Assembly: GCA_020060385.1 (NCBI GenBank)
Contig: JAGVAH010000008.1
Coordinates: 1 to 34,219, forward strand
Source: Syntrophobacterales bacterium
Lineage (GTDB): Bacteria; Desulfobacterota; Desulfobaccia; Desulfobaccales; 0-14-0-80-60-11
Direction of reading: 5' to 3'
Length of the DNA: 34,219 nucleotides
In this document: in pieces, positions 1-34,219 of the stretch
Position numbering within the stretch: the first letter of the stretch is position 1
How the letters are laid out: each line of letters opens with the position of its first letter
Program-made: the position numbers and the translations under genes
The notes under the pieces: model-generated
Database searches by the model: none
Seen by the model: the letters and a program-made list of their open reading frames with translations, nothing else
What the model was told of the DNA's origin: nothing

Positions 1-1
1 A

Positions 2-157
2 GTGCTGGCCGAGCACTATCCCGCGCCCCTGCAACGGGTCGGCCTCCGGGACACCTTCGGCACCTCCGGCAAGGCGGAGATTCTCCTGAAGCATTACGGG
101 CTAATGCCCGATGATATTAAAAAGGCAGCCCTCAAGGCAGTGTCACGCAAAAATTAG
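2..157 (+). CDS. transketolase C-terminal subunit (3' end only)
   Basis: This is the last 51 codons of a gene that begins before the window, read in frame from base 2 to the TAG at 155-157. The peptide has the short C-terminal signature of split transketolases and related thiamine-diphosphate enzymes (GLRDTFGTSGKAEILLKHYG), followed by a helical tail. In that family the C-terminal half carries the pyrimidine-binding and regulatory domains and pairs with a separate N-terminal subunit in the non-oxidative pentose phosphate pathway. Only the tail is visible, so a full-length transketolase or a DXS-like enzyme cannot be formally excluded. The next gene starts about 90 bases downstream on the same strand. 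Confidence 0.75.
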   Translation: MLAEHYPAPLQRVGLRDTFGTSGKAEILLKHYGLMPDDIKKAALKAVSRKN

Positions 158-245
158 CGGTGAACAATTTTAGGTAGCCGGGTGAATGCCGGTCATGCAC
201 CAGAACCGTGGATCCCCGGCCGCTAATCATAGAAGGGGCAGTAGA

Positions 246-1502
246 GTGAGACCTTTTGGAGCCAAAACCTGCCAAACCAGCCCTGGTTGGTTTTCTTACC
301 AGATTTCTTCCGTCTTTTTGGCCCTTTTCCTGGTTGCTTCCTGGACCGGAGTGGTGGCTGCCGCGCCGGCGCAGGACTATGAATCCCTGCGGCTGATCAC
401 GGAAGCCATGCATGAAATTTCCCAGAAATACGTCTGGAAAAAGGGGGAAGAAGAGATAATTTATGGGTCCCTCCGGGGTTTGATGAATTCCCTGGATCCC
501 GATTCTTCTTTTCTCACCCCCCAGGAATATCAACAGGTTTTAAGCGGACATAAGGACCACTTGGCGGAAGCCGGGGTGGATTTGGTTTACAAAGACACCC
601 TCCTCACCGTGGTCGCCGCAGTGGAGGGGGGGCCGGCCTGGCGGGCCGGGTTGCGGCCGGGGGATCATATTCTCAAGATCAATGGGCATCTGGTGCGCAA
701 TCTCACCACCCAGGAGGCCAATCGCCGCTTCCAGGGAAAGGCGGGGACCACCCTCGACCTCCAGGTTTTACGCAATGGCCTGGTCAAACCCCTGGATCTA
801 AAGGTGACCCTGGAGCCCCTGGCCCCGGGGGGGGTGACCTATAAAATCCTGAAGGACTCCTACGTTTATATCCGTATGCCTTGCTTCACCCCGGAGACCG
901 TGACCCAGTTGGCCACCACCTTAAAACAACTGCAGCGTCATCAGCCGGCCCTGAAGGGCTATATTCTCGATCTCCGCAATAATGCCCGGGGGAATATTGA
1001 CCTGGCGGTGCGGGGGGCTTCCCTGTTCATCGGCGATAAAGAGGTCCTCACCGCCCGGGGACGGCCCCCGGAGCCGAGCCAGGTCTTTACCGGCCGGGCC
1101 AAATCGGAAATCTTTAAACCCGGCCAGCCCCTGGTGGCGCTGGTGGACGGCGGCACGGCCCGGGCCTCGGAAGCTCTGGCCGGCGCCCTCCGGGACCAGT
1201 ATGGCGCGGTGCTGCTGGGGAGCAAAACCGTGGGCCTCTGCGGACTCACCAAGACCCTGCCCCTCCAGGACGGCTCAGCTCTAGTGATGACCGTGGCCCA
1301 GTGTTATACGCCTAAAGGCCAGAAGATCCATGGCAAAGGTCTGGAGCCTGAGGTCGCAGGGAAGACCCCGGCGGCCAGCACCTCCGGGGTCACCACTCCG
1401 CCCAAGCTCTCTCCGGAGCAAGACCCCTGGGTGAACCAGGCTTTGGAGATCTTGAAGACCGGCAAGCCCCAAAAAGTGGCGGAAAAGGTGAAGAAGCCAT
1501 GA
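246..1502 (+). CDS. S41/CtpA-like pseudoprotease with PDZ domain (catalytic residues lost)
   Basis: This 418-residue exported protein is built like a C-terminal processing peptidase: a signal or anchor segment (about residues 15-40), a PDZ domain (about 105-185) and an S41 core (about 190-375). The GTG at 246 is preferred over an in-frame ATG at 186 because it has an AGAAGGGG ribosome site at 231-238 and sits right before the signal sequence. The catalytic positions are gone. Where CtpA has SASASE this protein has TARASE, so the nucleophile position (codon 1161-1163) is Arg. Exactly 25 residues later, the GKGSVQ site reads GLCGLT, so the Lys is Leu (codon 1236-1238) and the Gln is Thr. The fold and spacing are kept, which suggests a selected non-catalytic role such as scaffold, substrate adaptor or regulator. 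Its stop overlaps the start of the intact paralogue by 4 bases (ATGA), so the two are probably translationally coupled. Confidence 0.85.
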   Translation: MRPFGAKTCQTSPGWFSYQISSVFLALFLVASWTGVVAAAPAQDYESLRLITEAMHEISQKYVWKKGEEEIIYGSLRGLMNSLDPDSSFLTPQEYQQVLSGHKDHLAEAGVDLVYKDTLLTVVAAVEGGPAWRAGLRPGDHILKINGHLVRNLTTQEANRRFQGKAGTTLDLQVLRNGLVKPLDLKVTLEPLAPGGVTYKILKDSYVYIRMPCFTPETVTQLATTLKQLQRHQPALKGYILDLRNNARGNIDLAVRGASLFIGDKEVLTARGRPPEPSQVFTGRAKSEIFKPGQPLVALVDGGTARASEALAGALRDQYGAVLLGSKTVGLCGLTKTLPLQDGSALVMTVAQCYTPKGQKIHGKGLEPEVAGKTPAASTSGVTTPPKLSPEQDPWVNQALEILKTGKPQKVAEKVKKP

Positions 1503-2878
1503 CTTTGAGCCCTAGGCCTTGGAGAAACCCAATGATCATAAGAAAAATAATGGGGGCCGCCCTCACCCTTTCACTGATTCTGGTCCTTTTCTGGGGCCTG
1601 TCCCTGACGGATTCGACCCCGGTTAACGCCCGCTCCCGGTACGCTCCCCTGCAAATGGCCTCTCTGCCGGAGGTGATCTCACCGGCCACGGATGCCAAAC
1701 TCAAGGTCCTGGCTCAGGCCCTGGCCCTGGTGGAAGAGCAATATGTGGAGCCCAAGACCCCCAAGGATTTAATTTACGGGGCCATCCAGGGCGCGGTGAG
1801 CACCCTGGATTCCCACTCTTCCTTTATGACCCCGGAAGAATACCGGGAACTGCAGATCGAGACCAAGGGCAAGTTCAGCGGCATCGGCATCGAAATCACC
1901 CTGAAGGACCGGATCCTGACGGTGGTTTCTCCCATTGAAGGCACTCCCGCCTACCGCGCGGGCCTCCTGGCCGGGGACCAAATCGTCAAGATCAACGGCG
2001 CGCCCACTAAAAACATGTCCCTCACCGAAGCGGTGAAATCGATCCGGGGCCCCAAAGGCAGCAAGGTGACCCTGACCATCAACCGCCACGGTTTCACCCA
2101 GCCCAAGGACTTTGTCATCGTCCGGGAAATCATTCCCATTCGCAGCGTCAAGGCCCGGGTGGTGAACGACGGCATCGGCTACATCCGTCTGGCCAATTTC
2201 CAGGACCAGACCGACACCGACTTGCAGAACTACCTGAAGAAGATGCAACAGCGCCTCAAGCCCTTTAAAGGCCTGATCCTGGACCTGCGCAATGACCCGG
2301 GGGGCCTGCTGGAACAGGCGGTGCGGGTGGCGGATGAATTCCTCAACTCCGGGCTGATCGTCTATACGGAAGGCCGCACCCCCCACCAGAGCATGCGCTT
2401 TTACGCCCACCCCGGGGAAAAACTGGGGGTGCCCATTCCCATGGTGGTCCTGATTAACGAGGGCAGCGCCTCTGCCTCGGAAATCGTGGCCGGCGCGCTC
2501 AAGGACCAGAAGCGGGCGATTATCATCGGCACCAAAAGCTTCGGCAAGGGTTCGGTGCAGACCATCATTCCCCTGGAAGACGGCTCCGCCCTGCGCCTGA
2601 CCACCGCCCTCTATTACACTCCCAGCGGCACCACCATCCAGGACAAGGGTATTGTCCCGGATGAGGTGGTCAAGGAGAAGGAAATCCCCGCGGGCAAGAG
2701 CCTCCAGAAAGTGCGGGAAGAGTCCCTGAACAAGCACATGCGCAAAGAGGGACTCACGGATAGACCCTGGACCCAGCCCATCACCGCCGCGGAACTGGAT
2801 CAGGACCCCCAACTCAAGCGGGCCGTGGAGCTGATCCGCAACTGGCCCCCCAAAAAGTTGGCCCAGCAGGCGAAGTGA
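1499..2878 (+). CDS. ctpA: C-terminal processing peptidase (S41 family)
   Basis: This 459-residue periplasmic serine protease cleaves exported proteins near their C-termini. It has an N-terminal membrane or signal segment (about residues 12-35), a PDZ domain (about 122-205) that recognises substrate C-termini, and an S41 core. The Ser-Lys dyad is intact: Ser325 within GSASASE (codon 2471-2473), Lys350 within FGKGSVQ (codon 2546-2548), and the assisting Gln354. Translation may start at 1499, overlapping the upstream stop, or at the ATG at 1532, which has a GGAGA site ahead of it and is closer to the hydrophobic segment. The gene upstream is a catalytically dead copy. A strong terminator follows at 2929-2956. 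Confidence 0.95.
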   Translation: MTLSPRPWRNPMIIRKIMGAALTLSLILVLFWGLSLTDSTPVNARSRYAPLQMASLPEVISPATDAKLKVLAQALALVEEQYVEPKTPKDLIYGAIQGAVSTLDSHSSFMTPEEYRELQIETKGKFSGIGIEITLKDRILTVVSPIEGTPAYRAGLLAGDQIVKINGAPTKNMSLTEAVKSIRGPKGSKVTLTINRHGFTQPKDFVIVREIIPIRSVKARVVNDGIGYIRLANFQDQTDTDLQNYLKKMQQRLKPFKGLILDLRNDPGGLLEQAVRVADEFLNSGLIVYTEGRTPHQSMRFYAHPGEKLGVPIPMVVLINEGSASASEIVAGALKDQKRAIIIGTKSFGKGSVQTIIPLEDGSALRLTTALYYTPSGTTIQDKGIVPDEVVKEKEIPAGKSLQKVREESLNKHMRKEGLTDRPWTQPITAAELDQDPQLKRAVELIRNWPPKKLAQQAK

Positions 2879-2928
2879 GGGTTTACCGTTTTCCGTTGAA
2901 AACCGGAACAACGCTTGTACAGCTTGAG

Positions 2929-2956
2929 GGGGAATGATTAAATCATTCCCCTTTTT
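2929..2956 (+). terminator. Rho-independent terminator after ctpA
   Basis: A 9-bp perfect stem (GGGGAATGA pairing with TCATTCCCC, loop TTAAA) is followed at once by TTTTT. It lies 50 bases after the ctpA stop and ends the tkt/ctp transcription unit before der. Confidence 0.9.
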
Positions 2957-3032
2957 AATCAGGGCGAGGAGGGCGGTTTTTCATTAATTTTCGTCTTCGC
3001 TATCCCCTTCCCTTCAAAGTTTCCTTAACTGA

Positions 3033-3061
3033 TTGATTAATCGATTGAAAACTGCTTATTT
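3033..3061 (+). promoter_or_regulatory. possible sigma-70 promoter for der
   Basis: TTGATT (3033-3038) and TTATTT (3056-3061) are separated by 17 bases in an AT-rich stretch between the ctpA terminator and der. The predicted transcript would start about 15 bases before the ATG, leaving no room for a ribosome-binding site. None is visible ahead of that ATG. Moderate match only. Confidence 0.35.
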
Positions 3062-3081
3062 ATTCAGCCTTCGCAATCAAA

Positions 3082-4455
3082 ATGTCTAGTTCTTTTCACG
3101 GAAAACGGAAAACGGAAAACGGAAAACCCTCAGTACCAGAGGGCCTGGTGGCCATCATCGGCCGGGCCAACGTGGGCAAATCCACCCTTTTTAACCGCCT
3201 GACCCGCACTTCCCAGGCCCTGGTGGCGGATTTTCCCGGGGTCACCCGGGACCGCCTCTATGGGCAGGTGGACTGGGAAGATTTTTCGTTTTTGCTGGTG
3301 GACACCGGCGGCCTGGTGGGGGGCGAGGAGGAGTTGGGAGAACTGGTGCGCCGCCAGGCCGAGGCCGCGGTGGCGGAAGCCGACGTCCTCCTCCTGGTGA
3401 TGGACGGCAAAGAGGGCCCCCAGGCCGGGGACGGGGAGGTGATCGACTACCTGCGGCGCACCGGCAAGCCCTTCCTCCTGGTGGTGAACAAGATTGACCA
3501 TCCGGGCCGGGAGGAGCGGCTCCCGGAATTCTACCGCTTCGGCGTCACCCCCCTGCTGCCCGTGTCCGCGGTCCACGGCCTGGGTCTGGACGCCCTCCTG
3601 GCGGCCCTGGTCGAGAAACTGCCCCAACCGGAAGAGGCCGCGGAGCCGCCCCTGCCGGGCATCCGGGTGGCCATCCTGGGCCGGCCCAACGTGGGGAAAT
3701 CCTCCCTGGTCAACCGCTTCCTGGGCCAGGAGCGCCTCCTGGTTAGTCCCCGGCCGGGGACCACCCGGGACGTGGTGGATACGCCCTTGACCTGGCAGGA
3801 TCAGGATTATGTCCTGGTGGATACCGCGGGGCTGCGGCGGCCCAGCCAGGTGGCGGCCGGGCTGGAGAGGCAAATGGTGCTCAAGGCCATCAAGGCCCTG
3901 TCCCGGGCGGAAGTGGCGCTGCTGCTCCTGGACGCCCAGGAGGGGCTGACCCAGCAGGACCTGCGCATCGCCGGGCTCATCCAGGATCAGGGCAAGGGTT
4001 GCCTCATCCTGGTGAATAAGTGGGACCTGGTGAAGCCAGACCCCCAGCAGGCCCAAAAGGTCCTGGAGCGGGTGGCCTCGGGCTTGGAGGTCATAGCTTA
4101 CGTGCCGGTGCTGCCGGTCTCCGTCAAGACCGGTTACAACACCCACAAGGTCTTTCCTTTACTCCACGACATTTACCAACAGAGCCGGCGCCGGGTGGCC
4201 ACCCGGGAACTCAACCTGCTCCTCAAGGAGATCACCGACCGGGTGCCCCCCTCCCGGTACCGGGACCGGCCGGTGAAATTCCTTTACCTGACCCAGGCGG
4301 AAATCCAGCCTCCCACCTTCATCGCCTTTGTCAATCAACCCGCAGGGGTCAAGGACTCCTACCGCCGCTACCTGGTGAAGCAGTTGCGGGAGAGGTTGAA
4401 CCTCCCCCACGCGCCGGTGCGCCTCTACCTGAAAGGCAGAAAGCGCCGGGGCTAG
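3082..4455 (+). CDS. der: ribosome-assembly GTPase Der (EngA)
   Basis: This 457-residue double-GTPase is needed for late assembly of the 50S ribosomal subunit. The first G domain has its P-loop at residues 27-34 (GRANVGKS), then DTGG and NKID. The second has GRPNVGKS at 200-207, then DTAG and NKWD. A KH-like RNA-binding domain fills about residues 370-457. Two details are odd. The first P-loop has Ala where Pro is usual. A 20-residue basic N-terminal extension is encoded by a heptamer repeat. No other ATG, GTG or TTG lies between 3082 and the first P-loop that would leave the fold intact, so 3082 is the likely start although no Shine-Dalgarno sequence precedes it. Confidence 0.95.
   Translation: MSSSFHGKRKTENGKPSVPEGLVAIIGRANVGKSTLFNRLTRTSQALVADFPGVTRDRLYGQVDWEDFSFLLVDTGGLVGGEEELGELVRRQAEAAVAEADVLLLVMDGKEGPQAGDGEVIDYLRRTGKPFLLVVNKIDHPGREERLPEFYRFGVTPLLPVSAVHGLGLDALLAALVEKLPQPEEAAEPPLPGIRVAILGRPNVGKSSLVNRFLGQERLLVSPRPGTTRDVVDTPLTWQDQDYVLVDTAGLRRPSQVAAGLERQMVLKAIKALSRAEVALLLLDAQEGLTQQDLRIAGLIQDQGKGCLILVNKWDLVKPDPQQAQKVLERVASGLEVIAYVPVLPVSVKTGYNTHKVFPLLHDIYQQSRRRVATRELNLLLKEITDRVPPSRYRDRPVKFLYLTQAEIQPPTFIAFVNQPAGVKDSYRRYLVKQLRERLNLPHAPVRLYLKGRKRRG
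3099..3126 (+). repeat. four tandem CGGAAAA heptamers inside the 5' end of der
   Basis: Four exact copies of the heptamer CGGAAAA lie in codons 6-15 of der and encode part of its atypical Lys-rich N-terminal extension. A related sequence lies inverted at the end of ctpA (about 2875-2903): CCGTTTTCCGTT there is the complement of AACGGAAAACGG here. Gain or loss of one unit would shift the der frame. Confidence 0.8.
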
Positions 4456-4699
4456 CCCCACGGAGGTGGCGGCGCGGCACCGGCCTTCCCCAAATCACCT
4501 CCGGGAAACCTGGAACCCAGGGCTTAGGGAGAGAGAAAAAGACAAAATTAGTTTTGGGTGGCGAGGATAATTGCAGACGTGGACTGGGGAAAATTCCGCC
4601 ACAAGGAGTAGCGGGATTCAATGAAATAATTATCCCTGCCCCTGCCTGCCGCTGCCGGAGTCGGGGATTGGTAATTAACCGCAGTTTTGCCGGATTGTT

Positions 4700-4999
4700 C
4701 TAAACTTTAACCAGCCGCAGTGTGGGGCGCCCGCCCTGTCGGCGCTCCGTCTTGATGGCATTCCCTTTCTTCAGGGCATTTTTGACCCGGACCCCGTTGA
4801 TCAGGAAGTAGGCGATCACCGCCCTTTCCCAGGCGGGAGAGACCTCCAATTGCTCCATGCGGGTTTTGAAATAATTAAGAAGTTCGTTAAGGTCCGGTTC
4901 GTCGTAAGCAAGTACTCGGTCAGCTAAGCGTTCAATGGCTTCAGCGATCATGAATGCGATCTTTCTTCCTCCAGCAATTTTCTGTCCCATTGCGGACAC
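4700..4999 (-). CDS. small protein of unknown function
   Basis: This open frame of up to 99 residues has no family I recognise. It is predicted to be mostly helical, with an acidic middle (AYDEPDLNELLNYFKTRME) and a basic C-terminal tail (RRQGGRPTLRLVKV). The longest form starts at GTG 4999, which has no ribosome site. An ATG at 4951 has GGAGGA about 13 bases upstream and gives 83 residues. A TTGACT hexamer lies just upstream on the same strand. It converges with der and follows the creatininase gene. Amino-acid composition looks like a real protein and not a shadow of another gene, but support is modest. Confidence 0.5.
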   Translation of the reverse strand: MSAMGQKIAGGRKIAFMIAEAIERLADRVLAYDEPDLNELLNYFKTRMEQLEVSPAWERAVIAYFLINGVRVKNALKKGNAIKTERRQGGRPTLRLVKV

Positions 5000-5050
5000 T
5001 AAAACACATGGGACAAAAAGTCAAGAAAAAGTATCAGTACAAAAAAATGT

Positions 5051-5785
5051 TCAGGTTATTTTTTCCCCTTCCAGGGCCGCGATCACCTGGAGCAGACGCC
5101 GCACCTCCGCCCGCAAAATCTCCTCCCCCTGGGCCGGGGTGGCCGGGGACGGATCGCCCCATACCCCCCCGGGCCAAAAACGCCGCTTGTCCCGCACCAG
5201 GATATACTTGGGAAACGCAGGCCACTCCGCCGGGGCCGTGCCCTTGACCAAATGGGGGGACGCGGCCAGCATGAGCGCGGTCTCCACCTCCCCGGCGTGG
5301 GCGTCGCCTTTAGTGCGCACCAGGTGGGGATTTTCGGTGAGAACCTCCCGGAGCAGGTCCAGGACATTGACCACCGCCACCCGGATCTCCGGGAGCGCGG
5401 CCAGCAAGGTCTCCCCCGCCTCCAGGAGCGCGGCCATATGGGTGCCCCCGGCATGGCCGCTGAGGATGACCAGGTTAGAAAATCCCTGGCGCCAAAACTC
5501 CCAGCCCAGGTCCAGCACCAAAGCCCGGAGCGTGTCCCCGGAAATGCTCACCGTGCCCGGGTGCTCCCGGGTGGAGCGGCAGACCCCGTAAAATATAGGC
5601 GGCGCCACCACGATGGGGTGCTCCCGGGCTACCCTGCGGGCCACCTCCAGGGCATGAAACGCGTCCGTGCCCAGGGGCAGATGGGGCCCATGCTCCTCCA
5701 GGGAGCCCACGGGGAGGATCACCGTCCGCCCCTTTTCCCGGGCCGCCTCGAATTCCGGCATGGTCAGGTCTTCCCAGTCAGCCAT
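5051..5785 (-). CDS. creatininase-family amidohydrolase
   Basis: This 244-residue metal-dependent hydrolase belongs to the creatinine amidohydrolase superfamily, whose members open cyclic amides or process small peptides and pterin-like substrates. Visible metal-site motifs are GSLEEHGPHLP with Glu30 and His32, GTD with Asp41, SGHAGGTH with His111, and GDAHAGEVETALM with the distal Glu. The spacing from His32 to Asp41 equals that of true creatininase. The full family length is present. The ATG at 5785 begins MADWEDLTMPEFE, typical of the family's N-terminus. There is no informative neighbour, so the substrate cannot be named. The mycofactocin factor MftE is in the same family but no mycofactocin genes are seen here. 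Confidence 0.85.
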   Translation of the reverse strand: MADWEDLTMPEFEAAREKGRTVILPVGSLEEHGPHLPLGTDAFHALEVARRVAREHPIVVAPPIFYGVCRSTREHPGTVSISGDTLRALVLDLGWEFWRQGFSNLVILSGHAGGTHMAALLEAGETLLAALPEIRVAVVNVLDLLREVLTENPHLVRTKGDAHAGEVETALMLAASPHLVKGTAPAEWPAFPKYILVRDKRRFWPGGVWGDPSPATPAQGEEILRAEVRRLLQVIAALEGEKIT

Positions 5786-5915
5786 GGCTCGCCATCCTGC
5801 TCCCCTTGATCTGGTCGGCTCTTTAAGGGAGCAACTTTAGCCCCCTGAGTTCCACCCCATCAAAATCCCCCCCAATATGGCCACCGCTCCCTTCAGTTCC
5901 TAATCCTCCCCTCAA

Positions 5916-6095
5916 TTATTGGAGGAGCAGCTGCAAAATACCGGGCAGGGTCTTAGTCTTTGCCGCAAAATTAATCCCCCACAGGTTGCCGGTGGTAATG
6001 GAGCGGTCAGTGGAGGTGCCGGTGGTCACCACCTTAGGCAGAAACTCATATCCGGCCTTGGTGACCTGGATGTTATAGGTGGACGCGGACGGCAC
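5916..6095 (-). pseudogene. in-frame continuation of the C10 peptidase beyond the TAG
   Basis: Downstream of the TAG at 6098-6096 the same frame stays open for 59 codons to a TAA at 5918-5916. The peptide (VPSASTYNIQVTKAGYEF, then LPKVVTTGT) is what the rest of a carboxypeptidase-regulatory-like beta sandwich normally looks like. The stop therefore splits one domain and does not end the protein naturally. Possible causes are a recent nonsense change, an assembly or sequencing error, or stop-codon readthrough. Confidence 0.7.
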
Positions 6096-7532
6096 CTAGG
6101 CCAGGGCGTAAATACCCCGGAAATTGGTGGTGGCGGCGTACGTCCCCCCTCCATTCCTGGTGGCCGTAACCGTGGTCCCCTCGAGGGCCTTGCCCCCCGC
6201 CATGACCCGGCCGCTGATGATCTCCCCGGCGCCGCTGGTATAAATATTATAGAGACACTCCAAAACCAGATTATAGGTGCCTTGCGTTTTGGTATCGACA
6301 TTGGGCAGATTGTACCAGGCATCTTCAAGGCCGTTCCAACCCATGTTCAAATGATGGTATAAGGTGGACAAATTATAACCATAACCATCGGCCACCACGT
6401 CGTGTCCATTTTTAGGGTCGCTCATATTGATGATCCCCAATTGCACCGGCAGGGAAGCATCCAGGTTGGCGTTGATCATCGCCTTGAGGTTGGCATTGGG
6501 AATCCCGGTCTCGGCCCCGCCATCGATGACATTTTTATAGTTAAAGGTATTAACCAAGGCCAGACGGACATCCGAGGTATTAGCTGCCGAGGACTCCTTG
6601 GTGTATTCCATCTTAATGGCGGTCGCCGCGTCATGGATCAAGGCGCCGATGGCCTGGAGCTGCACATCGTTGGCGCCTGTCTTCGGCTCCGCCACCATAT
6701 TTCCCCAGTCATAAGCCCCCCCTTTGCCATCTCCGCCCCTGAGTTTTTCCTGCTTGTCTCTGCCATCCACCTTGATGGTGAATTCCGGCGTTCCGACCTT
6801 GTCCGTGGGGTGTTTATGGTGCCGCATAATTTGAGCCATGGCCGTGGCCACGCAGCCACAGGGGTAATTGCTGACACTGCCCGGATCATAAGGGGGAGTA
6901 TAGAAATTGTAGCAGGCCTTCACAGCGGTCCCGATAGTCACTACGTCCTGGTCCCAGCGGGTCGCTACCAGGGGATCCACCCTGGGGTCCGAGACCGTGG
7001 GCAGGCCGGATTCCTGCCCCCGGTTTTCCAAGAGGCCAGCCTCCGTCCCCTGGTTGAGCAAAGATTGCCATTTGCTCCAGGCCTGGGCTTGCGCGCCTTG
7101 GGGCTGAAAAGGCACCTTTTCCGTCTGCGCCTGGGCTGCCGCGGCCCGGACTAGGGCCAGCCGCTGGGGCACATCCCTGGTGACCCAAGCCCCCAGGGGG
7201 TTGGCGCCGGAGGGATCATATTGTCCCTGGGGGGCGAAGGCGATAATCGGCTCCACCAGGTCGTCCCCGGGCACGATGACCAAACTCTGGGGCTCCAAAT
7301 AAACCACATAGTAGGCGATTCCCGTTTGCCCCTGAAAGGCTTGGACCTCTTTTACCTGCCGGCCCATGATGGCGTCCAGGGGTCTGCTGTCCCGGGCCAG
7401 CCAGCCCCGCACCACCCGTTGGGCCTGGTCGGCAGTGGTGGGCGCGGCCGGGACTGACGCCGGAATAAGCCAAATGCTCAGGAAAAAAATGTCGGCCAGG
7501 ATGATGGTCACTCTTTGATGATTTTTTTTCAC
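6096..7532 (-). CDS. secreted C10 (streptopain-like) cysteine peptidase, C-terminal domain cut by TAG
   Basis: This 478-residue protein has a signal peptide (about residues 1-29, cut near SVPA-A), a propeptide of the Spi/SpeB-prodomain kind (about 30-190) and a C10 peptidase domain. The active-site Cys is Cys227 in CGCVATAMAQIM. The catalytic His is His377 in GHDVVADGYGY. After the peptidase comes the start of a carboxypeptidase-regulatory-like beta domain (ISGRVMAGGKALEGTTV...), but a TAG at 6098-6096 stops translation in mid-domain. The same frame continues for another 59 sensible codons. Translation begins at GTG 7532, with GAGAAGG just upstream. The peptidase core appears complete and probably active. 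The gene stands alone, divergent from the nuo operon. Confidence 0.88.
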   Translation of the reverse strand: MKKNHQRVTIILADIFFLSIWLIPASVPAAPTTADQAQRVVRGWLARDSRPLDAIMGRQVKEVQAFQGQTGIAYYVVYLEPQSLVIVPGDDLVEPIIAFAPQGQYDPSGANPLGAWVTRDVPQRLALVRAAAAQAQTEKVPFQPQGAQAQAWSKWQSLLNQGTEAGLLENRGQESGLPTVSDPRVDPLVATRWDQDVVTIGTAVKACYNFYTPPYDPGSVSNYPCGCVATAMAQIMRHHKHPTDKVGTPEFTIKVDGRDKQEKLRGGDGKGGAYDWGNMVAEPKTGANDVQLQAIGALIHDAATAIKMEYTKESSAANTSDVRLALVNTFNYKNVIDGGAETGIPNANLKAMINANLDASLPVQLGIINMSDPKNGHDVVADGYGYNLSTLYHHLNMGWNGLEDAWYNLPNVDTKTQGTYNLVLECLYNIYTSGAGEIISGRVMAGGKALEGTTVTATRNGGGTYAATTNFRGIYALA

Positions 7533-7639
7533 GGCCTTCTCAGGGACTCCTTGGCGATAATCTCAGTCACTGGCTGGCATCGAGGGGAGCTCCCCACTGG
7601 AGTGGGGTGAGGATAGCACACTGTGCTTCCATAATAATA

Positions 7640-7819
7640 AAGAAAAGATGGCCATCTTCTCAACCTCTGGCACCTGTAAGCGCGAAGAGAGTGGCCGGGT
7701 GCCTGCCGGCACCCTGGTAGCACTAGGAAAGGATACTGGGGCTGGGACTGGCCGGGCCTCGCTTTGCATCGGTGCCTTGAGAAATAAACCATTGAGTTTA
7801 TCGGCCCATGGCCACCCCC
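7640..7819 (-). ncRNA. candidate structured leader RNA of the C10 peptidase (GEMM-like elements)
   Basis: On the - strand, upstream of the peptidase gene, GGCACC is followed by GATGCAAAGC. About 60 bases later comes GCTACCAGGGTGCCGG, and GGCACC can pair with GGTGCC. The order and wording recall class I cyclic-di-GMP (GEMM) riboswitches (GGCAAACC...GACGCAAAGC...GCCGGGTTGCC), but the P2 hairpin expected between GGCA and GACGCAAAGC is absent here. Further down, a palindrome AAGATGGCCATCTT followed by TTCTTTATT (about 7657-7635) could act as a weak terminator. The leader also contains CCCCACTCCAGTGGGG. It is either a degenerate GEMM, another structured RNA, or chance. Confidence 0.28.
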
Positions 7820-7959
7820 GGATAAATGCGGCCCGGGGGCCTAATCTGCAGCCCCTCAAGTCCCCCCTTTCAATTCTCCCCACATCGCTATACTCCCTAT
7901 TCTTAGTGGGCCTCCGCCTTCGGCCTAGGAGATTTTTCCCGGTGTACAGAAAAAAACCC

Positions 7960-7989
7960 TTGACTAAGTTTTTTCCAACGGGGTATAAA
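7960..7989 (+). promoter_or_regulatory. sigma-70 promoter of the nuo operon
   Basis: TTGACT (7960-7965) and TATAAA (7984-7989) are spaced 18 bases apart. Transcription would start near 7996. The nuoA ribosome site AAGGAG (8014-8019) follows 9 bases before the TTG start. Confidence 0.75.
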
Positions 7990-8028
7990 AGCGGAGGTTG
8001 TTAAAAAAAGCACAAGGAGATAGGGGCC

Positions 8029-8421
8029 TTGGAAATCCCTGAAGCCTTGAGCGACTTTTCCTTCGTTTTGGTCTACCTGGTAGCCGCGGGCCTGTTTGCC
8101 ATGGGGCCCATCATTATCGCCTTCCTGATCGCGCCCAAGAGTTTCGGCGCCACCCGGGACGCGGTTTATGAATGCGGCATGCCCGCCATCGGCAGCGCCT
8201 GGATTCAGGTAGCCGTCATCTACTACCTCTTTGCCTTGCTCTTCCTGGCTTTCGATGTGGACGTGCTCTTCCTCTTACCGGTGTTGCTGGCCTACGGCAA
8301 GGGCTATGTCTGGCGGGACTTCGTGGAAATTACCATCTTCGTAGGCATTCTCTCCCTGGTGATCGTTTATGCCTGGTGCAGGGGGGTTTTCAGTTGGAAG
8401 CGAAAACAGGTGCACCCTTAA
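8029..8421 (+). CDS. nuoA: NADH-quinone oxidoreductase subunit A
   Basis: This 130-residue membrane subunit helps join the hydrophilic arm of complex I to the membrane arm near the quinone site. Three transmembrane helices are evident (about residues 10-38, 63-88 and 93-120). The loop between helices 1 and 2 carries the conserved YECGM motif (residues 47-51). The start is a TTG at 8029 with AAGGAG nine bases upstream. It is the first gene of an eleven-gene operon and overlaps nuoB. Confidence 0.93.
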
Positions 8422-8894
8422 TCCATTTGGGCCTCCTGGAGGAGGCCCTGAATCTGGCCCGGGCCAACTCGCTGTGGCCCATGACCTTCGGCCTGGCTTG
8501 CTGCGCCATTGAGATGATGGCCGCGGGCGCGGCCCGGTTCGATCTGGACCGCTTCGGGGCCGGGGTCTTCCGGCCGTCGCCCCGGCAGTCGGACCTGATG
8601 ATCGTGGCCGGCACCATCTCCAAAAAGATGGCCCCCGCGGTGGTCCGCCTCTGGGAGCAGATGCCCGCGCCCAAGTGGGTGATCGCCATGGGCAACTGCG
8701 CCATCTCCGGCGGTCCCTTTTACTATGAAAACCAGTATGCCATCGTGCCCGGCGCCGATCTGATCATCCCCGTGGACGTCTATGTGCCCGGCTGCCCGCC
8801 CCGGCCCGAGGGGTTGATCGAAGGCATCCTGATGCTGGAAGAAAAGATCACCAAACGGGGCCGGTTAAGGAAGTTCCGCGATGTTGCTAGATAG
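8394..8894 (+). CDS. nuoB: NADH-quinone oxidoreductase subunit B
   Basis: This 166-residue subunit carries the terminal [4Fe-4S] cluster N2, which passes electrons to quinone. The four ligands are visible: the adjacent pair Cys36-Cys37 (ACCAIEMM), Cys102 (MGNC) and Cys134 ([10 protein letters not shown]). The chosen start is a TTG at 8394 inside the end of nuoA, preceded by AGGGGGG. Upstream of it the frame is a shadow of nuoA. A later TTG at 8427 is possible but has no ribosome site. The gene overlaps nuoA by 28 bases and nuoC by 14. Confidence 0.92.
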
Positions 8895-9345
8895 CATCCC
8901 CAAGGCCCTGGCGCCTCTGAACCTGGAAAAGGTGGCCCCCGGGGAATACGCCAAGACGGGCTATCATCTGGAAGTGGCCGCCACGCCGGCGCAGATGCCC
9001 GCCGTGGCCCAGGCCCTGCTCAAGGAAGGCTGCTTGCTGGAGTCCCTCACCGCGGTGGACACGTCCCGGGAGGCCTTCACCCTGGTCTACCATTTCGCCA
9101 ACTTCTACGAACTCTGCCGCACCGTGGTCCACGCCTCCTTGCCCAAGGACGCCGAGGCCCCCACCATCAGCCAGGTCTATCCCGGGGCCGACTGGTACGA
9201 GCGGGAGGTTTACGACCTCTTCGGCATCAAGTTCGCGGGGCATCCCAACCTGAAGCGCCTGCTGCTCCCCGAGGATGCCACCATCCACCCCTTGCGGAAG
9301 GAATTCCCCGAAGAGGCGGAAGTTAAAGGGGAAGCGCCCAAATGA
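8881..9345 (+). CDS. nuoC: NADH-quinone oxidoreductase subunit C
   Basis: This 154-residue 30-kDa-type subunit of the hydrophilic arm carries the family signature [25 protein letters not shown]. It is encoded separately from nuoD, unlike the fused nuoCD of enterobacteria. The start ATG lies within the last codons of nuoB and the stop overlaps the nuoD start (ATGA), which points to tight translational coupling. Confidence 0.94.
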
Positions 9346-10454
9346 TCACCTCCGGACTCGAAGAAAAGACCTTTGTCCTCAACCTGGGCCCCCAGCATCC
9401 CAGCACCCACGGCGTTTTGCGGGTCCTGCTGGAGATGGACGGGGAATACATCGCCGCCGCGGAACCGGTCATCGGCTACGGCCACCGGGCCCACGAGCAC
9501 ATGGCCGAAAACCGCAACTACCATCAGTTTCTCCCCAACATGGGCCGGGTGGATTATCTCCACGCCCTGGCCTATAACCATGGCTACTGCATGGCCGTGG
9601 AGAAACTCATCGGCGTCACCGTGCCGGAGCGGGCCGAGTTCATCCGGGTGATCACCAACGAACTGAATCGCATCACCTCCCATCTGCTCTGGTTCGGGGC
9701 CTATCTCATGGACCTGGGGGCCTTCACCCCCTTCCTCTACTGCTTCGACGACCGGGAACATATCCTGGATCTTCTCGACCGCATCACCGGCTCCCGCCTC
9801 ACCTATTGTTTTTACCGCTTCGGCGGCGTGCCCGTGGACGTGGACGACGACTTCATCTTCGGGGTCCGGGCCTTCATCAAACGCCTCCGCAGCCGCTGGG
9901 TGGACTACCACAACCTGGTGACCAAAAACGTCATCTTCATCCACCGGGCCAAGGGGGTGGGGATCTTCACCAAGGAGCAGTGTCTCCTTTACGGCATCAC
10001 CGGCCCCAGCCTCAGGGGCAGCGGCATCCCCTACGACATCCGCAAGAGCGAGCCTTACTCCGCCTATCCCCTCTTTAATTTTGACATTCCCACCGGGGAG
10101 AACGGCGACATCTTCGACCGGTATATCGTGCGCCTGGAGGAGATGGAGCAGAGCTGCCGCATCATCGAACAGGCCCTGGATAAACTCCCCAACGGCCCCA
10201 TCATGGCGGAGAAGGTGCCCAAGAGGATCAAGCCCGCGGCCGGGGAAGTCTATCAGGCCGTGGAGACCGCCCGGGGCTCCTTTGGCATCTACATTGTCAG
10301 CCAAGGTGATATCAAACCCTACCGCATCAAAATGCGGGTCCCCTCCTTCGCCAATCTGAGCCTGATGGTGGAGAGTTTTAAGGACAACCTGGTGGCCGAC
10401 GTGGTGGCCATCCTCGGTTCCATCGACGTGGTCATCCCGGAGATCGACCGCTAA
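9342..10454 (+). CDS. nuoD: NADH-quinone oxidoreductase subunit D
   Basis: This 370-residue 49-kDa subunit forms the quinone pocket with NuoB and is homologous to the large subunit of NiFe hydrogenases. Motifs seen are GPQHPSTHGVLR near the N-terminus (quinone-site His), RVITNELNRITSHLLW and a C-terminal IDVVIPEIDR. The stretch GYGHRAHEHMAE replaces the commoner GYLHRGIEKIAE, a divergent version of the conserved loop. Its start overlaps the nuoC stop by 4 bases. Confidence 0.95.
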   Translation: MITSGLEEKTFVLNLGPQHPSTHGVLRVLLEMDGEYIAAAEPVIGYGHRAHEHMAENRNYHQFLPNMGRVDYLHALAYNHGYCMAVEKLIGVTVPERAEFIRVITNELNRITSHLLWFGAYLMDLGAFTPFLYCFDDREHILDLLDRITGSRLTYCFYRFGGVPVDVDDDFIFGVRAFIKRLRSRWVDYHNLVTKNVIFIHRAKGVGIFTKEQCLLYGITGPSLRGSGIPYDIRKSEPYSAYPLFNFDIPTGENGDIFDRYIVRLEEMEQSCRIIEQALDKLPNGPIMAEKVPKRIKPAAGEVYQAVETARGSFGIYIVSQGDIKPYRIKMRVPSFANLSLMVESFKDNLVADVVAILGSIDVVIPEIDR

Positions 10455-10475
10455 GAACAACGACGAGCGCGACTT

Positions 10476-11450
10476 ATGGAAATGCTGGCGTCAACATTAG
10501 GAACGGAAGGGGCCCGGATGATCGTGGGCCTGATCGGGGTCATCGCCCTGGTCTCGGTGAACGCCTTATTCCTCATCTGGATGGAGCGCAAGGTCTCGGC
10601 CCATATGCAGCTCCGTCCCGGGCCCATGGAAGTGGGCTGGCACGGGGCCATCCAGACCATCGCCGATGCCGTGAAACTCATGGGCAAAGAACTGATCACC
10701 CCCGAGGAAGTGGACCGGCCCGTTTATTACCTGGCCCCGGTGGTGATCTTTTTGCCGGTGCTCCTCACCTTCCTGGTGATCCCCTTCTCCAAGACCATGA
10801 TCATCAAGGACATGAACGTGGGGATCGTCCTCATCCTGGCCTTCTCCACCCTCTCGGTCCTGGCCATCCTCATGGCCGGCTGGTCTTCCAACAACAAGTA
10901 CTCGGTCTTCGGGGCCATCCGCTCCGTGGCCCAGAACATCGCCTATGAAATACCCCTGCTGGTGACGGTGATGAGCATCATCCTCATGGTGGGCTCCTTT
11001 AAGCTCACGGACATCGTCGCCGCCCAGGGCCGGTACTGGTTCATCCTGGTACAGCCCGTAGCTTTCATTCTTTATATTATTTGCGCCACCGCGGAGACCA
11101 ATCGGACCCCCTTTGATCTTCCTGAAGCTGAATCCGAGTTGGTTGCCGGTTTTCATACGGAATATAGCGGCATGCGCTTCGCCCTCTTCTTTCTCGCGGA
11201 ATATACCAACATGTTCATTGTCTCCGCGGTGGCCACTGTTCTCTTCCTGGGCGGCTGGCATGGACCCATCCTCCCAGGATTTATCTGGTTTCTGATCAAG
11301 GTCTACGCCTTGATCTTCCTGATCATGTGGTTCCGTTGGACCTTCCCCCGGGTGCGGTTCGACCAGTTGGTCACCTTTGCCTGGAAGATCCTGATCCCCT
11401 TATCTTTTGCCAACTTGCTGATTACCGCCCTGTTTCTGAAACTCTTTTGA
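10476..11450 (+). CDS. nuoH: NADH-quinone oxidoreductase subunit H
   Basis: This 324-residue membrane subunit links the quinone site to the proton-pumping arm. About eight transmembrane helices are predicted. Family motifs include [17 protein letters not shown] in the first loop, [20 protein letters not shown] in the long acidic loop, and [12 protein letters not shown] near the end. It lies 21 bases after nuoD. Confidence 0.95.
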
Positions 11451-11482
11451 GGGACCGTGCCTTAGATGAAGGTTGAACAGCA

Positions 11483-12079
11483 ATGATTAATTACTTCAAA
11501 GAGATTCTGGTGGGTTTCTGGAGCCTGTTGGCGGGCATGGCGGTCACCATCCGCTATTTCACCAAACCCATCGTTACCGTCCAATATCCTCGGGAAAAAA
11601 TCCCCATGAGCCCCCAATACCGGGGCTATCCCCAGCTGATTATCGATCCCGAGACCCAAACCCATCGCTGCATCGCCTGTGAGATGTGCTCCCGCATGTG
11701 CCCCTCCCAGCTCATCATCGTGGAAGGGATCAAGTTCCCGGGCGAAAAACAGAAAAGGGCCACCAAATACATCCACGAGCATTATTACTGTAGCCTTTGC
11801 GGCCTGTGCACCGAGGTCTGCCCCACCTCCGCCCTGGAATACTCGGCAGAATACCGCCTCGCCGGTTATCGCCGGGAGGATGCGGTCATTGACCATCTGC
11901 TTCAATTGCAGCAAAGGCAGCAGGCTGCCGGGGTGCCCATAACTCCGGTGCCCACGGAGGCGGATATTGCCGCGGCCGCGGCGGCCGAAGCCGCAGCCAA
12001 GGAGGCCAAAGAAAAAGAAGCCAAAGCCAAGGCTGCGGCTGCCAAAAAACCGGCGCCCGGTGAAGAGGTGAAAGAATGA
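11483..12079 (+). CDS. nuoI: NADH-quinone oxidoreductase subunit I, with Ala/Lys tail
   Basis: This 198-residue ferredoxin-like subunit carries clusters N6a and N6b. Two CX2CX2CX3C motifs are complete: Cys63, 66, 69, 73 and Cys103, 106, 109, 113. The conserved core ends near residue 150. After it comes an unusual tail of about 40 residues made almost only of Ala, Lys and Glu, of low complexity and probably helical or disordered. In a complex with no NADH module, NuoI would be the outermost cluster-bearing subunit seen here and so a plausible electron entry point. The stop overlaps the nuoJ start (ATGA). Confidence 0.94.
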   Translation: MINYFKEILVGFWSLLAGMAVTIRYFTKPIVTVQYPREKIPMSPQYRGYPQLIIDPETQTHRCIACEMCSRMCPSQLIIVEGIKFPGEKQKRATKYIHEHYYCSLCGLCTEVCPTSALEYSAEYRLAGYRREDAVIDHLLQLQQRQQAAGVPITPVPTEADIAAAAAAEAAAKEAKEKEAKAKAAAAKKPAPGEEVKE

Positions 12080-12603
12080 ACCTCCTTTCTCTTTCCCCCC
12101 AGGCAGTGGCCACCATCGCTTTCTACCTGGTGGTGGCGGTGACCCTCATCGGCGCCCTCATCGCCGTGGCCGCCCGCAACATCTTCCACAATGTTTTAGG
12201 GTTGGCCATGAGCCTGATCGGCGTGGCCGGGCTGTTCCTCTATCTCAACAGCCCCTTTGTCGCCCTGATGGAAATCCTCATTTACGTGGGGGCCATCTGC
12301 ATCGCCATTTGTTTCGCCATCATGCTCTCGGAGCCCATGTACCTGCCCCGGCCTCCCCGGAAGCTCAGCAAAATCCTGGGCGGCGTGGTGGGCGCGGGCC
12401 TGGTCTTCACCTTGTTATTTCTCTTGACCAAAAAGACCACCTGGGTCCCCGCGGCCCAGCGGAGCACGGACTGGTCCGTCACCACCATAGGCCATTACCT
12501 GCTCACCAATTACGCCCTGATCTTTGAATTGGTCTCCTTACTCTTATTAGTGGCTATGCTGGGCGCCATCGTCATCGCCCGGGGCGGCCGCGGCAGCTCT
12601 TAA
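12076..12603 (+). CDS. nuoJ: NADH-quinone oxidoreductase subunit J
   Basis: This 175-residue membrane subunit has five predicted helices. The third carries the typical VALMEILIYVGAICI segment, whose helix bulge takes part in coupling. It overlaps nuoI by 4 bases and is followed by nuoK after 11 bases. Length and hydropathy fit the family. Confidence 0.92.
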   Translation: MNLLSLSPQAVATIAFYLVVAVTLIGALIAVAARNIFHNVLGLAMSLIGVAGLFLYLNSPFVALMEILIYVGAICIAICFAIMLSEPMYLPRPPRKLSKILGGVVGAGLVFTLLFLLTKKTTWVPAAQRSTDWSVTTIGHYLLTNYALIFELVSLLLLVAMLGAIVIARGGRGSS

Positions 12604-12614
12604 TTTAGAGGTCC

Positions 12615-12935
12615 ATGATGCTGGTCTTTAACCAACTGGAAACCTACCTGTACCTGGCCCTGCTCCTGTTTGCCATCGGCCTGTACGGCGTCTTAGCCCG
12701 GCGTTCCCTGATCGCCATCCTGATCTCCGTGGAGCTGATCCTCAACGCCGCGAGCATCAATTTTATGGCCTTTAACCGCTTCCTGGCCCCCCATCCGGCA
12801 GTGGGCCAGGTCATTACCCTGTTCATCATGGCCGTGGCCGCCGCGGAGGCCGCCATTGCCTTGAGCATCATCGTGGCCGTGTACCGGAAGCTCAAGAGTA
12901 TCAACATCGAACACGCCACTGAGCTTAGGGGTTAA
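12615..12935 (+). CDS. nuoK: NADH-quinone oxidoreductase subunit K
   Basis: This 106-residue protein has three transmembrane helices, related to MrpC. The two membrane glutamates of the proton path are present: one in the VELILNAASINFM helix and one in AAAEAAIALSIIVAVYR. Two adjacent ATGs (12615 and 12618) could start it, with GAGG just upstream. Confidence 0.93.
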   Translation: MMLVFNQLETYLYLALLLFAIGLYGVLARRSLIAILISVELILNAASINFMAFNRFLAPHPAVGQVITLFIMAVAAAEAAIALSIIVAVYRKLKSINIEHATELRG

Positions 12936-12936
12936 T

Positions 12937-14901
12937 ATGGGCCCGTGTGATCCCAATTTTCTGTCCTGTTTCCTCATCGTCGCCTTACCGCTCCTGTCCT
13001 TCGCGGTAATCATGATCTTTACCTGGAGAAGGCACAGACTCTCCCTGGCCATATCCCTGACCTGCTCCACCATTCCCCTGATTCTGGCCTGGTCGCTGTT
13101 CTTCCGGCTAAAGGACACGGTAACCTTAGCCAAGCCCATCGTCACCCAGGTCAACTGGCTGGTGTCCGACGCGGTCATTGTCCCCTTCGGCTTCTTGCTA
13201 GATCCGGTGAGTCTGTTGATGCTGGGCATCGTCGCCACCATCAGCTGGCTCATCCAGATTTACTCCATCGGCTACATGGAGGGGGACCCGGGGTTTGCCC
13301 GTTTTTATGCCGACCTGTCCCTCTTCGGCATGTCCATGTTGAGCCTGGTCTCCGCCAGCGGCATGCTCCAATTGTTCATCTCCTGGGAATTGGTGGGCCT
13401 GGCGTCCTATCTCTTGATCGGCTTCTGGTACGAAAAATTCTCCGCCTCCGAAGCCGGCAAGAAGGCCTTTGTGGTCACCCGCTTCGGGGATATCGGCTTC
13501 TTCATGGGCCTGGTCTTCCTCACCTTCTTCATGAAAGATATCAACATCTTCGGCCTCGGCATCTTTGACATCAATAACGCCGCGCTCACTAAAAAGCTCA
13601 CCGAGGCCCAATTCACCCTCTGCGCCCTGCTGATCTTCTGCGGGGTGGCCGGCAAAAGCGCCCAGTTCCCCATCCACGTCTGGCTGCCGGACGCCATGGA
13701 AGGTCCCACGCCGGTCTCCGCCTTGCTCCATTCCGCCACCATGGTGGCCGCGGGGGTCTATCTGATCACCCGGCTCTTCCCCTTCTTTGCCGCCTCCGCC
13801 ACCGCCATGACGGTGGTCCTGGTCATCTCCACCATCACCCTGCTGCTCTCCTCCACCATCGGCATGGTGGCCAAGGACATCAAGCAGGTTTGGGCCTATT
13901 CCACGGTGAGCCAACTGGGGTTCATGGCCATGGGCCTGTCGGCCGCGGCCCTGGGGGGCAGCACCCTGTTCGCCGGCTACTATCATCTCACCACCCATGC
14001 GGCCTTTAAGGCCCTCCTCTTTCTCTGCGCCGGCGTCTTCATCCACCACTTCGGCACCAACGACTTTTTCGTCATGAGCAAAGACGGGGGCCGGAAACTG
14101 GCCATCCCCATGGTCACGGTCACCATCGGCGCCCTGGCCCTGGCCGGGATCTTCCCCTTTGCCGGCTTCTTCAGCAAGGAAGCCATCCTGGCCCAATTGT
14201 GGCACCTGCCCAACAAGCTGTGGGTGGGCCTGGGCCTCTTCGGGGCCTTCCTCACGGCCTACTACACCTTCCGGGTGATCTTCGTCATGCTCTTCCCCCG
14301 CAAGGATGATGATCCGGTGTGGCAGGAGTATTACGTCCGGGAAGAGGGGGGGCATGGGCATGGCGCCCATGACGATGACCACGGTCATGGGGGACACCAC
14401 GGCGTCCCCTGGGTCATGTCCTTCCCCTTGATTGTGCTGGCCGCCTTTACCCTGGTCCTGGGGTTCTTGCAGACTCCCCTGGAGAAGTTCCTCCTGGGGG
14501 AATCCCATCCCCACGAGATGAACTATGTGCTTCTCTTCTCCGCGGTGGGCTGCGCCCTGGGGGGCATCGGCGTGGCCTGGCTCGACTGGGGGTCTGCTAA
14601 CGCCAGGTGGCAGGGCTTCATCAGGAAGGTCCCGGCCCTGGAGAATTTCTTCATCCAGAAATGGTATATGGACCATTTCTGGCGCTGGTTCCTGAACACC
14701 TTCATCTACGGCACCTTCTCCCGGATCTTCACTTATAACGACCGGCGGGTGGTGGACGGCGGCGTGGACGCGGTGGCCTTCTCCACCATCGGCAGCGGCC
14801 GCCTGCTCTCTTTCATTCAGACCGCGTTCGTGCAACTCAACCTGCTGTTCATGGTCCTGGTCCTGGCTGGGGTCGGGCTATATCTCTTGATGGGTCGCTG
14901 A
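12937..14901 (+). CDS. nuoL: NADH-quinone oxidoreductase subunit L, with His-rich loop
   Basis: This 654-residue antiporter-like proton-pumping subunit has the Proton_antipo_N and M regions, for example SWELVGLASYLLIGFWY and HVWLPDAMEGPTPVSALLH. The C-terminal extension that forms the lateral helix of complex I is present. Between later helices, at about residues 470-490, there is a hydrophilic insert rich in His, Gly and Asp (bases 14346-14405), with eight histidines in about 20 residues, which could bind metal. It lies one base after nuoK and one base before nuoM. Confidence 0.95.
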   Translation: MGPCDPNFLSCFLIVALPLLSFAVIMIFTWRRHRLSLAISLTCSTIPLILAWSLFFRLKDTVTLAKPIVTQVNWLVSDAVIVPFGFLLDPVSLLMLGIVATISWLIQIYSIGYMEGDPGFARFYADLSLFGMSMLSLVSASGMLQLFISWELVGLASYLLIGFWYEKFSASEAGKKAFVVTRFGDIGFFMGLVFLTFFMKDINIFGLGIFDINNAALTKKLTEAQFTLCALLIFCGVAGKSAQFPIHVWLPDAMEGPTPVSALLHSATMVAAGVYLITRLFPFFAASATAMTVVLVISTITLLLSSTIGMVAKDIKQVWAYSTVSQLGFMAMGLSAAALGGSTLFAGYYHLTTHAAFKALLFLCAGVFIHHFGTNDFFVMSKDGGRKLAIPMVTVTIGALALAGIFPFAGFFSKEAILAQLWHLPNKLWVGLGLFGAFLTAYYTFRVIFVMLFPRKDDDPVWQEYYVREEGGHGHGAHDDDHGHGGHHGVPWVMSFPLIVLAAFTLVLGFLQTPLEKFLLGESHPHEMNYVLLFSAVGCALGGIGVAWLDWGSANARWQGFIRKVPALENFFIQKWYMDHFWRWFLNTFIYGTFSRIFTYNDRRVVDGGVDAVAFSTIGSGRLLSFIQTAFVQLNLLFMVLVLAGVGLYLLMGR

Positions 14902-14902
14902 T

Positions 14903-16375
14903 ATGACCGAACATGCTGCCACTTTTCCGGTATTGTCGTGCATGCTCATCGCGCCGCTGGTGGGCCTGATCATCCTCCTGCTGCTCAAAGATGAGCAGAA
15001 GTTCCTGATCCGGGCCGTCTCCCTGGTGTCCGCTGGCATCTCCCTGGCTCTCTCCATCTACACCTTCATGGCCTATGACAAGGGTCTGGGGGGCCTGCAG
15101 TTCGTTGAGAAGTACGAAATGGTGAAGACCTTCGGGATCACCTACTTTGTGGGGGTGGAGGGCTTGAACGCCCCGCTCCTGCTGCTCACCGGCATCGTCA
15201 TCTTCACCGGCGTCCTCACCATGTGGGAGTTGGAAGAACGGACCAAGGAATTCTTCATCTGGATTCTGGCCCTGGTCACCGGGGTCTTCGGCGTGTTCAT
15301 GTCCTATGACATGTTCATGTTCTTCCTCTTCTATGAGATCGCCGTGGTCCCCATGTACATCCTGATCCTGGTCTGGGGCTCCACCCGCAAAGAATACGCG
15401 GCCATGAAGCTGACCCTCTACCTGATGGCGGGCAGCGGCCTTATCATCCCCGGCATTTTGATGCTTTATTCCGCGTCCGGTCTCAATACCTTCAACATGT
15501 TGCTGCTCCACAAGGCCCATTTCTCCCCCTGGGTGCAGAAGGTGGCCTTTGTGTTGCTTTTCTTCGGATTTGGGGTGCTGGCCGCGGTCTGGCCGTTCCA
15601 CACATGGTCTCCCGTGGGCCACGTGGCCGCGCCCACCGCGGTGAGTATGCTCCACGCGGGCGTGCTCATGAAGCTGGGCTCCTTTGCGGTCCTCAGGGTG
15701 GCCATGTACCTCTGCCCGGACGGGTTCCATTACTGGGCCCAGCTCATGGCCCTGCTGGCCACCGTGGGCATAGTCTACGGGGTCTTCGTGGGCCTGTCCC
15801 AGACCGACCTGAAATACGTCATCGGTTACTCTTCCGTGTCCCACATGGGCATCGTCTGCCTGGGACTGGCCACGGGCACGGTGGACGGGGTCAACGGCTC
15901 CGTCTTCCAGATGTTCGCCCACGGCATTATGACCGCCCTCTTCTTCTCCTCGGTGGGCTATATTTATGACCGCACCCATACCCGGGATATCCACGAGTTG
16001 GGAGGATTCTCCCGGATCATGCCCGTGGCTTCGGCCTTCTTCATCACCGCCGCGCTCTGCGGCGCGGGGGTGCCGGGCATGGCCTCCTTCTGGGCGGAGC
16101 TGCTGGTCTTCATCGCCACCGTCAAGGTCTTCCCGGTGCAGGGCCTGCTGGCCATCGCCGCCCTGGTGGTGGGCGCTCTCTTTGCCCTGCGGGTGGTGCA
16201 AACCACCTTCTTTAATGCTCCTAATCCCAAGTTTACGCACTTTGAGGACGTCAGCCCCTTTCTGGGCCTGCCCCGGATGATGCTCATCGCCACCCTGATC
16301 TTTTTCGGGATTTTCCCCCAGACCATGGTGGGCATGATCAAGTCCGCGGTGATCCCCTTCCTCCAGGGAATGTAA
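14903..16375 (+). CDS. nuoM: NADH-quinone oxidoreductase subunit M
   Basis: This 490-residue antiporter-like membrane subunit has about 14 helices. The key glutamate of the proton path is in LFYEIAVVPMYILILVWG and the key lysine region is in APTAVSMLHAGVLMKLGSF. The usual LPDAH stretch just before it is replaced by WSPVGH. Three bases separate it from nuoN. Confidence 0.94.
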   Translation: MTEHAATFPVLSCMLIAPLVGLIILLLLKDEQKFLIRAVSLVSAGISLALSIYTFMAYDKGLGGLQFVEKYEMVKTFGITYFVGVEGLNAPLLLLTGIVIFTGVLTMWELEERTKEFFIWILALVTGVFGVFMSYDMFMFFLFYEIAVVPMYILILVWGSTRKEYAAMKLTLYLMAGSGLIIPGILMLYSASGLNTFNMLLLHKAHFSPWVQKVAFVLLFFGFGVLAAVWPFHTWSPVGHVAAPTAVSMLHAGVLMKLGSFAVLRVAMYLCPDGFHYWAQLMALLATVGIVYGVFVGLSQTDLKYVIGYSSVSHMGIVCLGLATGTVDGVNGSVFQMFAHGIMTALFFSSVGYIYDRTHTRDIHELGGFSRIMPVASAFFITAALCGAGVPGMASFWAELLVFIATVKVFPVQGLLAIAALVVGALFALRVVQTTFFNAPNPKFTHFEDVSPFLGLPRMMLIATLIFFGIFPQTMVGMIKSAVIPFLQGM

Positions 16376-16378
16376 AAG

Positions 16379-17794
16379 ATGAACGTGATGCTCTTCGGAC
16401 CGGAACTTTACTACTTGGGCGCGGCCCTGGTGTTCTTCCTCCTCTCCCTGAAACGCAAGCCGGAGCCCAAGGCGGATTACCAGATCGCCCTGGCCCTGGG
16501 CGTCGGCGGACTGGTGGTTACCGCCTTGTGCCTCTGCCAGCAAGGGGAGTTGTTCTTCAAGGCCTACCGGGTGGATCTCTTCAGCCAGATCTTCAAATTC
16601 GCCCTGGCCCTAGCCTTCTTTTTCGTGCTCACCATCTCCCATAACCTGGCCCACATCGAAGAACGCTACCACGCGGAATTCTACCTCTTCCTGACCACCA
16701 CCACCATCGGCATGATGATGCTGGTCAGCTCCGTGGAACTCCTCACCATCTATGTCTCCCTGGAGCTCTCCTCCTATTCCCTGTATATCCTGGTGCCCCT
16801 GCGCCGGGGCGACGGCATCGACGTGGAAGCGGGCATCAAGTATCTCCTCATCGGCGCGGTTTCCTCCGGAGTGATGCTCTTCGGTCTGAGCTACCTCTTC
16901 GGAGCCACGGGCAGCACCTATCTCACGGAAATTCTCCCGAAGATGCCCCAACTGGTGTCCAGCCCCATCGGCGTCCTGGGTCTCCTCCTGGCCCTGGCGG
17001 GCTTCTTCTTTAAGCTCTCCGTCTTCCCCTTCCACTTCTGGGCCCCGGACGTCTACCAGGGCGCGGCCAACCAGGTGACCACCTTCATCGCCACCGCCTC
17101 CAAGGCCGCGGCCGTGGCCCTGATGCTGCGCCTGGTGGCCCTGGGCGCGGGCTACGGCTACAGCTTCACCAAGGCCCTGGTCATCCTCTCCATCGTCTCC
17201 ATGACCCTGGGGAACTTGGTGGCCATCATCCAGAAAGACTTCAAGCGCCTGCTGGCCTACTCTTCCATTGCCCATGCCGGCTACTTCCTCATGGGCATCA
17301 TCACCATGAAAGAGGCGGGCTACATTGCCGCGGTCTATTACGCCCTGGCCTACCTGGTGATGAATTTCACCGTCTTTATGGTCATCTCCGAGGTGGCCAA
17401 GGACGGGCGGGACCTGAAGATTCAGGAACTGGCCGGATTGTGGCGCCGCAGCCCCCTGCTGAGCCTGAGTCTCATCGTCGGCCTCTTTGCTTTGGCGGGG
17501 GTGCCGCCTTCCATCGGCTTCACCGGCAAGCTTCTCCTCTTCACTTCCGCCATGAACCAGGGCTATTTCTGGCTGGTCCTCATCGGCGCGGTGAACGGCA
17601 CCATCTCCCTTTATTACTATCTGCGGGTGATCTACGCCTCCTATTTCACCGATGATCCCAGCCTGGGGCCGGTAGCCATATCCACCCCCATGCGCATCCT
17701 GAATTACGCCTTGATCGCCATCGTCCTGGGCTTCGGGGTCTTCCCGGACCGCATCGTCGAGTTGGCCAAGGCCGCGGTGCATACGGTGCTTTAA
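16379..17794 (+). CDS. nuoN: NADH-quinone oxidoreductase subunit N
   Basis: This 471-residue antiporter-like subunit has the conserved LELSSYSLYILV helix with its glutamate. FFKLSVFPFHFWAPDVYQGA and YSSIAHAGYFLMG match the Proton_antipo_M family. It is the last gene of the operon. A strong hairpin terminator follows about 50 bases after the stop. No nuoE, nuoF or nuoG is present on either side in this window. Confidence 0.94.
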   Translation: MNVMLFGPELYYLGAALVFFLLSLKRKPEPKADYQIALALGVGGLVVTALCLCQQGELFFKAYRVDLFSQIFKFALALAFFFVLTISHNLAHIEERYHAEFYLFLTTTTIGMMMLVSSVELLTIYVSLELSSYSLYILVPLRRGDGIDVEAGIKYLLIGAVSSGVMLFGLSYLFGATGSTYLTEILPKMPQLVSSPIGVLGLLLALAGFFFKLSVFPFHFWAPDVYQGAANQVTTFIATASKAAAVALMLRLVALGAGYGYSFTKALVILSIVSMTLGNLVAIIQKDFKRLLAYSSIAHAGYFLMGIITMKEAGYIAAVYYALAYLVMNFTVFMVISEVAKDGRDLKIQELAGLWRRSPLLSLSLIVGLFALAGVPPSIGFTGKLLLFTSAMNQGYFWLVLIGAVNGTISLYYYLRVIYASYFTDDPSLGPVAISTPMRILNYALIAIVLGFGVFPDRIVELAKAAVHTVL

Positions 17795-17803
17795 AAGGAT
17801 TCA

Positions 17804-17913
17804 CCACAAAGACACCAAGACACAAAGGGTCACAGAGAAAAAAAATGCCCTGGCAAACCAGGGCATTTTCTTTTTTTCTTGGTGATTCTTGGTGTTCTTT
17901 GTGCCTTGGTGGT
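17804..17913. repeat. inverted CACCA...GCACAAAG dispersed-type repeat around the terminator
   Basis: The left arm (about 17804-17837) contains CACCACAAAGACACCAAGAC and continues ACAAAGG. The right arm (about 17878-17913) is, on the other strand, CCACCAAGGCACAAAGAACA followed by CCAAGAATCACC. They form an imperfect inverted repeat with the terminator in the middle. A third related stretch lies on the - strand at about 19897-19940 (GGCACAAAGGGCACAGTGAA). This looks like a short dispersed intergenic element. Confidence 0.6.
17842..17877. terminator. bidirectional terminator between nuoN and the flavoprotein gene
   Basis: A 12-bp perfect stem (AAAATGCCCTGG with CCAGGGCATTTT, loop CAAA) is followed by a T-rich run on the + strand and preceded by a run of A on the left. 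It can therefore end both the nuo transcript and the convergent - strand transcript. Confidence 0.88.
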
Positions 17914-17919
17914 AAATTA

Positions 17920-19821
17920 TTATTTCCTGAACAGCGACTCCATTTGCATCAGCAGGCCCAGGTCCCCCTCCACCTGGAACTTCCCGGTCATAAAGGCCAT
18001 GGCCCCGTCCATCTCGCCCTTGGCAATGGCCAGCCAGACGTCCCCGGGAGTCCGGATGATCACGTCGGGCTGGGAGGCCGGGCCTTCGTGGAAGGTGGCG
18101 GCGCCGTTGTCGATGCGCAGGTGGGCCGTAAAATTTTCCGGGCCGCTCACCTCAAACTGGTAGGTGACCGTCAGGCCCGCGGCTGCATCCGCATTCAAAG
18201 CCCCGGGCATGGCCTCCAGCAGCTCCCGGGCCGTTTGGGGCGTACCGGGATTCCCGGGGTTCCCGGGGTTCCCGGGATTGGCGGGATTGCCGGGGTTGCC
18301 GGGATTGGCGGCCGCGGCCTGGGGAGGTTCCCCGGGGGCCCCTTTCTGTCGCGCCATCAGGTCTTTGAGCCAGGCCGCCCGCATTTCCGGGCTGCCAATT
18401 TCCGGAGCGCGGCTCTGGCCCACAAAGGCCTCAAAACTATCCAGAATTCCCAGTTTCTGCCAGTGCTCATAGTCCGCCTTCATAAAATCCCGGTTCTCTT
18501 TGACCAGCCCCCCCATAAAATGCCAGTAATCCAGGTCCCGGTCAGTGGGCGGATAGCGCCGCCCCTCTTTCACCGCCCGGACCAGGTCCCGGGCCAGGTC
18601 CCCGGCCCGGGCCTCCACCGCCTCCTTGCCCAAAAAAGCCCCGGGGCCAACCGCGATGGCGGTGAGTTGCCCCACCGGGAAGGCCCCGTAGACCCTCAAT
18701 ACCAGGGCCAGGTATTGGGCCACTTCCGTCTCCCCCCACCCCGCGGACACGCTCACCGCCAGGCCCGGCTTCCAGGTGCCCCGGGGGCGGTGGCCGTAAC
18801 CCAGGGAACGGTCCAGAAAGGTCTTCATCTTCCCGGTGACCTGATGGAAATAAACCGGCGAGGCCAGGATCACCGCGTCCGCGTCCAGGAGTCTCTTGAC
18901 CACCCCTTTGTGGTCATCCCGGATCCAGCACGCGCCCTTTTCCAGGCAGACCGCGCAGCCGGTGCAGTATTCGATCTGCTGCTGGTTCAAGAAGATTTCC
19001 TCCAGCCCGAATCCTTCTCTCTCCAAATGTCCCCTCAGCATGGCCAGCATCTGGGAGGTGTTGCCAAAACCCCCATGGGGGGAGCCGTTGAGGGCCGCTA
19101 CATGGTATTGAAAAGACATCCTGCCTTCCTCCTTTCCATCCTTCATGGATATTTCCCTTCCAGTTGGACCTTCCTTCTGGGCGATTTGTCCGGGGTCAGC
19201 CGGGGCAGATGGCTGCGGGGCGTTTCCCGGCAGCAAGCCCAACCGCCGCCGCCGGTAACCAGGATACCACTTAGTAACCGTAAACCCCACCCCTAAAATC
19301 AGGGCCAGGGGCAGGACCAAGTGGAAAAGCCAAGGCCAGCCCCACCCGGGCCTTAGATGGGGAACCATGGTCACCAGGGCGGTCAGGGCGAACAGAGTTG
19401 CCCAAAGGCCGGTGAGCCGCCGGTTGATTTCCTTAAAGAGCGGCGTTTCCCAGACCGCTACCGGCGTGGTTTTGCGGGCATAATAAGTGGTGAAGGGGGC
19501 CGCGCCCATTAGTGGCGGGAGCGCGGCGGTTAGAAAAAGCAGGGCATAGAGCACGGGGAGGGAATACCCCCCCATGATCCGGCCCAGATTCTGGGGGAAC
19601 AGCCAAAATCCCAGGGTCGCCAGCAGGAAATAGACAATGAGAGCCAGGTCCAGGTCCGAGGCCTGCCCCCGGTAGCGGCGATACCCCAGAAAAGGAGCCA
19701 GGAGCAGCAACAGGGCCAGGACCAGGGGTCCCATGATCTCTGCCCGGAACTGGCAGCTCGCTCCCAGGAAACTATAAAGGGAAAAGCCCACCCACCCGGC
19801 GTATGCAAGGAAACGGTTCAT
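17920..19821 (-). CDS. membrane domain + iron-sulfur flavoprotein + SCP2 domain fusion
   Basis: This 633-residue open frame joins three parts. Residues 1-about 195 hold five or six hydrophobic helices with no family I recognise. Residues about 235-440 form a flavodoxin-fold NADPH-dependent FMN reductase of the ISF kind. It has an N-terminal LNGSPH phosphate loop and a compact CX2CX2CX5C cluster motif (Cys286, 289, 292, 298). After a Pro/Gly/Asn repeat linker, residues about 525-633 match an SCP2 sterol- or lipid-binding domain. Just before Met235 (ATG at 19119-19117) there is AAGGAGGAAGG, an excellent ribosome site inside the frame. A soluble flavoprotein-SCP2 form is therefore probably made as well, or instead. 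Likely role: electron transfer to, or reduction of, a hydrophobic ligand. The ligand is unknown. Confidence 0.75.
   Translation of the reverse strand: MNRFLAYAGWVGFSLYSFLGASCQFRAEIMGPLVLALLLLLAPFLGYRRYRGQASDLDLALIVYFLLATLGFWLFPQNLGRIMGGYSLPVLYALLFLTAALPPLMGAAPFTTYYARKTTPVAVWETPLFKEINRRLTGLWATLFALTALVTMVPHLRPGWGWPWLFHLVLPLALILGVGFTVTKWYPGYRRRRLGLLPGNAPQPSAPADPGQIAQKEGPTGREISMKDGKEEGRMSFQYHVAALNGSPHGGFGNTSQMLAMLRGHLEREGFGLEEIFLNQQQIEYCTGCAVCLEKGACWIRDDHKGVVKRLLDADAVILASPVYFHQVTGKMKTFLDRSLGYGHRPRGTWKPGLAVSVSAGWGETEVAQYLALVLRVYGAFPVGQLTAIAVGPGAFLGKEAVEARAGDLARDLVRAVKEGRRYPPTDRDLDYWHFMGGLVKENRDFMKADYEHWQKLGILDSFEAFVGQSRAPEIGSPEMRAAWLKDLMARQKGAPGEPPQAAAANPGNPGNPANPGNPGNPGNPGTPQTARELLEAMPGALNADAAAGLTVTYQFEVSGPENFTAHLRIDNGAATFHEGPASQPDVIIRTPGDVWLAIAKGEMDGAMAFMTGKFQVEGDLGLLMQMESLFRK
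18248..18310 (-). repeat. seven 9-base tandem repeats encoding a Pro-Gly-Asn linker
   Basis: Seven contiguous 9-mers (GGATTCCCG, GGGTTCCCG, GGATTGCCG and variants on the + strand) encode repeated Asn-Pro-Gly triplets on the - strand between the flavoprotein and SCP2 domains. Copy number could vary without breaking the frame. The complementary strand reads as Gly-X-X triplets, but no gene is supported there. Confidence 0.85.
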
Positions 19822-19937
19822 TTCCGCCTACCTAATATATACCTAGACCCACAGGTTGACGAAAAAAATGCCTGGACCAAGCGGAGCGAAATCTGCTTCT
19901 TTCACTGTGCCCTTTGTGCCTCCCTGGTGCATCCCTT

Positions 19938-20972
19938 TCATCCCCCGGGCGCGGCCCGGATCTGCATCAGATCGATGTGGTGGGAGTGGAGCCAGCGGTA
20001 GATGGTCTTGCTGCAGACCTGAAGCCGCCGGGAGAGGGCGGAGATGTTGCCGCCTTCCGCCAGCAGCAGTTCTTCCAACTGGGTCCGGCCCGGGCGGACC
20101 GGGAGGGCCTGAACCGGGGGGAGGAGAGCCGCACCCCCCAGGCGCGGCATCTGGGAGGTAAAAGACAGGTCCCGCTCCCGAATCACCGCGCCGGTGCTGA
20201 AAAGAACGGCCCGGGTGATGACGTTCTTCAGTTCCCGGACGTTTCCCGGCCACTGGTATTGTTTAAGGCGCCGGGCGGCAGCCGCAGCGAAACCCACCGG
20301 CCGCTCCCGGCCCAGGAGCAGGGCCGCGTCCTGGGCGAAATGGTGGGCCAGGAGCAGTATGTCCTCCCCCCGCTCCCTCAGGGGCGGCAGGTGCAGGAGC
20401 AACACCGCCAGGCGGTCGTAGAGATCATGGCGGAACCGTCCCTGAGCGATGAGAGTGGGGAGGTCCTGATTGCTGGCGGCCACCAGGCGCACATCCACCC
20501 GGATGGGGGCGTCAGCCCCCAGGGGCTCTATCTCCCCCTGCTCCACGGCCCTGAGCAGCCGGGGCTGGATGGCCAGGGGCAGATCCCCCACTTCGTCCAG
20601 GAAGAGGGTGCCCCCATGGGCCAACTTAAACTTGCCGCAACGGCTGCGGCGGGCGTCGGTGAAAGAGCCCTGCAGATGGCCGAAGAGCTCGCTGCAGGCC
20701 AGGGATTCCAGCAAGGTGGCACAGTTGATCCGTAAAAAAGGTTGACCGCTGCGGGGGCTCAACTGCCAGAGGGCTTCGGCCACCAATTCCTTGCCCGTGC
20801 CCGGCTCTCCGGCCAGGAGTACCGGCAGCTCGGAGCGGGCATAAAGGGGCATGCCGGCCAGAATCTGTTGCATAGGGGGATAAGCGGTGATGATGCGGCT
20901 CATGGGCGGAGTCCCACCGGGTTTTGGAAAGTTTGCCTCCCCAGAGGCCAGATGGCAATTATTCCCCACCAT
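19938..20972 (-). CDS. sigma-54-dependent transcriptional activator without receiver domain
   Basis: This 344-residue AAA+ enhancer-binding protein of the NtrC family starts almost directly with its ATPase domain. Walker A is GEPGTGKE (55-62), Walker B GTLFLDE (121-127), and an arginine-finger region FRHDLYDRL follows. The sigma-54 contact loop reads GSFTDA (102-107) where GAFTGA is standard; the essential Thr is kept. A Fis-type helix-turn-helix is at the C-terminus (ISALSRRLQVCSKTIYRWL). No receiver, PAS or GAF domain is present, so its signal may come from another protein, as for PspF, or from expression level. The ATG at 20972 has AAGGAGAGG upstream. The nearest possible target is the downstream flavoprotein gene. 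No clear sigma-54 promoter was found in the window. Confidence 0.9.
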   Translation of the reverse strand: MVGNNCHLASGEANFPKPGGTPPMSRIITAYPPMQQILAGMPLYARSELPVLLAGEPGTGKELVAEALWQLSPRSGQPFLRINCATLLESLACSELFGHLQGSFTDARRSRCGKFKLAHGGTLFLDEVGDLPLAIQPRLLRAVEQGEIEPLGADAPIRVDVRLVAASNQDLPTLIAQGRFRHDLYDRLAVLLLHLPPLRERGEDILLLAHHFAQDAALLLGRERPVGFAAAAARRLKQYQWPGNVRELKNVITRAVLFSTGAVIRERDLSFTSQMPRLGGAALLPPVQALPVRPGRTQLEELLLAEGGNISALSRRLQVCSKTIYRWLHSHHIDLMQIRAAPGG

Positions 20973-21086
20973 GAGCTTAGCCTCTCCTTGTGTTTACTCG
21001 GTTTCCCTAGTTGGACCAGGAGATTGCAGGAGGGTTCGAGTCAGGATTTTGTAAACTTTTTCATATAATATAAAATAAATTATTAA

Positions 21087-21116
21087 ATTATATTATTAGA
21101 TAAAATTAATTGTCAA
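21087..21116 (-). promoter_or_regulatory. consensus sigma-70 promoter for the sigma-54 activator gene
   Basis: On the - strand TTGACA (21116-21111) and TATAAT (21092-21087) are both perfect hexamers with an 18-base spacer, inside a stretch of very high A+T content (about 21050-21170). Transcription would start near 21080, giving a leader of about 108 bases before the ATG at 20972. Confidence 0.8.
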
Positions 21117-21171
21117 GATATTTTTCACAATAATTTGTAGAACCCAATTTTTTACAAATAACTGCATACGG

Positions 21172-21654
21172 CTAGAGCCCGGCCAATATTTCTTCAGCCT
21201 GGCGCCTCACTTCCAAATGGGGGCTGGTTAAGGCCAAAACCTGCACCCTCCCCTTAAAACCCTGCTGTTCTACCCGGCTGCGGGCCCCTAACTGTTCGGC
21301 CATGGCCTGTAATACCTCCGCCACCACCTCCGGCTCACTATAATCCAGCAGCCTGTTCAAGGCGCCCCACTCCTCCGGCAAACCATATTCATTGATAAAA
21401 TTCTTTACAAAATTATGAAACTTCTTGGTCCCCTGCTGGCTCTCCAACTCCCTCAGGGCCGTCTGGTACTCCGGGCGCCCCCGTTTGCCTTTGAACAGGG
21501 CCTCAGCCTGGCGCAAAGCCTGCTGCCGCACCCGCTCCGCCTCCTTCTTGGGCTGCCGCGGCTTTTTCGGAGCCTGATGTTGCTGGCGGTCCCGGCGCTG
21601 GTCGATCTCCTTCCAGGTCAGGCGTTCCCGGTCGTCATCGTCTCTTGATGCCAT
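21172..21654 (-). CDS. conserved-looking protein of unknown function, charged N-terminus
   Basis: This 160-residue protein has no family I can name. The first 60 residues are highly charged and probably disordered or helical (MASRDDDDRERLTWKEIDQR, then a Lys/Gln/Pro-rich stretch). Residues about 65-160 look like a compact helical repeat domain (LRELESQQGTKKFHNFVKNF, then EVVAEVLQAMAEQL). This recalls HEAT-type helices. AGAGGA precedes the ATG at 21654. It lies 29 bases after the radical SAM gene on the same strand and is probably co-transcribed with it. Confidence 0.7.
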   Translation of the reverse strand: MASRDDDDRERLTWKEIDQRRDRQQHQAPKKPRQPKKEAERVRQQALRQAEALFKGKRGRPEYQTALRELESQQGTKKFHNFVKNFINEYGLPEEWGALNRLLDYSEPEVVAEVLQAMAEQLGARSRVEQQGFKGRVQVLALTSPHLEVRRQAEEILAGL

Positions 21655-21683
21655 GGGTCATTCCTCTGCAAGCAGGTTTTCTT

Positions 21684-22982
21684 TTAGAAGATCCAGTTGG
21701 GATGCTCCGCGGTCACCCCCGCCAGGTATTCCCAGATCCACTCCTTAATGGCCGGGGCCAGGTAGAATCGGGGCCAGAGCAGGTTATCCCCGGGGGCCAG
21801 CAGCCCTTCCGCCAGGGCCAGCCGGTGCAAGGCCAGTCCCGGGTAGATGCGGATGCCCACCGTCAGGTTGACCATCTGCGGCCGGTATTGGGAAAGCAAG
21901 GCCACACTCTCCTCCACCGTCTCCCGGGTCTCCCCGGGCCCTCCCAGCAGCAGGAAGCAGGAGTAGGCTATCCCTTCTTCTTCCAGGAAGCGGAAGGTCA
22001 GCTCCACCTGCCGCCGGCCGAAACCTTTCCCCAGTTGGGTCAAGATTAATTCCGAGCCGCTTTCGTTGCCCACCTGCATAAAGACCCCCCCGGCCTCCCG
22101 GCAGAGACGGAATAGTTCCCGGTCCGGGGCCGCAGGGTTTAAGAGCGCGCCCCACTCCAGGGGCAGTTTTAAATCTATGATGGCCCGGCAGAGGCTCTTG
22201 GCATAGCTGGGCGGGCAATTGAAGAGATTATCCACGAAATAGAAGCGCTTCAGGCCCCATTTCTCATACCAGTCCGCCAGCCAGGCCGCGACTTGGGCGG
22301 GCTCCCAGGCCCGGATGCGCCGTCCTTCCAGCAAAGGGGTGGTGCAATAGATGCACTTCATGGGACAACCCCGGCGGGTCTGCACCGGCACCATCCCGGG
22401 GAGTTTGGCGCTGCCCTCGGCTTCCTGGTAGAGGTGGGGAGAAAAATATTCCAGGGCCGGCCGGGGCAGACTCTTGAGGTCGGCCAACCGGAGCACCGGA
22501 TTGAGACGCCACTCCCCCCCCTCTTGCCATACCAGCCCGGACACCCTCTCCCAATCCCGGCTGCCTTCATAGGCCGCCAGAAATTCCCGCAGGGCCCCCT
22601 CCCCTTCCCCGGCCACACCGAAATCGGCCCCCAGGTAGGCCATAAACTCCCGGGGCATAATGCTGAAACCGGCCCCTCCCACCAGGATGGACGCGTCGCT
22701 GTCTTTCCGGAGCAGGGCCACCAGGTCCTTCATTTCCCCGATGTAGGATTCGGGGTGGCGGTATTCCTGGTTATCAATATTCCTTAAGGATAAGGCAATG
22801 ATGTCCGGGGAAAATTCGGCTAGCACGCGGCGCACCTCCCCCAGGGGATCAGCGGCAAACATGAAATCCAGGACTCGAACTTCATGCTCACGTTCCACCG
22901 CAGCCACCACCGAGGCCAACCCCAGGGGCAAGGGCGGCACCACCAGACGTAAGCGGTTGGGAGAGATGAAAAGGATGCGCAT
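21684..22982 (-). CDS. radical SAM protein with B12-binding-like N-terminal domain
   Basis: This 432-residue protein has a Rossmann-like N-terminal domain of the cobalamin-binding type (MRILFISPNRL, then PPLPLGLASVVAAVE, residues 1-about 140), but without the DxHxxG motif used to bind B12. The radical SAM core follows, with the cluster motif CX3CX2C at Cys206, 210 and 213. Later come GNESGSELILTQLGKGF and LLLGGPGETRETVEE, normal for the B12-binding radical SAM group. Members of this group carry out methylations and other radical reactions. The substrate cannot be told from the context. The neighbouring unknown gene at 21172-21654 may be functionally linked. Confidence 0.88.
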   Translation of the reverse strand: MRILFISPNRLRLVVPPLPLGLASVVAAVEREHEVRVLDFMFAADPLGEVRRVLAEFSPDIIALSLRNIDNQEYRHPESYIGEMKDLVALLRKDSDASILVGGAGFSIMPREFMAYLGADFGVAGEGEGALREFLAAYEGSRDWERVSGLVWQEGGEWRLNPVLRLADLKSLPRPALEYFSPHLYQEAEGSAKLPGMVPVQTRRGCPMKCIYCTTPLLEGRRIRAWEPAQVAAWLADWYEKWGLKRFYFVDNLFNCPPSYAKSLCRAIIDLKLPLEWGALLNPAAPDRELFRLCREAGGVFMQVGNESGSELILTQLGKGFGRRQVELTFRFLEEEGIAYSCFLLLGGPGETRETVEESVALLSQYRPQMVNLTVGIRIYPGLALHRLALAEGLLAPGDNLLWPRFYLAPAIKEWIWEYLAGVTAEHPNWIF

Positions 22983-23252
22983 AGCTCTAAGCGAATTCAG
23001 AAAGGTTCAAGGTTCAAAGTTAACAATAGGTACCGGCGTTTCCCATGAGGATGGAGGTCAAGGAGGTTCCCCAGTACAGGCTTTGGAATTTAGCAATATA
23101 TCCCATAACCTGAATGATTTCCATTAAAGGCGAAGCGCTCAGAAAAAGACAGGTATTTACCCCCCTTTTCTAAAGGGGGGTCAGGGGGGATTTTATCAGC
23201 GCCTGTAAATCCCCCTAAATCCCCCTTTATAAAAGGGGGACTTAAAAGCTCG
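22983..23252. other. intergenic region with short dispersed repeats
   Basis: This 270-base stretch lies upstream of the radical SAM gene. It contains the direct repeats AGGTTCA AGGTTCA (about 23003-23016) and the large inverted repeat at 23157-23246. No protein gene is supported. Confidence 0.6.
23157..23246. repeat. MITE-like inverted repeat with C/G-run arms
   Basis: The left arm starts TTTACCCCCCTTTTCTAAAG and the right arm ends CCCCCTTTATAAAAGGGGG followed by ACTTAAA. The two arms are imperfect reverse complements, each with internal CCCCC...GGGGG palindromes and an AAATCCCCC unit. The centre is about 15 bases. The pattern matches the common non-coding palindromic elements found between genes in many bacteria. 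It sits directly at the 3' end of the DUF429 gene and might serve as its terminator. Confidence 0.75.
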
Positions 23253-23942
23253 TTATTCGGGAGGCCAGTGCAGGACCGGGTGATTATCATCGATAGGAAG
23301 TGGCGTCGGCAAAATAATGCTTCCCAATCCATCACCACCCCCTACTTCACAACCGCTCCCCTGAACATATTCCATAACAGTAGCAGCGGAGACACACGCG
23401 TCTATCATGTCTTTAGGTCCAAATGCAAAATTAGAAAAATTTATACAGATTTCTGGAGATTTTCGATGTTTAAGAAGATTGTAAGATGCAGTTGGAAAAA
23501 CTTCAAACACGGTTTTTCTATCCCCCAAACAAGAAAAAAGAGCAAACCCTAAGATCATCCAATCCGGACAATTTTCCCTAGCACTAGTCCATTGAGGATT
23601 TGCAATATTTAGTGCCTTTAGAACTACCTCACAATGTCTTCCATAGCCTTGCTCGCCGGACCTTCTTGACCTCCACCTTTGTCTTCCTCCATCCCAAAAA
23701 TGTCCCCTTGGACTTTTTAGAGGAAGCCTGGGAGAATCGATACCCACAGCAACGCATCCGATCCTGTTGCCCTCTATCCTGTTAATGATTTGTACTAGAT
23801 GCCGACAAATGCTCTCTGTTGAATTCCCTTCCAACCACCCTTGATCGGTCGATTTATGACTATTATCCAAAACTAAATACGAACACCTTCTTCTTGTTTG
23901 AACATCAACTCCCATAAAGAAGGCGAATTCTTCGCTTTTCAT
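23253..23942 (-). CDS. DUF429 family protein (predicted RNase H-like nuclease)
   Basis: This protein of about 229 residues has the layout of DUF429: an N-terminal beta hairpin with GVDVQTRRRCSYLVLD, a central AVGIDSPRLPL carrying the acidic residue typical of the RNase H-like fold, EVFPTASY in the middle, and a C-terminal DMIDACVSAATVMEYV helix followed by GSIILPTPL. The start is taken at ATG 23942, where the conserved domain begins. The frame is open further up but runs into pth. Fourteen bases separate it from the pth stop. Its A+T content is clearly higher than that of pth and prs, and a repeat lies right at its end, so it may have been inserted here. The biochemical role of the family is not established. 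Confidence 0.75.
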   Translation of the reverse strand: MKSEEFAFFMGVDVQTRRRCSYLVLDNSHKSTDQGWLEGNSTESICRHLVQIINRIEGNRIGCVAVGIDSPRLPLKSPRGHFWDGGRQRWRSRRSGEQGYGRHCEVVLKALNIANPQWTSARENCPDWMILGFALFSCLGDRKTVFEVFPTASYNLLKHRKSPEICINFSNFAFGPKDMIDACVSAATVMEYVQGSGCEVGGGDGLGSIILPTPLPIDDNHPVLHWPPE

Positions 23943-23956
23943 GCTTATCTCATCTT

Positions 23957-24529
23957 CTAATCCGCAGGCGCGCCATGAAACCGATTCTGGGCCGCCGGCA
24001 ACCCTTCCCGGATCAGGCAATCCACCGCCTGGGCCCCCCGCTCCACCAGCCCGGCCGCGGTCTCCTCCTCCTCCCGGGTGAAGGGGGATAACACAAAACT
24101 CTCCCCGGGAATGTTGGGGGGCGGGCGGCCGATGCCCAGTTTCACCCTTAAGAATTCCTCGGTGTCCAGGGCGTTGATTATGGAGAGCACGCCCCTATGC
24201 CCCCCGGGCCCGCCCCGCTCCACGATCTTCAGGCGCCCGCAAGGCACGTCCAGATCGTCGTGAATTACCACCAGGCTATTGGGGGTAAGACGGAAATAGG
24301 TCAGCAGCCGGGAGACCGCCCGGCCGCTCAGGTTCATGAAGGTGGCGGGCTGGGCCAGGACCGCGGTCTCCCCCCCTACCCTGCCCTGGCCCCAGGTGGC
24401 GTCCAGGGTGCTCCTAGTTAAAGGAATCCCCCATTTCTCAGCCAGGGCCGCGACCACCATAAACCCCAGGTTATGCCGGGTCCAGGCGTACTGCGGGCCC
24501 GGATTCCCCAACCCCACCACTAGCCGCAC
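23957..24529 (-). CDS. pth: peptidyl-tRNA hydrolase
   Basis: This 190-residue Pth-family enzyme releases peptides from peptidyl-tRNA dropped by ribosomes. The signature GLGNPGPQY is at 6-14 and the catalytic His19 is in TRHNLGF. QPATFMNLSG provides the substrate-binding Asn, and HDDLDVP the Asp that orients the His. GGPGGHRGVLSI has Arg where Asn is often found, a change seen in other Pth proteins. It lies downstream of prs, but the ribosomal protein bL25 gene usually found between them is absent. Confidence 0.96.
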   Translation of the reverse strand: MRLVVGLGNPGPQYAWTRHNLGFMVVAALAEKWGIPLTRSTLDATWGQGRVGGETAVLAQPATFMNLSGRAVSRLLTYFRLTPNSLVVIHDDLDVPCGRLKIVERGGPGGHRGVLSIINALDTEEFLRVKLGIGRPPPNIPGESFVLSPFTREEEETAAGLVERGAQAVDCLIREGLPAAQNRFHGAPAD

Positions 24530-24614
24530 CTGTCCTCCCGAGGATTAAGAGCATTAATAGAGGAGTGGGGCGAGGGATGGGGCTAAGAGCCCCCGGCCCC
24601 CTCCCCCAAGAATC

Positions 24615-25550
24615 TTAGACAAACAAGGAACTGACCGAGTCTTGATTGTGAATGCGCTTGATGGCGTCCCCCAGGAGCGGCGCCACCGACAGCACCTGGA
24701 TCTTTTCCAGGGCCGCGGCCTCCGGTTCCAGGGGGATACTGTCGGATACCGCCAGGCTCTGGAGCAGGGACCCCTGCAGGTTACTCACCGCATTGCGGGC
24801 CATCACCGGGTGGGTGATACAGGCATGCACCCCCCGGGCCCCGTGGCGGATCAGCAGTTCCGCGGCCATGGTCACCGTGGCCCCGGTATTGATCATGTCA
24901 TCCAGGATAATGGCCTCTTTGCCCCAGACATTGCCGATCAAGGTCATGGCTTTGATGGCCGGCCCTTCCCGGCGTTTGTCAATGATGGCCAGAGAGGTGC
25001 GCAACCGCTTGGCGAAGGCCCGGGCCCGCTCCACCCCGCCCGCGTCCGGGGACACCACCACCACGTCGGGGCCGAAGCGTTCCCGGATATAGTCCAGGAT
25101 CACCGGGGCCGCAAAGAGGTGGTCCACGGGAATATTAAAAAACCCCTGGATCTGGCCGGAGTGCAGGTCCATGGTGAGCAGCCGGTTGGCCCCCGCGGCG
25201 GTGATCAAATCCGCCACCAGCTTGGCGGAAATGGGCACCCGGGGCGCGGTCTTCCGGTCTTGCCGGGCGTAGGCGTAATAGGGCACCACCGCGGTGATGC
25301 AGCCCGCGGAGGCCCTTTTCAGGGCGTCCACCATCAGGAGGAGCTCCATCAGGTGCTCATTGCAGGGCACGGAAAAGGGTTGGACGGCAAAGACATCCTT
25401 GCCCCGCACGTTCTCCCGGAACTCCACCATCAGCTCCCCGTCGGAGAACTTTCCCACCACCGCCTCCCCCAGGGGCACTCCCAGGTGCTGGCAGATTTTC
25501 TCGGCCAGGGGCCGGTTGGCGTTGCCGCTGAAGATCTTCAAATCATCCAT
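24615..25550 (-). CDS. prs: ribose-phosphate pyrophosphokinase
   Basis: This 311-residue enzyme makes phosphoribosyl pyrophosphate from ribose 5-phosphate and ATP for nucleotide, histidine and tryptophan synthesis. The family motifs are in order: FSDGEL and NVRGKDVF near the N-terminus, RQDRK for ATP binding, [30 protein letters not shown], and the PRPP loop [10 protein letters not shown]. Full family length. Its ATG lies inside the last codons of ispE (13-base overlap), a common arrangement. Confidence 0.97.
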
Positions 25551-26461
25551 GTCTGCTCACCCCAGGCCGGGTCCACCTCCTGGCCGGTAAGGCCCTGGGC
25601 CAGGGCCATCCACCCCGGGAAAGCCCCCCGTAATTCCTCCCCGGCCTGACGGGCTGCCTCCAGGGTGGGGAAGAGGCCGAAGAGGGTGGGGCCGCTGCCG
25701 GACATGCCCCGGGCCAGTGCTCCCAAACGCCCCAGGGTTTCCAGCATCTCCCCCAGTTGGGGATATTTTTTTAAAGTAACACTCTCCAAATCATTGTGAA
25801 CCCAGGCAGCCGGTTGTTCCGGATCCCAGTCACCTTCTTCCAGAACTTTATACCTCTTTAACGAGTCCAGGTCCAGACTTTCATAGACCCAGCGGGTGGA
25901 AACCCGCACTCCGGGATTTAGCAGCAGATACCAGTAAGCGGGCAACTTAACCGGCGAAAGCCTCTCGCCGATCCCCCGGGCCACTGCCGGGGAGAGCCCC
26001 AGGAAGAAGGGGACGTCCGCGCCCAAGCCCGCGGCCAGGCTCTGGAGGGTCTCCCCCTTTAAAGGCTTGCCCGCCAGGGTGTTCAGGGCCAGCAAGGTGG
26101 CGGCCGCGTCGCTGCTGCCGCCTCCCAGGCCCGCGGCCACCGGGATGCGCTTGCGCAAATGGATATGGACCCCCACCTTCTTGCCGGTGGCCCGCTGGAA
26201 CTCCAGGGCCGCCTGCCACACCAGGTTCCCCGGTCCCCGGGGCAGCTCCGGCTGGTCGCAGTCCAGAAAGATGCCGGGGGGAGCGGGGCTGATGAGCAGT
26301 TCATCAGCCAGGGAAAGGGGCTGCATAATGGAGAGCAGATCATGGTAACCGTCGGCCCGGCGGCCCAAAACCCGCAGATAGAGATTGACTTTGGCTGGAC
26401 ACAGGACTTGGAGTCCGTTGCTACCGGGGCTTGGATACAGGTTGCGCAGAGGCCGGGTCAT
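25538..26461 (-). CDS. ispE: 4-diphosphocytidyl-2-C-methyl-D-erythritol kinase
   Basis: This 307-residue GHMP-superfamily kinase of the MEP isoprenoid pathway phosphorylates CDP-methylerythritol. Motifs seen are [20 protein letters not shown] at the N-terminus with the catalytic Lys, [20 protein letters not shown] for the phosphate loop with the catalytic Asp, and [13 protein letters not shown] near the end. The ATG at 26461 has no ribosome site and adds about 20 residues before the conserved start, so translation may begin slightly downstream. It overlaps prs. Confidence 0.95.
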
Positions 26462-26489
26462 ACTTTGGATGATCAGAAGTTATCCCTAG

Positions 26490-26511
26490 GGGCGGACCCA
26501 GGTGTCCGCCC
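26490..26511. repeat. short palindrome (GGGCGGAC stem)
   Basis: GGGCGGAC and GTCCGCCC pair over 8 bp around the loop CCAGGT in the gap between ispE and the DUF1844 gene. It is followed by TTGTGAGGGCGCACACGGG, wording typical of dispersed intergenic repeats. It has no T-run and so is not an obvious terminator. Confidence 0.55.
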
Positions 26512-26646
26512 TTGTGAGGGCGCACACGGGAGGGCATCCCTAAGTGGAATCAGTGCCTTAAAAAAATACCGGGGGAGGAACCTGCGGTCATCCTCCCCCG
26601 AAAAAATGGCCCACACCCCCGGCGCACCCGCACGACCCCGGGGTGA

Positions 26647-27066
26647 CTAGTGCGCCTCCTTAATGTAGCGCATCCGCAAATCATAAAGGAGGTGGTCGAA
26701 CAGGTCTTCTTCCTCTTTGGTGAGGTTGTTCCGGGTCTTCTCCCGCAGCAGCCCCAAGAGATCGATGGTCTGTTTGGCCAGGGGCAGATTCCGGTCCGCC
26801 TCCCCGGTGGCCGGGTCGGCCACCGCTCCCAGGTGCACGAAAGCCGAAGTGCTGAGAGAGAAAAGAAAAGAAGAGAAGGTTATTTCCGGCAATGGCACGT
26901 CGGACGCGGCTCTCCCCCGTTCGGCCTCTTCCCGGGGCGCTTCTTCCTCTGCGCCCGCAGCCTTACGGGCCTCCTCCTCTTTCTGGAGAGCGGCCTTCTC
27001 TTCTTCGCTCATATGGAGGAAACGCCGATCCTTGACCGTATAGCCCTTGTCCTCTTCTTCGGTCAT
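26647..27066 (-). CDS. DUF1844 domain protein
   Basis: In this 139-residue protein the first 60 residues are charged and low in complexity (Glu/Ala/Lys). Residues about 60-139 match DUF1844: ITFSSFLFSLSTSAFVHLGA, then a VADPATGE turn, LPLAKQTIDLLGLL, EEEDLFDHLLYDLRMRYIKE. The family is common in Desulfobacterota and its role is unknown. It lies between serA and ispE on the same strand, separated from each by over 150 bases. Confidence 0.88.
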   Translation of the reverse strand: MTEEEDKGYTVKDRRFLHMSEEEKAALQKEEEARKAAGAEEEAPREEAERGRAASDVPLPEITFSSFLFSLSTSAFVHLGAVADPATGEADRNLPLAKQTIDLLGLLREKTRNNLTKEEEDLFDHLLYDLRMRYIKEAH

Positions 27067-27180
27067 GTTTGCCTCCTCTCACCGGGCAGGTTACCGCCTC
27101 GCTCCCGGGTCCACCTGAAAAAGGGCCTTATTACTCCATCCCCTAGCGGGAAAAATTGGACGATGGCCAGGGACGCGTAG

Positions 27181-27199
27181 GGCGGGCGTCTCACCCGCC
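27181..27199. repeat. short palindrome after serA
   Basis: GGCGGG and CCCGCC pair over 6 bp around CGTCTCA, 20 bases past the serA stop. Similar GTAGGGCGGG...CCCGCC units are common dispersed repeats. It may help end the serA transcript but has no T-run. Confidence 0.4.
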
Positions 27200-27219
27200 A
27201 TAGCCCCTTTCCACCAACC

Positions 27220-28803
27220 TTACAATTCCAACGGAATGGCCATGGCCACGTGTTCCAGGGCCCGTACGTCTTTGAGGCATTCCGGGGTCAGGGGGGTGTC
27301 CGTGGTGAGCAGGATGATGTTCTGCCCCCTCTCCTTTTCCTGGCCCACGGTCATCCGGGCGATATTGATATGGTGCTTGCCGATGGTGGTGCCGATGGCC
27401 CCGATCACCCCCGGGCGGTCGGTGTTGTAAATGAACAGCATGTGCCCCTCGGGGATGGCCTCCAGGCGGAACTTGTTGATCCGCACCAGCCGGGGCTCGT
27501 ATTTGCCAAAGATGGTGCCCGCCACGGTGTTCTCTTCGTTGTTGACCCGCACCGTCAGCCGGATCAACGTGGCGAAATCCTCCGCGGAGGCCACCTTCTC
27601 TTCGCTTACGTGGATGCCCCGGGTGGCGGCCATGGCCGGCGCGTTCACGTAGTTCACCTCATCGTGCATCACCGGATAGAGGAGCCCCTTGAGGATGGAA
27701 TGGGTCAGGGGCGTGGTGTCCAGCTTGGAGACTTCGCCGATATAGGCAATGCTCACCGCGGAGACGGCCCCTTCGCTCATCTGCGCCTGGAAGGCCCCCA
27801 GGGCCTCGGCCAGGGTGAGGTAGGGTTTCAGCTTGGTCATGGTTTCCTGGCTCACCGAGGGCGCGTTCACCGCGTTCTTGATGGTGCCGTACAGCAGCAG
27901 CTCCACGATCTGCTCGCACACCGCCACCGCCACATTGGCCTGGGCCTCTTCCGTGGACGCGCCCAGGTGGGGGGTGCAGATGACGTTGGGCATTTCCCGG
28001 AGAGGGAAACTCTCGCCCGGCGGCTCCGTCTCGTAGACGTCCAGGGCCGCGCCCGCCACCTTGCCGTCTTTCAGGGCCTCCAGCAGGGCCCCTTCATCAA
28101 TGAGGCCCCCCCGGGCGCAGTTGATGATGCGCACCCCGGGCTTCATCTTTTTGAAGGCCTTCTTATTCAGGAACTTGGCCGTATCCTTGGTCTTGGGGGT
28201 GTGCAGGGTGATAAAGTCGGACCGGGCCAGGAGGTCATCCAGGGAGACCAGCTCCACGCCCATATTGGCGGCCACTTCCTTGGTGATGAAGGGGTCGTAG
28301 CCCAACACCCGCATCTTCAGGCCCAGGGCCCGTTCCGCCACCACCGTGCCGATGCGCCCCAGGCCGATGATCCCCAGGGTCTTGTTGAATAGCTCCGTGC
28401 CCTGGAACTTCTTCTTCTCCCACTTGCCTTCCCGCATGGAGGCCGCGGCCTGGGGAACGTTCCGGGCCAGGGCCATCATCAGGGACAGGGCGTGCTCCCC
28501 GGTGGTGATGGTGTTCCCCCCGGGGGTGTTCATCACCACCACCCCGGCCTTGCTGGCCGCAGGGATGTCCACGTTGTCCAGGCCCGTGCCGGCCCGCCCC
28601 ACCACCTTGAGCCGCGGCGCGGCCGCGATCAGTTCCGCGGTCACCTTGGTGGCGCTGCGGATCACCAGGGCGTCCACATCCTTGATGACCTCTTTTAACT
28701 CCTCCGGTGGCATCCCCGGCCGGTTAACCACCTCGATGTTGGGCTGGGCCTCCAGGACCGCCACCCCGGCTTCATGCAAGATATCGCTGATCAGGACCTT
28801 CAT
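27220..28803 (-). CDS. serA: D-3-phosphoglycerate dehydrogenase
   Basis: This 527-residue NAD-dependent enzyme oxidises 3-phosphoglycerate, the first step of serine synthesis. It is the long form: substrate- and NAD-binding domains (about residues 1-310), an intervening allosteric domain and a C-terminal ACT domain (from about 450) usually used for serine feedback. NAD loop GLGRIGTVVAERALGL, catalytic Arg in NCARGGLIDEGAL, Glu in VYETEPP, and His in TPHLGASTEEAQ are all present. It overlaps the upstream aminotransferase by 4 bases, so the two first enzymes of the pathway are co-translated. Confidence 0.97.
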   Translation of the reverse strand: MKVLISDILHEAGVAVLEAQPNIEVVNRPGMPPEELKEVIKDVDALVIRSATKVTAELIAAAPRLKVVGRAGTGLDNVDIPAASKAGVVVMNTPGGNTITTGEHALSLMMALARNVPQAAASMREGKWEKKKFQGTELFNKTLGIIGLGRIGTVVAERALGLKMRVLGYDPFITKEVAANMGVELVSLDDLLARSDFITLHTPKTKDTAKFLNKKAFKKMKPGVRIINCARGGLIDEGALLEALKDGKVAGAALDVYETEPPGESFPLREMPNVICTPHLGASTEEAQANVAVAVCEQIVELLLYGTIKNAVNAPSVSQETMTKLKPYLTLAEALGAFQAQMSEGAVSAVSIAYIGEVSKLDTTPLTHSILKGLLYPVMHDEVNYVNAPAMAATRGIHVSEEKVASAEDFATLIRLTVRVNNEENTVAGTIFGKYEPRLVRINKFRLEAIPEGHMLFIYNTDRPGVIGAIGTTIGKHHINIARMTVGQEKERGQNIILLTTDTPLTPECLKDVRALEHVAMAIPLEL

Positions 28804-29945
28804 ACCGCCGCCTCCTTGGCCAAAACCTCTTGCGCGGCCTTGAGGCCGGCGCCCGGCTGCACCTTGTAACCCAAGGCATTGAGCACTTCCTCCAGGCCGC
28901 CGATGGTGCCCAGGAGGTCCACTGTATCGATAAAGCCCATGTGGGCGATGCGGAAGATCTTGCCTTTGGCCTCCGCCTGGCCCCCCGCGATCCAGATGCC
29001 CTTTTTCCTGAGCTCCGCCACCACCTTCTGGCCGTCCACCCCCGCGGGGGCCAGGACCGCGGTCAGGACCGGGGAGGGATTATCCTGGGAGTAAAGCTCC
29101 AGGCCCATGGCCTTCATGGCCGCCTTGCAGGCCTTGGACAGCCGTTCATTGTGGGCGTAAATCTTGTCCAGCCCCGCCTTCTTGATCTTCCCCAGCACTT
29201 CCCGCAAACCCAGGATCAGAGACACCGGCGAGGTATAGGGCGTCTGGTTCTTCTCCGCGGACTTCAGGGCCTTGGAGAAATTGAAGTAATACTTGGGCAG
29301 TTTCGATTCCTTCACGAAGCCCCAGGCCTTGGGGGAGAGAGCCGCAAAGGCCAGCCCCGGGGGCAGCATCATCGCCTTCTGGGAGCCCGCCACCAGCACG
29401 TCGATGCCCCATGCATCCATGGGAATCCGGTAGCCCCCCAGCGCGCTGATGGCGTCCACCACCAGGATGGTGCCGGGTTTTTTGCTGGTAACTTCTGCCA
29501 GCTCCTTAATCGGATGCGATACTCCCGTGGAGGTCTCATTGGCCTGGACAAAGACCGCCTTGATGGCCGGATTGGCGTCCAGCATCTGGGCCACGTCCTT
29601 GGGGTCCGCGGCCTTCCCCCAGGTCACCGCCAGCCTCTCCGCCTTGACGCCGTAAACGTTGCACAGCTCCGTCCAGCGCTCCCCGAACTTGCCGCCGTCC
29701 ACCACCAAGGCGGTGTCCCCGGCGCTCAGGGTGTTGGCCACCGCCCCTTCCATGGCCCCGGTGCCCGTGGCCGCGAAGATCAGCACTTCCTGTTCCGTCT
29801 CGAAGAGATACTTCAAATCCGCCCGCACCTCCCCCAGGATCTCGCTGAACAGGGGGGAGCGGTGGTGAATGATGGGCTGGGCCATGGCCAGGTTGGTTTC
29901 CGGGGCCACGGGGGTGGGACCCGGAGTCATCAGATACATTTTCAT
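28800..29945 (-). CDS. class V aminotransferase (serine-pyruvate / phosphoserine type)
   Basis: This protein of about 381 residues is a PLP-dependent enzyme of the alanine-glyoxylate/serine-pyruvate aminotransferase family. Markers are MTPGPTPVAPE at the N-terminus, HHRSPLFSEIL, VDAISALGGYRIPMD with the PLP-contacting Asp, and the Schiff-base Lys in VAGSQKAMMLPPGLAF. The ATG at 29945 has AAGGA at the right distance. A GTG one codon earlier and an ATG two codons later are alternatives. Because it overlaps serA and no serC is visible here, it probably works as the phosphoserine aminotransferase in this organism, as suggested for similar gene pairs. This is inference. Confidence 0.92.
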   Translation of the reverse strand: MKMYLMTPGPTPVAPETNLAMAQPIIHHRSPLFSEILGEVRADLKYLFETEQEVLIFAATGTGAMEGAVANTLSAGDTALVVDGGKFGERWTELCNVYGVKAERLAVTWGKAADPKDVAQMLDANPAIKAVFVQANETSTGVSHPIKELAEVTSKKPGTILVVDAISALGGYRIPMDAWGIDVLVAGSQKAMMLPPGLAFAALSPKAWGFVKESKLPKYYFNFSKALKSAEKNQTPYTSPVSLILGLREVLGKIKKAGLDKIYAHNERLSKACKAAMKAMGLELYSQDNPSPVLTAVLAPAGVDGQKVVAELRKKGIWIAGGQAEAKGKIFRIAHMGFIDTVDLLGTIGGLEEVLNALGYKVQPGAGLKAAQEVLAKEAAV

Positions 29946-29966
29946 CACTTTTTCCTTACCTTCAAA

Positions 29967-30129
29967 CCTCGCTTCCAGCGCGAGGGGATTTTTCCTCAGA
30001 AGCCATTTCTGGTGGCGCAGGCTTTCCAGCCTGCGCTCCTCTACTCGCGACCAGCGCGAGGGGATTTTACCTTACCCGGCCCAGGTGCGGCCCGGGACCA
30101 ACCTCGCCCCAGAGCGAGGGGATTTCACC
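29967..30129 (-). repeat. three hairpin repeats in the leader of the serine operon
   Basis: Three copies of a 28-29 base unit lie at 29967-29995, 30043-30071 and 30102-30129. On the - strand each reads about AAATCCCCTCGC, GCTGG, then GCGAGG, so each forms a hairpin (CCTCGC with GCGAGG). The stretches between them hold two further palindromes: GCGCAGGCT/AGCCTGCGC at 30015-30036 and a CCCGG...CCGGG unit at about 30075-30097. All lie between the predicted promoter and the aminotransferase start, so they would be transcribed as a chain of stem-loops. Confidence 0.75.
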
Positions 30130-30138
30130 AAAACTAAC

Positions 30139-30153
30139 AGAATTAATAATTCT
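30139..30153. promoter_or_regulatory. palindrome over the -10 box (possible operator)
   Basis: AGAATTA A TAATTCT is a perfect 15-base palindrome with one central base, covering the -10 element and the likely transcription start. This position suits a repressor site. The binding protein is unknown, and A+T-rich palindromes also occur by chance. Confidence 0.4.
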
Positions 30154-30177
30154 ATTCCCCTCCCCGCCCCCTGTCAA
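30149..30177 (-). promoter_or_regulatory. sigma-70 promoter of the aminotransferase-serA operon
   Basis: On the - strand TTGACA (30177-30172) and TAGAAT (30154-30149) are spaced by exactly 17 bases. Transcription would begin near 30142 and produce a leader of about 195 bases. Confidence 0.75.
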
Positions 30178-30435
30178 GATTTCTGTCCGGGGATAGTGAA
30201 AAAAAGCACGAACTCTAATCCAATTCTTTGTATCTTGGCGTATGAAAATATCTTGCCTTGAAGAAAAACCTGGCGGGAAAAATGAAACAAACCCTACTTA
30301 CTACCCCTTCTACCTTGGTTCCCATGTTCCTGCTTGGAAATGAGAGGAAACAACTATTTTTTCCAACAAAATTTATGCTATCATACCGTCTGTAATAAAG
30401 TTTTGTGAAATGAATGCGGTGGGGAGGATAATTTA

Positions 30436-31797
30436 ATGAACCATAAAAGTGTAATCATTCCCCTGGAAAGCCTACTGCTGGATATGCAAAATGCTCGACA
30501 CGGCGACATAGATGACCAGAATGGCGTGTTGAAGTGGATGGTCTCTGGAAAAAGCCAAGAAAAAGTTATGAACCTTGCACAGTCAATAGTCACTTATGGT
30601 TTCATACCTTTCCAACCCTTCATAGTTATACCTATAGGGGGCGATGGGAAGGAACTTTATACCGTTGTGGAAGGTAATCGTCGAATTGCAGCCCTCAAGA
30701 TGCTCCGTGATCCAGATAAATGCCCTGAAGAACATGCAAGGAAAAAGTTTCGCAACTTCCAACAAAACCTTCAACACCCACTGCCTCCCCAGGTAGAGTG
30801 TTTTGTTTACCCCGATCTTCAAGCAGCAGCGCCTTTGATAAAACTTCGCCATTCAGGTGAGCAAGGTGGAGCCGGTATTGTCCCTTGGGGAGCTAAGGAA
30901 TCGGAATATTTCGCTAAACGGATTGGGGGACCCGGCCGGTATGAGCCTGCGATGCGGCTCTTAGAGTATGCAACAAAGAAAAGGTTGATCAGCCAAGAAG
31001 AATCCAACCGAATTCCCATTACAAACGTAACTCGTTTGATTAACAGTCCATATGTGCGAAAAAAGATTGGCCTGGATATCACGAAGGGAGAGTTAACCCG
31101 AATTGTAGACCAGGATTATTTCGATAAAGCGGTCAGTGATATGCTACGAGCGCTCACCTCTGTAGATATGACTGTTTCACAACTGAAAAGCATAAGACAA
31201 CGAGAAGACTTTATCGATAAAATGGAGCAAGAGTGGGGGCCCTATGAGGCTAGCGAAAAAGCGCCACTCATTCCAGACGCTCCCGAAGCACGAACTAAGA
31301 AGAGTGAAGAAAAGGCTGATGAAAAGAAGAAAAAGCAAACTTCAAGAGATTCACTGCGCCGTAAGACGGCGATACCAAGCAGCGTAAGCATGAAAATCCA
31401 AAATAAACGGCTACTAAAAATTTTCATTGAATTGAAGGGTATTAATATTGAGGATTATATTAATGCTGCATCAGTGTTAACCAGGGTCTTTATCGAGGGA
31501 TGTATTGACCTGTATTTAGAAAAGAATAATATTCAACTCCCTAAAAATCAGAAATATCTGAAAGATAAAGGGCGGGCAGTAAGGAAGCATCTGATATCGA
31601 CTAATGTAGGAAATACAAGGATAAAGGATGATCTAAAGGGGTTAGAAATATTCTATTCCGATGCATCCAACATCGGATCAGCCAATACTTTCAATGCGAT
31701 AGTACATAATCTTAAATTTTCCCTTACCCCAAGAGAATTAAAGATGAACTGGGACCGACTCGAATCATGCCTGCCTTGGTTCCAGGGTCACATATAG
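30436..31797 (+). CDS. ParB/Srx-domain protein with HEPN-like C-terminal domain
   Basis: In this 453-residue protein, residues 1-about 100 form a ParB/sulfiredoxin-like domain: NARHGD, LAQSIVTYGF, FIVIPIGGDG, then the nucleotide-binding-type box VVEGNRRIAALKML (77-90). A middle helical part follows, then a Lys/Glu linker (about 280-310). The C-terminal 130 residues look like a helical HEPN/DUF4145-like domain, with RVFIEGCIDLYLEKN, NTFNAIVHNLKFSLTPREL and ending LESCLPWF. It is not a chromosome-partition ParB, since it lacks the central DNA-binding HTH and a parA neighbour. It precedes an adenine methyltransferase by 16 bases. Both are A+T-richer than all neighbours, suggesting joint transfer. 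A role in DNA modification, restriction or phage defence is inferred. The HEPN match is tentative. Confidence 0.8.
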   Translation: MNHKSVIIPLESLLLDMQNARHGDIDDQNGVLKWMVSGKSQEKVMNLAQSIVTYGFIPFQPFIVIPIGGDGKELYTVVEGNRRIAALKMLRDPDKCPEEHARKKFRNFQQNLQHPLPPQVECFVYPDLQAAAPLIKLRHSGEQGGAGIVPWGAKESEYFAKRIGGPGRYEPAMRLLEYATKKRLISQEESNRIPITNVTRLINSPYVRKKIGLDITKGELTRIVDQDYFDKAVSDMLRALTSVDMTVSQLKSIRQREDFIDKMEQEWGPYEASEKAPLIPDAPEARTKKSEEKADEKKKKQTSRDSLRRKTAIPSSVSMKIQNKRLLKIFIELKGINIEDYINAASVLTRVFIEGCIDLYLEKNNIQLPKNQKYLKDKGRAVRKHLISTNVGNTRIKDDLKGLEIFYSDASNIGSANTFNAIVHNLKFSLTPRELKMNWDRLESCLPWFQGHI

Positions 31798-31813
31798 GAA
31801 AAGCTGAGACTTA

Positions 31814-32710
31814 ATGGCTTGCGACTTACTCCGGGGGGAGACTATGGCAACGACAGCTACACCATTGCGGTATCCAGGTGGGAAAAGCCGTTTAGCGCGA
31901 TTCTTCAGTTTTTTGCTAAGGCAGAACAAAATCAGTGACTGCATATATATAGAGCCATTTGCCGGCGGAGCAGGTGCCGGAATCAACCTATTGCGGATGG
32001 AGTATGTCCGGCTTCTATACCTTAATGATATTGATACAGGCGTGCATGCTTTTTGGTATTCCCTGCTTTATCACACGGAGGAGCTTTGCCGTATGGTGGA
32101 GGAAGCCCCATTGACGATGGAAGAATGGCATCGGCAAAAGGAGGTTTTGGGCAGTCCAACAGCTTCGCCAATTGATTTAGGATTTGCTGTCCTATTCATG
32201 AATCGGACTAATCGTTCCGGCATCATAACAGGCGGCGTCATCGGAGGGCAGAAGCAAACCGGAAAATGGAAAATTGATGCACGCTTCAACCGCGTTGGAC
32301 TGGTAGAGAAGATAAGAAGGATTGCTGGCTATCGACACCGCATTAAGCTTTTCTGTATGGATGCACGCGATTTTCTCTCCAATGTCGTGGCGGCCTGCCA
32401 GGAGCGAATCTTTATCTATCTTGACCCACCATATTATCGCAAAGGTCGGGAACTTTACGAGAATAACTATGGACACGATGATCATTCGGCACTTGCCCAA
32501 GCCCTCAAAGCGCTTGGGGAAAAACCTTGGGTAGTTTCTTATAATAACGTTCCAGAAATTCGTGAGGTCTATTCTGGTTTGCCCCATCTCACATATGGCA
32601 TCAACTATAGCGCCTCAGAGCGCTACGAAGGAAAGGAGATCATGTTTTTTGGACCTACGATTAAACAACCTCGTTTCAAAAACCCATTAAGCATTAAACA
32701 TTATGCATAA
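31814..32710 (+). CDS. D12-class (Dam-like) N6-adenine DNA methyltransferase
   Basis: This protein of 298 residues or fewer is of the Dam/D12 class. Motif X is TPLRYPGGKSRL (about 16-27), the AdoMet-binding motif I is IEPFAGGAGAGINLL, an acidic NDID follows, and the catalytic motif IV is FIYLDPPYY (about 197-205). The order X-I-IV is that of D12 enzymes. The ATG at 31814 is the longest choice. The ATG at 31844 directly precedes the conserved region and has GGGGGGAG close upstream, so it is equally likely. No partner endonuclease of known type is adjacent. The preceding ParB-like gene is its only neighbour on the strand. The recognition site cannot be deduced. Confidence 0.92.
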   Translation: MACDLLRGETMATTATPLRYPGGKSRLARFFSFLLRQNKISDCIYIEPFAGGAGAGINLLRMEYVRLLYLNDIDTGVHAFWYSLLYHTEELCRMVEEAPLTMEEWHRQKEVLGSPTASPIDLGFAVLFMNRTNRSGIITGGVIGGQKQTGKWKIDARFNRVGLVEKIRRIAGYRHRIKLFCMDARDFLSNVVAACQERIFIYLDPPYYRKGRELYENNYGHDDHSALAQALKALGEKPWVVSYNNVPEIREVYSGLPHLTYGINYSASERYEGKEIMFFGPTIKQPRFKNPLSIKHYA

Positions 32711-33025
32711 GTAGTTTGTAATAAACAGTTTTTATCTTATATTCTCTTCTTCTTTCTATTCCTTCATAATTATCCTAATCCGTGCCGATCATCCCCTCCT
32801 TTCTGGCCTTCTCCCTCTTTTCCTCTAAATTTCCCTGGGGAGCAAAATTTTGGGGGGTGAGGTGGGACCAGGCGCTTTTGGCCTGCTCCGGTCCGGCGGC
32901 CAGGCGGGATTAAGCGGTGCAGCCCCGGCGCCGTGCCGCAACTTAAGCCTGGCTTATCCGGGAAATAAGTGGAAAATAGCGGGGTTATCCCGCCACCCCC
33001 ACCCCGTGCCGGCACAACCTTAGCC

Positions 33026-33081
33026 GCCCCCGGCCCCCCGGCCCCGATCCCTGGCCCCCGGCCCCTGGGCCCCGGCCCCCG
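33026..33081 (-). repeat. G-run cluster with G-quadruplex potential
   Basis: The + strand carries C-runs of 3-6 bases separated by one to four bases (pattern CCCCCGGCCCCCCGG repeating). The - strand therefore has at least four closely spaced runs of GGG or longer and could fold as a G-quadruplex. The sequence is also partly a tandem GGCCCC repeat. Confidence 0.6.
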
Positions 33082-33137
33082 GAGGCGGATTCTGCAATTA
33101 TACAGAGCGTCATATGTATTTACATAATGTTCTTTTT

Positions 33138-33202
33138 TGTCATTCTGAGCCGTCGAAGACGGCGAAGAATCTAGACCCTTCGCTTCGCTCAGGGTGACAA
33201 TG
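33138..33202. repeat. inverted dispersed repeat (TTGTCA...CTGAGC arms)
   Basis: The left arm TTGTCATTCTGAGC and the right arm GCTCAGGGTGACAA are reverse complements with two mismatches. Between them lies GAAGAATCTAGACCCTTCG, and a second fragment CTCAGGGAAGCGAAGAATC occurs at about 33259-33277. This wording is typical of a very widespread short non-coding repeat family. Confidence 0.75.
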
Positions 33203-33488
33203 ATGCGCAAAAAATATGACGCGATGTCTAGACCATGGGGGGAAATTTTTTTCATCCTCAGGGAAGCGAAGAATCCGGTCTGCCAAAACCAGGCCCCTTC
33301 CCGCCCCTCCCGCTGACCGCCAGCCGCTTGGGGAAAAGAAAATTCTTAAATAAATACACTTCCCCGCGCCCTAAACCCCCTAAGGTTTTGAGGTGGGCCA
33401 GTGCCTGGCTATTCCAGGAAAAATATAGGGTCAGCGGCAAAGTCATGGTATCATATCTAAAATTGATAGATGTGGCTCCAGGAACATA

Positions 33489-33721
33489 ACTCCCGGAGGT
33501 TAGCCCGGGGCCAAGAGGTCCTAAAACCTTTTTTCACCTGGGGGGGTTAAGTTAGCCGATTAATCTTCACTAACGGAAAATTATAAATTTTTCCTCTTCG
33601 TCCTGCTCATCGGTCCCCCGGGGGGAAGCGCCGAGTAAACTGAGCCCTCCGTGGGGCAGCCAGCAGGGGGTGGAAGTTCGATGCGGGAGCGGGAATCTGC
33701 TGTCTATCTCAAGGTGGTGGA
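33489..33721 (+). promoter_or_regulatory. long leader region of the response regulator gene
   Basis: Ahead of the cheY-like gene there is an A+T-rich patch (AACGGAAAATTATAAATTTTT, about 33574-33594) that could hold a promoter. About 130 bases of G/C-rich DNA follow with possible hairpins: TCCCCCGGGGGGA at about 33614-33626 and GCCCTCCGTGGGGC at about 33643-33656. AAGGTGG just before the ATG at 33722 is the ribosome site. I could not match the leader to a known riboswitch. Confidence 0.3.
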
Positions 33722-34111
33722 ATGAAAAACCCTAAAATCAATGTATTGGTGGTGGATGACGTTGAAGTCACCAGGAAGATCATCTGTAATATTCTGAAAC
33801 GGAGCGGTTTTGGCAATATCTTGGAAGCAGAGGATGGACCCACGGCCTTGTCGATTTTAGATGAAACCCCCATTGGCCTGATCATCACCGACTGGAATAT
33901 GCCCCAAATGTCCGGCCTGGAACTGGTGCAAAAAATCCGGGCCAACCCGCAGCATCAGCATATTCCGGTGCTGATGGTCACCGCCGAGGAGGAAGAGGCG
34001 TATATTCTGGCGGCCGTGAAAGCGGGGGTAGACAATTATGTAGTCAAGCCTTTTACCGCCAAGACCTTAAGGGAGCAGATCGCCACGGTTCTTAAGAAAC
34101 ATAGTGCCTAA
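33722..34111 (+). CDS. CheY-like single-domain response regulator
   Basis: This 129-residue receiver domain stands alone. All switch residues are at CheY positions: the acidic pair Asp12-Asp13, phospho-acceptor Asp57 in ITDWNMPQMSG, Thr87 in LMVTAEEEE and Lys109 in NYVVKPF. Trp58 after the Asp and the general match favour a chemotaxis-type CheY that docks on a target protein over a transcription factor. No output domain, kinase or other chemotaxis gene is in the window, so the cognate kinase is unknown. The start ATG has AAGGTGG upstream. Confidence 0.93.
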   Translation: MKNPKINVLVVDDVEVTRKIICNILKRSGFGNILEAEDGPTALSILDETPIGLIITDWNMPQMSGLELVQKIRANPQHQHIPVLMVTAEEEEAYILAAVKAGVDNYVVKPFTAKTLREQIATVLKKHSA

Positions 34112-34219
34112 ATTTGCATCATCAATGATAGCAGCAAGGTTTTTTCCTCGTTCTCAGGTGGCGGCGGGGGAACGCACCTGCCAACCGAGGCGGGGACCTC
34201 GGCTTCCAGGCTCCCCCCC

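What the first reader, a model, noticed from the sequence alone, without database searches (positions are those of the whole stretch)
246..2878. Tandem CtpA pair in which the first copy is a dead protease
Seen: two consecutive S41 proteins with PDZ domains overlap by 4 bases. In the first, the three catalytic positions are changed together (Ser to Arg at 1161-1163, Lys to Leu at 1236-1238, Gln to Thr four residues later), while the 25-residue Ser-Lys spacing and the rest of the core are kept. The second has an intact Ser325-Lys350-Gln354. Known: some proteases form complexes with inactive paralogues that regulate them or choose substrates. Inference: the dead copy may be a regulatory partner of the active CtpA, with coupled translation setting the ratio.
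Basis: partly seen in the sequence, partly recalled or inferred. Interest (0 to 1): 0.6.

Follow-up and report, generated by a model that had tools for sequence, protein, structure and literature searches.

The report
Dead CtpA subunit paired with CtpA
An order of sulfate-reducing bacteria keeps, next to its only working copy of the cell-envelope protease CtpA, an anciently duplicated copy that cannot cut proteins and looks locked in the 'off' shape, which suggests that the one-on/one-off pairing seen in ordinary CtpA dimers has here been divided between two genes.

Summary
Window 246-1502 encodes a periplasmic NTD-PDZ-S41 protein with Ser>Arg, Lys>Leu and Gln>Thr; 1499-2878 encodes intact CtpA. 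They are the only S41 genes in the genome.

The dead copy is not decaying. It occurs beside ctpA in all 27 Desulfobaccales genomes where the locus is assembled (10 genera, 2 families) and nowhere else among 395 genomes of the phylum. All 27 lack Ser, Lys, Gln and the helper His; Arg sits at the Ser site in 26. It is one clade from one old duplication, with dN/dS about 0.03-0.35.

It also lost the residues that hold H. pylori CtpA in its active state (Phe-105 27/27, Arg-162 25/27), yet keeps the dimerisation helices as conserved as in the active copy. AlphaFold puts it in the resting conformation (2.5 A to all-resting CtpA) and the active copy in the active one. A pseudo+CtpA fusion gives pTM 0.68, against 0.42 for a CtpA+Der control.

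Since only one subunit per CtpA N-dimer can be active, I propose a hard-wired heterodimer: dead resting subunit plus catalytic subunit. The heterodimer is inferred. Translational coupling as ratio-setter is not conserved (8 of 25 loci).

The parts
246..1502 (+). Dead S41/CtpA paralogue (pseudoprotease), 418 aa, periplasmic: signal sequence, N-terminal dimerisation helices, PDZ, S41 core, C-terminal helix
   Evidence: translation; Pfam PF03572 + PDZ; below cut-off of TIGR00225
246..365 (+). N-terminal signal sequence (residues 1-40)
   Evidence: hydrophobic stretch ending AAA-AP, read directly; variable between orthologues
372..515 (+). N-terminal dimerisation region (NDR helices H1-H2), as conserved as in active CtpA (0.63 v 0.63)
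   Evidence: mapped by alignment to P. aeruginosa CtpA (PMC11021448)
501..503 (+). Asp86 where active CtpA has the helper His (P. aeruginosa His-84); lost in 27/27 orthologues
522..812 (+). PDZ domain with lost substrate/active-state residues (Phe-105 equivalent lost 27/27, Arg-162 equivalent to Gln163 at 732-734 in 25/27)
   Evidence: PMC12749690
981..992 (+). NARG in place of DPGG (substrate strand / oxyanion glycine)
864..1355 (+). S41 core domain without catalytic residues
   Evidence: 4.9e-35
1161..1163 (+). Arg306 at the nucleophile position (Arg in 26/27 orthologues, Gln in Desulfobacca acetoxidans)
1236..1238 (+). Leu331 at the general-base Lys position (Leu 20, Asp 4, Asn 2, Glu 1 of 27)
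1248..1250 (+). Thr335 at the Gln position
1425..1463 (+). C-terminal helix (C-dimerisation), kept; the trans-interacting/motile loop before it is shortened and variable
1499..1502 (+). ATGA stop/start overlap of the two genes
1499..2878 (+). Active CtpA, 459 aa, intact Ser325-Lys350-Gln354, His106, Phe126, Arg183
2471..2473 (+). catalytic Ser325
2546..2548 (+). catalytic Lys350
2690..2794 (+). trans-interacting/motile loop region of active CtpA (kept here, lost in the dead copy)
3082..4455 (+). Der/EngA GTPase, conserved downstream neighbour; used as locus marker and fold control

Best explanation
The upstream gene encodes a catalytically dead, structurally resting CtpA subunit that forms an obligate or preferred N-terminal heterodimer with the adjacent active CtpA. 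In ordinary CtpA homodimers only one of the two subunits can be active at a time; the other must stay at rest, and its PDZ domain helps to close the degradation chamber. In the ancestor of Desulfobaccales the gene was duplicated, and one copy lost all catalytic residues and the residues that stabilise the active conformation, but kept the dimerisation helices and C-terminal helix. The dead copy thus permanently fills the resting seat and the intact copy is always the catalytic one. Shown here: deadness, single origin, strict co-occurrence and adjacency, purifying selection, selective conservation of the dimerisation helices, predicted resting fold. Inferred: the heterodimer itself, its higher-order form, and its effect on activity or substrate choice.
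For: 27/27 orthologues lack Ser, Lys, Gln and the helper His (17, 77). Pair present in 27/29 order genomes; the two without it also lack the neighbour Der, so the locus is unassembled. Confined to the order: pseudo members score 617-683 bits, the next best of 395 phylum genomes 387 bits, and the top 13 of those are intact CtpAs. Pseudo rows are one clade (SH-aLRT 100) and active rows one clade (97). dN/dS about 0.03-0.35. Dimerisation region is as conserved as in the active copy (0.63 v 0.63; 5 of 335 circular windows reach this), every other region less. Active-state residues of H. pylori CtpA (Phe-105 27/27, Arg-162 25/27) lost (77; PMC12749690). Model: pseudo half fits resting structures (9ku0_D 2.5 A, Z 36; CtpB resting 4c2e 3.3 A), CtpA half fits active ones. 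CtpA modelled without the pseudo partner fits active structures at about 4 A and resting ones at about 8 A (90). Fusion pTM 0.68 against 0.42 for the CtpA-Der control. One active subunit per dimer: PMC11021448, PMC12749690.
Against: No coordinates or inter-domain error map could be inspected, so the predicted interface is unknown; there is one control fusion only; and AlphaFold may dimerise any two CTP paralogues. Distance co-variation between the two proteins beyond Der is not specific: partial r 0.58 overall but 0.07 for NDR against NDR (50). The loop that a resting CtpA subunit lends to its neighbour's active site (Glu-385 in P. aeruginosa) is missing from the dead copy in 27/27, so an exact copy of the known hexamer is unlikely (39, 74, 77). 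Nothing rules out that active CtpA also homodimerises.
Confidence: 0.6

Rival explanations
1. The dead copy is a dedicated inhibitor or competitor: it associates with CtpA or its membrane adaptor only transiently, or forms its own homodimers, and lowers proteolysis by titrating adaptor or substrate rather than being a stoichiometric subunit.
For: P. aeruginosa LbcA binds between the two dimerisation helices H1 (PMC11021448), and this region is the best-kept part of the dead copy. The dead copy keeps Tyr45, invariant in 17 CtpAs outside the order, at the start of H1, which active CtpA of this order has lost.
Against: Its PDZ substrate-binding residues are lost, so substrate titration is unlikely. 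No adaptor was identified in this genome (none was searched for). The fusion model suggests a confident mutual arrangement.
Confidence: 0.17
2. The dead copy has been repurposed as an independent periplasmic binding protein (as with MamO or the S41 modules of IRBP) and is only transcribed with ctpA.
For: Arg306, Asp301 (27/27) and a Gly-Leu-Cys-Gly motif (family f1) are conserved in the former active site, as if it binds something or is locked by a salt bridge. Repurposed proteases without activity exist (PMC4794232, abstract and title only).
Against: Never found away from ctpA in 27 genomes, even where two genes are inserted between them. The former active site is less conserved than in the active copy; the dimerisation helices are the selectively kept part.
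Confidence: 0.13
3. The protein is still a protease, using other residues.
For: The fold is intact and selection is purifying.
Against: Nucleophile, base, Gln, helper His and, in most, the DPGG glycine are gone, and the replacements at the Lys and Gln sites differ between families (Leu, Asp, Asn, Glu; Thr, Ser, His, Asn, Val), which is not a new conserved catalytic set.
Confidence: 0.03
4. A decaying duplicate with no function.
For: It evolves about twice as fast as the active copy (mean distance 0.63 v 0.31).
Against: 27 intact ORFs over two families, 68 invariant columns in 27 sequences, dN/dS well below 1.
Confidence: 0.02

Closest known systems
P. aeruginosa CtpA (with adaptor LbcA), PDB 7RPQ/8SXE, PMC8764530 and PMC11021448
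   Same: Same fold (pseudo half: Z 37.5, 2.5 A to 8sxe_B) and same architecture NDR-PDZ-S41-C-helix; asymmetric dimer with one active and one inactive subunit.
   Different: There one gene makes both subunits, which can each take either role; here the resting role appears fixed in a separate dead gene, without the trans-interacting loop.
H. pylori CtpA, PDB 9JR1/9KU0/9KU3, PMC12749690
   Same: Only one subunit per N-dimer can be active; the all-resting F105R mutant (9ku0) is the state the dead copy is predicted to adopt, and the dead copy has lost Phe-105 in all orthologues.
   Different: Homo-oligomer of one gene product that switches; no dead paralogue.
B. subtilis CtpB (PDB 4C2C/4C2E)
   Same: PDZ-gated CTP dimer with resting and active states; sensor Arg168 corresponds by numbering (inferred) to the Arg that is Gln in the dead copy.
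   Different: Both subunits can be active independently (as stated in PMC12749690); no dead partner.
ClpP1/ClpP2-type hetero-oligomers (e.g. Listeria, PMC5361862)
   Same: Paralogue pair in which one subunit alters the activity of the other (working analogy, from the paper's title/abstract).
   Different: Unrelated fold and ATP-dependent partner; an analogy, not a membership claim.
C. difficile CspC pseudoprotease with CspB (PMC6636752)
   Same: Pseudoprotease paralogue regulating a protease pathway (analogy; operon neighbourhood from own knowledge).
   Different: Subtilisin family; signalling role in spore germination.
IRBP/RBP3 S41-like modules (PDB 4LUR, 9FRX)
   Same: S41-fold modules, non-enzymatic (own knowledge).
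   Different: Animal retinoid carrier; no dimeric CTP partner; only a weaker structural match (Z about 18).

Membership tests
S41A C-terminal processing peptidase (CtpA/CTP), dead copy | Peptidase_S41 core domain | tested here: met
   PF03572, 1.8e-34, 119 bits v cut-off 24
S41A C-terminal processing peptidase (CtpA/CTP), dead copy | PDZ domain between N-terminal helices and core | tested here: met
   PF17820/PF13180 at residues 110-187; model strands and helices
S41A C-terminal processing peptidase (CtpA/CTP), dead copy | Catalytic Ser-Lys(-Gln) | tested here: not met
   R306/L331/T335; absent in 27/27 orthologues
S41A C-terminal processing peptidase (CtpA/CTP), dead copy | NCBIfam TIGR00225 (prc) curated score | tested here: not met
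   194.1 bits v 218.6
S41A C-terminal processing peptidase (CtpA/CTP), dead copy | Proteolytic activity | not testable with these tools
   needs purified protein
S41A C-terminal processing peptidase (CtpA), active copy | Fold plus intact Ser-Lys-Gln, helper His, PDZ sensor Arg and Phe | tested here: met
   TIGR00225 341 bits; residues 26/26, or 25/25 where present
Pseudoprotease subunit of a hetero-oligomeric protease | Loss of catalytic residues with an intact fold under selection | tested here: met
Pseudoprotease subunit of a hetero-oligomeric protease | Always accompanied by an active paralogue | tested here: met
   27/27 assembled loci
Pseudoprotease subunit of a hetero-oligomeric protease | Physical complex with the active paralogue | tested here: inconclusive
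   fusion pTM 0.68 v control 0.42; interface not inspected; co-variation not specific
Pseudoprotease subunit of a hetero-oligomeric protease | Changes activity or specificity of the active subunit | not testable with these tools
   needs biochemistry

The most novel reading that the evidence does not exclude
A whole bacterial order has converted the dynamic one-on/one-off asymmetry of the CtpA homodimer into a fixed two-gene heterodimer, with one subunit permanently resting and dead and the other permanently catalytic; a natural separation-of-function for the half-of-sites behaviour of hexameric CtpA.
Probability: 0.5. Interest if true: 0.75.

Novelty: new variant of a known kind. Interest (0 to 1): 0.63.

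Why it matters
[quoted passage not shown] If Desulfobaccales have fixed the resting subunit as a dead gene, evolution has already answered that: the resting subunit is needed but its active site is not. The pair would let one test the role of the resting subunit directly, because each role can be mutated separately. It is also, as far as the searches here show, an undescribed pseudoprotease partner in the C-terminal processing protease family (open-access library only).

Tried and rejected
Decay or sequencing error: rejected, 27 intact orthologues. Active relatives of the dead gene elsewhere: the Verrucomicrobia hits are intact CtpAs, and the top 13 hits outside the order in the phylum scan are intact. 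Loss of the gene in two order genomes: they also lack Der, so the contig is missing. Translational coupling as the conserved feature: overlap in 8 of 25 pairs only. Partial Mantel test for co-evolution with Der as control: significant overall but not specific to the dimerisation region, so not used as evidence. First joint alignment for the fusion model (A3) was unusable because MAFFT laid the dead copies onto the active half; replaced by read-through fusions only (A4); the same problem with the first control alignment (A5) was solved in the same way (A6). Literature searches for 'pseudoprotease' with 'C-terminal processing protease' found nothing; the broader searches found no dead CTP partner.

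Full report
WHAT IS THERE. Window 246-1502 (+) encodes a 418-aa protein with a signal sequence, N-terminal helices, a PDZ domain and a Peptidase_S41 domain. Window 1499-2878 (+) encodes a second, 459-aa protein of the same build. They overlap by ATGA. The two are 34% identical. In the first, the Ser, Lys and Gln of the S41 active site are Arg306 (1161-1163), Leu331 (1236-1238) and Thr335; in the second they are Ser325, Lys350 and Gln354. The window begins at the end of its contig, and the genome (4.15 Mb, 99.95% complete) has no other Peptidase_S41 domain, so the active copy is the cell's only CtpA-type protease.

WHERE IT OCCURS. A search of 59 relatives and then of the whole order finds both genes in 27 of 29 genomes of the order. 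The two exceptions, one 81% and one 94% complete, also lack the conserved neighbour Der/EngA, so the contig is missing rather than the gene. In every case the dead gene lies upstream of ctpA where both are on one contig, and Der follows where the contig reaches far enough. In one genome (L056) two genes, by their sequence a methyltransferase of the ArsM type and an MtrA-like protein (own reading), have been inserted between the two, and the pair is still intact. The order is therefore Desulfobaccales. In 395 genomes drawn from the whole phylum, a profile of the dead family gives 617-683 bits inside the order and at most 387 bits outside; the top 13 outside hits all carry intact SxS/GKGSVQ active sites, as do the Verrucomicrobia found by peptide patterns.

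IT IS DEAD, AND HAS BEEN FOR LONG. All 27 members lack the nucleophile (Arg 26, Gln 1), the Lys (Leu 20, Asp 4, Asn 2, Glu 1), the Gln, and the helper His (P. aeruginosa His-84; Asp 20, Asn 4, Thr 2, Ser 1). The DPGG strand that binds substrate is NARG or TAGG in most. The pseudo sequences form one clade (SH-aLRT 100) and the active copies of the order another (97), with similar internal branching, so one duplication preceded the split of the two families (the exact sister of the dead clade is not resolved and its stem is long). Pairwise dN/dS of the dead gene is about 0.03-0.35 by two methods, mostly one to three times that of ctpA. It evolves about twice as fast as ctpA but is clearly constrained.

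WHAT WAS KEPT AND WHAT WAS LOST. In 23 genomes with both full genes, per-column identity in the N-terminal dimerisation region is 0.63 for the dead copy and 0.63 for the active one, whereas in PDZ, linker/cap and core the dead copy is much less conserved (0.47-0.60 v 0.74-0.77); only 5 of 335 circular windows of that size show so small a difference. The C-terminal helix is kept (0.54 v 0.66). The trans-interacting/motile loop is shortened and variable in all 27. Beyond the catalytic residues, the dead copy has lost the two residues that hold the active state of H. pylori CtpA, Phe-105 (27/27) and Arg-162 (25/27 Gln), while all active copies keep them (PMC12749690). The F105R mutant of H. pylori CtpA is locked with all subunits at rest (same paper). 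In the former active site the dead copies share a new invariant Asp301 (27/27) beside Arg306; a salt bridge that locks the site is a plausible but untested reading.

STRUCTURE. Coordinates are not shown by the tool, so I used natural read-through fusions, in relatives where the two genes are in one frame, as one-chain models. Pseudo+CtpA of L066 gave mean pLDDT 78.5 and pTM 0.68. A control of equal size and alignment design, CtpA+Der of L064, gave pTM 0.42 and pLDDT 73.7. In the control, CtpA alone matches the active chains at about 4 A and the resting ones at about 8 A. The resting shape is therefore a property of the dead sequence and not AlphaFold's default for this family. That 8sx*_A is the active and 8sx*_B the inactive chain is inferred from these matches.

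MECHANISM. In P. aeruginosa, LbcA activates only the front subunit of each CtpA dimer and the back subunit stays inactive (PMC11021448). In H. pylori, at most one subunit per N-dimer is active because the shared four-helix module can move to one side only, and the PDZ of the resting subunit closes the chamber (PMC12749690). The most economical reading is that Desulfobaccales have divided these two seats between two genes. Demonstrated here: dead, old, selected, always with ctpA, dimerisation surface kept, resting fold predicted. Inferred: physical heterodimer and its consequences. One feature does not fit the known hexamer exactly: the loop that a resting subunit lends to its neighbour's active site is missing from the dead copy, and the matching Glu is relaxed (Asp/Glu/Gln) in the active copies. 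The assembly may thus be a dimer, or use the loop only from active subunits. A possible sign of divided labour at the dimerisation helix is Tyr45 of the dead copy, invariant in 17 CtpAs outside the order and in all 27 dead copies but lost from the active copies of the order.

TRANSLATIONAL COUPLING. The 4-base overlap occurs in all six members of the window's genus for which the junction is assembled and in two of the other family; the remaining pairs have gaps of 11-199 nt and one of 1853 nt. Coupling may act in this genus but cannot be the conserved mechanism.

VERDICT. The finding is real and stronger than first described. It is a new variant of a known kind: a pseudoprotease paralogue, undescribed as far as the open literature searched here shows, of a C-terminal processing protease.

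Noticed in passing
window 6096-7532 (-): A 478-aa protein with Peptidase_C10 (streptopain-type) and Spi inhibitor domains (Pfam), near the nuo-like operon.
   Followed up: no
window 5051-5785 (-): Creatininase-family protein (PF02633), with homologues near Der in relatives of both families.
   Followed up: partly
L056 2875-4727: Two same-strand genes (by eye an ArsM-like methyltransferase and an MtrA-like protein) inserted between the dead gene and ctpA in one genome; the sister genome G021 has a contig break between the same two genes.
   Followed up: partly
window 1146-1148 and 1161-1163: Asp301 is invariant in all 27 dead copies where active CtpA has invariant Asn, five residues before the Arg that replaces Ser; possibly a salt bridge that locks the former active site.
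   Followed up: no
window 2714-2728 (active CtpA residues 406-410): In the active copies of this order the motile-loop motif REKDL of other CtpAs has become R(D/E/Q)EAL, shifting or relaxing the catalytic helper Glu.
   Followed up: partly

Follow-up and report, generated by a model that had tools for sequence, protein, structure and literature searches.

What is encoded by the A+T-rich gene pair that lies between serine genes and repeat-rich DNA in this genome? The window analysed here, 34,219 nucleotides long, is contig C55 in its entirety and comes from an assembly of 4.15 Mb in 175 contigs, in which gene A of the pair occurs in a single copy. An earlier note, made from the sequence alone, had placed two adjacent forward-strand open reading frames at 30436–31797 (gene A, 453 aa) and 31814–32710 (gene B), 16 bases apart, and the positions of both were confirmed. 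The 16-nt spacing holds for the frames as annotated but not for the likely start of gene B, which is probably at 31844 and not at 31814, because a strong Shine-Dalgarno-like GGGGGGAG (31833–31840, +) precedes that ATG, the match to the PADLOC model of the B protein starts at residue 11, and the alignment to D12 homologues also sets in at about that point. With this start, gene B (31844–32710, +) encodes 288 aa instead of 298 aa and the gap to gene A is 46 nt. Gene A is itself preceded by a Shine-Dalgarno-like GGGGAGG (30421–30427, +).

The G+C content of the pair is 44.4%, compared with 54.5–64.7% in equal-length segments of the rest of the contig (n = 558, over positions 1–30135), so that the pair is indeed A+T-richer than its surroundings. 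A second A+T-rich dip (44.6% G+C) is found at 23001–24000, between a radical SAM/B12 gene and the gene for peptidyl-tRNA hydrolase. The location given in the earlier note was also borne out: to the left, on the reverse strand, are the genes for a SerC-like class-V aminotransferase and D-3-phosphoglycerate dehydrogenase (SerA), and to the right are GC-rich repeats, inverted repeats and a response-regulator gene. The GC-rich repeats include a tandem heptamer, GCCCCCG, present in about eight copies at 33026–33082, in the interval that separates the pair from the response-regulator gene. On the other side, just upstream of serC, positions 29968–30130 contain a repeat of 29 nt, CTCGC..CCAGCGCGAGGGGATTTT, that can form a hairpin and is present in three imperfect copies (66–90% identity). 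Its core is unique to this place in the 4.15 Mb genome, and the repeat may therefore be a local regulatory element.

Both gene products match PADLOC models of a single system. The product of gene A matches PDLC03998 (PD-Lambda-5_A; 3.7e-102, residues 5–445 of 453), and that of the adjoining gene B matches PDLC04018 (PD-Lambda-5_B; 2.2e-112) over nearly its full length; Pfam and NCBIfam name gene B as a D12/Dam-type methylase and leave gene A without a name. PD-λ-5 came out of a functional selection in E. coli, and its anti-phage activity has been validated experimentally (Vassallo 2022; PMC9519451). It gives broad phage protection, as shown for the E. coli system, and was judged to be a compacted "RM+Abi" system; it is apparently the sole methylase-bearing system of the 21 described, the paper stating that just one of its putative DNase systems has a methylase (PMC9519451). 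By these sequence matches, the gene pair is a divergent form of a two-gene anti-phage system, PD-λ-5, that had been described before. The earlier note was thus right to propose a two-gene defence module, and its restriction-plus-abortive logic agrees with the published guess of the PD-λ-5 authors, but the system is not undescribed. The pair is a genuine defence module, intact and gained by horizontal transfer, and adds a divergent new member to a known system; what novelty is left lies in the domain reading of effector A and in a clade of A proteins that lacks B. Our literature search, thin on subscription papers and preprints, found no mechanism for PD-λ-5, although a mechanism paper may exist; a system that is validated but mechanistically unsolved in the literature searched is here extended to a distant host.

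An enterobacterial relative, used as the query of a DNA-level search, led to relatives in E. coli. In P2-like prophages of this species, the region between the replication endonuclease and portal genes encodes, in the same gene order as here, a 'hypothetical protein' of 501 aa and a 'DNA adenine methylase'. With 558 and 403 bits on the same PD-Lambda-5_A and PD-Lambda-5_B models, this prophage pair is probably the founding type of PD-λ-5 and may be the very locus that was cloned. The pair described here has the same two genes, order and domain layout as PD-λ-5, with near-full-length HMM matches, but its identity to the E. coli P2-prophage proteins is only 25% for A and 45% for B. Furthermore, the E. 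coli type is prophage cargo, whereas the pair in the window is a chromosomal cassette without adjoining phage genes and does not belong to an ordinary prophage replication module. In a second E. coli form (L095), A and B are convergent and follow antiterminator Q of a lambdoid prophage.

Comparison with congeners outlined an inserted segment of 43.4% G+C at approximately 30341–32773: congener DNA matches the window up to 30237–30340 and resumes from 32774–32798. In one congener (G004) the site is nearly empty, with the flanks 217 bp apart. In another (G003, L108:2391-4586) the same site upstream of serC holds a gene for a 731-aa protein, with 41.5% G+C and in the same orientation, that has no credible Pfam match and a weak PADLOC match; a GDGGRD...QYS stretch in its N-terminal part reads like a putative PD-(D/E)XK site. 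A transposase-like open reading frame seems to adjoin the G003 gene. Partial matches to A were found in only two of 58 relatives, the genome of the window itself excluded. The region upstream of serC is therefore a variable site with recently acquired cargo. The only flanking direct repeats found were the 9-nt TGTAATAAA at 30391 and 32717, too short for a convincing target-site duplication. A tRNA-targeted island or a known RNA element was likewise rejected, as ARAGORN found no tRNA and Rfam gave a chance match only. The different putative defence gene at the same site in G003, and the isolation of the PD-λ-5 family through its anti-phage activity, speak against an epigenetic or phage-derived regulatory module with no role in defence; phage and prophage copies of the pair do exist, as such a module would lead one to expect, but we consider this explanation extremely improbable.

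Gene B encodes, as had been proposed, a complete D12-class N6-adenine DNA methylase. It matches PF02086 (MethyltransfD12) at 3.8e-12, with 46.9 bits against a cut-off of 22, its motif I region is intact, and its DPPY catalytic motif (32423–32434, +) is invariant in 69 sequences; the nearest solved structure is 7m6b (1.2e-14). PD-λ-5 was cloned in a host deleted for a region containing mrr (PMC9519451), which fits an active m6A methylase because Mrr attacks some m6A-modified DNA. Together with the intact motifs, this choice of host supports a role for B as a marker of DNA.

The layout of the gene A product comprises a ParB/Srx-type N-terminal domain, a helical middle, a linker and a C-terminal helical domain that is probably HEPN-like. 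The ParB-type phosphate-binding box noticed earlier, VVEGNRRIAALKML, is encoded at 30664–30705 (+) and was evident in alignments of 74 and 69 sequences; its residues G80, N81, R82 and R83 are invariant in the 74 homologues. An AF2 model, built on the alignment of 69 sequences with rows from annotated records left out, had a pLDDT of 91.8 and a pTM of 0.65. The best PDB matches of this model in Foldseek were ParB/Noc structures, several of which contain CTP or CDP, and ATP/ADP-bound sulfiredoxin (probability ~1.00), in agreement with the ParB-like N-terminus of the earlier note. According to the predicted model, the N-terminus of gene A has the ParB/Noc-type NTP-binding (ParB-CTPase-type) fold. 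The alignment to ParB/Noc extends over ~280 columns and includes the helical middle (residues 153–277), with a high rmsd, which makes the lack of a partition-type HTH stated in the earlier note uncertain. When gene A or its C-terminal domain was compared by sequence with PDB chains, a marginal match to ParB (6ryk, E 0.085) was the sole result, and nothing else was usable. Gene A shares the N-terminal fold and the GxRR-type box with ParB/Noc CTPases and sulfiredoxin but differs from the ParB/Noc CTPases in its C-terminal helical domain and in having no ParA partner: no ParA gene is conserved nearby, and B is the only shared neighbour in 89 loci.

The C-terminal helical domain (residues 306–453; 31351–31794, +) was modelled alone in AF2 with a pLDDT of 95.0 and a pTM of 0.89. 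Its top ten PDB matches in Foldseek were all HEPN proteins (HepT toxins, 1wwp and the PaREP1 protein 2q00), all of them weak (E at least 0.7), the match to 2q00 having an E of 0.88 and TM of 0.51/0.60. DUF4145/DUF5677 were matched weakly by two to three family members. In the alignment of the domain, E332, R350 and H424 are invariant and E354 and P430 near-invariant, and the canonical HEPN motif Rx4-6H is absent, there being no Arg 5–7 residues before H424 and R350 lying on another helix. The HEPN-like C-terminus suggested in the earlier note thus stood with regard to the best fold matches, but these are weak and the canonical RNase motif is missing. PaREP1/8 HEPN variants likewise keep the His and lose the Arg of the motif, and have other conserved basic residues (PMC3710099). 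Given the top Foldseek matches and the occurrence of this variant in the HEPN survey (PMC3710099), the C-terminal domain of A is likely HEPN-like and is possibly active. It resembles PaREP1-type HEPN (2q00) and HepT toxins in its helical bundle, and its E332/R350/H424 set is a candidate site. The same survey listed a HEPN protein, MAE_28990, in an operon with ParB and a DNA methylase, and a ParB-HEPN fusion, Saro_3948 (PMC3710099, Table 1). These families, likened here to the pair by their description, contain the same three ingredients and were predicted in 2013, but are reported to have, or mostly have, an active motif (PMC3710099); its canonical form is absent in A. An analogous logic, a modification system with a HEPN-type suicide effector, is seen in PrrC with the Type I RM system PrrI (PMC3710099), although these proteins are unrelated to A and B and combine Type I RM with an ABC-ATPase-HEPN effector.

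We lean towards the view that, in this divergent PD-λ-5 cassette, B marks host DNA and A senses and acts through its HEPN-like domain. B would methylate adenine in a specific DNA motif, and A would bind DNA and NTP through its ParB-like N-terminus and stay quiet on the marked DNA. Unmarked or disturbed phage DNA would cause A to switch on the C-terminal domain, for RNA cleavage or another toxic act, and the infected cell would be shut down or the phage blocked. While the methylase motifs of B are intact, the sensing by A and its toxic act are what we infer. This would give the effector a concrete anatomy, a ParB-CTPase-type sensor with a HEPN-like domain and an unusual set of conserved residues. 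The lack of Rx4-6H and the weak HEPN fold matches (E at least 0.7) count against this account, as do the A proteins without B described below. So does the phage range: the strongest protection by PD-λ-5 is against T-even phages, unlike simple restriction of unmethylated sites. The DNA of T-even phages is heavily modified.

If the pair were instead a Type II-like RM system, A would cut unmethylated DNA through its ParB/Srx domain or an undetected nuclease site and B would protect the host, with no RNA or abortive step. Some ParB/Srx proteins have been reported to nick DNA and have been linked to endonuclease systems (PMC12839542, PMC3710099), and an intact methylase that is strictly paired with A, whatever the orientation, would suit such a system. 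However, a Pfam scan of 74 A sequences gave no nuclease family above cut-off, the invariant residues of A are those of the NTP-binding ParB box, and the conserved extra C-terminal domain would be left unexplained. The Pfam matches of gene A to 'RNase_HII' and 'Tom7' were discarded, being below the cut-offs and finding no support among the homologues. The lack of a recognisable nuclease in A and the especially strong effect on T-even phages make simple restriction less likely than marking by B and toxic action by A, and we regard it as unlikely.

To see how regularly A and B occur together, we kept the best 80 of 531 relatives of A from a genome scan, a sample biased to close relatives of this A. 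Among these 80, B lies directly beside A in 67 (gap −104 to +88 nt), so that the pairing is far above chance, as the earlier note had anticipated; of the remaining loci, one ends at a contig edge, one has a broken open reading frame and 11 lack B. Paired loci contain just one B match each, over stretches of up to ~17 kb. Within the best 80, the hosts of the pair include Pseudomonadota, Bacteroidota, Chloroflexota, Bacillota, Actinomycetota, Acidobacteriota, Gemmatimonadota and Nitrospirota, as well as Cyanobacteriota, Thermodesulfobacteriota, Bdellovibrionota and two archaeal groups. A scan of viral contigs with gene A alone found no relatives. A Vibrio phage (L009) was rejected as a B-less case because B sits elsewhere in the same record. 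The pairing survives inversion, with B on the opposite strand in two genomic loci (L012, L014), a phage (L004) and the lambdoid E. coli form, and a search of 89 loci for a conserved third partner gene found none.

The distance matrices of A and B are correlated (r = 0.77; maximum 0.14 in 2000 permutations), which could be obtained from shared ancestry alone but not from independent reassortment. Such correlated divergence is compatible with a physical complex, as in a BREX/DISARM-like system in which B takes an active part in defence and phage DNA is the target of a complex of methylase and effector, A being the subunit that loads onto or senses DNA; the use of a cloning host without the mrr region, which means that methylation probably occurs, also fits. 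Convergent loci, however, separate the transcription of A and B, and a clade of solo A proteins exists, so we consider such a system quite unlikely.

To the 11 B-less loci among the best 80 of 531 (L071, L072, L077, L080, L083-L088 and L091; at ~8001–9300 in most) can be added a plasmid copy and a contig labelled as phage. Their solo A proteins group in a single clade (support 100), in which all members of known taxon are Alphaproteobacteria. In an independent sample of 385 alphaproteobacterial genomes, seven have A, the query genome included, and only one of them, with a distant homologue, has B in the surrounding stretch examined. The B-less proteins keep the family-invariant residues but differ at other positions, with W134 changed to I, P58 mostly to I and P205 to E. 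No close B was found in any of the 11 B-less genomes, which gave two weak Dam-like matches. The existence of this clade means that B is not always needed.

A RAMA-domain CcrM-type methylase is present in all 15 B-less genomes tested (11 of 11, and four more), compared with 133 of 190 in the class, a background confounded by small genomes without CcrM. These data would fit a clade that lost its own methylase and recognises the CcrM mark already present in the host as 'self', without showing it, because paired alphaproteobacterial genomes also carry CcrM; we hold this switch to be very unlikely. If true, it would mean that an effector exchanged its private epigenetic signal for a core one. Whether A depends on DNA methylation for distinguishing self from non-self could be asked cleanly in the B-less clade, the single point of this analysis that looks unreported.

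Other gene arrangements were noticed around the same families. On another contig of congener G003 (C104, L113:6647-8780), a gene for a 373-aa ParB-like protein that has only the PD-Lambda-5_A N-terminal domain is followed by a gene for a 332-aa protein with no Pfam or PADLOC match; these two genes may form another system linked to ParB. Eight loci have an AAA ATPase of the AAA_15/AAA_21 type near A. In Citrobacter phage phiNP (L092:2122-4840), an AAA_15/AAA_21 ATPase takes the place of A immediately upstream of a PD-Lambda-5_B-type methylase (6.5e-122). The PADLOC model PDC-M38A is matched by this ATPase as well as by a ParB-like protein, a hint of ParB-AAA systems with the methylase in common.
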